From: Erinaceus europaeus
Lineage: Eukaryota > Chordata > Mammalia > Eulipotyphla > Erinaceidae
Direction of reading: 5' to 3'
Length of the DNA: 64,000 bases
Assembly (NCBI RefSeq): GCF_950295315.1
Contig: NC_080177.1
Location: 75,527,786-75,591,785, forward strand
Made by a program: the position numbers and the translations under genes. This document shows positions 1-64,000 of the stretch, in pieces. A model generated the notes under the pieces. It made no database searches. It was given only the letters and a program-made list of their open reading frames with translations, and had not been told where the DNA came from. Each line of letters starts with the position of its first letter. The stretch's first letter is position 1.

Positions 1-440
1 TCTGCCTGTGAGTGAGATCATCCCATATTCATCCTTCTGTTTCTGACTTATTTCACTTAACATGATTTTTTTCAAGGTCCATCTAAGATTGGCTGAAAAC
101 AGTGAAGTGAAACACTTTTAATAGCTGAGTAGTATTCCATTGTGTATATAGACCACAACTTGCTTAGCCACTCATCTGTTGTTGGACACCTGGGTTGCTT
201 CCAGGTTTTGGCTATTACAAATTGTGCTGCCAAGAACACAGGTGTACACAGATCTTTTTGGATGGATGTGTTGGGTTCCTTAGGATCTATCCCCAGGAGA
301 GGAATTGCAGGATCATAGGGTAGGTCCATTTCTAGCCTTCTGAGAGTTCTCCAGACTGCTCTCCACAGAGGTTGGACCCATTGACATTCCCACCAGCAGT
401 GCAGGAGGGTTCCTTTGACCCCACACCCTCTCTAGCTCTA
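1..440 (-). mobile_element. L1 LINE fragment, 3' end of ORF2
   Basis: The minus-strand frame at about 329-72 encodes the C-terminal end of L1 ORF2p (DPAIPLLGID, IAKTWKQPRCP, IYTMEYYSAIK), then breaks down. The window edge cuts the element. It is a dead 5'-truncated fragment. The family match is strong; the subfamily is unknown. Confidence 0.92.
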
Positions 441-651
441 GTCCTGTTTTTCAATGCAGCCAAAGTGTGGACAGGATTTCCAATACTTTACAACATCTGT
501 CCAGTAAAGGACATAAACTACTAAATTCAGTAGAGACTTGGACCCCAAGAAATCTGAACATTTTCAGATATTCAGCCTAGGTATTGGATACCAATGATTT
601 GCCACATTCTTTGCATTTCTTTACCTTGAAATTATTTTTATTTTGTTTTAT

Positions 652-655
<4 letters not shown>

Positions 656-701
<46 letters not shown>
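656..701. repeat. (TG)n microsatellite
   Basis: About 23 uninterrupted TG units follow a TTTTA-rich stretch. Confidence 0.97.
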
Positions 702-702
<1 letters not shown>

Positions 703-1114
703 TGGGGGTATGAAGTGAAATGTTCCTTGGTGAAAAATTCTTATTTTCCAACTTCTTCAAACATTGATTTATTTAAACATTCAAAGTGTTTTTTAATTCC
801 TTGATTTAAATATGATATTCACACAACAACCCATGAATTCCATCTTGCATTTTCACATAAGGAGTACATTTGATTGATACAATCTATTGTAAAGTTAGAA
901 ACATAGTAGACTGTACCTACCCCCTTTCTTTTCTACTGTGAGTATACATCAGGAAACAGGGGAGGGATGTCTTACTCTCACTGCAACTAGATGAGTTCCC
1001 CATCTCGGTCTACAAGTCCAGCTGCCTTTCTCCTATTTGGATCTGCTATCAGGACACGGTCACTTCCCAAGTGTCTTGTGAGGCAATCCTGCCCTTGTAG
1101 GTGCTTTTTATATA
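703..1114. other. Unique AT-rich DNA, no feature seen
   Basis: No coding frame, RNA gene or recognisable repeat was seen. Confidence 0.5.
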
Positions 1115-1260
1115 TTCACTCCAACAAACTTGAAAAGTAGAGATTATTCATCAACATTGTTCTGATGAGGAGAGGTTCAGAGACATAAGGTGAACTTTCT
1201 AGTACCAAAAACTGTCTAGAAAGCCAAAGAGTAGAAGTTGAGTAACTTGATCTAACAAGC
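1115..1260 (+). repeat. Possible MIR-like ancient SINE remnant
   Basis: The stretch around GATGAGGAGAGGTTCAGAGA and the following text resembles the MIR core-to-tail region (gatgaggaaactgaggctcagag). It is heavily diverged, so this is a tentative call. Confidence 0.4.
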
Positions 1261-1614
1261 CAGGGCCTTTCCCAGTTTTGCATATACTGAATTTGTTTCT
1301 TCCATGTTTTCCATACATATCCGTAGTCTGCACTGGTCTATACTGTATTCACTAGCTACATTTATCTAGCAGGGATATGAGATATAGCTAGTTCAAATTG
1401 AGAACTGGATTACATAGATTTAGTATGTGAAATGGGTATAGCAACTTATTAATAGTTTTAATAATACTGATTGTTAGATGGCGACAATTTAGAAATAGTA
1501 GGTTAAGTATGACATTATTTTAAGTATATTATTAACATTAATTCATGTTTCTACTTAACATTTTTTTTAAATTGCCACCACAAATCCTAACAGCTACTGT
1601 TTAACATTTTTTAA

Positions 1615-1880
1615 AATTTATTTATTTATAAGATGGAAACACTGACAAGGCCACAGGATAAGAGGGGTACAATTCCCACCACCAGAGCTCCGTATCCCAC
1701 CCCCTCCCCTGATAGCTTCCCTATTCTTTATCCCTCTGGGAGCATGGACCCAGGGTCATTATGGGATGCAGAAGGTGGGAGGTCTGGCTTCTGTAATCAC
1801 TTCTCTGCTGAACATGGCATTGACACGTTGATCCATACTCCCAGTCTGTCTCTCTCTTTCCCTAGTGGGGCAGGGCTCTG
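1615..1880 (-). mobile_element. Family X retroposon (L1-like 3' family), 5'-truncated
   Basis: The element reads on the minus strand and ends in a TTATAAATAAAT-type A-rich 3' end. It is flanked by a near-perfect target duplication, TGTTTAACATTTTTTAA at 1598-1614 and the same with one T fewer at 1881-1896. The duplication length and A-rich tail indicate L1-type target-primed insertion, not an LTR or DNA transposon. Confidence 0.8.
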
Positions 1881-2342
1881 TGTTTAACATTTTTAAGTAG
1901 CCACAGAAAAATGAAAGAATTGCAGCACTGATCTCAATAGAAGATGAGCTCATGGATAAACTTGTTGTCCTCTCTATCTCCTAATTAGCAAAGGTGACTG
2001 TTAATTGATATTGTGTCCCATGCTGGTGAGCTTGGCATGAGCCCTGTCTCCATGCTTATTTGCAAAGCTCCTGCTCTGCTTGGGGAGTCTGAGCCTTTTA
2101 CTGGTGTCTGCCAGAGGTACTTCCCTTCAGCTCAAGGTCAGGTAGATGTTTTGACTCACACACTGATGCCCCACTTTCCAGGCTGGCTATTTGTCAGGAT
2201 GTTTGCTGCTGTGTTGTACTGTCTGTCCATCACCAAAGTCAATGTTACCATGCTCCCTGCAGATCCTTGTGAGATAGTCGAGGGGGAAATGTTGGCCCTG
2301 AATGCTGAGTTCCAGACCTGGGAGTTGTTAGAAATGTTTCTA

Positions 2343-2370
2343 GACAAAAACAAACAAACAAACAAACAAA
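2343..2370. repeat. (CAAA)n short repeat
   Basis: A run of CAAA units lies at the 5' border of the following L1 fragment. Confidence 0.8.
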
Positions 2371-3228
2371 ACCAAATGACCCCATCCAAAAATGGGGAGA
2401 TGATATGAATATTCACCAAAGAAGAGATCTACAAGACCAGCAGACATATAAAACAATGCTCCAAGTCATTGATTGCCAGAGAAATACAAATAAAGACAAC
2501 AATGAGATACCACTTCATGCCTGTGAGAATGTCATATATCAGAAAAGGTAGCAACAACAAATGCTGGAGAGGTTGTGGGGACAAAGGAACTTTTCTACAC
2601 TGCTGGAGGGAATGTAAATTAGTCCCCAGTGGAGAGCAGTCTGGAGAACTCTCAGAAGGTTAGAAATGGACCTTCCCTATGATCCTGCAATTCCTCTCCT
2701 GGGGATAGATCCTAAGGAACCCGATACACAAAAACATCTGTGTACACCTATGTTCTTAGTAGCACAATTTGTAATAGCCAAAACCTGGAAGCAACCCAGG
2801 TGTCCAACAACAGATGAGTGGCTGAACAAGATGTGGTCTATATACACAATGGAATACTACTCAGCTATTAAAAGTGGTGACTTCATCTTCCTCACCTCAT
2901 CTTGAATGGAACTTGAAGGAATCATGTTAAGTGAGATCAGCCAGAAAGAGAAGGATGAATATGGGATGATCCCACTCATAGTCAGAAATTGAAAAATAAG
3001 ATCAGATGAGAAAACACAAAGTAGAACTTGGACTGGAGTTGGCATATTTCACCAAAGTAAAGGGCTCGGAGGTGGGGAGGGTTCAGGTCATGGAACGTGA
3101 TGGTGGAGAAGGACCTAGGAGGGATGTTAGAGTCTCATGTGGAAAACCGAGCAATGTTACACATATACCAACTACTATATTTTACTGTCAACTATAAACC
3201 ATTAATCCACCAATAAACATGGGTGTGT
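2371..3228 (+). mobile_element. L1 LINE 3' end (ORF2 C-terminus plus 3' UTR)
   Basis: The sense strand carries broken ORF2p pieces: [22 protein letters not shown] at 2545-2620 out of frame with DPAIPLLGIDPKEP and IYTMEYYSAIK at 2670-2875. A 3' UTR follows, ending at CCAATAAACATG near 3220. Frames are interrupted, so it is an inactive 5'-truncated copy, related to the minus-strand copy at 1-440. Confidence 0.92.
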
Positions 3229-3295
3229 GTGTGTGGGAGGAAATAATTCTAGAAGCCCCAGGTAAGCTGTGTGGTTTGGAGGGAAAAGTGGAGCT

Positions 3296-3301
3296 ATCTT
3301 C
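3296..3301 (+). repeat. Left 6-bp target-site duplication (ATCTTC)
   Basis: ATCTTC at 3296-3301 is repeated exactly at 4254-4259, directly outside the TG..CA ends of the miniature ERV. A 6-bp duplication is typical of class II (betaretrovirus-like) integrases. Confidence 0.95.
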
Positions 3302-3656
3302 TGTTGTTAAAATTTCGGCGGCTCTAGCTGGGCGGGCTAGCTTCACGGGCGGGTAACAGAGACGTGGAGACAATGGCTGGGCAGGGAAGCTGTATTTCTT
3401 TATTCAGGAACAACGATTCATAAACTAAACCAAACTAATCACCAAACAAAACTCTGCTGCCTCTTTGTCCCTGCGGCGGTGCAAGCACTCTCTCTTACTC
3501 TCAAACTCAGGAACCCCTCCCCAACTCAGGAACTCTCGAACTCTGGAACTCTGGCGGGGTTCCTTGGGGCGGGGCCAAGCGGGCCCACGAAATTAGCAGG
3601 ACTGATCCAATTCTCTTGGCGGGGGAGAACTAGAACCCAATGTAAAGCATACAACA
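3302..3656 (-). repeat. 3' LTR of the miniature ERV (355 bp)
   Basis: It is near-identical to 3883-4253 except in a tandem GAACTCT-type repeat block (3485-3557). It carries a minus-strand AATAAA (CCTGAATAAAGAAATAC, about 3392-3408) as polyadenylation signal. Differences from its partner in the first 180 bp are C/T transitions at CpG-type sites. Confidence 0.93.
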
Positions 3657-3676
3657 ATTCCCCCTTTTCTTTTTAA
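3657..3676 (-). promoter_or_regulatory. Polypurine tract (plus-strand primer site)
   Basis: On the minus strand AAAAAGAAAAGGGGGAAT lies directly upstream of the TGTTGT start of the 3' LTR. This is the expected place and composition for a retroviral polypurine tract. Confidence 0.9.
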
Positions 3677-3804
3677 CTAAATGACTATAGTATCAAGGGT
3701 GTGGGGTGAACAGAAACCTATATCGTACAGGCATTTAAAAAAAAAAACTGGCACAAACATGGAGAAACATGTAAGCAAGTAACAAGAACCAGTGTGTTGC
3801 CAAG

Positions 3805-3880
3805 GCCCGGCTAGCTCAGTCGGTAGAGCATGAGACTCTTAATCTCAGGGTCGTGGGTTCGTGCCCCATGTTGGGCGCCA
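3805..3880 (+). tRNA. Full-length tRNA-Lys(CTT) copy with CCA, captured inside the mini-ERV (not a normal tRNA gene)
   Basis: All 76 positions of a tRNA-Lys(CTT) are present: acceptor GCCCGGC/GTTGGGC, D arm, anticodon loop CTCTTAA (anticodon CTT), T arm and CCA at 3878-3880. Nuclear tRNA genes do not encode CCA, so the source was a mature tRNA, i.e. the reverse-transcription primer. Compared with the standard sequence as I know it there are two changes: A58 to T (3862) and C65 to T (3869). A58T also damages the Pol III B box, while the A box (TAGCTCAGTCGG) is intact. The orientation is opposite to the retroelement. It is probably not a functional tRNA gene. Confidence 0.92.
3863..3880 (-). 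promoter_or_regulatory. tRNA-Lys primer-binding site
   Basis: On the minus strand TGGCGCCCAACATGGGGC is complementary to the 3' 18 nt of tRNA-Lys1,2, with one change from the usual TGGCGCCCAACGTGGGGC. It sits 2 nt after the 5' LTR. Use of lysine tRNA fits class II/HERV-K-like elements. Confidence 0.93.
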
Positions 3881-3882
3881 TT

Positions 3883-4253
3883 TGTTGTTAAAATTTCGGC
3901 GGCTCTAGCTGGGCGGGCTAGCTTCACGGGCGGGTAACAGAGATGCGGAGACAACGGCTGGGCAGGGAAGCTGTATTTCTTTATTCAGGAACAATGATTC
4001 ATAAACTAAACCAAACTAATCACCAAACAAAACTCTGCTGCCTCTTTGTCCCCGCGGCGGTGCAAGCACTCTCTCCAACTCCGGAACTCTCGAACTCTGC
4101 AACTCTTCAACTCTGGAACTCTGACACTCTCCCACTTTGGAACCCTCTCTCGGGGTTCCTTGGGGCAGGGCCAAGCGGGCCCGCGAAAACTAACTGGACT
4201 GATCCAATTCTCTTGGCGGGGGAGAACTAGAACCCAATGTAAAGCATACAACA
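3883..4253 (-). repeat. 5' LTR of the miniature ERV (371 bp)
   Basis: It pairs with 3302-3656. It is 16 bp longer because of extra tandem GAACTCT/CAACTCT units at about 4069-4150. The ends are TGTTGT..ACAACA, and the AATAAA signal is on the minus strand near 3980. Confidence 0.93.
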
Positions 4254-4259
4254 ATCTTC
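4254..4259 (+). repeat. Right 6-bp target-site duplication (ATCTTC)
   Basis: An exact copy of 3296-3301. Confidence 0.95.
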
Positions 4260-4644
4260 TATCACTCACGCAAGTCTACATGTAGATATCTCACCCACTC
4301 TACCACACAAGCCTTGGCTGGCAGTTCACAGCATAGCATCCTGCTGTCACAGGTGTTTTGAGAAAACTTACCAGATACCCACATAAATTCAGGATTATGA
4401 GTGCATCAGAATGATGAATAGAGCAGAAAATGTACAAATAATGGGCTATTTTATTTATCAGATTTGCTGCCTGTGCCAAATCTTTTTAAAAATCTAAGGC
4501 ACACGCAGCTGTCATCAGATCTGTCTGAACCACTCATCCATCAGCCCTTCATTTATACAGCACACACTGGATAGCAGGGCTATAGGTGACTCAAATAATG
4601 TGTGTTCCCTTTTCTCTAAATATTTATTTGTTTATCTACTGACT
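4260..4644. other. Unique DNA, no feature seen
   Basis: No coding or RNA feature was recognised. Confidence 0.5.
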
Positions 4645-4985
4645 TTTTTTTTTTCCCCCACCAGGGTTATAACTGGGACTTGGTGCCTGCATGACAACTT
4701 CACTGCTCCTGGTGGCCATTTTTCTTTTGCTTTTCCTTTAAAAAAAATGTTTTGTTTATCTTTATTTATTTATAAGTAAATAAGTATTTATGTTGGACAT
4801 AGACAGAGAGGAACTGAGCAGGAAGAGGGAGATACAGAGTGAAAGAGACAGAGATATACCTGCAGACCTGCTTCACCACGACCACTCAGGAAGCTTCTCA
4901 CCTGTAGGTAGGGATCAGGGGCTTGAACCCAGGTCCTTGTGTACTGTAACATGTGAATGCAACAAGGTCTGACCTGACCTGGCTT
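4645..4985 (-). mobile_element. tRNA-derived SINE, type A long-tail form
   Basis: On the plus strand it starts with the tail motif (CCACCAGGGTTATAACTGG, CACTGCTCCTGGTGGCCA), then the CT-rich strand complement, the TGCAGACCTGCTTCACCAC body and the GGCTTGAACCCAGGTCC B-box complement. This order gives minus orientation. Confidence 0.9.
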
Positions 4986-5145
4986 TCCTTTCTTTTCTTA
5001 TAGAGAAAGAGGAGTATAGAAGGAGAAAGACAGCATAGCACCTCTAGCTCAGCCACCTGTGATGTCTCCCCTTTGCAGGTGGGGATGAGTTTGAAGCCAA
5101 CTCTTCATGCACACAAGTGCGTGATCCCCCACAAATATTCTTACC
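4986..5145 (-). mobile_element. SINE fragment, type A or C
   Basis: An AGAAAGAGGAG stretch, then CACCTGTGATGTCTCCCC and GCAGGTGGGGATGAGTTTG, resemble the inverted SINE body in degraded form. Confidence 0.6.
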
Positions 5146-5224
5146 AGCCACGGATTTGAGTAGCCACAGTCATCTGTTGGAAACGTCTGTTAAAACAAAT
5201 ATTCATTTAAAAAAAAAAAAGTGC

Positions 5225-5424
5225 GGGGCCAGGCGGTGGCGCACCTGGTTAAGCGCACACACTGCAGTGCGCAAGGACCCCGGTTCAAGCTCCTGGTCCT
5301 CACCTGCAGGGACAAAGCTTCACGAGTGGTGAAGCAGGGCTTCAGGTGTCTGTCTCTCTCCATCTCTATCACCCCTTCCCCTCAATTTCTCTCTGTCTCT
5401 ATCTAATAAAAATAAATAAAGCTT
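5225..5424 (+). mobile_element. tRNA-derived SINE, type A short form
   Basis: It starts GGGGCCAGGCGGTGGCGCAC, has a B box at GGTTCAAGC and ends in an AATAAATAAAG tail. It is flanked by the duplication AAAAAAAAAAGTGC (5211-5224 and about 5425-5437). Confidence 0.93.
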
Positions 5425-5438
5425 AAAAAAAAAAGTGC

Positions 5439-5742
5439 TGGGCAGGAGGCCAGGCAGGAGGTGCGCCCAGTTAAGCACACACATCACCCAGCACAGGGAT
5501 CTGAGTGGGATCCCCCGCCCCCCACCTGCAGGGAGGACACTTCATGAGCAGTGAAGTAGGTCTACAGGTGTCTGTCTTTCCCTCCCTCTTTCCATCTTCC
5601 TCCCCCCCCACAACTTCTCTCAATCCTATCAAGTAAAAATAAACCAGAAAGAAAAAAACATGGCCACCAGGAGCAGTGGATTTGTAGTGCTGGCACCAAG
5701 CCCCAGTGATAACCTTGGTGGCAATAAAAAATTTAAAAAAAA
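5439..5742 (+). mobile_element. tRNA-derived SINE, type A with long tail
   Basis: SINE body (CACCTGCAGGGAGGACACTTC, GTCTACAGGTGTCTGTCTTT) followed by the tail GGCCACCAGGAGCAGTGG and CCCCAGTGATAACC, ending in A-rich DNA. It abuts the previous SINE. Confidence 0.9.
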
Positions 5743-6788
5743 GTGATAGATAGAATATTCATCTTGTTGTAACAATGGAGGCTGTCAATTAGATATTTTT
5801 CAGATGTAGAGCCAGGGCCTTTTCTTTACAATGAATCTGAAGTGACTCTAAACTTCTACATTTTTAGAAATGTCTCCAGTTGTTTTAAAGGTTTCTCCCG
5901 TAAATCTAGTATGGCTACACTTCTTAGCATCTAATTTGCTGAGTTGTGTCCAAAGCAAGCAACCAAGTTTTTATAGAAACTGCCAATCTCTCTCATCATT
6001 ACCTAACATGTAACCAAAATTATAACAAAAGTAACTAGTTTAAGTAGCTTTGAGTAAACACACAGTGAGACTTGGCGAGCAAAGAGACAGGGTTGAGTAG
6101 GCAGGTTGGGAGAGACAGGAATACTCAGATTCCCTAGCCCTTAGGATTCAGCTGTGGGCTTTTCCTTGGTGCATCTCCTAGGAATGGGAACATTTGCTAG
6201 TCATGAGCTGGACAAGTGGAAGTCAGCTAGTGTAGTTCAAAGTGGACAGAGACCAAGAATTCAACTTTCAGATAACTAGATTGGTATGGTAGAGTCTGAA
6301 CAGGCAGAACACCCCCCACAATGTCCAAGGATGTCTCAACTTGATAATGAATAGCCAGCTCAGTTCTGTGCTGCCTAGCATGTTCTTGGAAAGGTCAGTC
6401 TTGGGAATCTTTGTTATTCAGACTAAGGCAAATGATAACTGCTGAATAAATGAGTGTTTAGTCCATGTCCTCTGGAACAAGCTAATCAGTATTGCCGGTA
6501 AGTTTATAGGACATCTAGTACTCCCTCAGGAGAAGGGCTCACTGAGAAGAGAATCAAAGCTTCCATGACTAAGCAGTATCACACAGTGACAGAAAAGAAC
6601 AAGGAATCTCATGAATAAGATGGCTCAATGTCCATCCTGTATAAAGAGCTCCTACGGAAAGGGAGGAAGGAATCAAACCAGTCCCCGCATGTAAACGGAA
6701 GGTATCCAAAAGCTGACTTCCTCAAGATGTTTTTAGGGAATATAGAGCAAAGTGAGCTACTAGATCAACACACATCTAAAAGTCAGAT
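5743..6788. other. Unique DNA, about 1 kb, no feature seen
   Basis: No frame with recognisable homology, no RNA gene and no repeat was seen. Confidence 0.5.
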
Positions 6789-6789
6789 G

Positions 6790-7098
6790 AGAGGGTCCCG
6801 CCGGTAGTGCGGCGGGTTAAGTGCACATGGCACGAAGCGCAAGGACTGGTGTAAGGATCCCGGTTCGAGCCCCTGGCTCCCCACCTGCATGGGGGTCGCT
6901 TCACAGGTGGTGAAGCAGATCTGCAGGTGTCTGTCTTTCTCTCCCCCTCTCTGTCCTCCCCTCCTCTCTCCATTTCTCTCTGGCCTATCCAATAACAATA
7001 ACAATAACAACAGCAATAATAATAATAACAGCGATAAACAGCAAGGGCAACAAAAGGAGGAAAATAAAATAAAAAAAAAGCAACCTCAAAATAATTTT
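6790..7098 (+). mobile_element. tRNA-derived SINE, type A (full body, CAA-rich tail)
   Basis: It starts at GGGTCCCGCCGGTAGTGCGG, has B box CGGTTCGAGCCCC and tail AACAATAACAACAGC then CAAGGGCAACAAAAGG. An imperfect duplication (AAAAGTCAGATGAG / AAAAGTTAGACGAG) flanks it. Confidence 0.93.
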
Positions 7099-7108
7099 TA
7101 AAAAAGTT

Positions 7109-7286
7109 AGACGAGGGCCTAGAAATAGCTCAACTGGGCAGTGTGCTGCTTTGGCATGTCTGAGGCCCAGGTCCAAACCCAGCCCCCAAGGCACTGAAGA
7201 AAGCCCTGGAGCTGTGATCTCTCACTCTTGGCCTGTCTCAGTGCTCTGTCTCTATCTAAAAAAATCAAATTCAATTAAAAAATATT
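7109..7286 (+). mobile_element. tRNA-derived SINE, type C
   Basis: A distinct SINE head (GGGCCTAGAAATAGCTCAAC, GCCCAGGTCCAAACCC) ends in an AATCAAATTCAATTAAAAAA tail. It lacks the type A body. Confidence 0.7.
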
Positions 7287-7378
7287 TTTATATGATAATG
7301 TTGACGAGGGTGTGGGTTAATGTGCACACAAAGGCTCATTGTGAATATGTAAATTAACCATGTCTTTTTGAAGGGTAA

Positions 7379-7600
7379 TATCAACACTTTCATTTATTCA
7401 AAAGATAGTGCCTCACAGGTGCCAGGGCTGTTCCAAAGGCTAGGGATAGAGCCATAAAAACAAGTCAAAGTCCTACTCTCACTAGGCTTATCTTTTAGCG
7501 AAGGGAGAGAGACAATAAACAAATAAATATATGTCTGGGGTTGATAAAAGCTGAGAAAAAGATAAAACAAAGGAAGAAATGGGAATTGCAGAATTTGATA
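7379..7600 (+). repeat. Ancient mammalian interspersed-repeat remnant
   Basis: CATTTATTCAAAAGATAGTG, GGTGCCAGGGCTGTTCCAAA and GACAATAAACAAATAAATAT match a very common old mammalian repeat motif (gtgccaggcactgttctaggcgctggggat). I am unsure of the family (L2-like). Confidence 0.55.
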
Positions 7601-7649
7601 TTTTTTAAAATTAAAAAACAATTTAATATATGACAATACAGATTGAAAT

Positions 7650-7832
7650 TTATTTATTTTTTCTTTTCCTTATTGGGGATTTACAGACAGAAATTGAGAG
7701 TGAAAGTGGAGGTAGAGAGAGAAAAAAACTGTAGCGCTGCTTCACCACCTGCAGGGACCAGAAGTCTCAAACCCGGGTCCTTGAGCATCATGACCTGAGC
7801 ACTCATAGCCAGGTGCCACCACCTGGCCCCTA
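7650..7832 (-). mobile_element. tRNA-derived SINE, type A short form
   Basis: The inverted body includes GCGCTGCTTCACCACCTGCAG and CAAACCCGGGTCCTTGAG, and ends GCCACCACCTGGCCCC. Confidence 0.9.
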
Positions 7833-8049
7833 CTTAGCATCTCATGTTAATTTTGTAAATATTTTCGTATTAAGTAAGATAATATTTTCCATCAGGTAGT
7901 CAGAGAAAGCCTTGTTTAAGGTGGCATTTGACTATCTGCATCTGCTAGAAGAATGATTTCTAGTTCTATATAAAGACATTGAAAGAGTTTCAACTTTTTA
8001 GTGAGCATGGCTAGCTGCAGAAATATATACTATGCATATATAGAGGAGT

Positions 8050-8104
8050 ACACACACACACACCACATACACACACCACACACACACCACACACACACAC
8101 CACA

Positions 8105-8135
<31 letters not shown>

Positions 8136-8710
8136 CCACACACACCACACACCACACACACCACACAAACACATACCACACACACACCACACAAACACAC
8201 ACCACACACACACCACACACACACACACCACACACACACCACACAAACACACACCACACACACCACACACACACATACACACACACACCACACACAAACA
8301 CACACCACACACACACCACACACACACACCACACACACACCACACACACACACACACACACCACACACACACACCACACACACACACACCACACACACAC
8401 CACACACACACATACACACACACCACACACACCATACACACACACACCACACACACACATACACATACACACACACCACACACACATCACACACACACAC
8501 ACACCACACAAACACACACCACACACACACACACCACACACACACACACCACACACCACACACCACACAAACACACACCACACACACACATACACACACA
8601 CACCACACACACACACCACACATACCACACACACACACACACACACACACCACACACACACACACACACACACCACACACACACACCACACACACACATA
8701 CACACACATA

Positions 8711-8745
<35 letters not shown>
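8050..8745. repeat. Large compound (CA)n / CACACACC array, about 700 bp
   Basis: CA units are broken by CACC, CATA and CAAA interruptions. Long open frames on both strands (Thr-His or Cys-Val-rich) arise only from the dinucleotide period and are not genes. Confidence 0.98.
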
Positions 8746-8747
<2 letters not shown>

Positions 8748-9500
8748 CTATCCTGCTCAACTCTGATGGGTGCAGGTAAAAAGTAGGCATGTGACATTCT
8801 ACCTGGGCTGGGCTAGCTTTCTTTCTTTTCTTTTTTAAAGTAAAATGCAAAATAAACATTGGAAACACACAACATCTGGAAAAACTACGTTTCATAGAAA
8901 GTGACAATAATAAAATAGATTGAAACTTTTTTTTTTTAAGTAAACTTTGAGGCAATGACCGTAAGGGAAAAGACGAGTAGACTCATAAAGAGGAGACAGT
9001 GGTGGCTGGTGTCACAGAGGGAAGGGTACAGCTTGCAGCCACAGTTCACGCTCCTGAGTGACCAGGCCTACAGGCCACTGAGTCTTTAAAGCTTTCTCCT
9101 ATGTGATATGGACTAACTTCTTCTCATCAGTAGTTGGGGAGGTGGGGGCGGGGATACATGAACTGATTCGCATGCAGTATTTACACTACCACTTGGAACA
9201 TTTAGTAGTTGCTGGTAAATGTTAAGCATTGTATTAAATGGGTCCTCAGTGCCACTAAGATAGGGTTAGCTTTGCAAAAGGCAAGCAGCCCACCAGCAGA
9301 AGGTGGGTGGCTTGATTTGCTCTTTTGTGTCTGGTTACATCTCAAACTATCTGTGAAGTTTGGAATATAGGCCTTTCGGAATTAATCAGCTTACAATGGG
9401 CTGACAAGCTGTGTGGGTGAGAGGTCAGGGAACAAGCTTGGGACTCAGAGGAGCCTGACACAAAAGAGCTCACAGACTGGGCTCCACCGCTGACTTAATT
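8746..9500. other. Unique DNA, no feature seen
   Basis: Mixed-composition sequence with no coding or repeat match that I recognise. Confidence 0.5.
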
Positions 9501-9925
9501 TTCCTCTCCTGTGCCAGCTAGAAAACAAGCCGGTTGCTGGACTCCTGCGGGGTGCTATTTGCACTTTTAGGGAGAAGGGGGGAAAAAAACCCCAATACAA
9601 TAGTAAGGCCCTCTTTGCTTGGCTGACATTTGCTTAAAAAAGCTGTTGTATTGGTCCTAGAAAGAAAAATCATGAGACTTTGTTGTTTGCCTAGATTTCT
9701 AGTAACACAATTTGTACATCTCAACACCAATAGACAGACAGCCACTTGGAAAATAAATTGCTCGACATTTTTAATTTCCCAGAAAACAACTTGCAAACTG
9801 CCCATTGCATTCGTTTCTTGGAAAATGGCAGTGGTGGGTGGGTGGCATTTAATTCTGCTGCAGGCAAATATTAAGGGGCTCTCTGCCTGAACTTCTCTGC
9901 CTGAGCTTCTTTTGAGGGAGGAGAA
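9501..9925. other. Candidate conserved non-coding element
   Basis: A repeat-free, balanced-composition block between SINE-rich regions. It contains AT-core motifs (TTTTTAATTTCCC, GGCATTTAATTCTG). The open frames here (137 aa minus, 86 aa plus) show no recognisable protein. The enhancer idea is inference only. Confidence 0.25.
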
Positions 9926-10049
9926 ACCCATAATTTCTTATCTTTTTTTTTCTCATCATCCATGATTTTCCCACTTCATGGTCAACTGATATTTGTTCCT
10001 TGGTTTTAGCATTTACATACAGATGCAAACATATATGTTCATGTATACG

Positions 10050-10190
10050 CATACACACAGAGAGAAATAGACACATACATACACAGAGATCCCACAGCAT
10101 TGGAGCGTCTCTTGGTGCCGGAGTTTAAATGTGGGCTGTGCACATGGTAAGATATGAACCCAAGCAGGTGAGGCATCTTCCAGGGCCCCC
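10050..10190 (-). mobile_element. SINE fragment, type C
   Basis: GAGATCCCACAGCATTGGAG, ATGAACCCAAGCAGGTGAGG and CATCTTCCAGGGCCCCC parallel the inverted type C copies near 49.8 kb. Confidence 0.55.
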
Positions 10191-10299
10191 ACTTCCCATC
10201 CCTTCCCCCCTTTTTGTTTTCTTTTCTCCTCCCCTCCCCCCATTCCTTTCCTCCTTCTACCCTCCACCTACTGCCTCTTTCTTCTCTCTCTTTCTCTCT

Positions 10300-10490
10300 C
10301 TCTTTATAGAGAACTTGCAAGGGAAAGGGGAAGGCAGAAAGGGAGGGAAAGAGACACCTGCAGCCTTGCTTTACTACCTGTGAAACTTCTTCCCCTGTAG
10401 GTGGAGGTTGGGGGTTGAACCCAGGTCTTTGTGTACTGTGACGTGTTCTCTCTACAAAGCAGGCCACCACCTCCAACCCCCCCCCCACCC
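10300..10490 (-). mobile_element. tRNA-derived SINE, type A
   Basis: The inverted body contains CACCTGCAGCCTTGCTTTAC, GTGGAGGTTGGGGGTTGAAC and CAGGCCACCACCTCC. A CT-rich tract (10207-10310) precedes it. Confidence 0.88.
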
Positions 10491-10499
10491 ACATACACA

Positions 10500-10940
10500 C
10501 TTCTGTTCTTATTTCCTGTCCTCAGAACAGCCTTCTCCCTTTTTCTGTTAAAAAAAAAAATGTTGCCAAATCGGTCAAATTATAGAATGACCCTGCTGGG
10601 GACATTGTGGATTAAGAGCTCTTAAACAAAGTAGGCAGTCACAGGACACTTACTATCACATCCAGCCCTGACCTTATGAAGCCACTCCTGGAGTGCTAAG
10701 CGGCCACACACACAAGATTTCTGTAACTCGTTTCCGTTCCCTGGCCTGCTCTCTGCATTTCCTTCACTAGTTTTCCATCTTAGGTCTTATGAAGCACAGT
10801 CGCCAACACTGTGTGCACGTTTTTACTTCACTTTGCTCAAAGTAAGCATAGCTGCTGAAGCTGCCCCAGATGAAAACAGTTGTCCATTTCCCAAGTCAGA
10901 GCAGGCTGAGCTCAATTGTCATGTCCTCATGAAAACTTAG
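10500..10940. other. Unique DNA, no feature seen
   Basis: Apart from a poly(A) run near 10550, nothing is recognisable. Confidence 0.5.
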
Positions 10941-10962
10941 TTTCCTTTCTCTTTCTTTCTTC

Positions 10963-11037
<75 letters not shown>

Positions 11038-11068
11038 TACTTTTTCCTTTCCTTAATCTCACTCTCTC

Positions 11069-11126
<58 letters not shown>
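10941..11126. repeat. Compound (CTTT)n then (ATCT)n microsatellite
   Basis: CTTT units run to about 11039 and ATCT units occupy 11069-11126. The array lies in the 3' tail of the following inverted SINE. Confidence 0.97.
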
Positions 11127-11372
11127 ATTTCCAGGGTTATCACTGGGGCTCAGTGGTGCCAGCACTACAAATTCACTGCTCCTGGAGGCCATTTCATTCC
11201 ATTTTATTGCATAGGACAGAGAGAAATTGAGAAGGGACAGGAGAGAGAGAGAGAGACCCGAGGACCTGCTTCACCACTGTGAAGCATCTCCCCTGCAGGT
11301 GGGAAGCCTGGGGCTCGAACCCGGATCCTTGTGCTTAGTACCACCTGTGCTTCACCGGGTGCACCTGGCTGT
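11127..11372 (-). mobile_element. tRNA-derived SINE, type A long-tail form
   Basis: CCAGGGTTATCACTGGGGC and CACTGCTCCTGGAGGCCA precede the inverted body GACCTGCTTCACCACTG and GGCTCGAACCCGGATCC. Confidence 0.92.
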
Positions 11373-11503
11373 TCTTTTTAAATGGGGAATGAGCTGCAGT
11401 TATTGGGAGAAATCAGCTCTGGTTAACTGCTCTCATAATAAAGGACCAAACAAGATCTGTCTCTGCCCCTGACTGGTTTAAGAGTTTAAGTGTAGGTAGT
11501 TTA

Positions 11504-11789
11504 GGAGTCAGGCGGTAGCGCTGTGGGTTAAGCGCACTTGGCGCAAAGCGTAAGGACCGGCGTAAGGATCCCGGTTCAAGCCGGGGGCTCCTCACCTGCA
11601 GGGGAGTCGCTTCACAGGTGGTGAAGCAGGTCTGCAGATGTCTTTCTCTCCCCCTCTCTGTCTTCCCCTCCTCTCTCCATTTCTCTCTGTCCTACCCAAC
11701 AACAACGACGTCATAAATAATAATAATGACTACAACAATAAAACAACAAGGGCAACAAAAGGGAATAAATAAATATTTAAAAAAGAAAA
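11504..11789 (+). mobile_element. tRNA-derived SINE, type A, well preserved
   Basis: GGAGTCAGGCGGTAGCGCTG head, GGTTCAAGCC B box and a CAACAAGGGCAACAAAAGG tail. The duplication AAGAGTTTAAGTGTA lies at 11480-11494 and 11790-11804. Confidence 0.95.
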
Positions 11790-11892
11790 AAGAGTTTAAG
11801 TGTAAAGCATTAGTAATACTCCTGGTAGACAGAGACCCTAGAGTTGAAATACTTCTACTGATTCTGGGTGATTCTTTGGAGTTTTTCATATT

Positions 11893-12210
11893 TTTTCTTT
11901 TTGCCTCCAAGGCTATCGCAGGGGCTCGGTGCACCACGAATCCACAACTGGAGGCAGCCATTTTTTCCCTTTTGTTGGCCTTGTTGTTTATCGTTGTTGC
12001 TATTAGTATCGTTGTTGTTATTAGTATCGTTGTTGTTATTGCTGTCGTTGTTGTTGAATAGGACAGAGAGAAGTTGAGAGAAGGGGGGAGACTGAGAAGA
12101 GGAGAGAAAGACAGACTCCTGCAGACCTGCTTCACCGCCTGTGAAGCGACTCTCCTGCTGGGGGGCGCGGTCGAACCATGATTATTATACCAGCCCTGTG
12201 CTTCACTCCA
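11893..12210 (-). mobile_element. tRNA-derived SINE, type A long-tail form
   Basis: GCCTCCAAGGCTATCGCAGG tail, then GTTGTTATTGCTGTCGTTGT, CACCGCCTGTGAAGCGAC body and a degraded B-box region. A short sense fragment of the same SINE follows at 12225-12262. Confidence 0.9.
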
Positions 12211-12361
12211 TGAGAAAGGGCCAGAGTAAGGATTTCGGTTTGAGGCCCTGGCTCTCCACCATTTTAAGGTTAATCTTTACATTTTTAGGACTCACTTTTC
12301 TGTGCTAGTAGCAAACTTGTTCTACCTATTTAAAATTTACTTTGTTCTGTAAAGACTTTAT

Positions 12362-12478
12362 TTATTTATTTATTTATTCTAGAGCACTGCTTGATTCTGC
12401 TTTAAGGTGATGCTGGGGATTGAACCTGAAATCTCAGAACCTCAGGCATTAGAATATTTTGCATAACCAGCCCTCTGA
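12362..12478 (-). mobile_element. tRNA-derived SINE, type B
   Basis: AGAGCACTGCTTGATTCTGC, GGGGATTGAACCTGAAATC and TTTTGCATAACCAGCCC match the inverted type B SINE. Confidence 0.75.
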
Positions 12479-12583
12479 CAACTTCTTTGGAAAAATAAAA
12501 ACTTTCTGAAGAGAGGCTATGTTGAAATTCACGCATCTGAGTGTGTACCAAGGTACAAATGTTCATATTACAGGCTGCATGAT

Positions 12584-12632
12584 CAAAACAAAACAAAACA
12601 AAACAAAACAAAACAAAACAAAACAAAACAAA
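12584..12632. repeat. (AAAAC)n microsatellite
   Basis: About ten AAAAC units. Confidence 0.97.
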
Positions 12633-12689
12633 GCAGAACTTCGTTTTAGGTTCTGAAGAGAATCAAGAGCGATCTTTAGGCCCAAGGAA

Positions 12690-12846
12690 ACAGCTGAGCC
12701 TTGGAGAGCAGTACATCATGCAGGAGGAGTCAAGGATCCCAGGCCCAACCCCTCTCCATCATGGACTGAAGGAGTACTATGGCCTCTCCCGGTCTGCTTC
12801 TCTCTATACCTCTCACTCTGATAAACAGAACTAAATAAATCTTTTA
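12690..12846 (+). mobile_element. SINE-like element, type D
   Basis: The body (AGTCAAGGATCCCAGGCCC, GAGTACTATGGCCTCTC) ends in AACTAAATAAATCTTTTAAA. It resembles inverted copies at 34.7 and 56.5 kb. Confidence 0.5.
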
Positions 12847-12885
12847 AATACTAGCTTTATTATTTTAAAGAAACATGGAGGGGGC

Positions 12886-13196
12886 TGGGCAGTAGCGGGT
12901 TAAGCGCACATGGCACAAAGTGCAAGAACTGGCATAAGGATCACAGTTCAAGCCCCTGGGCCCCCACTTGCAAGGGGGTCACTTCACAAGTGGTGAAGCC
13001 GCTCCCCACCTGCAGGGGAGTTGCCTTCACAGGTGGTGAAGCAGGTCTGCAGGTGTCTATCTTTCTCTCCCCCCTCTGTCTTCCCCTCCTCTCTCCATTT
13101 CCCTCTGTCGTATCCAATAACAATGACAGCAATAAGAACAATAATAACAACAACAACAACGATCAACAACAAGGGCAACAAAAGGGGGGAAAAAAG
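12886..13196 (+). mobile_element. tRNA-derived SINE, type A, with doubled body module
   Basis: A normal head and CAA-rich tail, but the CCCCACCTGCAGGGG...GGTGAAGC module occurs twice in tandem (about 12962-12999 and 13004-13042). The copies are diverged from each other. Confidence 0.92.
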
Positions 13197-13199
13197 GTC

Positions 13200-14120
13200 A
13201 ACTAGCTTTCTGTCTTCCAGCAGACATTCGTTCAGTCAGTGTTGTTAACAATGCTTTTACTACAAAAGAGAATTTCTACGGCCGTCTATTCCACATGTGT
13301 GTGAAGAATAAAATACATAACATTTTGCTTTGTAAATTTCCCCCGCTAAATCTTCAAAATAAATCACTAGCTCTGTCCAATAAATTAAGCAGCCTGGAAT
13401 CGCTAAGCAAATATCAGTCAGATGACATCTGTTTTCTGAGAGAGTTGTCGGAGAAATACTTAATGGAGATGGTCAGGTTCTTACAGAAATAAACATGAAT
13501 CTAAAGCTAGCACATTCCTCCTAATGGACAGGGCATAGAAATGGGAGCCTTCTAGTCTGACAGAAAAACCTGAGGTGAAAAACATGGCTTAAAAAGATGT
13601 CTTTCAGATTTGATCTTAGCTGGATGACCTAGGTATCACAGGTAACATAATTATGCACTGGCTAAAACAACAACAACAACAACAAAACAACGAGAAGTAT
13701 CCCTTTTTAGAGTATATTGTTGAGTTAAAACAAACAGAGGTGCTAAAATTGTGAATAATATACTAACCTTTTGTATACAGCCAGGGCAAAAATAAATGAG
13801 AATATGTATTTGATTTGCTTGTATTTGTACAAGGAAACCCTGGAAGGAATCAATAACAAACTAATAAAAGTGTAGAGACTCTCAGTGGACAGGGACAGGG
13901 GTGGGAGCATGGATTTTTCAGGGTAAGATTTTATCTTGCTTTGATTTATAAACCCTGTAAATGCATTAGCTATTCAATACCAAAGTTAAAAGACAAAAAA
14001 AATGCATAATTCGGTGTCTTCTGGAAAACGGTACATCAAAATAGAATATTTGCTAGGGAAATGAAAAGCATGACATTTGGACATTCTGGTATGCATTGTG
14101 ATGAAGTAGCCGTGTCAGGG
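13200..14120. other. Unique AT-rich DNA, no gene seen
   Basis: Only a (CAA)n run at about 13666-13688 stands out. Open frames here are short and unrecognised. Confidence 0.5.
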
Positions 14121-14309
14121 CAGAGGGGGGGGAGGGGGAGGGGGAGGAGGGGAGGGGGCATGGGGGGGAGGAGGGAGTGGGAGAAGAGGAGGGGGAGGGG
14201 AGGGGGAGGGGGAGGGGGAGGGAGAGGGAGAGGGAGAGGGAGAGGGAGAGGGAGAGGGAGAGGGAGAGGGAGAGGGAGAGGGAGAGGGAGAGGGAGAGGG
14301 AGAGGGAGA
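14121..14309. repeat. GGGGA / (GGGAGA)n purine array
   Basis: Irregular GGGGAG-type units become regular GAGGGA hexamers. Overlapping Arg/Gly and Ser/Pro frames are artefacts. Confidence 0.97.
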
Positions 14310-14564
14310 TAGATCGGTCATGGATTATTCTGACCTCACTGAACACGACATGGGCAGAAACATTCACTCTGGTACCAATCGCATCTGTGATTACACACAA
14401 GGAGGCTGCCTCTGGGGGCATTTGGCTGAGATTTTAAGACCTTGTCCAGGGTCAGGAAGTGCTTTTAATTGATTAGTGGTCTTTGCCATAGTCAAGGATG
14501 GACAAAGGACAACAGGTATGCTATCTGTCCTTTCTTGGGTCTTTCTGTTTTAATTAATTAATTG

Positions 14565-14812
14565 ATTAATTTTGTCTTCAGGGTTATTGCTGGGGCTTGG
14601 TGCAGGCACTATGAATCCACTGGTCCTGGTGGCCACTTTTTTTTTCTTTCTTTTAAAAATGTTTTTTTTATTATCTTTATTGGATAGAGACTGAGACCGT
14701 CAGAAATTGAGAGGGGAGGGGGAGATAGAGAGGAAGAGAGACAGAGAGACACCTGTAGCCCTGCTTCACCACTGCAGGTGTACTCAACCAGGTGTGCCAC
14801 CACCTGGCCCCC
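14565..14812 (-). mobile_element. tRNA-derived SINE, type A long-tail form
   Basis: CAGGGTTATTGCTGGGGCTT and CCACTGGTCCTGGTGGCCA tail, then the inverted body, ending GCCACCACCTGGCCCCC. The middle of the body is deleted after CACCACTGCAGG. Confidence 0.9.
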
Positions 14813-14814
14813 AC

Positions 14815-14997
14815 TTTTTTCCCCAACTTTTTATTGGACAGGACAGAGAGAAATTGAGAGAGGACCAGGTAATAGGGAGAGAAAGACAGACACTTGCAGA
14901 CCTGCTTTGACGTTCATGAAGCATCCTCCCCTGGGTCCTGGAAAGATCCTTGCACTTAGTACACATGCACTTAACCGGTGTACCACCACCTGGCCAC
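14815..14997 (-). mobile_element. tRNA-derived SINE, type A
   Basis: TTATTGGACAGGACAGAGAG, CAGACCTGCTTTGACG and ACCACCTGGCCACC mark the inverted body. It abuts the previous SINE. Confidence 0.9.
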
Positions 14998-14998
14998 C

Positions 14999-15001
14999 AT
15001 A

Positions 15002-15041
<40 letters not shown>

Positions 15042-15106
15042 TATTATTGCCACCAGGGCTATTGCTGGCGCTGAGCGCCAGCACTAATGAATCCAACACT
15101 CCTGGA
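14999..15106 (-). mobile_element. (AT)n plus SINE long-tail fragment
   Basis: (AT)n at 14999-15025 is followed by a T run, then TTGCCACCAGGGCTATTGCT and the CAACACTCCTGG tail. The SINE body is missing. Confidence 0.8.
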
Positions 15107-15177
15107 ATAATTTTCCTTCCTTCCTATATGTTTTTAATTGAGTACATTTCATTCAACCTTTTAGCTCATTTCCTTTT

Positions 15178-15363
15178 AAAAAATTTTTTAAATATTTATT
15201 TATTTCCTTTTGTTGCCCTTGTTTTACTGTTGTAGTGATTGATGTCGTTGTTGGATAGGACAGAAAGAAATGGAGGGGGGGGGAAGACAGAGAGGGGGAG
15301 AAAGATAGACACCTGCAGACCTGCTTCACTGCTTGTGAAGCGACTTCCCTGCAGGTGGGGAGC
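15178..15363 (-). mobile_element. tRNA-derived SINE, type A, head missing
   Basis: CTTTTGTTGCCCTTGTTTTA, GACGTCGTT-like tail, then CAGACCTGCTTCACTGC and GCAGGTGGGGAGC. The tRNA-like head is absent and L1 sequence follows directly. Confidence 0.88.
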
Positions 15364-15464
15364 ATGTACAAACTATTGTATTTACTGTTGAATGTAAAAC
15401 ATTAATTCCCCAATAAAGAAATAAATTTAAAAAAAATGGAAACACTGACAAGACCATAGGATAA
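15364..15464 (+). mobile_element. L1 3'-terminal scrap followed by family X scrap
   Basis: ACTATTGTATTTACTGTTGA and CCCCAATAAAGAAAT match the hedgehog L1 3' end (plus strand). GGAAACACTGACAAGACC at 15438-15464 is an inverted family X 3' end. Confidence 0.65.
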
Positions 15465-15654
15465 TTTTTCCTTTTAATTGCCACCAGGGTTATTGCTGGG
15501 GTTTGGTGCATGCACAATGAATCTACAACTGCTGGTGGCCTTACTTTCCATCCATCCATCCATCCATCCATCCATCCATCCATCCATCCATCCATCCATC
15601 CTTTCTTCCTCCCTTCCTTCCTTCTTCCCTTCCTTCCTTCCTTCCTTTCTTCCC

Positions 15655-15701
<47 letters not shown>

Positions 15702-15936
15702 TCCATTCTCTCTCTTTCTTTTTTCTTTCTCTCTCTTTCTTTTTTCTTCCCTTCTTTTCTTTTTTCTTTCTTTTATTTGATAGAACAGAGATAAATTGAA
15801 AGTCAGGGGGAGAGAGAAAGAGAAACACCTGCCACATTGCTTTACCAGTGGTGAAGCTTCTGCCTTCAGGGACTTGAACCTGGGTCTTTGTGTAAGATAA
15901 TATGTGTGCTCAACGGGGCACACCACTGTCAGGCCC
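15465..15936 (-). mobile_element. tRNA-derived SINE with internal ATCC/CTTT expansion
   Basis: The SINE tail (GCCACCAGGGTTATTGCTGG) is separated from the inverted body (AGAACAGAGATAAATTGAAA, GACTTGAACCTGGGTC) by (ATCC)n at 15550-15600 and a CTTT-rich tract at 15602-15775. The array grew inside the SINE A-rich linker. Confidence 0.88.
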
Positions 15937-15942
15937 CAGAAA

Positions 15943-16051
15943 AAAGATGAATTTTATAGGAAGGCCCCTGAAGGGAAACTGGGAAATACCTTTGAGATAA
16001 GGGTATTTTTTTAATTATATTTTTATTTATTTAAGAGACAGACATTGAGAG
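15943..16051 (+). repeat. Local direct duplication, copy 1
   Basis: GATGAATTTTATAGGAAGGC through GACATTGAGAGTT recurs at 17076-17189 with few differences. The unit includes about 60 bp of non-repeat DNA plus the end of an inverted SINE. Confidence 0.85.
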
Positions 16052-16191
16052 TTGGGGGAGGGGAGAGACCTGCTGCCCTGCTTCACCACTTACGAAGTTT
16101 TCCCCCTGCAGGTGAGGGGACCAGGGGCTTGAACCTGGGTTCTTGTGCACTGTAATGTGTACACTTAACCAGGTGAGCCACCACCTGGTCC
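16008..16191 (-). mobile_element. tRNA-derived SINE, type A short form
   Basis: TTTATTTATTTAAGAGACAG, CTGCCCTGCTTCACCAC, GGGCTTGAACCTGGGTTC and GCCACCACCTGGTCCC. Confidence 0.9.
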
Positions 16192-16942
16192 CAAGGGTAT
16201 TTCCTATGGAAGTAAGAGATTATTGATGCAGGTGGTGGAAGCTAAGCCTTTGCTTTCTGGGCTCTCCTTTCATAACTTTCCTAGCTGACAGTCCCCTTCT
16301 TCCCAAAGTTCTCTGTTAGCCAAGTGATTAAGTCATTTCGAGAGTTACTCAGTGTTTCTAGGTCTTCCCTATGTGTACAGGAGGTATAGATGCTATGAAG
16401 AAATTTTACTTCACATGCACTCATTTCCTGCCGCTGGGGAGCTGGAAGAGACAGGTGGGGCTCTGGACCCTGATTATTCTCTCTGAGTCTCTCCAGAGGC
16501 TACACGAATATTTTCCATATGCAGTACCACTTAGCGCTCAGACCACACACCTTAGGATAGTTCCAGTGTAGTGGGCTGTGTTCCTCTTCTTCCCTCAGGT
16601 TTCACTTGTTCCCAGAAGATTACACAAGAGACAAGAATAGGCACTGAAACACTTGAAAGCATAGTTTAGTCATTACCAGATGTAAATCTAGTGTAAATCA
16701 AGCCAAGAAATTCCAGTGAAGCTGTTGTATATTAAAGTATTTTCTTAGGAGGCGAACGGTAGAGAGAATGCATGCTGTTGTGTGTGTGATCCTTTTTTTT
16801 AACAGTTAATTCTGTGATGATTCATAGGTAATCAATATAGGGCATTTGATTAATATCATCTAGGGAAATGGGAAATGAACTATATCCATGAACCTGTATC
16901 TTAATAGAAATATAATTCAAAGTGAGCTAATTTATAAATTAG
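16192..16942. other. Unique DNA, no feature seen
   Basis: No coding, RNA or repeat feature was recognised. Confidence 0.5.
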
Positions 16943-17075
16943 GGGCCAGGGAGATAGCATAATGACTATGCAAACAGACTTCTGGGCCTGAGACTCAGAG
17001 GTCCCAGGTTCAATTCCCATAAACTAGAGCTGAGCAGTGCTCTGGTGAGACACAGACAAACTATGTAATAAAATA
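16943..17075 (+). mobile_element. tRNA-derived SINE, type B
   Basis: GGGGCCAGGGAGATAGCATA, GACTATGCAAACAGACTTC and CCAGGTTCAATTCCC, ending at an AATAAAATAAAAG tail. Confidence 0.88.
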
Positions 17076-17189
17076 AAAGATTAATTTTATAGGATGGCCC
17101 CTGAAGGGAAATCGGGAAATACCTTTGAGATGAGGGTATTTTTTAAAAAATTATATTTTTATTTATTTAAGAGATAGACATTGAGAGTT
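17076..17189 (+). repeat. Local direct duplication, copy 2
   Basis: This is the second copy of 15943-16051. It is immediately followed by a 25-bp tandem pair (AAAAGGTTGRATGAAATGT at 17189-17214 and 17222-17248). Confidence 0.85.
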
Positions 17190-17289
17190 AAAAGGTTGGA
17201 TGAAATGTGCTCAATTAACAGCTAAAAGGTTGAATGAAATGTACTCACTTAAAAACATACAGGCAAACAGGATGACTGTGTCTTTTTCA

Positions 17290-17375
17290 CTATTCCTCTT
17301 CTCCTTACCTTCTCCCCTTCTTCCTCTCCCTCCTCCTCATCCCTCCCCTCCCTGCCCTCACCCTTCTCTATTTCT
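17290..17375. repeat. CT-rich low-complexity tract
   Basis: Pyrimidine-rich CTTCTCC/CCTCC units. Confidence 0.85.
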
Positions 17376-17617
17376 TTCTTGGTGATATAAGCAGAAGGAA
17401 GGCAGTGCTACTGACACACTGAAAACCTGAAACACTCTGTCTGTTTTCACCCTAACTTTTTTCTTTTTCTCCTTCCATCCAGAAATTACTGGATTGTAGT
17501 CTGGGTTCCTAGTCCATCATAATGAGAACTGGTTCACACTGAACACAGGCAGAGAGTAAGTGAGAGCTGAGTTCTTGTTCCTTCACTCAACAGAACACTT
17601 TCTTAAAAATGTTGTTT

Positions 17618-18045
17618 TTTCCATGATTGTTCAACAATTTGTTTGGCTTTGTATGTTAACTCTCTTTTCAGCCACCAGGTTCCGGATGCCAGCAAGATGC
17701 TGACCAGACTTCCCTGGACAGATGACCCCATCAATGTGTCCTGGAGCTCTGCTTCCTCAGAGCACCACCCTACTAGGGAAAGAGAGAGGCAGACTGGGAG
17801 TATGGATCCACCAGTCAACGCCCATGTTCAGCGGGGAAGCAATTACAGAAGCCAGACCTTCCACCCTCTGCAACCCACAATGACCCTGGATCCATACTCC
17901 CAGAGAGGAAGAGAATGGGAAGGCTATCAGGGAGGGGATGGGATATGGAGATCGGGTTATGGGAATTGTGTGGAACTGTACCCCTCTTATTCTATGGTTT
18001 TGTTAATGTCTCCTTTCTTAAATAAAAAAAATAAAAAAGGAAAGG
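17618..18045 (+). mobile_element. Family X retroposon, sense copy
   Basis: It runs from CAACAATTTGTTTGGCTTTG to the 3' end AATAAAAAAAATAAAAAAGG. The 5' truncation and A-rich tail with AATAAA fit an L1-mobilised element. Confidence 0.85.
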
Positions 18046-18077
18046 AAATATTAGAAAAGCAAAAAAAAAAAAACCTT

Positions 18078-18330
18078 TTTATTAGTTGTTTAATAATGGT
18101 TCAAAAGATCATAAGATAACAGAGGTATAGTGCCGCATGGCACCCACCACCACAGTTCAGTGGCCTCCTCCCATCTCTTCCCCAAAGATAACAAGCATAA
18201 TTTTCACAAAGTCTTAGCTGACAACTGGACTTTTTTTTTTTTCAAGTTTATGTGTTTCAGTTGTTTACATTGCACACAAGAATGGAACTAATTGGTTATT
18301 GTTTTTCAGAGAAATGCAAGTAATTTGGTA
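18078..18330 (-). mobile_element. L1-like 3' region related to family X
   Basis: TTTAATAATGGTTCAAAAGA and GGCACCCACCACCACAG parallel the inverted family X 3' end in diverged form. CAAGTTTATGTGTTTCAGTT continues in an L1-like way. Subfamily unclear. Confidence 0.55.
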
Positions 18331-18395
18331 AACAGATAAAAACTATAAGAAGAGTCCTTGAACACAAACACCAACTGAAAGAACCTCAAGGGGGA

Positions 18396-18520
18396 AGGGG
18401 AGTAGAGATAGCATAATGCAGAGAGACTCTCATGCCTGAGCCTCCGAAGTTCCAGGTTCAATCCCCCACACCACCACTGCCATATCGTAAGCCAGAGCAG
18501 ATAAGTGTTTTGGTAAAACA
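18396..18520 (+). mobile_element. tRNA-derived SINE, type B
   Basis: GAGTAGAGATAGCATAATGC, CTCATGCCTGAGCCTCC and CCAGGTTCAATCCCC. Confidence 0.88.
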
Positions 18521-19050
18521 AAGAATCTCAAAATATTATATATGTAATAAGAAGGATGAGAAAAACAAACAAGCAATGTAGGAAAAAAAAACACTAGAGA
18601 GACAATGGCATTATTTCAAAAAGACTTTTGTTCTGAGTCAGCCAGTATTGGAATGTGGGAAAGAGTGTTTTGAATGTCATTGTGGTTATTTATGAGTGAG
18701 ACAGGAACTCTCTTCTTTTTTCTCTTTATTTTTTTGCCCTCTGAAGTCCTGTGCCTGTGTGACTTCACTGAGGTCATTACTACTACTTTTCTAAGGAGAT
18801 GTTCTTGTCCACAGGACTAACATCACAGAGATGCAGTCCCACATCTCCCCAAATGGGTGTCCACAAACCTCACCCTCTACCAAACCACCATTCACTTCCA
18901 CCAGGTTACTGACGGCCCAGTTACCACTTAGGGCTTCCCCACACCCTTGTGCTCCTCCACCATGGAGTCTATGGATCTGTTGTGAAAAGACCACTATGTC
19001 TTCATCCTCTATCATTTGCCGTGTCTCTTAGAGCTTGGCAGACTTTTTTC
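18521..19050. other. Unique DNA, no feature seen
   Basis: An ORF-bearing stretch at 18790-19030 has no recognisable product. Confidence 0.45.
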
Positions 19051-19051
19051 C

Positions 19052-19333
19052 TTCTTAATTTCCAGAGTTATTGCTAGGGCTTGGTGCCTGCACTACCATC
19101 TTTTTTTTTTTTTTTTTCCTTCTTTCCCATTGCTGTTGTTGTTGTTGGATAGGACAGAGAGAAATGGAGAGAGGAGGGGAAGACAGAGAGGGGGAGAGAA
19201 AGACAGACACCTGCTGACCGGCTTCATTGCTTGTGAAGTGACCCTCCTGCAGGTGGGGAGCCGGGGGCTTGAACTGGGATCCTTGCGCTTTGCATTAGGT
19301 GCGCTTAACCTGGTGTGCTACAGCCTGGCCCCT
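19052..19333 (-). mobile_element. tRNA-derived SINE, type A long-tail form
   Basis: CCAGAGTTATTGCTAGGGCT tail, TGTTGTTGTTGTTGGATAGG, inverted body, GGGCTTGAACTGGGATCC and CAGCCTGGCCCC. Confidence 0.93.
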
Positions 19334-19344
19334 TCTTCTTAACT

Positions 19345-19487
19345 TCAGGTAGAGAGAGACACAGAGGTACCACAGCACTGTCCATACCACTGCTCACCAT
19401 TCCCTGAGGCCTCGTGTAGCGGCAGGGGCTCACCCATGGTGAAGTGAGCACGTGAACGAACGCCTTGCTCAGCTTGGTGAGGTACCT
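19345..19487 (-). mobile_element. SINE fragment, type C
   Basis: GGTAGAGAGAGACACAGAGG, CCACAGCACTG and CGAACGCCTTGCTCAGC resemble inverted type C copies. Confidence 0.5.
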
Positions 19488-19984
19488 TCTGTCTTCTCTT
19501 CATTTCTGTAGGTCGAGTTTGTCCCCTCTATGTACTTATGGAGTTTACCCTACTCTGGATCATTCTCTTCTCTATTTGTAGGATACAATCACCAGAGAAA
19601 TTTCTGATCCTCTAGCGTAAAACCACGGCCTTTTATGGGGAGACGCTGCAGTGACCCCTGACCTAGACACGGCAGGACAGAACCTACCATCCAAGAGCTG
19701 AAAGCTTTCCATGACACTCTTTCCATTCAACCTCTTTTTCTAGGACAACAGTGACAGGCTATAAGAAAAGTTCTGGAAAGGTTTCATTGTTTATGTGTAG
19801 TGTTTTTGAATACTTGGGATTTATCTTGTTGGTAGGATACAGTAATATCTGGGAACTTGGAAGAACCAAGTATAGAGATACGTCCATTTGTGACAGTCAT
19901 TCTGCCCTTAGTTAGACATATTTTAGGCTGCGTGATAGTGGGAATGGACCTAGGTTGGGGAAGAGAGTGTCTTGTAGACACTGA
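19488..19984. other. Unique DNA, no feature seen
   Basis: No coding or repeat match was recognised. Confidence 0.45.
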
Positions 19985-20072
19985 TCATGGGGAGATGAGA
20001 GATTGTCCCTGGGGTGTGTCAACAACTATACTGTAAACTATTAACTACCCCCCCCCCCAATAAAGTGAAAAC
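19985..20072 (+). mobile_element. L1 3'-terminal fragment
   Basis: CAACTATACTGTAAACTATT and a C run ending CCAATAAAG parallel the 3' end of the L1 at 2371-3228. Confidence 0.7.
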
Positions 20073-20204
20073 AAATATTTTAGGCTTGTCATCTGACACG
20101 GTCATGGAGAGTCCCTAATTCTGACTGATTCCAAAGCCTGGTGAAAATAATAATTCAAGAAATTCTGGATCCTTCCTAATCACTTTCCATGTGATTTTCT
20201 GTCT

Positions 20205-20890
20205 TTTAAATTTTTTATTTATGAAAAGGAAACATTGACAAGACCATAGGATAAGAGGGGTAGAACTCCACACAATTCCCACCACCAGAACTCCATATCC
20301 CATCCCGTCCCCTGATAGCTTTCCTATTTTTTATCCCTCTGGGAGTATGGACCCAAGGTCATTGTGGGATGCAGAAGGTGGAAGGTCTGGCTTCTGTAAT
20401 TGCTTCCCTGTTGAACATGGGTGTTGACAAGTGGATCCATACTCCCAGCCTGTCTCTCTCTTTCCCTAGTGGGGAAGGGCTCTGGGGAATCGGAGCTCCA
20501 GGACACATTGGTGGGATTGTCTGTCCAGGGAAGTCTGGTTGGTATCATGCTTGCATCTGGAACCTGGTGGCTGAAATGAGAGTTAACATATAAAGCTAAA
20601 CAAGTTGTTGAGTAATCATGAACCTAAAGGCTGGAATAGTGCAGGTGAAGAGTTGGGGGGGGGGTCTCAGTTTAGTAGATAGCTAGTAGGCATATTTTAG
20701 TTATATTCCAAAGGGTCTGTGACTATACTAATTTTTTTTCCCCTGAGCCTGAAATCTGATATGCAGGTGGATCCAAGTTATTGTCTGGGGAGATGATGTC
20801 ATGGTTGGAAAAAGGACCAGAAAGTGGGATCAGGGAAGAGAGTAGCTCCCAAATATGGGAAAGGTGTATAAATATTGTTGATTGTAATTG
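20205..20890 (-). mobile_element. Family X retroposon, about 0.7 kb
   Basis: Inverted orientation: AAAAGGAAACATTGACAAGA at the A-rich end, CCTCTGGGAGTATGGACCC, AACCTGGTGGCTGAAATG, then GGGAGATGATGTCATGG and AGTAGCTCCCAAATATGGG. It aligns along its whole length with 33.9-34.7 kb in the opposite strand. Confidence 0.88.
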
Positions 20891-22084
20891 CCATTTCTTT
20901 TCAAGGCCCTTATTTCATGGGTCACATCTTATTCTAGTCCTGGGAAGTCTTCCTGCTAGGAGTTAACTCCATCCCTCCATCCTCTCTGCCCTTTGTCCCT
21001 GTTCTTTACTAAATCGACTGTTAAATGATGGATTACCATTAGGTGTCGCTGTCTAACATAGAATGTATTCAGTGAACCTGAGCAGTTTCAAATTACTTTA
21101 AAAAAAAAACAAAAAACACCACCACAATATATATAGGGTAGAACATTAACTTGTAGATTCAGAAATATTTCTATCCTTGAGAATAAGAAATTCCTTCAGG
21201 TATAAGATTTGGAAAATCTTCAGGCTGAATTTTAAAAGCACATTAAAAAAATGGTAAGTCTTATTTGCTGGAGAGATTTCAAAAGCTAATTCAAACATTT
21301 TAGATGGGTACTCAAAAATGTCCCCTTCCTTTTTTTTTTCCTTTCGGCCGACGTTTGTGATTCTCTCTCCTCTCTGTTTGTAAGTACTGCAGTCCTCCAG
21401 TAAGATTGTACTACTTGCCATTCTTTGACAATTCATCTATTTCCCCCCAGACTCTTTTATTTACTTGGACTGTCCTTCATCTCCATGTCAGATCTGTTCA
21501 GAATCTAACTCTTAGAGATACTGTGTCCTTTATGAAACCTGCCTTAATATTTTTTAATAGAAATGCTTATTTCAACTTTTTCAACTCTATGCCCTTTTAT
21601 CTTGCTTCCAGTGCAGCATTTGGTAAACACCAGCTCAAATGAAACTTATTCCTGTCTCATAATAAAAACAAGCACCGTGATACAACCACCTTACCAAAAA
21701 GCCTAGAACGGCGCTAATGGAGGCTAGTGAATGGTAGTGATGCTAGTTAAGCTAATCAATAAAGAAAACAGGTGTAGCAAAATCTGCTCCTAGCTGACTT
21801 TTGAAGCATTGCCAATTCACTGGAAAGTGGCCAAACACGGATAACTAAAGAGTAACGATAAGTAGCAGGATATCAGTATATGAGGAAATGTATCTTCTAC
21901 GGTGCTGTAGGGGCCAGTCAGTACAAATGATTTATCGATCATGATAATTGATGGCATGGGAAAGTAAACAGCTTATCAGTGCTTTAGCATCTCTCCTTTG
22001 AACTTCCTGCTCTCAGCCATGCCCTTGTATATCCCAAGGCAGCTAAATAGAACACAGAAGTTCTGTCTGTATTTCACTTAGAAG
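20891..22084. other. Mostly unique DNA
   Basis: A stretch at about 21400-21560 (ACTGTCCTTCATCTCCATGT, ATGAAACCTGCCTTAAT) vaguely resembles an old L2-type repeat. Otherwise nothing is recognised. Confidence 0.4.
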
Positions 22085-22335
22085 ATGTTGTTGGATGTGT
22101 GTTTGTGTTTTTTGGATGGAGATATAAGATAGGAACTGAGGGTTGTAGGGTAGGTCTATTTTAATAATTTGAAGAATTTCCAGATTGTTTTTCCATTTGG
22201 GAGGGGGCAATTCACATTCCTACCAACAGTGTAGGAACATTCCTTTCCCCACCTCATCACCAGCACTTCTTCTTCTAGCATTTGCCCTTCTTCCGTAGCC
22301 AGTCAACAGCGTCAGGTTGAGCCTGATGTCTGCTT
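22085..22335 (-). mobile_element. L1 fragment, ORF2 3' region (part 1)
   Basis: GGGTTGTAGGGTAGGTCTAT, CCTACCAACAGTGTAGGA and CACCTCATCACCAGCAC are the antisense of the L1 ORF2 C-terminal region. It appears split from 22713-22910 by later insertions. Confidence 0.8.
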
Positions 22336-22455
22336 GTTGCTGGCTTTGAAAGTGACTGGGATCCATGTGGATTCAGTCGGCTAGGAAGGATCGTCAGTTT
22401 CCCCAATAAATGGGTACTCACCACAAGAAGGTCGATCCAATGCATCCCTCACCAA

Positions 22456-22521
<66 letters not shown>
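22456..22521. repeat. (TA)n microsatellite
   Basis: About 30 TA units at the tail side of the next inverted SINE. Confidence 0.95.
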
Positions 22522-22712
22522 TTGGTAGGGAAATTGAGAGGGGAGGGCTAGAGATTGATTGACAGATACATGCATAGATAGACAGATTTTCAGCCAGTGT
22601 TATTACATAGCTCATAAAGCTTCCTCCTCCAAGTAGGGATCAGGGCTTGAACTCTGGTCCCTGTACACCATAATGTGTGCACTCAACTAGATATGCCACC
22701 AACCAGGCCCTG
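22522..22712 (-). mobile_element. tRNA-derived SINE, type A, degraded
   Basis: GGGAAATTGAGAGGGGAGGG, GGGCTTGAACTCTGGTCC and GCCACCAACCAGGCCC. Confidence 0.85.
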
Positions 22713-22910
22713 TTTCTGTCTTTTGTTTTTTAATGTGTGATATTCTCACAGGTCTAAGGTGATATCTCTTGTTGTCTTGATTTGTACTTCTCTGATAAAT
22801 TTCTTTCAGCATTTTTCATGTGTCTGTTGGTCATTTGAATCTGTGGCCAAGTGTCTACATCTAATCCCATTTCTTTTCTATTACATATATCTGTGATTAT
22901 ACACTTTGGT
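22713..22910 (-). mobile_element. L1 fragment, ORF2 3' region (part 2)
   Basis: TCTCACAGGTCTAAGGTGAT, GATTTGTACTTCTCTGATAA and CATGTGTCTGTTGGTCATTT are typical antisense L1 ORF2 text. Confidence 0.8.
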
Positions 22911-22929
22911 CTGTCTTCATTCCACCTAA

Positions 22930-23026
22930 CCTGCAGTGAAGCAGTACTGTAGGTATCTTTCTTTCCCCCCTTCTATCTCCTCCCCCTTTCCATTTCTCTC
23001 TGTCCTGAAAAATAAATAAAATAATA
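22930..23026 (+). mobile_element. SINE 3' half, type A
   Basis: GCAGTGAAGCAGTACTGTAG then a CT-rich part and AAATAAATAAAATAAT tail. Confidence 0.8.
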
Positions 23027-23322
23027 GGGGGGTCGGGCTGTAGCAAAGCGGGTTAAGTGCACACGGCTTGAAGCACAAAGACTGGCGTAAGGATCCCAGA
23101 TGGAGACCCTGACTCCCCACCTGCAGGGGAGTCGCTTCACAGGCAGTGAAGCAGGTCTGCAGGTATCTATCTGTCTCTCCTCTCGATCTTCCCCTCCTCT
23201 CTCCATTACTCTCTGTCCTATCCGGCAACAACGACATCAGTAACAACAACAATAATAACCACAAGAATGATAAAAACAAGGGCAACAAAAAGGAAAATAA
23301 ATAAATAAAATATTAAAAAAAT
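23027..23322 (+). mobile_element. tRNA-derived SINE, type A
   Basis: GGGGTCGGGCTGTAGCAAAG head, GGCGTAAGGATCCCAGATGG (B box damaged), CACAGGCAGTGAAGCAGG, CAAGGGCAACAAAAAGG tail. Confidence 0.92.
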
Positions 23323-23329
23323 AAGAAGA

Positions 23330-23975
23330 ACTGATTATACACACTCACTGGCACATACATACACATATTCACAGCAGCACTATCTGTAATAGCCAAAATT
23401 TGGAAACAGTCAAATGTCCCGAGAGAGAGACGAGTGGTTAAGGAAATTGTACATGCACATAGTAGAACACTACTCAAATGTAAGAAATTATCTCTTTTGC
23501 TCCAACTTGGACAGAACAAGAAGGAATCACGTTAAGTGAGATAAGCTGCCAGGAGAGGGGCAAATACAGGATGATCACAGTTATAGGCAGGTCTTAAGAG
23601 GCAAAGAAAGAAGGGCTGAGAAGACTGCACAATGGCTATGCAAAAGACTGTTAAGCCTGAGGCTCCCAGGCTCTAGATCTGCCCTCCAGCACCACGATAA
23701 AGCAGAATTGAACAGTATTCTGGGAGCAACAAATGAACAGCAAGGTGAAACTTTAATGATCATCTATTGCGGCAGATCCAAGGACTCTGTAAATGGGGGA
23801 AGAAGGAGAGCATTAAACAGGGAGGAGGGACCCAGTGTCCTTAGGAGGATGAGGGTTAGTTGGTGTAGGGTGTGGTGTGGTGACACGTAACACCAAGACC
23901 TAGGAAACTGTACATCCGTAACAATGACAGCCTTGTCATTCAATATTTCCCCAATAAAGTGACCTAAAAAAAGAA
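23330..23975 (+). mobile_element. L1 3' end interrupted by a SINE
   Basis: GCAGCACTATCTGTAATAGC, GTTAAGTGAGATAAGCTGCC, then a 3' UTR ending at CCCCAATAAAGTGACC. A type B SINE splits it at about 23612-23722. Confidence 0.85.
23612..23722 (+). mobile_element. tRNA-derived SINE, type B, inside L1
   Basis: GACTGCACAATGGCTATGCA, GCCTGAGGCTCCCAGG and AGCAGAATTGAACAGTATTC. Confidence 0.75.
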
Positions 23976-24870
23976 AGATTTTCTGAATCTAAAAAAACAA
24001 AAAGACCCTGAGATGATACAGAGGGTTCTAGACTAAGATTATATATTCTGAAATTGGGTTCCACAAAATATTATCGAGTCTGAGATTGTAAAAGATGTTC
24101 TAGAAAAAATTAGTAAAATGAAGAGTCTGATTTATATGCAGATGAAAATGTGTATTTCTAGGATAAAAAATGCAAGGTTTTCTAGCATGAAAACTAAATA
24201 GGTTATTGTAAAGGTAGAAAATAAGATTGGTCCCCAAAGACCATAAGGAGAGCATTGATGCAGACATATGTGCAGAGTGAAATCCATGTCATTGTTTTAA
24301 ATTGGCATCCAAATGAAATACAGGGATAAAAAAATAAAAGGGAAGACAACAGTGAAAAACAATTTAATGATATTCTCAGGATGCACTAGTAAAGAATAAA
24401 AATGAAGTTATTAAATGAATACTTATTTATTTACTTTTACTTGTTACATCACTGATCACAAAAAGAATGTTTACACCACTCTTGGATTTTATAGAGAAAA
24501 AAATCCAAGTCCAAATAATGATTTTGAAAAAATAAACTTGGTCATATTCATAAAAAAAAAACTGTCAAGATGGTCCAAATCACCAAATAAGAATAATAAA
24601 CACATCTGACTAAAATCATTACGTATATTTATACATATGACTGAAAACAGACTCACAAAGCTGTTCCCCCTAGTTACTGAGATCATGATTGATTTTAATA
24701 TTCTGCCTGGTTTTGTATTTTAATAAACAGTTTAAGTACATTGAAACTATAAGTACATAAAGATAAAACCAAGCAATGTTTTCTAAAACAAAAAAAACCA
24801 GAGTCAAGCTACTATTCAAACAGTCATCCTGGGCTTTTTTTTTTTTTTTTTCTTATTACATCTGTGAATA
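23976..24870. other. AT-rich unique DNA, no feature seen
   Basis: Open frames are short and lysine/asparagine-rich from A-richness. A T run lies at about 24836-24852. Confidence 0.5.
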
Positions 24871-24879
24871 ATTATGATC

Positions 24880-25268
24880 ATCAAATAGGAACAAGGCAGG
24901 AAATTTTCTGAACCTATTTCATGGTCTTAGTCACACTGATAATGCTTCAAGTTTGTCTCTCTTTTTATGAAGTCATAAAAACAATTTTTTAAAAGTCCAT
25001 TAAAGCTGCCTTATGTAATCCTAAAGGCTGTGTCATTCTCCATCTTTGCAAAGCCAGGCACATTATCTTAAGTAGAGCGTCATTAGTGATCAGTCTCCCA
25101 TCTCTGAACCAGATTGCTTAGGTGATAAATTCAGGCACAGCTAGACTAGAAATGTTTGGAGGTTTAATTCCAAATTTCACTTTAATGGGGGCAAAGCTGT
25201 CACAAGAATCTTTATGCCACAAAATTGTTTTTAAATTAGAGCTGTCAGACCTCAGTGATTGAGACAAA
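24880..25268. other. Candidate conserved non-coding element
   Basis: Repeat-free, high-complexity block with many AT-core motifs (GTCATTAGTGATCAG, CTTTAATGGGGGCAAAG, GATAAATTCAGG). There is no coding frame. The conserved-element suggestion comes from texture only. Confidence 0.3.
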
Positions 25269-25790
25269 CTTGAACTAACTCAATAAACCCCACAACAACC
25301 ATTGCCCAAACAGACAAGCGTCTTCATTGGTGGCTGTCTCCTCCTCGGTACCGTACTTGTATCAGCTGTCTGGATTGCCTTACCTGGTGGTGAAGAAAGC
25401 AAAGCAAAGTCGACTCACCCCAGCCTGCCCAATTATGGAGAGTTCCAGGGGCAGGAGGCCAGGAACCCCCAAACAGCTGGGACATGGCCACTCTTTTTCA
25501 TGTTATCACATGTTTCCCCATACGAGTGGGGAAGAAATTAAAAGTGGTTCCAAGAAGGAGTGGGACAATGTTTGGAGAACACAAAAGGACGCATCTTGAC
25601 CACTGTAGGAGGAGCCTTAGTAAGGCAACCACGCCTGGGAAGCTGTAACCCAATAGGAGAGCCAGGCAATCGCAGTGGAGCAATAGAAATCTAGGCCCAG
25701 GTGTGACCCACATTGGGGATTTCAGAGAAGGAAAGAGGCAAGGGCAGACCTAGTTCTCTCTCCTCCTGGCCCTCATAGCTCTGTCTCCAG
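25269..25790. other. Unassigned GC-richer block, possible old LTR or retrocopy
   Basis: AATAAA at 25279 is followed by moderate-GC, low-repeat sequence with several CpGs and a CCAAT motif (ACCCAATAGGAG near 25650). No TG..CA ends or target duplication could be defined. Two overlapping plus-strand frames (79 and 90 aa) have no recognisable homology. Confidence 0.25.
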
Positions 25791-25814
25791 GAGCAGCTCT
25801 CCCCACCTTCTCCA

Positions 25815-25945
25815 TCCTCATCCTTCCTCCTCCTCCCTCCACCTCCTCCATCCTCTTCCTCCCCCTCTTCTCTTCCCCCTCTTCTTTCTGCTCCCTTCTC
25901 CTCCCCCCTCCTTTTCTTCTTCATCTTCTCCTCCTTCTTTTCAGC
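25815..25945. repeat. CT-rich low-complexity tract
   Basis: CCTCC/CTTCT pyrimidine tract. Confidence 0.9.
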
Positions 25946-26271
25946 CTAATATTGTTCTGTATGATTTTTTTTTTTTTGCTTCACATCTTCGTAACAAAAA
26001 GGTTTATATTTTACAGACCTGATCACAGAGTCTCTAGTAGTTCTTTTAGCAACAGTTATAACATTAAAAAAAAAAAGACAAAAACATTTCAAAAGAACAC
26101 CAAGAGAACACAGTTCGGAACAAACTCTTCATTCTGTGGGCGCCTGAATTTTAACTTTTCTCTCATTTCATGAAAACTTTGCTCTGGCTTATGATGGTTT
26201 TACATGGGACCTATACTTTATGTAACTTACATTCTAAAGTGTAGACATTCAAGGAGAATAAGCAATTCCAG

Positions 26272-26566
26272 GGAGTCGGGCGGTAGTAGCGCAGCGGGTT
26301 AAGTACACATGGTGCAAAGCGCAAGGACCGGCATAGGGATCCTGGTTCGAGCCCCCGTTTCCCCACATGCAGGAGAGTCACTTCACAGGTGGTGAAGCAG
26401 GTCTGCAGGTGTCTGTCTTTCTCTCCCCCCTCTGTCTTCCCCACCTCTCTCCATTTCTCTCTGTCCTATCCAACAACGACGACATCATTGACAACAATAA
26501 CTACTAGAACAAGGGCAACAAAAGGGAAAATAAATAATAAAAATAATAATAAATAAATTTTAAAAA
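26272..26566 (+). mobile_element. tRNA-derived SINE, type A, with clear target duplication
   Basis: Head GGAGTCGGGCGGTAGTAGCG, B box GGTTCGAGCCCC, CAAGGGCAACAAAAGGG tail. The 18-bp duplication GAGAATAAGCAATTCCAG lies at 26254-26271 and 26567-26584. Confidence 0.96.
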
Positions 26567-26629
26567 GAGAATAAGCAATTCCAGATAATCATTGAATGAT
26601 TAAAAGAAAAGCCTGGTAGCTAGGCTTAC

Positions 26630-26742
26630 TCTTTAAAAATATTTTAATTAATTAATTTAATAGAGAAATCAAGAGGGAAGGGAGGATAGAGAAGGAGGAA
26701 GAGAGACACTTTGTAGCACTGCTTCTGGTGGGGAGCTAGGCT
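26630..26742 (-). mobile_element. SINE fragment, type A
   Basis: TAATTTAATAGAGAAATCAA, GAGAGACACTTTGTAGCAC and TGGTGGGGAGC. Confidence 0.75.
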
Positions 26743-26754
26743 AATTCTATTCCT

Positions 26755-26995
26755 TTTTTTTTTAAGACAAATTTTAAAGTTTTATTATCTTTATTTACTT
26801 ATTGGATAGAGACAGCCAGAAATTGAGAGCAATGGAGAGACTGAGAGGGAGAGAGACAGAAAGACACCCACAGCCCTGCTTCACCACTTGCGAAGCTTCT
26901 CCCCCTCCCCCTCGGGTGGGGAATAGGGGCTTGAACGTGGGACCTTGCACATTGTAACATGTGCACTCCACCAGGTGCGCCACCACCTGGTCCCG
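26755..26995 (-). mobile_element. tRNA-derived SINE, type A short form
   Basis: ATTGGATAGAGACAGCCAGA, CCCTGCTTCACCACTTGCG, GGCTTGAACGTGGGACC and GCGCCACCACCTGGTCCC. Confidence 0.93.
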
Positions 26996-27220
26996 GTTAA
27001 TTCAATTCATTGCTGGTTTGAGATTTGGAAATGTAGATTGTAGATATGAGCATTTCGTTTATTCCACACTGAAAGATGATAAAACCTGACCCTCCTAGTT
27101 AAACTGTTTAATTTTCATGTGATTTCCACTGATTTTAAGAACCTCCAATCTCACACCTTCCTCTCTTTGAAGCAGCAGGTTTACTGGACATGAGGCAATA
27201 AGAATGAAATAGAACAGGAA

Positions 27221-27437
27221 GTGGGGCCACCTGGTGGCACATCTGGTTGAATGCTCACACTGCTGTGTGCAAGGACCAGGGTTCAAGCATTCACTCCCCA
27301 TCTTCGGGGGAAACCTTCATGAGCAGTGAAACAGCGTAGCAGGTATCTTTCTCTTTCCCACTCTATCTCCCCCTGCCCTCTCAATTTCTCTTTCTATCCA
27401 ATTAATTGATTCATTAAAATAAAAAGGAAATAAATTA
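27221..27437 (+). mobile_element. tRNA-derived SINE, type A short form
   Basis: GGGGCCACCTGGTGGCACAT, GGTTCAAGC and an AATTAATTGATTC tail. Confidence 0.9.
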
Positions 27438-27466
27438 GTTTATTTTCGAGAGAGAGAGAAAGACCA

Positions 27467-27601
27467 AGGGCAAGGGAGACACTATAATGATTATGCAAAA
27501 GAATTCCAGGCCTTAGGCTGTGAGGTTCCAGGTTCAATCTCCTTCACCACCGTAAACCAGAAAGCTGAACAGTGTTCTGGTCTTTCATTAAAACAAATAA
27601 A
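27467..27601 (+). mobile_element. tRNA-derived SINE, type B
   Basis: GGGCAAGGGAGACACTATAA, TGATTATGCAAAAG, CCAGGTTCAATCTCC, AAACAAATAAAT tail. Confidence 0.85.
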
Positions 27602-27870
27602 TGGGGTGGGGGACAAGCAGTTGAGTGGGCTCAGTCGAGTGTCATGAGCAAGGACCCGGGTTCAAGCCCTCCAACCCTACCTGCACAGAGGAAGCTTCCT
27701 GAGTGGTGTAGCAATGCTGCACGTCTCTCTCTTTCTCCCTCTCTTATCTCTCTCTCTCCCCTCTCCATTTCTCTCAACTGCATCAAAAAAATAAATAAAT
27801 AAAATAAAAACAAAAGGAAAAAGTGGCTGCTAGGAGTGACGGAGGTATCAAGCCCCAGCATAACCCTGGA
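27602..27870 (+). mobile_element. tRNA-derived SINE, type A with long tail
   Basis: GGGTTCAAGCCCTCC, AGAGGAAGCTTCCTGAGTGG, then the tail GTGGCTGCTAGGAGTGACGG and CAAGCCCCAGCATAACCC, ending in (TA)n. Confidence 0.88.
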
Positions 27871-27896
27871 TATATATATATATATTCTTTTACTTT

Positions 27897-28172
27897 TTTC
27901 AATATATATATATTTATTTTCCCTTTTTGTTGCCTTTGTTGTTTTTTATTGTTGTTGTTATTGATGTTGTCATTGTTAGATAGGACAGAGAGAAATGGAG
28001 AGAGGAGGGAAAGACAGATGGGGAGAGAAAGACGGACACCTGCAGACCTGCTTCACCGCCTGTGAAGCGACTCCCCTGCAGGTGGAGAACCGGGGGCTCG
28101 AACTGGGATCCTTGTGCTGGTCCTTGAGCTTTGTGCCATGTGCATTTAAGCTGCTGTGCTACCGCCCGACAC
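27897..28172 (-). mobile_element. tRNA-derived SINE, type A
   Basis: CCCTTTTTGTTGCCTTTGTT, TTATTGATGTTGTCATTG, CACCGCCTGTGAAGCGAC, GGGGCTCGAACTGGGATCC, CTACCGCCCGACACC. It faces the preceding sense SINE tail to tail. Confidence 0.93.
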
Positions 28173-28620
28173 CCTGATTTTTTTTTTTTTTTGTCTCCTC
28201 ACACAACTCTATGATGTCCTGTATATGTTCTGTTTCTACCTAGTACTCCCTTCCTGTTGCTGAATCCTTTGGATTATTTGTTACTGTGCCATTGTTAACA
28301 ATGAACACTGAGATCACAGAGAGACCCAGTCCTCTCACTCAACTGATTCTTGATTTGTTTGGGGATAGAAAATCTGAAATATTTATTCAAAACTGATTTT
28401 AATCCCCCAGCTTCTACTCTGGGATGTGTGTGTGGGGGTGGCGGGTGGGGTGTAAAGTTCTTCTCAAGAGCTTCTGTTCATCTCATAAGTTCCAGTACTG
28501 TGTCCTAAATTCTTACAAAGCTGAAGAAGAAAGACTCATAACTTGCCATGCCACGGTTTCCACAATCCAAGGCCTCCCTTGCATCTCATTACCCATCAGC
28601 TCCACCAATCGGGGCTGAGG
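28173..28620. other. Unique DNA, no feature seen
   Basis: Nothing was recognised. Confidence 0.45.
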
Positions 28621-28621
28621 A

Positions 28622-28760
28622 TGGGGGAGGGGGTCTTAGCATAAGCGCACCAGTCTGAGGCTCAGTTCCCAGAGTCGCCATATTCCAGAGCTGACAAGTA
28701 CTGTTTCTCCCCTTCTGGAAATAAATTAAAAATAAAAATAATAGATAAATAAATAAGTCT
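28622..28760 (+). mobile_element. SINE, type B, degraded
   Basis: GGGGTCTTAGCATAAGCGCA, GTCTGAGGCTCAGTTCCC and AATAAATTAAAAATAAAAAT tail. Confidence 0.7.
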
Positions 28761-28847
28761 TGCCAGGAAGATAACTCATTCTTTGCTGCATCAGCTTGCA
28801 TGAGGCCCTAGAATTCTTCACCAAGGAAAACGTCCTATTCTTTTAAA

Positions 28848-29143
28848 ATTTTATTTGATTTTACTGCCACTAGGGCCACTGATGGGGTGCAAGGGCATCT
28901 CTACAGATCACCACTCCCCATGGCCATTGTTTTCCTTTTATTTATTAATTATCATTATTATTTTACTATTTTATTTGACAGGGCAGAGAGAACTTGAGGG
29001 AGGGAGAGACAGAGAAGAAGAGAGAGAAACACCTGCAGACCTGCTTCACTGCTTATGATGCCATCCACCCCTCAACATGGGGCTTGAACCCTGGGTCCTT
29101 CTGCAGGGTAATTCGTGCAATGAGTCAGGTGTACCACTGCCCT
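28848..29143 (-). mobile_element. tRNA-derived SINE, type A long-tail form
   Basis: CTGCCACTAGGGCCACTGAT tail, TTATTTGACAGGGCAGAGAG, CAGACCTGCTTCACTGC, GGGCTTGAACCCTGGGTCC. Confidence 0.88.
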
Positions 29144-29227
29144 TAAATGAATTAATTTTCAAAAGAAAAGGAAATAATCAGAAGAGTTAAGTATAACACA
29201 GATGAAAACTTTCTGCAATTAAGAATT

Positions 29228-29530
29228 ACACTTAAATATTTATTTATTAAGACATAAATAGAAGATAGAGAGAGAGAGAAGGGAGAGGCAGAGGGAGATG
29301 AAGAGGGAGATGGGGAGATGGGGAGATGGGGAGATGGGGAGGGAGAGGGAGGTGGGGAGGGAGAGGGAGGTGGGGGGGAGAAGCAGAGGAAGGTAGGGGA
29401 GGGGAGGGGGAGGGGAGGGGGAGGGGAGGGGGAGGGGAGGGGGAGGGGAAGGGGAGGAGGGAACCAGAACACTGCTCAACTATGGCATGAAGTTGTTTCA
29501 GAAATTGAATTTCAGCTTCTTGAGCCTCAG
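29228..29530 (-). mobile_element. SINE type B with internal purine expansion
   Basis: An A/T-rich tail (ATTTATTTATTAAGACA), then GGGAGA/GGGGA array at 29258-29462, then AGAACACTGCTCAACTATGG and CTTGAGCCTCAGGCAC of the inverted type B body. Confidence 0.65.
29258..29462. repeat. (GGGGAGAT)/(GGGGA)n purine array
   Basis: Variable GGGGAGAT, GGGAGGGAG and GGGGAGG units. Reverse-strand Pro/Ser frames are artefacts. Confidence 0.96.
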
Positions 29531-29599
29531 GCACAAAAGTTGGTGCTCTCATAGACTGATTTCCCTTCCTGGTCACTTTTGCGAAAAAAAAAAAAAAAA

Positions 29600-29889
29600 T
29601 TGTAGAAGAATTAGCAAGAGATAGAAGTCAATACGGAGAGGCTTAGGTTGGTTCTGTAAGATCAAATATATTTATTGTAGAAGTTCTAGAAGAAAGAGGA
29701 ACTGAAGAGGTACATTAATGAAGTGTTAGAAGGAAATTTTCCCAATTTGAAAATAATCTCTAAATTCACACATTATATGGTTCCACTGGTAGATCCCACT
29801 AATGTTCATAAATGAAGACATATTGAGGCATGGTAAAAATGCTTGAGCTTCATAAAAAAATTGTAAATGTATTTTTGAGTGCTTTCTTT
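29600..29889. other. Unique DNA, no feature seen
   Basis: Nothing was recognised. Confidence 0.45.
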
Positions 29890-30050
29890 TTTCTTCTTGT
29901 TTGTGCCACCAGGGTTGTTGCTGGGGCTTGGTGCCTGAACTACAAACCCACTGCTCCTGGAGGCCATTTTTCTTTCTTTCTTTTAAAAAAATTTTTATTT
30001 ATAAAAAGGAAAAAACATTGACAAAACCATAGGATAAGAGGGGTACAACT
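29890..30050 (-). mobile_element. SINE tail fused to a short family X 3' end
   Basis: GCCACCAGGGTTGTTGCTGG and CACTGCTCCTGGAGGCCA (SINE long tail), then TTTATTTATAAAAAGGAAAA and CCATAGGATAAGAGGGG (inverted family X). Confidence 0.75.
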
Positions 30051-30244
30051 GATACCTGAAACATGGATTACTTGATTCCTCAGCCAAGTTCTAAAGCCAC
30101 GTATGTTTGCCTCTCATCATGATACACACACTAGAAAGCAGCTGTGTGGTTGGACTCTGTGCTGATAAATGCTTTGCTTTTGTCACAGTACAGGGCTTTA
30201 TAAGGTTCTGCATAACTGATGAACATTTTGTTTATTTATTTTCT

Positions 30245-30828
30245 TGTAGGGAATTGTGAGGATATGGTAGAGCTTGGTAGAAACCCCCCGTTGAAAGATG
30301 AGTGCCTGAGGGGCAAGGTCATCCTATCAGTCTCTCTCTACTAAGAGGTTGAGCAAGGAAGGACAGGACCTCCCAGGCTCAGCCCCGCCTATCAGCCTCC
30401 CTGCCTCACAATGGCCCACTCCCTTATTATCTATATAATCATTGTTTTGCCTGAACATCCCCTCCCTACTTCCTCACCCATTCTGTTCCTTTGATCATAT
30501 CTGATCTATCTTCTCTCTGCCCTCAAGACACCCCCCCCCCCCAGCTGCTGGTTACTGATAACCTTACTTCCTTGTTCTTTTAACCAATTAAACCTCTTGC
30601 TCAACAATTACTGGAAAAGTCCTGACCCTCCCCACACCCTTTGCCTCCCCACCATATATGGTATACACATGTCACTTCCTCCTGCGACCCCTTATAAACC
30701 CTTCTTTACTGTTCAATAAATGGATTTGTTCATCAAACATTCCCCGGGTCATCTCTTGTCGCAGCAGTAGCACCGGACACGCCAGGTGTCTGTGCCCAAG
30801 AAGAGGCCTCCCCACAAGAAGTACGGCA
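30245..30828 (+). mobile_element. Solo LTR, class II (betaretrovirus-like), 584 bp
   Basis: It begins TGTAGGGAATTG and ends GTACGGCA, flanked by an exact 6-bp duplication TTTTCT (30239-30244, 30829-30834). A TATAAA lies at 30693-30698 and AATAAA at 30715-30720, so the polyadenylation signal lies upstream of the predicted transcription start, in U3. That layout with a very short R is known from MMTV-like betaretroviruses. No internal region remains, as expected after LTR-LTR recombination. It has no coding capacity. Confidence 0.88.
30693..30720 (+). promoter_or_regulatory. LTR TATA box and polyadenylation signal
   Basis: TATAAA at 30693-30698 and AATAAA at 30715-30720 within the solo LTR. 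Activity is not known. Confidence 0.75.
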
Positions 30829-30840
30829 TTTTCTCTTTTG

Positions 30841-31520
30841 TTATTAGTGATGTAATAATGATTAACAAGACAGTAGGATAAGAGGGATACAATTCCACAC
30901 AATTCCCACCACCAGAGTTCTATATCCCATCGCTTCCCTTGAAAGCTTTCCTATTTGTGATCCCTCTGGGAGTATGGACCCAGGGTCATTATGGGGTGCA
31001 GAAGGTGGAAGGTCCAGTTTCTGTAATTGTTTCTATGCTGAACATGGGTGTTAGCAGATGGTTCCATACACCAGCCTATTTCTGTCTTTCCCTAGTAGAG
31101 TAGGGCTCTGGAGAGGTGGGGTTCCAGGACACATGGGTGAGGTTGTCTGCCCAGGGACGTCAGGTTGGCATCTTGGTAACATCTACAACTTGGTAGCTGA
31201 AAAGTGGTAAGATATAATTATAATCAGGAACCTAGAGGTAAGAATAGAGCAGATGGAACTAAGGGTCTTGCTCTGGGAAGATGCTAGGAAGTCTGTTTTA
31301 GGTATATTCCAAGAGGCCCATGACTAGTAATTTTTGCCTGTGCCTGATAGCTAACAGGCAGGTGGGCTCAAAGTATTGTCCGGGAAGATGGTGTTAGAGT
31401 TGAGAATAGGTCTAGAAAGCTGCATTAGGGCAGAAAGCAGCTCTCAAATAGGAGGAAAACATAGAAATACCATTAACTATAGATCCCATCATTCTGACCT
31501 AGGGCCCATATTTATAAATA
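30841..31520 (-). mobile_element. Family X retroposon, about 0.7 kb
   Basis: Starts next to the solo LTR: ATGATTAACAAGACAGTAGG, CCACCACCAGAGTTCTATAT, GGGAGTATGGACCCAGGG, and upstream parts through GGGAAGATGGTGTTAGAGTT. It is a diverged subfamily. Confidence 0.82.
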
Positions 31521-31561
31521 TGAACATTTTTATAATTTATTTTCTTTTTAAGCCTACATTT

Positions 31562-31690
31562 CAAAATAATAATAATTAACAAGATAGTAGACTAAGAGGG
31601 GTATAATCCCTACCACCAGAGTTCCGTATCCCATATCCTCCATTGGAGGCTTTCCTATTCTTTATCTCTCTAGGAGTACGTTCATACATT
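31562..31690 (-). mobile_element. Family X fragment
   Basis: ATTAACAAGATAGTAGACTA, CTACCACCAGAGTTCCGTAT and TCTCTCTAGGAGTACG. A second, shorter copy next to the previous one. Confidence 0.78.
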
Positions 31691-31691
31691 T

Positions 31692-32535
31692 TGTTAGACT
31701 GATCCATTCCTAAGTATGATACATTTAACAAACTTCTAGCTTTCAGTTTGCTTTGCAAAGCAGCTTAAAATTCTAGTTCAAAGCTATCATTATTGTAGAT
31801 TTTGGATCCTAACATAATAGCCACAGTGAGGCGGGTGGGGAGATTATAACCTGACACATACATTTGCTTTTTACAGAGAAAGGAAAGTGATTTTATCCTA
31901 GGTGTCAGTTTGTACCACTATAAAAGAAAGCATAGTGAATGGCAAAGTTGGACTAGGCATTTAAGAAAAATGAATTTTATTTGCATGGAATTATAATAAC
32001 CAAGTTTCAAAAGCAACTCTGAAATGTGTTAAATTTCTGGCAGAGTTTGTTCTATTTTGAAGAATGTATTCAGTAGATAATTTAAGTAACAAAAAGGAGC
32101 TTGTGAATATTTTTACTACCAAATATCAAATTAATGAAAAGCTGGAATTTAACGTTCTCTCTGTTAAAATAACAAGTTAGTCTGGGGCCACATGTAAAGC
32201 ATCACAAAATATTGTTCTGCAAGTCTGTGAAATCTATAAAGATAGTAGAGACTATAGCTCATCAGAAAAAAAAAGTCTTTGTTCGGTAATGATATTTTTC
32301 ACATCCTTAATTTTAACAAAGAAAAAAAGTAAAGATTTCTCATTTTAATAAAAATCCCTTACATTCATGTGACCTTACTTGATGTTATTTTAAAATACTC
32401 CATTCTCGCTTAGATCAAGGAGATAATCATGCAACAGCTGTCAGCATCCTTGATGCCAAGTAGTCAAGCACCTTGTAATAAGTTTTGATGTTGTCATCCT
32501 ACCTTCAGACCCTAAAATTAAAAAAATTAAAAAAC
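31692..32535. other. AT-rich unique DNA, no feature seen
   Basis: No coding frame or recognised repeat. Confidence 0.45.
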
Positions 32536-32539
32536 TGAA

Positions 32540-32937
32540 AAATTATTTATTAGGGATTGATGGTTTGTGGTATAGGCTTTAAACACATAGGATGAACCTC
32601 TTATCTGCCCTTGATATGTTTCTGGGAGACAGCTGCTCCCCTAAAATAGTGCCCCCTATCCCATGGTAGATAAGGGGCCCAATGTCCCTTCATCCTTTCT
32701 CTTCCCCTCCTTTCCCAGTGTCCTTTGTTTTGGCGCAATACACCACACCTCGTCCAAGTTTTGCCTTACATTTTTCCTTATGAGTGAGGCCATTTGGTAC
32801 TGGTCTTTTTCTTCCTGGGTTGTCTTTCCTAACACAGTACTTTCAAGTTCTGATGAGAATATTGCAAAGTAGACAACTTACTCATTTTTAATAACTGCAT
32901 ACTATTCCACTGTGTATGTGTCCCATAACTTTCTTTT
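32540..32937 (-). mobile_element. L1 fragment, ORF2 end and 3' UTR
   Basis: TTTAATAACTGCATACTATT and CCACTGTGTATGTGTCCCAT are the antisense of the L1 ORF2 C-terminal motif. CTTATGAGTGAGGCCATTTG belongs to the adjoining 3' region. The next SINE interrupts it. Confidence 0.75.
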
Positions 32938-33118
32938 TATTTCTTTTAACTTGATAAGACAGAGACAAATTGAGTGAGGAGAAGAAAAATGAGAAGGAGA
33001 GATACCTGCAGCCCTGCCTCACTGCTCACGAAGTTCCCCTCTGTTTGACCAGGTGCTTAAACCTGGGTCCCTGTATACGGTTTTGTATGCTTTCAATCAG
33101 GTGTGTCACAGCCTGGCC
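32938..33118 (-). mobile_element. tRNA-derived SINE, type A short form
   Basis: TTGATAAGACAGAGACAAAT, CAGCCCTGCCTCACTGC, CTTAAACCTGGGTCCC and CACAGCCTGGCCC. Confidence 0.88.
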
Positions 33119-33280
33119 CTTTTAACGCTACACTTTTTGTGGGTGGAAAGTAAAAGTTTTTTCTCTTTTCTTTAATAAGCTATCAGCATCTCTAGATTCA
33201 TTGAACTATATTTTTTAAACTAAAATATGAAATATCTTAGTAGTATCTTGTTCTTACTAACCCTTCAGAATCTGGTGAGA

Positions 33281-34690
33281 CCTTTCTTAGTTCATAGGAC
33301 TCCTTAATTCCATTTTGGATGGTGCACTTCTTAATAAAATCTCAAAACCTAGTTATAGACCAGGGCCTATGAGATAGGGCTTATGTGCACATGTATCCAC
33401 AAGTTGGGGAAAAATATATACCTTAAAGCAAAAGGGCACAATAGTTTTTAGAGAGTCAATAAATGAAACAAGCAAGTAGAAAGACCCAAAACGACACCAT
33501 AAACTACCTAACGAAATAGTTTCTTCTTAGACCTAGATATGCCCCTCACCTACCTCCTATTACATGTCCCTCAGTCACTCCAAAACTAACCTTGTCAGAC
33601 AAAGTAAGGACTACAAAAGCTGAATAAGGGCAAGAGACTAGCACACATTAATGATGACTCTTTAGTCACTACCAGGCCACCCCACCACCTGGGGCCCTAG
33701 TCAGGGAGTCCTGGGATTCCCACACAGACATGATGGGCCTAGACCTCTAACAGATCCATCTGGCCACTGTCACTGGTCTCCATCAGGAACAACATAATGA
33801 ACCCCTTTGTGGGCCCCTATTGGACCCTGCCCTCAATGTAGATCAACAATAGTAGGGACTGTTCCATTTCCCGAAGGGAGGTTGGATAACATATTTTACC
33901 TACCGCCAGAGGATGATGGGTCCTGAAATTAGTGCAGCCTGGTATATTCCTAGCCGTGACCACAGAATGCAAGTTCAGACCTACAGGGATGCAGAGGTTA
34001 CATAGTCTCTTGTGCTGAATATGGGCCCCAGATCAAATCATGGGGTACACAGTTATCATATTCGTATACTTTCCCCATATTTGGGAGCTACTCTCTGCCC
34101 TGGTCCATCTTTCTGGTCCTTTTTCCAATTATGACACCATCTCCCCAGATAATCACTTGGGTCCACCTGCATGCTAGATGTCAGGCTCAGGCAAAAACTA
34201 GTAAAGTCATGGGCCCCTTGGAATATACCTAAAATAGACCTACTAGCTTTTTCCAAAACAGAGACCCCAAATCTTCATCTGCAGTATTCTTGCCTTTAGG
34301 TTCATGATTAGTCAACAATTTCTTCTGCTTTATATCTTACCTCCTTTTCAGCCACCAGGTTCCAGATAATACCATGATGTCAACGTGACTTCCCTGGGTA
34401 GATGACCCCACCAATGTGTCCTGGAGCCTCACCTCCTCAGACTCCTGTTCCACTAGGGGAAGAGAGAGACAGGCTGGGGTATGAATCCACCTGCCAGTGC
34501 CTATATTCAGCAGAGAAGCAATTACAGAAGCCAGACCTTCCACCTTCTGCACCCCATACTCCCAGAGGGATAAAGAATGGGAAGCTATCAAGGAAGGGGA
34601 TTGGATACAGAGTTCTGGTGATGGTAATTATATGGAATTGTACCCCTCTTATCCTATGGTCTTGTCAATATTTCCATTTTATAAATAAAT
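33281..34690 (+). mobile_element. Family X retroposon, long copy (about 1.4 kb)
   Basis: Sense strand from CAGAATCTGGTGAGACC through AACCTAGTTATAGACCAGGG, ATGATGACTCTTTAGTCACT, GGGCCCCTATTGGACCC, CATATTTGGGAGCTACTC, to GTCTTGTCAATATTTCC and ATAAATAAATAATAATAAAA. It aligns with 62.7-64.0 kb. No coding frame was seen, so it is probably the long 3' UTR of a lineage L1. Confidence 0.88.
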
Positions 34691-34702
34691 AAATAATAAT
34701 AA

Positions 34703-34840
34703 AAGATACATTTATTTGCTAACGAGAGAGAGAGAGAGAGAGTCAGAGAATCACAGTTATATGCAATGTCTGCAATCAAACCCAGTAAGTCATGCGTATA
34801 AATCCAAGTCTAGCCTCTGCATACCTCCCAGGTCACCAAC
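34703..34840 (-). mobile_element. SINE-like element, type D
   Basis: TACATTTATTTGCTAACGAG, (GA)n, GTCTGCAATCAAACCCAG and CATACCTCCCAGGTCACC parallel the inverted copy at 56.5 kb. Confidence 0.6.
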
Positions 34841-34844
34841 GTAA

Positions 34845-35445
34845 TCAATTTTCCCTACTGTATCCACCCCTCAAAATCTAACTCTCCACCCCTCCTGCCT
34901 TCACAGCCACCAAGAACGAGGAAGTATTTAGGGAAAAGTATCCTTTTCAGCTGCACTATTATTAGCACTTGGAACATGTATCATCTCCGTGATATCATTC
35001 AGCTTTAGAGGAGTCTTCAATCTCTGGAACCCCCTGAGGAACTTTTTTGCAAGATGTCACTGTGTTCACCTCAAAGTTTTCAAATGCACTCCTGCCTCCA
35101 CCTAAATAAACATTCCCACACAGTCAGCATTGACTGTGATGCTTGAGGGAGCGAGCTGCACCTGGCCCCTCACCCTGCAACATTTTGTTGGTTGCTTCCT
35201 TTCTCTTCATGCTTACCGTTGATTCACAGGCTGTATTCACTCCTTTTCAACCAGAAACCTTACTTTTGTTGAATATGTCAGAAGGTAAAAACATGGTATT
35301 TTCCATTTTCTCATTACTTCCAACTAAAAAATTACCTCCTGATGCCTGTACACAGGGACCCCTCTATTCCACATTCTCATCTCTAGTGAAGCTTTGTGCC
35401 TCTTCTGACAAGATTTTAGAAATCACTTCCTCTATTAGCTTATAA
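34845..35445. other. Unique DNA, no gene recognised
   Basis: A 100-aa plus-strand frame (35143-35445) has no recognisable domain, and its base pattern does not suggest coding. Confidence 0.4.
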
Positions 35446-35462
35446 AACACGATGGGGGAGGG

Positions 35463-35704
35463 GAGTCAGGCGGTAGCTCAGTGGGTTAAGCGCACGTGGC
35501 TCAAAGCGGAAGGTTCGAGCCCCCGGCTCCCCACCTGCAGGGGAGTCGCTTCACAGGCAATGAAGCAGGTCTGCAGGTGTCTTTCTCTTCCCCTTCTGTC
35601 TCCATTTCTCTCTGTCCTATCTAACAATGACGACATCAATAACAATAATAACTACAACAATAAAACAACAAGGGCAACAAAAGGGAATAAATAAATATAA
35701 AAAA
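35463..35704 (+). mobile_element. tRNA-derived SINE, type A
   Basis: GGAGTCAGGCGGTAGCTCAG head with a deletion before GGTTCGAGCCCCC, and CAAGGGCAACAAAAGGG tail. Duplication AACACGATGGGGGA at about 35447-35460 and 35706-35719. Confidence 0.95.
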
Positions 35705-35734
35705 AAACACGATGGGGGATAATAGTGCTTTTCA

Positions 35735-35922
35735 AGACTTCCGCATGGACAACATACCTAGATGAATCCAGCTGAGGATAATGAATATGCACTTCCTGAT
35801 ACTGAAATTAATTGCAGGATTGCTGTATAGGAGTTTGATTGCTAGATCATATGCTATTTCCATTTGCATTGGTTTCAGGATTCTCTGTTCTGTTCTCTAC
35901 AGTGGTTGTAGCAGTTTGAAAT
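35735..35922 (-). mobile_element. L1 fragment (ORF2 C-terminal region)
   Basis: GATTGCTAGATCATATGCTA and GTTCTCTACAGTGGTTGTAG parallel the antisense L1 phrase on either side of the ORF2 DPAIPLLG motif. Confidence 0.6.
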
Positions 35923-36682
35923 CTTTTCCTTATAGAGTCCACCAGGCCTAAATTATTTTGTCAAAAATCTGACCCTCCCGAATGAAGCTTCGCACTCTGC
36001 TGCTTAGAAATATGCTCATTGCGACTCTCTACCATCTCAATGGTTTAGCTTTGCTCCACTGCTTCCGAAATACTCCCCAGAATCTCTCAACAAAGTGAGC
36101 TTTCTAACTGCGGTTATCCATAGATGTGTTGCTTTTCCAATAGCTATTTTGTTGGCATTTCCCCCCCCCCCCCTTGGGAGCTAGTATTGTGACAACCCAG
36201 AAGGAAGAAATTGTGTACTCTGATTTATTCACTTCAAGTTTAAATACCCAAGTTTACTTTCTGTAAAGAATTGTTTGACTCTTTAATTCTGTGATGTGGG
36301 TGTGCAGAAGTTGATCTTGTGTGTGCTCTCACTGGCTCACAGAGCTAATTTTCAAATAATCAAGTATTTTGCAAGCAGTGTTGTTAAAAGAATTGAGAAC
36401 TTTAAATTGGCCATGGTAGAAGTAGTTACAACATGGAAACTGGCAAATAACACAAATCAGAGATTTTTTTTTTCCTTCTCATTTGTATGCTAGTAGGAAA
36501 ACACACTGCTGCTTTGTTGCTGGGTTGATCTCATGTGGGATTCTCAAGGGAGCCTTTGCTCATATTAGGAGGAAGGGGTGGAAAACAGTCTATCTTTTGA
36601 AATACTGGAAATTTATGTTACATTATTATTAGGGACCCATTTAATTTTTTCCTTTACAAAAAGGAAATAGAGAATTGTACAA
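35923..36682. other. Unique DNA, no feature seen
   Basis: A C run at about 36161-36174. Otherwise nothing is recognised. Confidence 0.45.
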
Positions 36683-36802
36683 GGTGGGGGTTGGTGGTGG
36701 TGCACCTGGTTGGACACACAAGTTACAATGCACAAGGACCCAGGTTCAAGCCCCCAGTTCCCACCTGCAGGGGGAAAGCTTTGCAAGTAGTGAAGCAGGG
36801 CT

Positions 36803-36838
<36 letters not shown>

Positions 36839-36872
36839 CTCCTCTATCCAATAAAGAAATAAAGATTAAAAT
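36683..36872 (+). mobile_element. tRNA-derived SINE, type A short form, with (CT)n
   Basis: GGTGGTGGTGCACCTGGTTG, GGTTCAAGCCCCC, (CT)n at 36808-36835, AATAAAGAAATAAAG tail. Confidence 0.93.
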
Positions 36873-37745
36873 AGTCAAATAACAGTGTAAGCAAAAAAAA
36901 AAATCTGTCAGTTGAAATAGGTTGAAATGTAACACAAATAATTTGTCTAAAAGAACATTTATTGCGGGGAAAAGCAAACACATTAAACTCCAAACTGTGG
37001 TTCACTGGATGTAATTCCTAAGCAGAAAAGTAAAATTGACTTTTGTTTTCTTTCTGTCAATGTCCTCTATAGTTTGTTCTTCTGGTTTGAGGAAAAGGTT
37101 GGGATTGATTAGATTCTTTGTCCTTGGGGAATGCTGGATGGTAAATAAATGGACAGGTGTGATTTACACATATTTTATTAGTTTTTATTACTGTGAGGAC
37201 TGACTTCCTGGGTTATATTTATTCCTTCTGTGGGAACACTTTAATTAAAGGAACTGGTGACAGCAGATGGGAGAGCTATACAATTCACTCTCTTTTATTT
37301 TCTTTTTTGATATAAGATGTTGAATTATTGTAATGAAATCAACATGTAAATCCTTGGGGAATTTGATCGATAAAGAAATTAAAATTCAAGCATAGTTATT
37401 GTACCTATAACTCTCTTTTCAAGCCCAGTAGGAGCCTAAGCAACTTCTCTCCCTCTGTGTAAGTTAAAAAAAAAAAAAAATCTGAGCTCTCTGGGCAGGT
37501 CTCCTTTGCATCACATTTTTCCTTCCCACAGACCTGAAGTTTTCTAACTGAGAAAGAGGCAGAGTTGAGAAAACTTGACACTTGTTTATATACATTTATA
37601 AAATTATGTAATACTTAGGAAGCTTTGAGTTATTAGTGTCTCTGAATTTTCAAAATTACAAAAAAAAAAAAAAAGACTAGAAGGTTGAAATTACAGCCTG
37701 AATGCCACATTGTTAGTGGCAGAATTAGAACCAGATTAGACAAGT
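36873..37745. other. Mostly unique DNA, possible MIR remnant at 37640-37735
   Basis: GCCACATTGTTAGTGGCAGA and ATTAGAACCAGATTAGAC resemble the MIR 3' body. The rest shows nothing. Confidence 0.35.
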
Positions 37746-37748
37746 GTC

Positions 37749-38047
37749 TTTTTTTTTTTTAATTGCCACTAGTGTTATTGCTGGGGCTCAGTGCCTGCAT
37801 AACATATCCAGAGCTCCTGGTGGTCAGCCCTTCTTTCCTTCTTTCCCTCCTTCCTCTTCCTCTTCCTCTTTCTATACAGGCAAAGAGGAATTGAGAAGGA
37901 AAAGGATGATAGAGAGGGAGAGATAAAGAGAGACACCTGTATCACTGCTTTTGATACTTCCTCTGCAGGTAGAGAACGAGGTCTTGAACTCAAGTCACTG
38001 TACACGGCATCATATGTGCTGTACCTACTGAGCCACCACTTGACCCC
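37749..38047 (-). mobile_element. tRNA-derived SINE, type A long-tail form
   Basis: TTGCCACTAGTGTTATTGCT, AGAGCTCCTGGTGGTCAG tail, inverted body, TCTTGAACTCAAGTCAC and GCCACCACTTGACCCC. Confidence 0.9.
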
Positions 38048-38376
38048 ACAAGTAAGTTTTATGCTACTAGGAATTATAGACTTCAGATTATTTTGGGTTT
38101 TAAAAGTGGTTGGGTTTGTAAAGAAGTAACTAGTCTCACAAACTTTCCCATTTCCCTCTTACATTTTCTCTCTTTGTCTCTCTTCCCTGTTTTTTTTTAA
38201 ATCTTTCCACTGTCTTTAAGACACAGTAAAAAAAAAGGAGCAACCCTTAGAGAGAATCAGCATGACTATATGTCCCCCTATTGTTGAAGGCTCACTGGGA
38301 ATCATATGACAACCTGGAACTTCTTGTATAGAACTTCTTGTATAGAAGAATGAAGGAATGGAAATTTTCTTTACAA
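38048..38376. other. Unique DNA with a short tandem duplication
   Basis: GAACTTCTTGTATA is repeated in tandem at about 38317-38346. Nothing else was recognised. Confidence 0.45.
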
Positions 38377-38377
38377 T

Positions 38378-38591
38378 TAAAAAACTTAAATTATCTTTAT
38401 TTATTGGATAGAGATAGTCATAAATCGAGAGGGAAGGGGTGATTGAAAGGGAGAGATACAGAGAGACATCTGCAACAAAGCTTCACCACTCACAAAGCTT
38501 TACCTCAGCAGGTGGGGACCAGGGGCTTGAACCTGGATCCTTGTGCATTATAACATGTGTACTCTAATATGTGCACCACCACCTGGCCCTG
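38378..38591 (-). mobile_element. tRNA-derived SINE, type A short form
   Basis: TTATTGGATAGAGATAGTCA, GGGCTTGAACCTGGATCC, GCACCACCACCTGGCCC. Confidence 0.93.
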
Positions 38592-39320
38592 AGAAGCAGA
38601 ATTGTTCTACAACTGGCTTTTTAGAAGTGACATCTACCATTTTCTCATTTCTCTAAAGAGTCTTAGGAAAACACAGCCTGCCAAATTAATTTACTGTTCC
38701 CCATCCTATAGTCTTAAGAGGTACTTAGCCATATTTTTCCTGTGGGCAAACTGTAGAAAATTACTTGTGGAATTAGCCACATTACCTCTTTATGGTCACT
38801 AGAGTGTCATTCAGTAAATTGCTTCTCTAGTGTTCCTTAGTGACTGGAAAGAATTAATGAAGTTACTGGATAATTCCTTCACTGTGATAATCTGGCTATA
38901 ATTTGCTAAAATGAAGGCCCAATGTATTGCAAGACTTTTTGGACAACTATTACACTTTTACATTCGTTCAAACATTTACCAAATATTTAGTGAGCATACA
39001 CCCTACCATAAGGCCCTCTCTCTTTTAGGTACTGTCAGGAGGAGATGAGAAAAATCAGTTCCTGACATCACAAAAATAAGAGTAGGTACAGAGGAGCAAG
39101 TAACACTTACATAGTATCTAAGATTACTCCCAAGAACCTGGCATTGTGATCTAGGGCTTACTGCAGTGGTGGTTGTGGTGGGGGTGGCACAGGCAACAGT
39201 GATGGTGGTGGGTGGTGGTGGGTGGTGGTGGGTGCATGTCGGAGCAGAGGTGGTAACAGCAGGAGTGAGTTGTGCCACTGATGGATGAAATGGAGATCAC
39301 AGGAAAATAACTGCTGGTCC
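38592..39320. other. Mostly unique DNA, with a (GGT)n tract and an old-repeat remnant
   Basis: At 38965-39065 AAATATTTAGTGAGCATACA and GGTACTGTCAGGAGGAGA echo the same ancient repeat seen at 7.4 kb. GGTGGT-rich low complexity lies at 39170-39240. Confidence 0.45.
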
Positions 39321-39642
39321 AGGGGCCGGGCAGTGGCGCACCCGATTAAGCACACATACTATGAAGCGTAAGGACCCATGCAAGGACCCAGGTTAGAGTC
39401 CCTGCTCCCCACCAGTGGTGTGTGTGTGGGCAGGGGGGAGTCACTTCACAAGCAGTAAGGCAGGTCTGCAGGTGTCTTTCTCTCTTCTTTTCTGTCTCCC
39501 CCTCCTCAATTTCTCTCTGTTATATCCAAAAAAAAAGTTAAAAAAATGGCTGCAGGGATAATGGATTCATAGCAGGCACTGAGCCCTAACAATAACTATG
39601 GAGGCAATAATACTACTAATAAATTAATAAATGAAATAAAAA
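39321..39642 (+). mobile_element. tRNA-derived SINE, type A with long tail
   Basis: GGGGCCGGGCAGTGGCGCAC, CCCAGGTTAGAGTCCCTG (B box changed), tail ATGGCTGCAGGGATAATGG and GAGCCCTAACAATAACTATG. Confidence 0.92.
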
Positions 39643-39644
39643 AT

Positions 39645-40380
39645 TGCTAGTTTGCTTTCTGAAGAACAAATAGGAATTAGTCTCTCCAAGAAGGACTGTG
39701 TAGAAACACTTCTGCCCCATGGTGCTCAAATGTATACAGATTTTAGTTCTAAATTCCAATGAAGTTACCACACTATCTTTCCTGAAAGGTTCCACAAGCC
39801 ATCACCTGCAAATGTGGTCTGGCTCTGCTGAAGAGTGGTGTGAATCTCTGCACATGGCCTTACATCTCTCTGTGCATTTGGAATCGATTCCAGTGGAGAA
39901 TGTAGTTCACGTCTTGGTTTTTGGCCCCAAGTCAGCGTTTGATTCAAAGCGATACCTTCTCTAGCCCCTTTGCTCTAGCAGGAAGTACGCTATGCATCAC
40001 CAGACTGCCTGGTAACATTGACACTTTTATGTGTGCCTGAGAAATAATTCCGGTGGCTGAAAGGCCAAAAAGTTTGTAGAGCAGGGTTTTGGAGAAATAA
40101 GCAAAATGAAGACAACCTGTTAAATTCTTCCAGCAGTGATACACTTTACGAAAAATGATATTCTGGGGACGAAGGTCACTGAGGTGAGGACAATGATGCA
40201 TGAGGTTGTCAAATAAATCTTATATGTGTCCTATAATTTTTTATCTGCTCCAGGTCAGAAGGAATTTAAAAGTGCCTTGCAAACAGGAATGGGGCAGCCA
40301 GAGTATCCTTCAAAGGGTACTCAGGAGAAATGCAGGATAAAAAAATATCTTTCTTGCTCTTGGTTTGTTGGGTCCGATTT

Positions 40381-40383
<3 letters not shown>
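39645..40383. other. Unique DNA, no feature seen
   Basis: Frames up to 91 aa have no recognisable product. Confidence 0.45.

Positions 40384-40422
<39 letters not shown>
40384..40422. repeat. (GT)n microsatellite
   Basis: About 19 GT units. Confidence 0.97.
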
Positions 40423-40424
<2 letters not shown>

Positions 40425-40496
40425 GGTGGTCCCACTTCCCTTACCAAACAATTCTTGGACATCAGCAGTGCTGTTCAAGAACTCCAGTAAACTTAG

Positions 40497-41272
40497 CATA
40501 GGGGCCTGTGCAACCTCTGCATCCACAGGTCTGAACTCACATTCCATGGTCAGAGCTAAGAACATTCTAGGCTTCACTCATTCCTGTGTTAAGTATGAGT
40601 AGACATGGGCCCTAGGTCAGATTGATGGAGTTTACAGTTAATGGTATTTATATACTTTTCCCATATTTGGGAACTACTTTCTGCCCTGGTCCACCTTTCT
40701 AGTCCTATTTTCAACTCTGACACCATCTTCCCAGACAGTACTTCCAGCTCACCTGCATGTTACATGCTGGGCTGAGGCAAAAATGAGTAGTCATGGGCTT
40801 CTTAGGATAGACCTAAAATAGACTTCCTAGCTTCTTCCCTCATGAAGGCCTTAAATCTGCTACATTCTTACCTTTGGGTTCCTGCTTACTAAACAATTCA
40901 TTCTACTTTATATCTTAATACTTTTCAGTCACCAAGTTGCAGATGCTATCATGACACCTACCTAACTTCCCTTGGCAGATGACCTCACCAATGTGTCCTG
41001 GAACCCCAACTTCCCTCCACTAGAGAAAGATAGAAAGAGTCTAGGAGTATGGATTGACCTGTCAATGCCCATGTCTAGTGGAGAAGCAACTACAGAAACC
41101 AAACCTTCTACCTTCTGCACCCCATAGAGATATTTGATCCATACTCCCAGTGGGATAAAAAAAAATAGGGAAGCTTCCAATGGAGGGGATGGGATATAGA
41201 ACTCTGGTGGTTAGAGTTGTACCCATCTTATCCCATAATCTTGTCGATCATTATTAAGTCACTAATTAAAAA
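40497..41272 (+). mobile_element. Family X retroposon with 5' inversion
   Basis: From about 40585 the copy reads sense (ATATTTGGGAACTACTTTCT ... CTTATCCCATAATCTTGTCG). The preceding segment 40497-40582 is the neighbouring upstream part in reverse orientation (CTCTGCATCCACAGGTCTGA). This 5' inversion is the known mark of L1 twin priming. Confidence 0.82.
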
Positions 41273-41817
41273 AAAAACAACAACACTCAACTAAATCCTG
41301 AAGCCAGTGCTCAGTCTTTTTCTCCCCCACCCCACCAAACACACACACTTCAGATATTAGAGTGTGTGTCTGAATGACTGACTGTAAATGAGAGGTTTCC
41401 CCAAACCCGTCTTTGGACTCACTTCATTTGTTAGAGTAGCTTACAGAACTCAGGAAGCCTGTTTGCTCACTAGATGAGACTGACTCATTCCAAAGGATGT
41501 TACAGGATCAGAACCAACACTCAGATGGAGAGATATATAGGGCAAACAGAGAAGTGTATTTCCCCATGAAGTCTGGGGCAACACCATGCCAGGAGACAGT
41601 AGCATTCTTACTCCTGAGTCTGGAAGCTCTCTAGATGTCTAGATGACCACCTTTTTGATCTCTCCTGCTTTCTAAATGTGAAGCAGACACCTTGAATACT
41701 TAAAAAAAGACACTGATGTATCTGTTTGAAAACAGTAATGTAGGAAACTTCATAGCAAGGAGGAGGGAAATTTCACAAAGACAGAGAAGACATACAGAAG
41801 AAGGGGGAGATTTATAT
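41273..41817. repeat. Unique DNA with a possible ancient LTR-type remnant (41400-41690)
   Basis: AGTAGCTTACAGAACTCAGG, GGATGTTACAGGATCAGAAC and CAGATGGAGAGATATATAGG resemble a widespread old mammalian LTR-like repeat. Family not determined. Confidence 0.4.
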
Positions 41818-42195
41818 TTATTTATTTATTTATTTATAAAATGGAAATAATGACAAGACTATAGGAAAGAGGGGTACATTTCCATACAATAGCCACCACC
41901 AGAACTCCATATCTCATCCCCTCCCCTGATAGCTTCCTTATTCTTTATCCCTCTGGGAGTATGGACCCCCCAAGGTCACTATGGGGTGCAGAAGGTGGAA
42001 GTCTGGCTTCTGTAATTGCTTCCCTGCTGAACATGGGCGTTGACTGGTCGATCCATACTCCCAGCCTGTCTGTCTTTCCCTAGTGGGGCAGAGCTCTGGG
42101 GAGGCGGGGCTCCAGGACACATGGTGGGGTCCTCTGCCCAAGGAAGTCAGGTTGGCATCATGGTATCACTTGCAACCTGGTGGCAGAGGAATGAA
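41818..42195 (-). mobile_element. Family X retroposon
   Basis: TTTATTTATAAAATGGAAAT (3' end inverted), CCACCACCAGAACTCCATAT, GGGAGTATGGACCC, GGGGAGGCGGGGCTCCAGG, CAACCTGGTGGCAGAGG. Confidence 0.9.
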
Positions 42196-42429
42196 GATTC
42201 ATTGCTTTGCCACTAGGGGAGGAGATTTTAGATCAAGGAATATTACTTTGAGGAAATACTGTTGGAGAGGATATGCATGGAATGATTATCTGCTTTTTTT
42301 TTTTATGTGATTGTAGTCTCAAACCTGGGCAGGAGCTGGATGGGAGTGAGGGCTGGGGTGTGAGAGTACTTACTGGCAATATATGAAGAGACTGCATAAT
42401 GACTTCCCATGTTTTGCTTATATTTCAAA

Positions 42430-42532
42430 TAGAACCACATCCATCTCCCTTCCTTCCTTCCTCCCTTCCTCTCACCCTTCCTTCCTTCCCCCATCTCTCC
42501 CTTCTTTCCTTCCTCTCTTCCTCCCTTCTTTC
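42430..42532. repeat. CTTC/CTCC pyrimidine tract
   Basis: CTTCCTTCC-type low complexity in the tail of the following inverted SINE. Confidence 0.9.
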
Positions 42533-42812
42533 CTTCCACTACCAGTGTTATCACTGGGGCTTGGTGCCAGCACTGCGTATTTCCTGCCCCTGGTGGCCAC
42601 TCCCCTTACCCCCCACCATTTTATTTGATAGGACAGAGAGATATTGAGAGAGGACTGGCTGATAGGGAGGGAGAGAGAAATATAGACACCTGCAGACCTG
42701 CGTTATTGCTTGTGAAGTGCCCAAGTTGTAGGTGGGGAGCAGGAGCTGAAACCCAGATCCTTGTGCTTTGTACCATGTGCACTTAACCGGGTGTGCCTCC
42801 ACCAGGTTCCTC
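42533..42812 (-). mobile_element. tRNA-derived SINE, type A long-tail form
   Basis: CCAGTGTTATCACTGGGGCT tail, TTATTTGATAGGACAGAGAG, GAGCTGAAACCCAGATCC, GCCTCCACCAGGTTCC. Confidence 0.92.
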
Positions 42813-42825
42813 CCCCTTCTCATCC

Positions 42826-42826
<1 letters not shown>

Positions 42827-42876
<50 letters not shown>
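42827..42876. repeat. (ATCT)n microsatellite
   Basis: About 12 ATCT units. Confidence 0.97.
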
Positions 42877-42879
42877 ATC

Positions 42880-43380
42880 TGTCTCTGATCAAAACCTCAG
42901 CAGTAATCAGTATCGCTGAAAGGCAAATTTATGACCTTTCTCAGAGGACTGATGTGTAAATGGGTTTGTAATGATTTTTCGAATGGAATCCTTGTCTGTA
43001 GAACCTGGCGGCACCAAGGTTGTTTTGTCTGAAGTACATCAATGATGTGAAGATAAGGAATATAAATATACACTAAATCTGACATTGGTAGAGGAAATGG
43101 TAAATTTCCACACTTTTGCAATATTTTTATGGAATTTTAACTTTAAGATTTCTTGGGAAATGCTGGCTTTTTATTGTTTTCAAGCCCCCAAGGGAAAGAG
43201 CAATTATAGTTTGGTGCACTGATGTCAGTTTGGAGATGGGTGGGAAGGGGCAGGGGGCATGATGGCCCAGGCCTAAAGTAGTTCAGTGTATCTTTAAAAA
43301 TTCTCACCTAGGTGGGGGTGAGAGCATTTTGCAGAAACTTGAAAAAAATTTCACATGTATCACAAACTGCACTTACTGTA
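42880..43380. other. Unique DNA, no feature seen
   Basis: Nothing was recognised. Confidence 0.45.
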
Positions 43381-43384
43381 AATT

Positions 43385-43655
43385 GCTGGGATAGCCTGAG
43401 GGTGCTTCTTCCCGAGCTAGTGCTCTCTGGGTTGGAGAGAACTCAACTGGGGCGATCTAGGCTGCTACGTGGGAGAGGGATCAGGAGATACACTCTGGAA
43501 CTCTTGGAGCTGGAAAGCAATTTCCAAGTGTCTTTAATCAGAAGAGCAGCTGTATTTACACTCTCCAAGTAGGGTGGAAACAGGATGTGACATAGAGAGG
43601 GTGGAGCGAAAAGTGACTGGTGGAAGATCAGGGTGTGACAAGGAGAAGGGGCGGA
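43385..43655 (-). mobile_element. Possible solo LTR remnant
   Basis: On the minus strand a CpG-containing stretch has GTGTAAATA (TATA-like), then CTGATTAAAGACACTTGG (ATTAAA signal), then a U5-like part ending near CCCAGCA. Spacing and composition look LTR-like, but no target duplication was found. Confidence 0.35.
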
Positions 43656-44407
43656 GCAGGTGAGAATTCTACCACTGAACCACCAATGCCCTGGAGGGAT
43701 GGTGGTGCTTTATGTAAATGTAAAAGTGATTTATGTAAATAGACCGCAGCTTTGAGTGGGATCAAACTAATCTCATACAGACATACTGGTGTTTAAGCTG
43801 GGGGAGCTGGCATACTATCCAACAGTAAATCATGAATCCACCCAATAAAAAATAAAGCAAGCAACCAAATAAAAAGCCCAGGGCTTTGTACATCTTAGAT
43901 GACAGCTCAGAGGACTGGGCTGTCACACTGGAGAAGTGAGGCAAAGAATGCTTGGATAGCAACAGAGCACCTGTTATGGCCTCGCTTAGGATCCTCGCTT
44001 AGGAGAATCCAGGAGAATACATAGGCTGGAAATTAGTAACATGAGAAAAATTCTCAAGTGTCTACCAGTTGCAAATGTGTAAATTTATGTCAATCTATTG
44101 GCTTATTGGAAAAATCACATTTTTGCATAGAAAAACATGGACAAAATGTTATGACTTTTCTGCCAACACAATAGAAAGAAGTCTATGGGTTAAAGGGTAA
44201 ACATTCAAGCTCTGTTCTCTTTTCTGCTTGATCAATAGTTGTACTTGATGATTTATGGGGCCATGTTGACCATGAAAGGTGATATAAGAAAGAGAGAATC
44301 TATTGGATCACAAGTTATTTGCAACTTCCCAAACTAAAAGGTGTAATGTAGTCTGGGGAAAAGTCATGCAAGCAAGGTAAAGGGATAGGATATGAAAATA
44401 TGGATTC
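43656..44407. other. Unique DNA, no feature seen
   Basis: Nothing was recognised. Confidence 0.45.
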
Positions 44408-44408
44408 A

Positions 44409-45023
44409 GGGGCCAGGTGGTGGTGCATTTGGTTGAGCACACATGTTATAATGTGCAAGGACTTGGGTTCAAGCCCCAGTCCCCACTAGCTTCTCGAGTG
44501 GTGAAGCAGGGTTGAAGGTCTCTCTCTCTCTCTCTCTCTCTCTCCCTTTCTCCCTCTCTCTCCCTCTCTCCCTCTCTCTCTCTCTCCCTCTCCCCTCTCT
44601 CCCTCTCCCTCTCCCTCTCTCTTTCCCTCTCCCTCTCCCTCTCCCTCTCCCTCTTGCTCTCCCTCTCCCTCTCTCTCTCTCCCTCTCCCCTCTCTCCCTC
44701 TCCCTCTCCCTCTCCCTCTCCCTCTCCCTCTTGCTCTCCCTCTCCCTCTCTCCCTCTCTCTCTCCCTCTCTCCCTCTCTCTCTCTTTCCTCTCCCCCTCT
44801 CTCCCTCTCCCTCTCCCTCTCTCCCTCCCCCTCTCTCCCTCTCCCTCTCCCTCTCCCTCTCCCTCTCTCCATCTCTCTCTCTCCCTCTCCTTCTCTCTTT
44901 CCCTCTCCCTCTCCCTCTCCTTCTCTCTTTCCCTCTCGCTCTCCCTCTTGCTCTCCCTCTCGCTCTCCATTCCTCTCAATTTCTGGCCCTCTCTATCCAA
45001 TAAATAAAGATAATAAACAATTA
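44409..45023 (+). mobile_element. tRNA-derived SINE, type A short form, with a 450-bp CT/CCCTCT expansion
   Basis: Head GGGGCCAGGTGGTGGTGCAT and body GTGGTGAAGCAGGGTTG lead into (CT)n/(CCCTCT)n at 44521-44976, then CTCAATTTCTGGCCCTC and an AATAAATAAAGATAAT tail. The duplication AAAATRTGGATTCA at 44394-44408 and about 45024-45038 shows the array lies inside one SINE insertion. Confidence 0.93.
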
Positions 45024-45039
45024 AAATGTGGATTCATAG

Positions 45040-45641
45040 TTTCAAATGTTAAAAAGTGTAAAAACAAACCTAGAGGCTTTATTATAATTGCAGCAAATAT
45101 GATGTGAACCAGCAGCATGATGCAGCTGGACTGAAATAGCTAATTGCCATTGAGCACCATGAATAGAAACACAGCATCCAGGACAAGGACAGAAATAATG
45201 AAATTCAACTCTGTACTCTTCAGACCACACCTGTGTTATTGTTTTGGGGTCCATGCATCATATTTTAAAAAATGATCTAAACCAATGTGACTATAATTAT
45301 TAGAACTGAGTAGGAAGTGGGTAAGGATTCAAAACAATGTAACCTAAAGGACCATGGACAAAATGTGGCTGTTTGGTTTTGTGAGCGTGAATACATGGAT
45401 AGGGAGAAGAGTACAAATAATAGGTGTTCCTGGATATTTAAAGGGCTTTCATGCAGAAGGAGAATCAGACCAACTAATTGAACTTGAGGGTGAAGCCAGA
45501 GCCAAAATCAGTGCTAGAAAGTAGATTTCAACTCAGTGTTAGAAATAACATTGCGAGTTTTAAAAGCTTTTGAAAGAAAAACTAGTTGCTTTGGCAAGCA
45601 ATGAATTTCCCATGGCTCAGGTTATAAAAAAGTGTTAAACT
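45040..45641. other. Unique DNA, no feature seen
   Basis: Nothing was recognised. Confidence 0.45.
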
Positions 45642-45822
45642 GTGAGGGCAAGGTGGTGGCACACTTGGCTAAGTGCATGTATTACCATGCACAAGGACCC
45701 AGGTTCAAGACCCCCTGGTCCCTGGCCTATCTCTGCTCCTCCTCTCTGTCTTCCCCTTCCTCTCAATATCTGGCTATCTCTATCAAATAAATAAAGATTA
45801 GAAAATTAAAAAAAAAAAACAC
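45642..45822 (+). mobile_element. tRNA-derived SINE, type A short form, internally deleted
   Basis: GGGCAAGGTGGTGGCACACT, CCAGGTTCAAGACCCCC, then directly the CT-rich part and AAATAAATAAAGATTAG tail. The GTGAAGCAGG module is missing. Confidence 0.9.
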
Positions 45823-46005
45823 TGAGGTTATACAAGCAGTAAAATATGTTGAGTATCTTTCACAGGTTAAGCATGCTGCCAGGTGTTGGAGTTTCTTTGT
45901 TGCAGTCTTAAGACTCATGCTGAAGAAGCGCAATTATCACTCACTGGTGAAACAGGGAGCACAGAGCACAGAGACCTCTCTGTGAAGATGGAGATTCATA
46001 GGAAA

Positions 46006-46128
46006 GGTTTGGGGTAAGTAGCATAGTGGTTATGCAAAGAGTCTCTCATGTTGAGGCTCCAAAGTCCCAAGTTCAAAGTTCCCAGCACCACAATAAATCA
46101 GAACTGAGCAGTGCTCTGGAGTGAGTGA

Positions 46129-46163
<35 letters not shown>

Positions 46164-46178
46164 GGGGGGGGGGAGAGA
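46006..46178 (+). mobile_element. SINE, type B, ending in (GT)/(GA)/G tract
   Basis: GGGGTAAGTAGCATAGTGGT, TATGCAAAGAGTCTCTCATG, CAGAACTGAGCAGTGCTCTG, then GAGT, GT, GA and G runs at 46121-46178. Confidence 0.85.
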
Positions 46179-46455
46179 TTCACATGAAATATTTAATATT
46201 TGTTGAATTAATGGACAGCTGAAAGAACCAATGAAAACATAAAACCTGAGGAATAAAACAAGCAAACTGGGGTCCTAAAAGTTTGAGTCACTGAGCCCTG
46301 AGCTGACTCTCTTCTAAAAGGCTTGCATCATCTCCCTGTGATGAGTAGTGATTTCCAAGTACTGTGCCAGGCATGGGAGTGATAATGTGCAATTTCAGGC
46401 TGAAAGGTCATTGACTATCTGGCAACTAACATGAGCTAAACGTAAGATAAATTAT
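46179..46455. other. Unique DNA, no feature seen
   Basis: Nothing was recognised. Confidence 0.45.
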
Positions 46456-46622
46456 TTTATTTTTTTTTAGGTGGAGACAGAAGCAACAGAGAGTCAGCGA
46501 TAGAGTGAAGGAGACAGCAGCCCCAAGCTTCCTTCAGTGCTGTTGAGGGTCGGGTCGGGCTTGAACCCGAGCCACATATGTGACAAAGCAGTGCACTATC
46601 TCAGGGAGCTATTCCATCATCC
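46456..46622 (-). mobile_element. SINE, type C
   Basis: TAGGTGGAGACAGAAGCAAC, CGGGCTTGAACCCGAGCC, GCAGTGCACTATCTCAGG. Confidence 0.7.
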
Positions 46623-46741
46623 CTGATAAATTATTTTATAAATAGTTATGATTTCTAGGTAAATTATTTTTATTTGCATTTTAGAAAGTTTGATTCCTGC
46701 AAATGATCACACTACTCTTACTATCTCAGGTACTAGTTTGT

Positions 46742-46987
46742 TTATTTTTTGCTTCCAGGGCTATCACTGGGGCTTGGCTGCTCGCACTGTGAATCCACTG
46801 CTCCCATTTTTTTTCTTTTTTATAGGACAGAGGGAAGAGGGGGAGGTAGAGTGGGAGACAGAAAGATAGACACCTGAAGACTTGTTTCACCGCTTGTGAA
46901 GATTCCCCCCTGCAGGTGGGGAGCAGGGACTCGAACCCAGATCCTTTCACTGGTCCTTTAACCGGCTGTGCCACCACCTAGGCCCCA
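46742..46987 (-). mobile_element. tRNA-derived SINE, type A long-tail form
   Basis: GCTTCCAGGGCTATCACTGG, CACCGCTTGTGAAGATTCC, GGGACTCGAACCCAGATCC, GCCACCACCTAGGCCCC. Confidence 0.92.
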
Positions 46988-47159
46988 ATCTCAGATACTG
47001 TTAAAAGCAAGACAACAGACTCCAAAGGGAGCCACTTATACTTTCACTCATGAATTATTGGCCAAAGATATAAGATAGCTTAACATTTATTCAGTTTGTT
47101 TTTTAATAGACACTATTTTTTTTAGAATATACCTTTTTCTCTGGTTATGAAAACAACAC

Positions 47160-47262
47160 AAACAGAATGAAGTCATAGAGATCTGAGTTTGAATCCTGAC
47201 TCTGCCACGTATTAGCTAAGTGATCTTTGACAGGTTACCTAATAGAGGTAGTCCTTCCCACA
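47160..47262 (+). repeat. MIR (ancient mammalian SINE)
   Basis: GAGTTTGAATCCTGACTCTG, CCACGTATTAGCTAAGTGAT and GACAGGTTACCTAA follow the MIR core consensus closely. Confidence 0.85.
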
Positions 47263-47599
47263 CTGGCCTTCCCACCCCCCTTTCTGGTCAAAGATAAATG
47301 ATATGTGTGCAATTTCTTGCCATAGTGTCACGTGCATTATAAGTAATTTACATTATTTACATTATTAATTGTAAATTAGTACTGGTAAATACTGACAACA
47401 TGTGCTTATTGAAGACAACGTGCGTTAAACAGAGAAAATACAAAAGCAAATAATGAAACACTCATAATTGCATCCTGCGAGACTGCAGCACAATAATAAT
47501 TTGTGTTCTTCTAAATCATTGCATCACTCTTTAAATAGCCCGGATACTACTATATATATATGTATATATGTATCATCTTGTGCACTGCTCTTTTATTTT
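47263..47599. other. AT-rich unique DNA, no gene seen
   Basis: A short (AT)/(GTAT) tract at 47549-47573. Nothing else is recognised. Confidence 0.45.
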
Positions 47600-48000
47600 T
47601 AACCTCAGCAGGAGCTTAATTTGATTAAGAGACAAAAGCTGAAAAAGTCAGGAGTGCCTTCCCTATTACAACTTTTTGGTGCTATGTTCATAGACCCTAA
47701 ATGGGCGCTTTTTTTTTGTCTTTTAAATTACTTTTCTGCTCAAGCAGTGATGAAGCGTTGCTCCCTAGGATATCTGGAAGGCAGTAATTATTCTGTTCTC
47801 TAATTGAAAAATAAATGTCCAGTTTTACTCAATGCTTTTTCCAGGTCTGTGCTAATCAGGATGCTGGATCTTTGGTCTTTCAGATAATTAGGGATAGACA
47901 TTTTGCTCTGGTTGTTAAGTAGTCCTCCCTTTCATTTTCATTGTCTTCTCATTACAACTTAAAAAGAGAAACGGCTTCAGAGATAATGCATGCATTCAGA
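47600..48000. other. Candidate conserved non-coding element
   Basis: Repeat-free block with clustered TAAT cores (CTTAATTTGATTAAG, GGCAGTAATTATTCTG, CAGATAATTAGGG, GTGCTAATCAGG). This is homeodomain-type motif density. No coding frame with homology was seen. Inference only. Confidence 0.3.
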
Positions 48001-48085
48001 TGGCTTCCATGCCATAAGGACTTAGGGAATTACTCAAGAACCTAGAAATCTTTATCTTGAAAACCAGGTGTACTTGGAAAAAATA

Positions 48086-48095
48086 AGAGAGAGAA

Positions 48096-48132
<37 letters not shown>

Positions 48133-48152
48133 GAGAGAGAGAGAGAGAGAGC
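48086..48152. repeat. (GA)n microsatellite
   Basis: GA units interrupted once by GGGGG. Confidence 0.95.
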
Positions 48153-48631
48153 AGGATTATCTTTTTCTATACTGATTTGCAAGGAGATGATGGTAAGATG
48201 TCATATGACTACTTTCTTCCTGTCTGTCTGTGTCTCTCAGAATAACCAACACAAGATTCAACTAAACTCAGAATCAGTGAGAAGTTGATGGACAATTCTG
48301 TTTGGCTCTTGGCTTGGACAAGAACACAGTATCTTGTCAAAATTACTCTAAACTATTCTCTAGAGGCTGGAATAGGGAGTCTTGGCAGCTACTAAATTCT
48401 TAAGAGCAAAATTACTATGAACTAGCTTAGAAGGAAAAGTAATAAGCAAACATAAATAGGAAACTTTGGTTACAGATTTTCGGTGTATCTTTCCTGTGCC
48501 AAGAACTATACTTCTGGCTAGAGCAGATTTTAAAAAATTGTCATGATCAAAAACAAGATTAGCATTATAACTATCAGCATAGCCCTGTTTAGTATGTAAG
48601 AATTTTTATCAAGCTGGTGGGTGGAAGCAAC
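48153..48631. other. Unique DNA, no feature seen
   Basis: Nothing was recognised. Confidence 0.45.
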
Positions 48632-49040
48632 ATATTGTGGGTGTGAATTATGCACCCCCCCCCCAAAGACATATTACATTCATGGCCCTGGTATCTTAGG
48701 TCAGTCATCTTATTTGGAAATGGGGACAGTGCAGATGTGCCAAGTTAAGATAAGCCTATCTTGGATAGAGGTGGGCTAAATCCATTGACTGGTCTTGTAA
48801 GAAATAATGTGCAATATAAGCGAAGCAAGGCTGAACACCGTGTGAATGAAGACTGAGGAGGATGCTAGAGAGATGAAGCTGCAAGCCCCAAATGGCCAAC
48901 GATTGTCAGGAGACACCAGAAAGAAGGAATAAGGCAAAACAGGCATCTTCCTAGAGCCTTCCCAGGGAGCACAGTTTGGATATTGTCATTGGCTTGGGAT
49001 TATTCATTGCAGTAGTGCTAGAAAACTAACAGACAGCATG
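48632..49040 (+). mobile_element. MLT1-type (ERVL-MaLR) solo LTR
   Basis: GTGTGAATTATGCACCCCCC, ATCTTATTTGGAAATGGGGA, AATCCATTGACTGGTCTTGT, GATGAAGCTGCAAGCC, and the end GTGCTAGAAAACTAACAGAC follow the MLT1 order from 5' to 3'. It is an old mammalian LTR with no coding part. Confidence 0.85.
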
Positions 49041-49756
49041 GGCGTGTATGTATAGGACTGCCCCCTCAACCCTACTGAGTCCCTTTTCAGGAGGATTTTT
49101 CTATTCTCTAGAGAGTCCTTTTTTCTATTTTCAGGCTGGGCCTTATGCTTATTCTTATTTTTTTCATACATCCCTAATAATTAATAATAATTTTAATTAT
49201 TATTAAAAATAATAATAATAATAATAAAGGTGTTCTTATAGCTTGGAGGAACTCCTGTGTACACAGATTATCTTAGGTTGGATTTCCTTAAAAGAAGAGA
49301 CTGAGATAAAGAACTTTGGGCAGGTTGTTTCTTTGAAAATGATTCAAGGAAGCACTGATGAGGGAGTGGGGATTTGACATAGGGAAGCAAGGAAATATAG
49401 AGCAAATTGTTGATCAGTTTAGCAGCAACTAGAGCACAATCTCATTGGAAGACTCTGAAGGAGTGTGTTGAACATACCTCAGAATTTTTTCCTATGGACA
49501 AGGGGAGTTGAAGACAAATGCTTGTCCTTTCACAGATACTCTTTTACTCCTCTAACAATTCTGTCCTTAAATATGTCCCTAGTGTGCACAGATTGCCTTT
49601 TGAATTGCTTTGAACTTCTGTAAGCTCTAGCTCTAATCTTCATATTTTAATTCCAAAATTATGTTGGGGAGAGTGTTTTACAGACAAAAGCAAATGAAAT
49701 AATATGTGTTTTCTTCTTTTGTGAAAATACTGTACCCCTATAGTTTTTCACTTCTG
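49041..49756. other. Unique DNA with an AT palindromic tract
   Basis: TTAATAATAATTTTAATTAT and (AAT)n at 49176-49228. Nothing else is recognised. Confidence 0.45.
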
Positions 49757-49970
49757 TTTTTTTTTTTTTTTTTTGGTCATCACTGGAGTTTTCCAGTTCT
49801 TATCAGTAAAACAGATGCATATAGAGAGAGACAGAGACAGAAAGACTGGAGAAGACAAGGAGAGACCCCACAGCACTGAGATTTCCCTGAGTGAGGTGAC
49901 GGTTGGGCTAGAACTTGGGTCTCATGCAGGCACACTCCAGCTGAGCTATTTCGCTAACACTACTCTTGTC
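49757..49970 (-). mobile_element. SINE, type C
   Basis: T run, GGTCATCACTGGAGTTTTCC, GAGACCCCACAGCACTGAG, GGTTGGGCTAGAACTTGGG and CCAGCTGAGCTATTTC. Confidence 0.8.
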
Positions 49971-50371
49971 CCAGCTTAAGAGGTATTCTGGAGAAAGCCT
50001 CCCTGGATTGCTTCTTCACATACATCTCTGTATGAGAACCTTAGTCTGACCCTGTTATGGAGAGACCTGTACAGCACTTGAGAAGGCTGAGGAGAAGTCT
50101 TCAAAAGGCCACTCTAAGGCTAAATTTCCACACACCCTGAGTCAGCTTAAAGTTCCAAGTATAAGTCCTTTGAGGACTTGAATCTGGAAACAACTTTCTG
50201 GTGTGGATGTCTATTTAGCTGATCTCTTAAGAATAACAATTTCAGTCATATTCTTAGTTGCTGAGTCAGAAAAGCTGCTTTAGAAATGTAGTTTTAAGAT
50301 TTGACTTGGGAAAGAGAATTTATACAACGTTAACAGAAGTTATGAAATTATCTCTATCCAGAGAAATGATA
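49971..50371. other. Unique DNA, no feature seen
   Basis: Nothing was recognised. Confidence 0.45.
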
Positions 50372-50572
50372 ATTTTTAATTATTATCCTTACTTATTTAT
50401 TGGCTAGAGATAGCCAGAAATGAAGAGGGGAGGGGGTGATAGAGAGGAAGAGAGACAGAGAGAGACACCTGCAACACTGCTTCACTGCTTGTGAAGCTTT
50501 CCCCCTGCAGCTGGGGACTGGGAGCTTGAACCCAGGTCCTTGCACATTATAATAGGCATGTTCAACCCATTC
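50372..50572 (-). mobile_element. tRNA-derived SINE, type A short form
   Basis: TTATTTATTGGCTAGAGATA, CTGCTTCACTGCTTGTGAAG, GGGAGCTTGAACCCAGGTCC. The head is cut off. Confidence 0.92.
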
Positions 50573-50761
50573 TTGAAAAGTGATGAATTTGTAAAGGGGA
50601 CTGCATCTTTCATTTTTCTTTTTATATACACAGAAAGACCTGGCCAACAAGAGCATGCTATCACCCACTTGAAGAATCTTTTTGAGTAACACAGTTTCTG
50701 AAAAAAACACTTTCTTGACGGCATACAGGAGATAAAAAATTTGATGTCATCTTGACAGTGA

Positions 50762-50985
50762 CATATTGTCCTTCACCTCCTTACTTGCTTCCTAAGAATA
50801 ATCTTCTCCAATTCCATCCATTTTATTGCAAAGGACACAATATCATCTTTTGTTATTGCTGAATAATACTTCATTGAGTATATGTCCGATAACATTTTTA
50901 TCACAAGTCATCTGGTGGAGCATTTTTTTCCCCCCAGTTTTTGCTATTGTGAATATAGCTGCTATGAACAATATGAACAACTATA
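50762..50985 (-). mobile_element. L1 fragment, ORF2 C-terminal region
   Basis: GCAAAGGACACAATATCATC, GAATAATACTTCATTGAGTA and TTTTTGCTATTGTGAATATA match the antisense L1 at 52.7 kb almost word for word. Confidence 0.88.
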
Positions 50986-51706
50986 CCAAATGACGGTGAG
51001 ACACACGTGTCAAATGCACCTGGCTTTCACTCCGGTAGTAGCGGCACCTTTGAAACTTCCAAGTTGTGATGAGTTATTATTCACCGTCTCCTTTATAAAA
51101 TGCTCATTCTTCTTGTACCGAAATGTACAGTCCAGCAAAGGAGCTCTTAGCAAAGCAACAAGTCATCATTCATATGAGGCTGGAGAGAAAACTTGAGCCG
51201 GAAGTTATTAGCACACATGATTTGCCAGAAACACAGTGGAATCATATTAAGGACCAGAGAAAATGGTCAATTAGATAATGATATGCAAAATAAGCAGTCA
51301 GTGATGGGAAGAGGAGAAAATTGGCCTCTCTAGAGGCTAGCCTAGAGGATGCTTCTCATTCTGTCCTGTCCGTTAGGAAACAATTACTGACCATCTCTGT
51401 AAAATCTTCCTGTGGCATCTGTCCAGGATTGCTGCATGAGTGGAACTCTAGAGCTCTAGAGTTCGGAAACATACTTTTCTGGGTTTTTCTTGTAATTGTA
51501 ATTGGATCACTGTGGAGAAAAGGCTTGCATATAAAATCTGTGTATATTCAAGGAATGTGCAATTGAACTTGGGATTAGTTATATACTTTGAGATATTTTA
51601 TTTAATTTAAATAAATATTTATGTATAATACAATTCATAGATATTTACTATCTTTTAAAAATCATACAAATGTTGATTACTGTTTTTGTGAAGTCATGAC
51701 TGCTCC
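50986..51706. other. Unique DNA, no gene recognised
   Basis: A 104-aa frame overlaps the L1 fragment and has no coherent homology. Confidence 0.45.
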
Positions 51707-51822
51707 TGAATTTTTTCTTATATATATAGTGAGAGAGAGAGAGAAGCAGAGAGACAAGGACAAACACCACAGCACCAGAGAAAGCATTCTCCAATGCCAG
51801 GTGGTGCTAAGATTTGAAAAAG
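51707..51822 (-). mobile_element. SINE fragment, type C
   Basis: GTGAGAGAGAGAGAGAAGC, CACCACAGCACCAGAG and CCAGGTGGTGCTAAGATTTG. Confidence 0.65.
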
Positions 51823-51828
51823 AGTTAT

Positions 51829-52165
51829 TGTAATCAAAACTGCCTGGTACTGGAACCAAACTAGACATACATACAGTAGAATAGAATTGAAAGCCCAGAA
51901 ATCAGCCCGCTACACCTACAGACAACTGAAAAATCAAAAATGACAAGAGCATGCAAAACATTAACTGGAGAAAAGAGACTTTCTTCATTTCAATAAATGG
52001 TGTTGGGAAAATTGGGTTGAAATATGCAACTGAGTGAAACTGAACCACTAGACGCAAAGTCAGTTCTAAATGGATCAAAGACATGGACGTCAGGACAGAA
52101 ACCATCTAACACATAGAAGAGAATATTGACAGAATACATCATGATCTATGTTCTGGAAATATCTT
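51829..52165 (+). mobile_element. L1 ORF2 internal fragment
   Basis: AATCAAAACTGCCTGGTACT, GGTGTTGGGAAAATTGGGTT, CTAAATGGATCAAAGACATG. This is the ORF2 stretch well upstream of the C-terminus, sense strand, with broken frame. Confidence 0.88.
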
Positions 52166-52462
52166 TGTTTTTTTGCCTCCAGGGTTATAGCTGGGGCTTG
52201 GTAGCTGCATTACAAATCCACTGCTCCTGGAGGCCGTTTTCGCCATTTTGTTACTGTTGTTGTTATTGCTGTCATTGTTGTTGGACAGGACAGAAGAAAT
52301 CAAGAGAAGAGGGGAAGACAGAGAGGGGGAGAGAAAGATAGACACCTACAGACCTGCTTTACTGCTTGTGAAGCGACCCCCCTGTAAATGGGGGGCTGGG
52401 GGCTTAAACCAGGATCCTTACTCTGCTCCCTGTGTGCTTAACCCGGAGTGCTACTGCCTAGA
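52166..52462 (-). mobile_element. tRNA-derived SINE, type A long-tail form, inside L1-rich DNA
   Basis: GCCTCCAGGGTTATAGCTGG, CACTGCTCCTGGAGGCCG, TTATTGCTGTCATTGTTGTT, inverted body. A duplication AAATATCTTT flanks it (52156-52165, 52464-52473). Confidence 0.94.
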
Positions 52463-52519
52463 CCCCAAATATCTTTTTTTTTTTTTTTACTTTTAAAGTT
52501 TATATATAGTCCTTTTTTT

Positions 52520-53660
52520 TTTTTTTTTTTTTACCACTCCCATCAACAAAGATCTGTGTCCCACGCCCACCTTTATAATAACCACTATCGTTCTCCCATA
52601 GTTTTAGATACAGGTTGATATATATTTTTTCCCATTCATATGTTCAATTCTCTATATTCCATATGTGAATGAAACCACTTTTAGTTGTCCTTCACCTCCT
52701 TACTTGCATAAGAATAATCTCCAATTCCATCCACTTTATCGCAAAGGACACAATATCATCTTTTGTTATTGCTGAGCAATACTTCATTGAGTATACGTCC
52801 CATAACATTTTTATCAAGTTATCTGGTGAAGGCCATTTTGGTTTTTTCCAAGTTTTTGCTATTGTGAATAAAGCTGCTATGAACATGGGGGTGGATATAT
52901 CCCTTCCAATCAGTGTTCTTATATCTTTTGGTAAAAGCTTAGCAGTGGAATTGCTGGATCATAAAGTGTCTCCATTTGTATTTGTTTAAGGACTCTCCAC
53001 ACTGTTCTCCATAATGGCTGAACCAATTTGCACACCCACCAGCAGTGTAGTAGAGTTCCTCTCTCTCCACCTCCTCTCCAACACTTGTCTTCTCTTGTTT
53101 TATTGATGGAGCCCATTCTCACGGGTGTGAGGTAGAATCTCAGTGTGTGGTTTTAATGTGCATTTCTCTAATGATGAGTGAATTGGAGCATTTCAGCGTA
53201 TGTCTGTGGGCCATGTGTATCTCTTCTTCAGAGAACCGTCGATTCCTGTCTTCTGCCCACTTTTATTTTTATTGGGCTGTTCTTTTTATTTTTTTTATCT
53301 GTATGAGTTTTTTTAATAGATATTTGATATGAACCGCTTGACTGAAGTGTAGTGTGCAAATATCTTTTCCTATTTGCTGGGTTTCTTGTTTATCTTCATG
53401 GAATTTTCTTTTTATTTGATACAATCTCATTTGTTCATTTTTGTTTTTGTTTCCCTTACCCATGGACTGGTGTTTCCAAATACATCTTTAATGTTAAGGT
53501 CTTGAAATGTTTCACTGATAAATTTTTCTATGTGTTTTATAATTTCAGGTCTTTGATCTATTTTGAGTTAATTTTGGTGTATGGTATTAGGTAGTGGTCT
53601 AGTTTAATTTTCGTGCATGTGGCTGTCCAATTTACCCAACATCATTTGTTAAAGAATTCT
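52520..53660 (-). mobile_element. L1 LINE, 3' UTR plus ORF2 C-terminal part, about 1.1 kb
   Basis: A T run (the poly(A) of a minus-strand insert) at 52512-52535 leads into the 3' region. Minus-strand pieces FTIAKTWKKPKWPSPDN and KCWRGGGERGTLLHCWW are ORF2p C-terminal motifs in interrupted frames. Dead 5'-truncated copy, closely similar to 50762-50985. Confidence 0.92.
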
Positions 53661-53663
53661 TTT

Positions 53664-54130
53664 GTGAGCCTCTCCAGGATCTTGCCCTCGCTGTAGAGCA
53701 GCAATGGTAGGGACTGCCCCACTCTCTAAGGGGAGGCTGGATCAGCCTCCTCTGCCACATGAAGAAGATTGGTCCTGAAATGAGTGCAGCCTGCAATGTT
53801 TTTAGCTGTGCCCATGGACTGTGAGCTCATTCAAAGGTGAGCTTGAGAGCAGGGGTTCTGTCTTAAGAATCCTTTGTCTCCCAGGCTGGATGTATGGATC
53901 AACTTGTCAGCACCCATGTTCAACAGGGAAGCAATTACAGAAGCCAGACCTTCCACCTTCTGCATCCCACAATGGCCTTGGGTCCATACTCCCAGAGGGT
54001 TAAAGAATAAGAAAGCTACCAAGGGAGGGGATGGGATACAGAGTTCTGGTGGTGGGAATTGTGTGGAATTGTACCCCTCTTATCCTATGGTTTTGTCAGT
54101 GTTCCCTTTTTATAAATAAAATAAAAAAAT
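53664..54130 (+). mobile_element. Family X retroposon with internal deletion
   Basis: It reads sense from CTCCAGGATCTTGCCCTCGC through TGGACTGTGAGCTCATTCAA, then jumps at about 53845-53885 to GATGTATGGATCAACTTGTC, skipping some 500 bp present in other copies. It ends with TTTATAAATAAAATAAAA. Confidence 0.85.
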
Positions 54131-54195
54131 TTAAAAATTCCCACTGTAAATCAGAAATCTAGTTATATATATCAAATAGACTTGGGTTTAATCTT

Positions 54196-54211
54196 AACCA
54201 CACTGCTTTCT
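54196..54211 (+). repeat. Left target-site duplication of retrocopy
   Basis: AACCACACTGCTTTCT, identical to 55300-55315. Confidence 0.92.
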
Positions 54212-55299
54212 TTTTCTTTTCTTTTTTTTCTTTTTCTTTTCTTTTTTCTTTTTTTGCTGTTAAAGTGTTTTATTTACAGTTGGAGCCCTTTGAGGACGGC
54301 CCCCATGGGGCTGAGTGATGTTTTAGTACAAGATGACATCTTCAAACCCTACACTGCCCTCGTCCTTATCCTCAGAGAGACCGAGTCCCGGGGCAAGGAG
54401 AGTGTTAGGAAGGATTGAGTTCGCTCCTCCTCATCAGGAGTCCATCATCAGACAGAGGGCGGTGTGGGGGCAGGTAAGCCAACTCTACTTCTCAGAGAAT
54501 TGCTACAAATGCAACTCATATACACAGTAAAGTCAGCACCATCAGGAGCACTTATTGAGGTCATTCAGTACATCAAAGTCTTCAGAAGGGACTTCATCCC
54601 TGTCATCCTAGTCTTGTTTGGGGTCTGCCTCCACTCTGCCTTGGGGGTGTTCATTCCAGTCCACAAAGGAGCTATCAGTCAGGGTCCAATCGCAATTGCT
54701 TTGAGAGGGTACATCCTCTCTGCTTTCAAAGTCCCCACTCTGGCCATCAGCGGGACACTACCCTGGTTTCCATCGAAATTACCTTGAGAACCTTGGGGTT
54801 CTCTACTTCCACAATCAAATGGGATGCTATTTGCAGATCCATTCCTGTTGCCTTGGGCTTCACTATTATAGTCACCAAATGGGAAACCAAAGGAGATACC
54901 TTTTTTGTTGACATGGGAGTCTCCACTCTGCCACTTCAAAAGGATATTATCCCAGATTCTAGTCCATCTGTCTTGGCACTCTCCACACAGGCAACCAAAT
55001 GGGGTACAACTGCAGGTTCCATTCCACCTGCCTTGGGATTCTCCTTTATAACCCCCAAAGGAAATACCAGTCCAGGTTCCATTACAGGTGACTTGAGTGT
55101 CTTCACTCCAGCTGTCCAACAAAACCCTATCCCAGATTCTATAACTGTTGCCTTGAGAACCGGCATTCACATGTCTGGGGACTCCACTCCTGACCCCACA
55201 CAGGGTTTCCATGGAAGCTCCATTCCAGAGGCTTTGTACCCAAGGCCCTATATTGCAATTCCAATGCAGGGGGACATACCAGTCACTGTGGACCTCACA
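54212..55299 (-). pseudogene. Processed pseudogene (retrocopy) of an unrecognised mRNA with about 20-aa W/G-rich repeats
   Basis: Read on the minus strand it ends in AATAAAACACTTTAACAGC followed by an A-rich tail (T/C-rich on plus at 54211-54256), the mark of a polyadenylated mRNA copy. An exact 16-bp target duplication brackets it, and the insertion point TT/AGAAA fits the L1 endonuclease. The coding part (about 55299-54600) is broken into a 208-aa frame plus other frames. It holds diverged units of about 60 nt encoding motifs like QGRWNGT, PFGDYNSEAQG and IPFDCGSREPQG. A 3' UTR of several hundred bases follows. No introns are visible, and the 5' end is truncated. I do not recognise the parent gene. 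Confidence 0.85.
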
Positions 55300-55315
55300 A
55301 ACCACACTGCTTTCT
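55300..55315 (+). repeat. Right target-site duplication of retrocopy
   Basis: AACCACACTGCTTTCT, identical to 54196-54211. Confidence 0.92.
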
Positions 55316-55517
55316 AACCATGCAATTTAAGCAAATTCCTTCCCTTCTCTAAATAAATGTGAGTTTATCTGCAAAAAAAAAAAAATTTTGTCTCCAGTGT
55401 CTAATCTCATCATAATCAAATGGCCACCTTTGACCTGGATCTGTGGTAAGGATCTGATTCACCTGATCTCACTGAATCCCCATCACAGTGGTGTCTGTCT
55501 GGACAGATATGCAGAGT

Positions 55518-55518
<1 letters not shown>

Positions 55519-55557
<39 letters not shown>

Positions 55558-55561
55558 GTGT
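55519..55561. repeat. (TG)n microsatellite
   Basis: About 20 TG units with one CG interruption. Confidence 0.97.
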
Positions 55562-55584
55562 TGGAAATGGCTGTGAGATCTGTA

Positions 55585-55685
55585 GGAGCTGGACTGCCTG
55601 AGCTCAAATCCTGGCTTTGTAACCCACTAACTCCTTGACTTTGACCTTGAATTTAATCTCCCTGCTCTTCCACTCAAAGTTTCAA
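55585..55685 (+). repeat. MIR (ancient mammalian SINE)
   Basis: GGACTGCCTGAGCTCAAATC, CTGGCTTTGTAACCCACTAA and CTCCTTGACTTTGACCTTGA follow the MIR core. Confidence 0.8.
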
Positions 55686-56185
55686 GTGGACACAATAGCA
55701 GCGCAGGCATACCTTGACACTATTTGCCTTCCACATGCACAGAATGATTCGATGAGGGAAAATTCTTCTGCATTGGAGGCGTGCTCAGCACTCATATGGG
55801 GCATCCTGACCCCTTCTTGATCCTGTAGCTCTGATGCTATTGGAGGGGGGTGTCTAGGACCAAGGGTCTTGTCTACAGGGTACTATAACTCTGATGGGCT
55901 CAGGACCTGGAGAGCTAGGTGGAGTCGCATGAGATGCTGAAATACTGTGAGCTGACACAGGACCACTTTTCCTTGATCCTCATCCACAGCTCCCCAGGGC
56001 AGGCCCACTTGCTGTTTCCTGTGGGCTGTGATAACTCACTGAGGAGACAGGAAATGGGCTCTGAGGACCAGCTGTCTGCAGACCCACAACTTCTTCAAGG
56101 CCTTTCACTTAACAATAGTTGCTTTTCTTCCTTGAACTCAACACCAATCCCACTAGGTCCTTCGGTCCTCTCAGTACAGATAAAG
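55686..56185. other. Unique DNA, no gene recognised
   Basis: An 89-aa plus frame (55919-56188) has no recognisable domain. Confidence 0.4.
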
Positions 56186-56195
56186 TGAAGTCAAA

Positions 56196-56464
56196 TATTT
56201 TTATTGCCATCAGGGTGATCACCGGGGCTCCGTGTCTTCACTCTGAACCCCACTTCTCCTGGTGGCCTTTTTTTTCTCTTCTTTTTACATTATAGGACAG
56301 AGAGAAACTGAGAAAGGAGGGGAAGAAGAGAGGGAGCAAGACATCTACAATCTTGCTTCATTACTAGTGAAGCTTCTTCCCTGCAGGTGGGGACTGGGGG
56401 CTTGAACTTAGGTCCTTGTGCATGGTTATGTTTGTGTTCAACTGAGTGTGCCACTGCCTGACCT
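56196..56464 (-). mobile_element. tRNA-derived SINE, type A long-tail form
   Basis: TTGCCATCAGGGTGATCACC, CACTTCTCCTGGTGGCC tail, inverted body, GGGCTTGAACTTAGGTCC. Duplication GTGAAGTCA at 56186-56194 and about 56465-56473. Confidence 0.94.
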
Positions 56465-56523
56465 GTGAAGTCATGTTTTATCTAATTGTTGTATTATTTA
56501 TATCTGTCTATTTTAAAGTTGTT

Positions 56524-56672
56524 TCTTTAAAAAATATTTTATTTATTTATTAATGAGAGGGATAGGAAAGAGAGAACCAGACTTCACTCTGGCACATGTA
56601 CTGCCAGGGATTGAACTCAGGACCTCGTGCCTGAGAGACCAATGTTTTGTCCACTGCACCACCTCCTGGAAC
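56524..56672 (-). mobile_element. SINE-like element, type D
   Basis: TTTTATTTATTTATTAATGA, CACTCTGGCACATGTACTGC, GGGATTGAACTCAGGACC, CCACTGCACCACCTCC. Confidence 0.75.
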
Positions 56673-57273
56673 ACTATTTTAAAGTTTTATATAAGAAAAC
56701 AACCTGATCAATTTATAAACTGCTAAGTAATATAGAAAATTTTGGGGTTCAGAAACAGATGATTTCTATTTTCATTACTCCTTATGGGGGAAAAATTGCT
56801 ACTTGTCACTTTGGCCACTCATTATGAGTTCTCAATGCACTGACTTCATATGGCTGTTATTTATTTATTGTCTGTCATATACTGTGTTCACATTGCTAGC
56901 CAAAACAACCATCAAGATAGTTATCATTACCACTCTGCCTTCTCTAAGAGAGTTTTGTAGTTTAATGTCAGGGCAGACTAAATGGAGGTAGGCTCAGTCT
57001 CTGAAAACAGTATGGGGGAGGAGTGAGACAAGGTAACATTAATGCCTAACCTCATTGTTTATCTCTTAGTATCTTCACTGCCATCGTGTTTGGAGCTGTC
57101 TCTGGCTCAGTTTGAGTTGTTCCCTAGAAAGATACAGCATGTACTAAAAATCTTCCTGGTCAACAATCTCGACATTAAACAGGGTTCCAGTCCACAGAAA
57201 GTGACAAAAATTCATAGCAAATCTCATCTTGGGAATAGAACTTATTCAACATTGAAAAAGTCTGGCTATGATA
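56673..57273. other. Unique DNA, no feature seen
   Basis: Nothing was recognised. Confidence 0.45.
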
Positions 57274-57274
57274 C

Positions 57275-57277
57275 GTT

Positions 57278-57333
<56 letters not shown>

Positions 57334-57335
57334 TT
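57275..57335. repeat. (TTTC)n microsatellite
   Basis: About 15 TTTC units. Confidence 0.97.
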
Positions 57336-57419
57336 TAATTTCTTGTTCTCAGAGAATAAATCACTGCAATAAATATCTTAGTCTATTAATATTTTCATTT
57401 TCATAAGTAAAGAAATAGA

Positions 57420-57632
57420 AGACAGCTACCGGAGAGTCTCATTCATATGTGGAATCTGGAGAACTGATACACAAGAACTTGAAAACAAATGAACAGAAGC
57501 AAGCAAACTGTTTCTAAGACTTGTGAGAACTCTGATGATTATGTTTGGGGGTGAGTGTGGTGTAGAACTATACAATGTAATCTTAGAATCATCTTGTAAC
57601 CTATTAAACACAAATAAAAATGAAAGATAAAT
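57420..57632 (+). mobile_element. L1 3' UTR fragment
   Basis: GAGAGTCTCATTCATATGTG, GAACAGAAGCAAGCAAACTG, CCTATTAAACACAAATAAAA. It has a lineage L1 3' end with an A-rich terminus. Confidence 0.7.
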
Positions 57633-57656
57633 TAAATAATCTTTTTTTTTCATTTT

Positions 57657-57757
57657 GGATGGGGGAGATAGCATCATGGTTACGCAAAAAGACTTTCATG
57701 ATGAGGCTCTGAGGTCAATCCCACCATAAGCCAGAGTTGAGAACTGCTCTTTTTTTA
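57657..57757 (+). mobile_element. SINE, type B
   Basis: GGGGGAGATAGCATCATGGT, TACGCAAAAAGACTTTCATG, CCATAAGCCAGAGTTGAG. Confidence 0.85.
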
Positions 57758-57779
57758 AAAAAAAAACAAAAACAAAACT

Positions 57780-58062
57780 CTTTTTTGGCCACCTCCGTAT
57801 CCCAGCCCCTCCCCTGATAATTTTCCTATTCTTTGTCCTTCTGTGAGGGACCCAGGATCATTATGGGGTTCAGAAGGTGGGAGGTCTGGCTTCTGTAATT
57901 GCTTCCCTGCTGGATATAGGTGTTGACAGGTTGATCCATACTCCCAGCCTGTCTCTTTCCCTAGTGGGACAGAGATCTTGGGAGATGGGGCTCCAAGGAC
58001 ACCTTGGTGGGACTGTCTGCTCAGGGAAGTTCTGTTGGCATCATGATAGTGTCTAGAACCTA
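57780..58062 (-). mobile_element. Family X retroposon
   Basis: CCTCCCCTGATAATTTTCCT, CTTCTGTAATTGCTTCCC, CTCCCAGCCTGTCTCTTTCC, GTCTAGAACCTAAATAAATA. The extreme 3' end is missing. Confidence 0.88.
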
Positions 58063-58785
58063 AATAAATAAATAAATACATCAGCCAATCAATACAAATA
58101 GCTTAATAAAATACATATTTTTCTCTATGGAGGAGCTCATGGAATCTAATTTAATATTTTGCTTAGGCAATGACTGCATAAATATTAAAAACGAAAATGC
58201 TTTCTTTGAAAAAAAAAAAGAAGGAATTTGTAGTTACTGCACTGCTTGCTTGATTGAATTCATTTTGTCATTCTCATTCCTTCCTCAGTGGTAAACCTAG
58301 AGACAGTGATGTTGATGGGTTCCTTTAGGGCTTGCAAATGTTCTGTAGGTGTGGGTGGGTACTCAGAGAATGTGGGGGCGGCCAGAGAGGTTGCTGGGCT
58401 GTGCATATTTGTCTCTTTCATCAGGAAAGCAGTTTCAAATGTGCACACATATTTTGTATTTTTCAAAGACATTTTGTAAAGTCAATGTCTATAGCTAGCA
58501 AGTGCATATTGGGTAAAAAAAAAAATTGAAATTTTGCTTTCTAAATGAGTTTTAGAGATTTCCTTTTGGATACTGAAAAATATTATATTGTGGATAAGCT
58601 TTATCTTTTTTGCACCCGGCACACTTGAATCTCTTTTAATCTTTCTGTGTATTGAACTTTCAAGTTCAATGTGAAAGAAATTGCTCACATGTATTTGCTA
58701 TCAGTGGCACATATTTACAGTGAGGAATTCGATAAGTGGGCATGCCTGTGAAATCACCACCACATCAAGATTGTTTGCACAAAGA
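58063..58785. other. Unique DNA, no gene recognised
   Basis: A 70-aa minus frame (58472-58260) has no domain I know. Confidence 0.4.
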
Positions 58786-58789
58786 TGTT

Positions 58790-59490
58790 CCTTCGGTTCT
58801 CTCCTGAACCTTTGCTTTCCTGTGATATCAGCTGTAATGTCTCCACTTTGATTTCTGGGTATTTTTTTTTTCTTACCATGGTTTTCTCTCCTTTTTCAAT
58901 TTAATGAGCCATCCAGGCCTGATTTTACCCATTTTATCTATCTTTTGAAAGAAATAGCTCCTGGTTTCATTATCCTTTTGTATCATGATTTAGAATTTCT
59001 TAGATTTACTTCTGCTCTGATTTTTATTATTTCACCCCTTCTGCTGACTTTGGGCAATTGCGTTGTTGTTACTCCTTTTTTAGTTCCTTCGGATATAATG
59101 CTAGAGACGGTCTATTTGAGATCTCTTCTCTGTTAATGTGAATCTGTATTGTTATCAGCTTCTTTCTTTCATATTGCTTTTGCTGCCTTTTATAAGCTCT
59201 AAAAGTTTATTTTTCCATTATTTTTGCTCCAGAGAATTTTTTATTTCTCTGTTAATTCTTCATTGGCCCATGCGTGAGTCAGAAGCGTGCTGTTTAGTCT
59301 CCATGTTTGAGATTGTCTTCATTTTCTCTTTGCTGTTGATTTCTAGCATTATGCCGTTATGATTAGAAGAGATACAAGTGGCTTCAGTCTTCACGTATTT
59401 ATGAAGACTCATTTTTTGTGTCCCAATTTATAGTGAGTACTTGATAATGCGCTATGTGTATTTAAGAAGAATGTACATTCTTTTGGAATG
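58790..59490 (-). mobile_element. L1 ORF2 fragment (N-terminal to central part)
   Basis: Antisense phrases AAATAGCTCCTGGTTTCATT, CTGCTCTGATTTTTATTATT, CCCTTCTGCTGACTTTGGG, TCATTGGCCCATGCGTGAGT run in the L1 ORF2 order (endonuclease/RT junction region). Frames are broken. Confidence 0.87.
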
Positions 59491-60185
59491 AAAGCTTTCA
59501 TAGGCACACATTTATGTATATTATATATAGGAAGGGAGAGGGTAAGTTGAGGTGACTTCTAGTATTTCCTAAGGAGGACTGAGAAGAGCACAGCCCAGTA
59601 AGAGGACTCCATGATGGTTTTCCCAGACGTCCAGAATAGTTTTTGAGTCACAGTTCTCTTAGTGAATCAGTGGTACAATTTCTCAGTTGCCCTTGTGTGC
59701 AAAGGCAGCCATTACTTCTAACTATGGTTGCCATCATACCCAAATATTTGATGTGGGTGCCGGAGGACTTTCCCCTCAAAATATGTATAATTTTCCCTGG
59801 GAAACTCCGAAATATGTATATACTATTACGTCAAGCCAATTCTACATTCTTGTAGCTCTGTTTAGAGTTTTCTTTTGTACGTTTTGTAACTCTTTAGTGA
59901 AATCATCTCTGAGTTCTTGAATTTATGTCTGTATGTTAAGTTTAGATACTTGAATAGCCTTCATAATTAGTTTTATAAAAATTCTATTTCTTCCAGGTCT
60001 TTGAATTTGATTGTATTTTTTTTCTATAGTTTGGTTGTTTCTAAGAGTGTTCATTTAAAAAAAAAAGATTTTCTATATAAATGCCAAGTTTTCTCTTCCT
60101 CTTTACAAGTTGGCTTCTTTTTGTCATATGTTCACTGTACCTCTCTGGTCTATGTATTTCCAATAAACTCCCCTTTGCCTTTAAA
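59491..60185. other. AT-rich DNA, probably partly degraded L1
   Basis: AATTCTATTTCTTCCAGGTC at about 59978-60010 is L1-like antisense text. The rest is unclear. Confidence 0.35.
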
Positions 60186-60262
60186 AAAATGATTTTATCT
60201 CCTTTGCAACACTGCGATCAACTCTCAAATGTATCATATTAAGTGAAGCAAGCAGAAAAAAA
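60186..60262 (+). mobile_element. Short L1 fragment
   Basis: TATCTCCTTTGCAACACTGC and ATATTAAGTGAAGCAAGCAG resemble the L1 sense text just before the end of ORF2. Confidence 0.5.
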
Positions 60263-60719
60263 AAGAAGAGTCCTCATTAAGCATGGTTTCTGTTGTTCAG
60301 CCAGAAGGTGCGGCACTGTGGCCATGTTTTTTTATATGTTACGGTGAAGGGAAGAGGGGAGATTCTATTGTATGTGCATAGGGATATTTAGTGCCTGTGG
60401 TGAAAAATTAGGGTCTTGCTGCCTTGTTTCAGCCTGTACTCTGGCCTCCGAAGCCTGCTGCTGCAGCCTGGACAGACCACATGGCATTGCTGCTTACCCA
60501 GGTTTCCCCCTGACAAATTCTCTGCTGTCTAGTTGTAGATACTGTGCTCCACTGTGTAGCTACAAGATGGCAATTCGTTGCCAGCCCAAGCTGTTTCTCT
60601 TGTCTCGGAGGGTATCTCCCTCACCCCTCTCCACATGTTTCTTCACCCATCTGTGGCTCAGTGAGTGTCTTCAGAAGTCCCAGTTGTAATCTGATGCAGT
60701 TTCAGGTGATTTCTTTTTC
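60263..60719. other. Unassigned moderate-GC DNA
   Basis: Open frames of 105 and 113 aa overlap here without recognisable homology; the second runs into a microsatellite. Confidence 0.35.
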
Positions 60720-60722
60720 CTC

Positions 60723-60773
<51 letters not shown>

Positions 60774-60783
60774 TCCTTCTCTC
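60720..60783. repeat. (TTTC)n microsatellite
   Basis: TTTC units in the tail of the following inverted SINE. Confidence 0.95.
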
Positions 60784-61112
60784 TTTCTGCCTCCAAGGTT
60801 ATTGCTGGGGCTCAGTGCCTGCACTATGAATCCACTGCTCCTGGAGGTTACTTTTTCCCTTTTGTTGCCATGGTGTTTATCATAGTTGTTGTATTATTAT
60901 TGCTGTCGTTCTTGGATAAGACAGAGAGAAATGGAGAGATGAAGGGAAGACAGAGAGGGGGAGAGAAAGATAGACACCTGCAAGACTTGCCTCATCACTT
61001 GTGAAGTGACTCCCCTGCAGGTGGGGAGCCTGAGGTTGGAACCGGGATCCTTCCGCTGGTCCTTGCGCTTTGCGCCATGTGTGCTTAATCCGCTGTGCCA
61101 CTGCCTGCCCCG
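60784..61112 (-). mobile_element. tRNA-derived SINE, type A long-tail form
   Basis: GCCTCCAAGGTTATTGCTGG, CACTGCTCCTGGAGGTTAC, CTTTTGTTGCCATGGTG, TGCTGTCGTTCTTGGATAAG, inverted body, GCACCATGTGTGCTTAAT-type head, GCCACTGCCTGCCCC. Confidence 0.94.
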
Positions 61113-61227
61113 ATTTATTTTTCTTTGCTTTATCTATTACAGTTTGTCTCTAGGGTGATACTGTATGGGCTGCTACTCTATGGCGATATTCTGATTATAT
61201 TTCTATGCATCTAGTCTGGGCTTCCTT

Positions 61228-61517
61228 TTATTTATTTATTTATTTATTTATTTATTCAGGGTTATTGCTGGGGCTTGGTAACTGCACAATGAACCCTAGG
61301 CTCCTGGTGGCCATTATTGGTTTTTATTTATTTTTTAATTGAGATAGAGATAAATTGAGAGGGAAGGGGTAGATAGTGGAGAGGAAGAGAGACAACTGAA
61401 ACATTGCTTCAATGCCTGTGAAGCTTCTTCATGCGGGGGGTGGGGGGGCTTGGAGGTTTGAGCCTATGTCCTTGCCAGTGGTAATGTGTGTGCTCTACTG
61501 GGTGCATCACTGCAGGG
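61228..61517 (-). mobile_element. tRNA-derived SINE, type A long-tail form
   Basis: (TTTA)n, CAGGGTTATTGCTGGGGCTT, GGCTCCTGGTGGCCATT, inverted body and GGTTTGAGCCTATGTCC. Duplication CTGGGCTTCC / CTGGGCTCCC flanks it. Its head region is the likely source of the patch at 63170-63229. Confidence 0.92.
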
Positions 61518-61677
61518 CTCCTGGGCTCCCTTTCTGACTATTTTCCTCAAGTACTCCTTTGAGATAATCTGCATCTTGCATTTCTTTCATCTATAATCGA
61601 CTGCGGTCACAATGAAGTCTTGGGGTCTTGTCGGTGTGATAGTATATAATGGCCTATGAGTTTCATGAGCAGGGTAT

Positions 61678-61982
61678 TTTTTAAAAAATTTATTATTTGT
61701 AAAATGGAAACATTGACAAGACCAAGGATAAAAGGGGTTCATTTCCACATATTGCCCACCCCCAGAGCTCCATATCCAATCCCCTCTGTTGCTAGTTTCC
61801 CTGTTCTTTATCCCTCTGGGAGCATGGACCCAGGATCATTGTGGGATGCAGAAGGTGGAAGGTCTGGCTTCTGTAATTGCTTCCCCACTGAACATGGGCG
61901 TTGACAGGTCGATCCCTTTTCCAGGTCTGCCTCTTTCTTTCCCTAGTGGGGCCGGGCTCTGGGGAGGCGGGGAGCAGGGAAT
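61678..61982 (-). mobile_element. Family X retroposon
   Basis: ATTATTTGTAAAATGGAAAC, CCCACCCCCAGAGCTCCATA, GGGAGCATGGACCCAGGATC, GGGCTCTGGGGAGGCGGGG. Confidence 0.9.
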
Positions 61983-62007
61983 CTTTATCCAGGCTTTTCT
62001 GGTTTCT

Positions 62008-62137
62008 TTCATTCCCTTTTCTATTCTTTCCTTTTTCTTCTCCTTCTCCTCTGCCTTCTTCTTCTTCCTCTCCCCTTCCTACTCTTCCTTCTTTTTCTTC
62101 TCCTCCTCCTTCTTTACTTCTCCCTTTTTCTCTTCCT
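62008..62137. repeat. CT-rich low-complexity tract
   Basis: CTTCTCC/CTTCC units. Confidence 0.9.
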
Positions 62138-62139
62138 AC

Positions 62140-62572
62140 TTAAGTGAAATAGGAAGACATGTGGGGACTGCAGTTCCAGTATTCTGAAAGAAACTGGTAT
62201 TTTCTTCAGAGAGTTGGCCTCTTTGACATACAGGAAGCTCTGTGCATAGTTGATAATAGTCATTCTTCTCCCTTTGCCAGAGACACCAAGGAAATCTCCT
62301 TAGTGCTTCACAATTATCATGTAAATGTCCCTGCAAGTTTGTGACTTTAGGGGGCTTCTGCTATAGATAGATTATGGATGTGACTTTGGATTTACCTGCT
62401 TTTTCAGATTTAGGAGAGATGGTTTGTCCTGAAAACTCAGCTTTTTAATGAATTCAATAAGTCATTGGTTTTTGGGTTGTTCTCCTTATTGTAAATATGG
62501 GATAAAGAATTTCATAGTTTTTTTTTTCTTTTTAAAACTCACAGCTGAAATTTCCAAGTTCATTAAAAAAGA
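62140..62572. other. Unique DNA, no feature seen
   Basis: Nothing was recognised. Confidence 0.45.
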
Positions 62573-62573
62573 A

Positions 62574-64000
62574 CAGGAATACCCCTAGAACCTCTAAAGT
62601 GGGGCTCACTTTCCTCCATTCATACCAAATGATATTGCATCTGCTGATCCCAGTCTAATCAACACAATGAGTACCACCTCGGCACGCTTCACTTCAGACT
62701 ATAGCCAGAGATGTCAGGCATGGAATGTCAGCCCTTCAGAGGATTCTTTAATTCTATTCCAGGTGGTTCATAGGATTCTTTAATTCCATTACAGGTGGTT
62801 CACTTCCTAACAAAGTTCTAAAACCTAGATATAGACCAGGTCCCATGAGATAGGGCATATGTTCACATGTATCCATAAATTAGGGCAAAATATATACCTG
62901 AAAGCAAATGTACACAATAGTCTGCAGTGAGTCAGTATGAAGTTCATAATGAAATAGTGTCTACTTAGACTTAGATACCCTCCTCACCTACTTCCTATTA
63001 TAGTTCTCTTACTCACTCCAAAGCTATCCTTATCAAAGCAAGGACTGCAAAAGCGGAATAAGGGCAAGAGACTGGCATACTTTAATGATGACTCTTTAGT
63101 CACTATCAGGCCACCCCATCAGCTGGGGCTCTAGTTGGGGAGTCCTGAGATTCCTAAGCAGACATTGTGGCTTGGAGGTTTGAGCCTATCCTTGCCCATG
63201 GTAATGTGTGTGCTCTACTGGGTGAATCATAAATTCCTCTCTCCATTGTTACCAGTCATCTGGTCATCTCTATCAGGAACAACACAATTGACCCCTTTGT
63301 GGGCCCCCACAGGACCTTGCCCTCAACTTGGATCAACAGCAGTAGAGAATGTTCCATCGGCTGGACAACATACTCTATGCTACACCTGAGGAAGATGGGT
63401 CCTGATATTGGGATAGCTTGGAATGTTCCTACTCATGACCATAGAATGTGAGCTCAGATCCACAGGGATGCAGAGGTCACATAGTCTCTTAAGCTGAATA
63501 CAGACCCCAGATCACATCAAATTGACGGGGTTTACAGTCAACAATATTTATATACCTTTCCCATATTTGGGAGCTACTCTCTTCCCTGATCCAGCTTTCT
63601 GATCCTTTTTCCAGTCATGACATCATCTTCCCAGACAATAAGTTGGATCCACCTGCATATCAGATGTTAGGCTCAGGGAAAATAAACAAAACAAAAACTA
63701 GTATAGTCACAGGTCCTTTGGAATATAACTAAAATAGGCCTCTAACTATCTACAAAGCAGAGGAGACCCCTCACCCCCACCTCTTCATCTGCACTACTCC
63801 AGCATTTAGGTTTATGATTAGTCAACAATTTGTTTGGCTTTATATGTTAACTCTCTTTTCAGCCACCAGGTTCCAGATGCTAATATGATGCCAATCAGAC
63901 TTCCCTGGTCAGACAATCCCACCAATGTGTCCTGGAGCTCTGACTCCCCAGAAACCTGCCCCACTAGGGAAAGAGAGAGGCAGGCTGGGAGTATGGATCA
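62574..64000 (+). mobile_element. Family X retroposon, longest copy, continues past window
   Basis: Sense copy from about AACAGGAATACCCCTAGAAC through AACCTAGATATAGACCAGG, ATGATGACTCTTTAGTCACT, CATATTTGGGAGCTACTC, CCAATGTGTCCTGGAGCTC to the window end. It has a 32-bp tandem duplication at about 62737-62800 and a SINE-derived patch at 63170-63229. No coding frame was seen. Confidence 0.85.
63169..63229 (-). repeat. SINE-derived 60-bp patch inside family X
   Basis: GGCTTGGAGGTTTGAGCCTA through GTGCTCTACTGGGTGAATCA matches 61447-61509 of the nearby SINE with one 2-nt gap and about three substitutions. It replaces family X sequence and has no SINE ends. Confidence 0.8.

What the first reader, a model, noticed from the sequence alone, without database searches (positions are those of the whole stretch)
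3302..4253. Miniature class II ERV carrying a complete tRNA-Lys copy between its LTRs
The sequence shows a full 952-bp LTR retroelement: paired LTRs with TGTTGT/ACAACA ends, tRNA-Lys primer-binding site, polypurine tract, exact 6-bp duplications (ATCTTC), and only 226 bp inside. The interior includes all 76 nt of tRNA-Lys(CTT) with CCA, antisense to the element and contiguous with the primer-binding site. Ordinary retroviruses keep only the 18-nt complement. Known analogies are plant TRIMs and Cassandra (which carries a 5S RNA region). A mammalian TRIM-like element with a whole primer tRNA is, as far as I know, not a standard described class. It may be a family that moves in trans using an ERVK-like machinery.
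Basis: partly seen in the sequence, partly recalled or inferred. Interest (0 to 1): 0.88.

Follow-up and report, generated by a model that had tools for sequence, protein, structure and literature searches.

The report
Retroelement that copied its primer tRNA
A short dead retrovirus-like element in a mammalian genome carries a complete copy of the host tRNA that starts its own DNA synthesis, best explained by the viral copying enzyme running past its normal stop; two other elements of this genome look like the same accident.

Summary
Observation confirmed. Window 3302-4253 is a 952-bp LTR element on the minus strand: 6-bp duplications, paired LTRs, tRNA-Lys primer site, PPT, and a complete 76-nt tRNA-Lys(CTT) complement contiguous with the primer site. 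The proposed miniature mobile family is not supported. In the host genome (40 of 1231 candidates scored) only L003 also matches the whole interior, with a different junction and LTRs. Thirty-eight other matches end within two bases of where the tRNA begins. Of 28 of these with a readable primer site, 27 run into an ordinary leader after 17-18 nt; one, L056, is a third read-through with its own 6-bp duplication. T stands at tRNA position 58, the m1A58 site that normally ends plus-strand strong-stop synthesis, in 3 of 3 copies. Best explanation: reverse transcriptase read through primer tRNA-Lys, then jumped to another template, here deleting about 1.6 kb. T58 is either the misreading scar of m1A58 or the mark of an unmethylatable primer. 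Read-through products are known in vitro; my ten paper searches listed no germline fossil of this kind.

The parts
3296..3301 (.). target site duplication ATCTTC, left copy
3302..3656 (-). 3' LTR of the element (355 bp)
3657..3804 (-). 148-nt 3' segment of the parent family, shared with 38 other scored genomic matches and with L003
3658..3674 (-). polypurine tract AAAAAGAAAAGGGGGAA
   Evidence: only purine run of 12 or more in the interior
3804..3805 (-). junction: complement of tRNA nucleotide 1 joined to the parent's CTTGGCAACACAC, where six relatives read ...CTTCCCTTGGCA (L006 TTTCCCTTGGCA)
3805..3880 (+). complete tRNA-Lys(CTT) copy including CCA, antisense to the element
3862..3862 (+). 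tRNA position 58: T instead of the conserved A (m1A58 site), first base beyond the primer site
   Evidence: also T in L003 and L056
3863..3880 (-). primer-binding site for tRNA-Lys1,2 (one mismatch, tRNA position 65, C to T at a CpG)
3883..4253 (-). 5' LTR of the element (371 bp)
4254..4259 (.). target site duplication ATCTTC, right copy

Best explanation
The element is the integrated product of one faulty reverse transcription of a roughly 2.4-kb non-autonomous class-II-like LTR element primed by tRNA-Lys(CTT). Plus-strand strong-stop synthesis normally stops 18 nt into the primer, before m1A58. [quoted passage not shown] That one jump appended the whole tRNA complement to the 5' LTR and removed about 1.6 kb. 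The 952-bp product kept both LTR ends and was integrated with an ordinary 6-bp duplication. Shown: the anatomy, the junction, parental sequence on one side and tRNA on the other, relatives that stop at 17-18 nt, and T58 in three copies. Inferred: the order of events, the second template, that the parent is non-autonomous (from interior length, and from one 233-aa frame without a Pfam domain), and the chemical cause of T58.
For: The tRNA copy sits where plus-strand strong-stop DNA would be extended: 2 nt inside the 5' LTR, contiguous with the primer site, ending at tRNA nucleotide 1. Thirty-eight of 40 scored genomic matches share the other 148 nt and end within two bases of the junction; the six read there continue into a different parental sequence. 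Interiors of 16 relatives are 1598-1799 bp. Internal control: of 28 relatives with a readable primer site, 24 have a family-type 17-nt site, 3 (L033, L047, L055) an 18-nt tRNA-Lys-type site followed at once by the ordinary leader, and 1 (L056) a 76-nt copy. L056 has a 6-bp duplication GGCTCT and two LTRs; its copy also ends at tRNA nucleotide 1 but joins U5 sequence followed by a second, family-type primer site and the leader. L003 copies about 66 nt and joins another point of the 3' region. T58 is in 3 of 3. A chance change at that site since insertion has probability about 0.019 for the window copy. Published: in vitro transcribed tRNA is copied fully, m1A58 is the main stop, and methyltransferase mutation lets synthesis pass A58 (PMC13191261, section 10 read); m1A causes misincorporation, with low C signal when G follows (PMC4787781, sections 26-27 read).
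Against: Window and L056 may not be independent: beyond the primer site their tRNA copies are identical (0 of 58), and their 5' LTRs outside the array differ by only 16 of 277, so separate origin is favoured only weakly (P about 0.03 for no difference under shared descent). T58 could then be inherited in those two. The same review says the full-length strong-stop product cannot serve as an active template in HIV. The window junction shows at most a short overlap with the parent: one C, or GGC plus a later 5-bp loss (my reading). The two LTRs of this copy differ more (K 0.0385) than its 3' segment differs from six relatives (2-3 of 148), though those six were the best matches. L003 has no clear target duplication. 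The 38 relatives are the top-scoring matches, not a random sample.
Confidence: 0.83

Rival explanations
1. A TRIM-like mobile family in a mammal: LTR, whole tRNA, short interior, PPT, LTR, multiplied in trans by an ERVK-like helper.
For: Size under 1 kb, PBS, PPT and no listed frame longer than 95 aa fit the TRIM description in PMC10886601. L003 has the same general plan.
Against: Only 2 of 40 scored matches (1231 candidates) hold the whole interior, and they differ in junction, tRNA extent and LTR. Against six ordinary copies, no site of the 3' segment is shared by window and L003 alone.
Confidence: 0.07
2. One old read-through event founded a tRNA-bearing lineage; window, L056 and perhaps L003 descend from it, and later template switches or deletions changed what follows the tRNA. 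T58 is inherited, not recurrent. (A variant of the best explanation, not exclusive of it.)
For: T58 in all three; 0 of 58 differences between window and L056 beyond the primer site.
Against: Different sequence follows the tRNA in all three, and in two the change falls at tRNA nucleotide 1, as expected for run-off. L003 LTRs are 69-72% alike over 141-166 bp. The window 3' segment is 2-3 of 148 from six ordinary copies but 10 of 148 from L003.
Confidence: 0.2
3. The primer was a variant tRNA-Lys with U58 that cannot be methylated there; T58 is the cause of read-through rather than its scar. (Also a variant of the best explanation.)
For: 3 of 3 copies have T and none A, G or C. An A58U tRNA-Lys3 mutant inhibited HIV-1 replication (PMC13191261).
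Against: Not tested: such a gene could not be looked for, because the genome search stayed busy. The 18-nt tRNA-type sites in the same family (3 of 28) suggest that the usual primer does stop.
Confidence: 0.25
4. A tRNA gene, tRNA pseudogene or tRNA-derived SINE was inserted into the element by LINE machinery.
For: SINE-like sequences with a tRNA-like head occur in this window (7 matches to a recalled motif).
Against: The 7 SINE-like stretches are 32-51 of 76 identical to the copy; the printed 40-nt flanks show no poly(A) tail and share no repeat longer than 5 nt. CCA is present and the copy is in register with the primer site 2 nt from the LTR. The first T4 run downstream is at 4356, outside the element, so it would be a poor Pol III gene.
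Confidence: 0.02

Closest known systems
Full-length (P1) plus-strand strong-stop product of retroviral reverse transcription (HIV-1 in vitro)
   Same: Complete copy of primer tRNA appended to U5 when the m1A58 stop is absent (PMC13191261, section 10).
   Different: There it is described as not usable for completion; here it appears completed by a jump and integrated in a germline.
Lentiviral and spumaviral primer over-extension sequence
   Same: Primer complementarity continuing past 18 nt (PMC13191261).
   Different: Part of the ordinary genome there, immediately next to the PBS; 58 nt and absent from 27 of 28 readable relatives here.
tRNA-Gly copy between LTRs of a cloned MMLV circle, and tRNA-Gly next to an HIV provirus
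   Same: Reverse-transcribed tRNA joined to an LTR, with deletions in the same study systems (PMC12220202: parts 1-3 of 7 and the first part of the Discussion read; the MMLV paper is known to me only from that text).
   Different: Non-cognate tRNA lacking its first 4-5 nt, at an LTR outer end; here the cognate primer, complete, inside the element at the primer site.
Helenus, Ajax and Cassandra (TRIMp3)
   Same: Short LTR elements holding a small-RNA sequence (PMC10886601: abstract, passages and introduction).
   Different: There the tRNA or 5S sequence lies in the LTRs, Helenus shows no complementarity between it and the PBS, and the families are multicopy.

Membership tests
Class II (ERVK-like) LTR retroelement | 6-bp target duplication, TG...CA LTR ends, tRNA-Lys primer site, PPT (features recalled) | tested here: met
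   L056 also has a 6-bp duplication
Class II (ERVK-like) LTR retroelement | class II reverse transcriptase phylogeny | not testable with these tools
   interior of 226 bp has no room for pol; in relative L008 only its 233-aa frame was scanned, without a Pfam match above cut-off
TRIM | under 1000 bp, two LTRs, PBS and PPT, no mobilisation proteins | tested here: met
   952 bp; longest listed frame 95 aa, frames not scanned for domains
TRIM | a family of copies multiplied in that short form | tested here: not met
   no other same-junction copy among 40 scored of 1231 candidates; the search was not exhaustive
Helenus / TRIMp3 | tRNA-derived sequence inside the LTRs | tested here: not met
   tRNA is between the LTRs
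Helenus / TRIMp3 | Pol III promoter boxes conserved across copies | tested here: inconclusive
   position 58, part of box B as recalled, is changed in 3 of 3 copies; no T4 run downstream inside the element; transcription not testable
Plus-strand strong-stop read-through product | complement of the cognate primer tRNA running from the primer site to the tRNA 5' end | tested here: met
   also L056; L003 stops at about nucleotide 11
Plus-strand strong-stop read-through product | relatives normally stop at 18 nt | tested here: met
   27 of 28 readable primer sites
Plus-strand strong-stop read-through product | direct demonstration that m1A58 was bypassed | not testable with these tools
   T58 is indirect evidence

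The most novel reading that the evidence does not exclude
Mammalian genomes hold a fossil record of failed plus-strand strong-stops: a recurrent class of insertions in which the primer tRNA was copied wholly or mostly, each marked at position 58 by an m1A misreading scar (or by a U58 primer) and rescued by jumps to different templates. If so, the modification state of germline tRNA millions of years ago can be read from genome sequence.
Probability: 0.5. Interest if true: 0.78.

Novelty: new variant of a known kind. Interest (0 to 1): 0.62.

Why it matters
The 18-nt length of the retroviral primer site is attributed to one tRNA methylation. This locus and its two fellows look like natural failures of that stop, preserved in a germline, with the expected base changed in all three. 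They suggest that the full-length product, described as a dead end in HIV, can be completed by a template jump and integrated, and they give a simple sequence signature for counting such events in any genome.

Tried and rejected
Mobile miniature family: rejected as main reading, since no second copy of the same junction was among the scored matches. SINE or tRNA-gene insertion: rejected. Self-encoded primer (the element supplying its own tRNA by Pol III): disfavoured, because position 58, part of box B as I recall it, is altered and the first T4 run lies outside the element. tRNA as part of the ordinary leader: rejected by 27 of 28 readable relatives. RNA folding of the interior and of the tRNA strand was uninformative (z -1.05 and -1.18; the tRNA strand alone did not fold as a cloverleaf). 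Viral-contig scans for an LTR start, for extended Lys1,2 and Lys3 primer sites, for the 18-nt Lys3 site and for a U5 motif found nothing; the 18-nt Lys1,2 site gave one 68%-GC contig without further tRNA match, taken as chance. Stretches about 2.5-12 kb upstream of ten relatives held an LTR in 1 of 10 (L019, no primer site; that relative's own 5' LTR was later found closer, in L029), which led me to the shorter distances. Paper searches: 10 used; one search was swamped by an unrelated word and one search was empty; listings were capped, so absence means not among those listed. One search was rejected for a term with a comma.

Rows dropped before counts: of 38 ordinary matches, 29 had an LTR end 1.2-2.7 kb upstream. 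L025 was unreadable there, leaving 28. Of the other 9, L032 has its LTR closer with a deleted leader, L034 and L037 have the leader without a matched LTR (L037 still shows ATCAACA and a family-type site), and 6 (L043, L045, L049, L050, L054, L057) gave no usable LTR end. Interior lengths were computed for 16 of the 38.

Full report
WHAT IS THERE. The window holds a complete 952-bp LTR element on its minus strand. It has exact ATCTTC duplications, LTRs of 355 and 371 bp, a 226-bp interior, a PPT beside the 3' LTR and a tRNA-Lys1,2 primer site 2 nt inside the 5' LTR. The primer site is the 3' end of a complete 76-nt tRNA-Lys(CTT) copy with CCA, antisense to the element. All 21 stem pairs can form. 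Against the Rfam tRNA consensus the T loop reads GGTTCGTG where A is conserved at position 58. The second difference from the tRNA-Lys(CTT) that I recall (no call gave that sequence) is C to T at position 65, a CpG change. LTR divergence outside the 8-bp array is 11 of 295, K 0.0385, or 4.3-8.8 million years under assumed rates.

THE GENOME SEARCH. With the interior as query, 1231 candidates were found and 40 scored: the window itself, one whole-interior match (L003, 85%), and 38 that cover only the 148-nt part between the tRNA and the 3' LTR, ending at query base 147-149, at 94-98%. Scores ran down to 241 bits while L003 had 276, so a further whole-interior copy of similar identity should have ranked among the 40 (inference); the tool warns that counts are lower bounds.

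THE PARENT FAMILY. In six relatives the sequence beyond the junction is GGCCCCCTCAGGCCTTCC (one change in L006) followed by CTTGGCA, not tRNA. Going upstream, 29 of 38 have an LTR end in the stretch 1.2-2.7 kb away. Interiors are 1598-1799 bp, median 1742, in the 16 measured, so these copies are about 2.4 kb in all and by length non-autonomous. The longest frame of L008 (233 aa) has no Pfam match above cut-off. Of 28 readable primer sites, 24 are of a family type (TGGCGCCCACGTGGACC and close variants) and 3 are 18-nt tRNA-Lys-type sites; all 27 run straight into the same leader (TGACCTGCGCATC and close variants). One, L056, does not. These 38 are top-scoring matches, not a random sample.

THE OTHER READ-THROUGHS. 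L056 reads LTR, AA, the complete 76-nt tRNA complement, 30 nt of U5 ending ACAACA, AA, a family-type primer site, ordinary leader. It has a 6-bp duplication GGCTCT and an LTR pair differing at 14 of 380 sites, K 0.038. The U5 piece is not identical to its own U5 nor to those of the window and six relatives compared, so its template is not identified. L003 has LTRs with K 0.128 between them, copies tRNA from position 76 to about 11, and continues with parental 3' sequence about 22 nt upstream of the window's junction. No clear target duplication was seen. ARAGORN does not call the L003 copy a tRNA. Thus three elements show three different continuations after the tRNA, and two of the three end at tRNA nucleotide 1. 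T58 is present in 3 of 3.

INDEPENDENCE. L003 is well separated: LTRs 69-72% alike over 141-166 bp, and, against six ordinary copies, no 3'-segment site shared with the window alone. Window and L056 are less certain: 5' LTRs differ by 16 of 277 outside the array, the tRNA parts beyond the primer site by 0 of 58, giving P about 0.03 under common descent. I therefore claim at least two events, probably three.

MECHANISM. Established knowledge: plus-strand strong-stop synthesis copies 18 nt of primer and halts before m1A58; in vitro transcribed tRNA is fully copied; mutation of the methyltransferase lets synthesis pass A58; in HIV the full-length product is described as unusable (PMC13191261, section 10). 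m1A read-through leaves misincorporation, with low C signal in the m1A-G context (PMC4787781, sections 26-27); position 59 here is G. For ERVs the authors of PMC7472051 (section 13 read) speculate that tRNA-copied primer sites are inherited about half the time and show that common family sites often mismatch the tRNA, which fits the two site types seen here. [quoted passage not shown] position 58 lies outside the PBS. The inferred chain is: bypass of position 58, run-off at the tRNA 5' end (earlier in L003), transfer of that end to another template (3' region in window and L003, U5 in L056), completion, integration. T58 may be scar or licence; U58 primer genes could not be searched, because the genome tool was busy in 33 of 34 tries.

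COMPARISON AND NOVELTY. Single tRNA captures by retroviruses are on record: a tRNA-Gly between MMLV LTRs, 63-65 nt of tRNA-Asp or tRNA-Glu in HIV nef, and a tRNA-Gly beside an HIV provirus (all as told in PMC12220202). [quoted passage not shown] that paper's introduction lists TRIMs from plants, hymenopterans, cestodes and bivalves, its results add fungi, fish and others, and the word mammal does not occur. Searches for full-length tRNA in ERVs, for mammalian TRIMs and for read-through phrases listed, by title and abstract, no germline element with a complete cognate primer; the listings are capped and the library lacks most subscription journals. Hence 'new variant of a known kind'.

Noticed in passing
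L020-L057: The commonest primer site of the parent family (24 of 28 readable) mismatches tRNA-Lys1,2 and is one base shorter than the 18-nt tRNA-type site in L033, L047 and L055; which tRNA primes the majority, or whether mismatch is favoured, is open.
   Followed up: partly
L008:109-810: This non-autonomous relative has a 233-aa open frame without a Pfam match above cut-off; possibly captured or chance sequence.
   Followed up: partly
3482-3560 and 4063-4146: An 8-bp repeat array (GGAACTCT-like) in the U3 part differs in copy number between the two LTRs and between the two LTRs of L056, perhaps a fast-changing enhancer array.
   Followed up: no
3302-4253: LTR differences of this copy cluster (4 substitutions within 13 sites, P 0.05) and exceed the divergence of its 3' segment from six relatives; gene conversion is possible.
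   Followed up: partly
55287-55486: Match to Rfam DLEU1_1 at exactly the gathering score of 30 bits, beside a diverged repeat with 60-bp spacing at 54791-55064; a weak hint that the window is orthologous to the DLEU1 region. Two overlapping open frames there have no Pfam match.
   Followed up: partly
L032 with L058: A relative with a shortened interior (about 1.2 kb) whose primer site is followed by other sequence than the usual leader, another internal-deletion derivative.
   Followed up: partly
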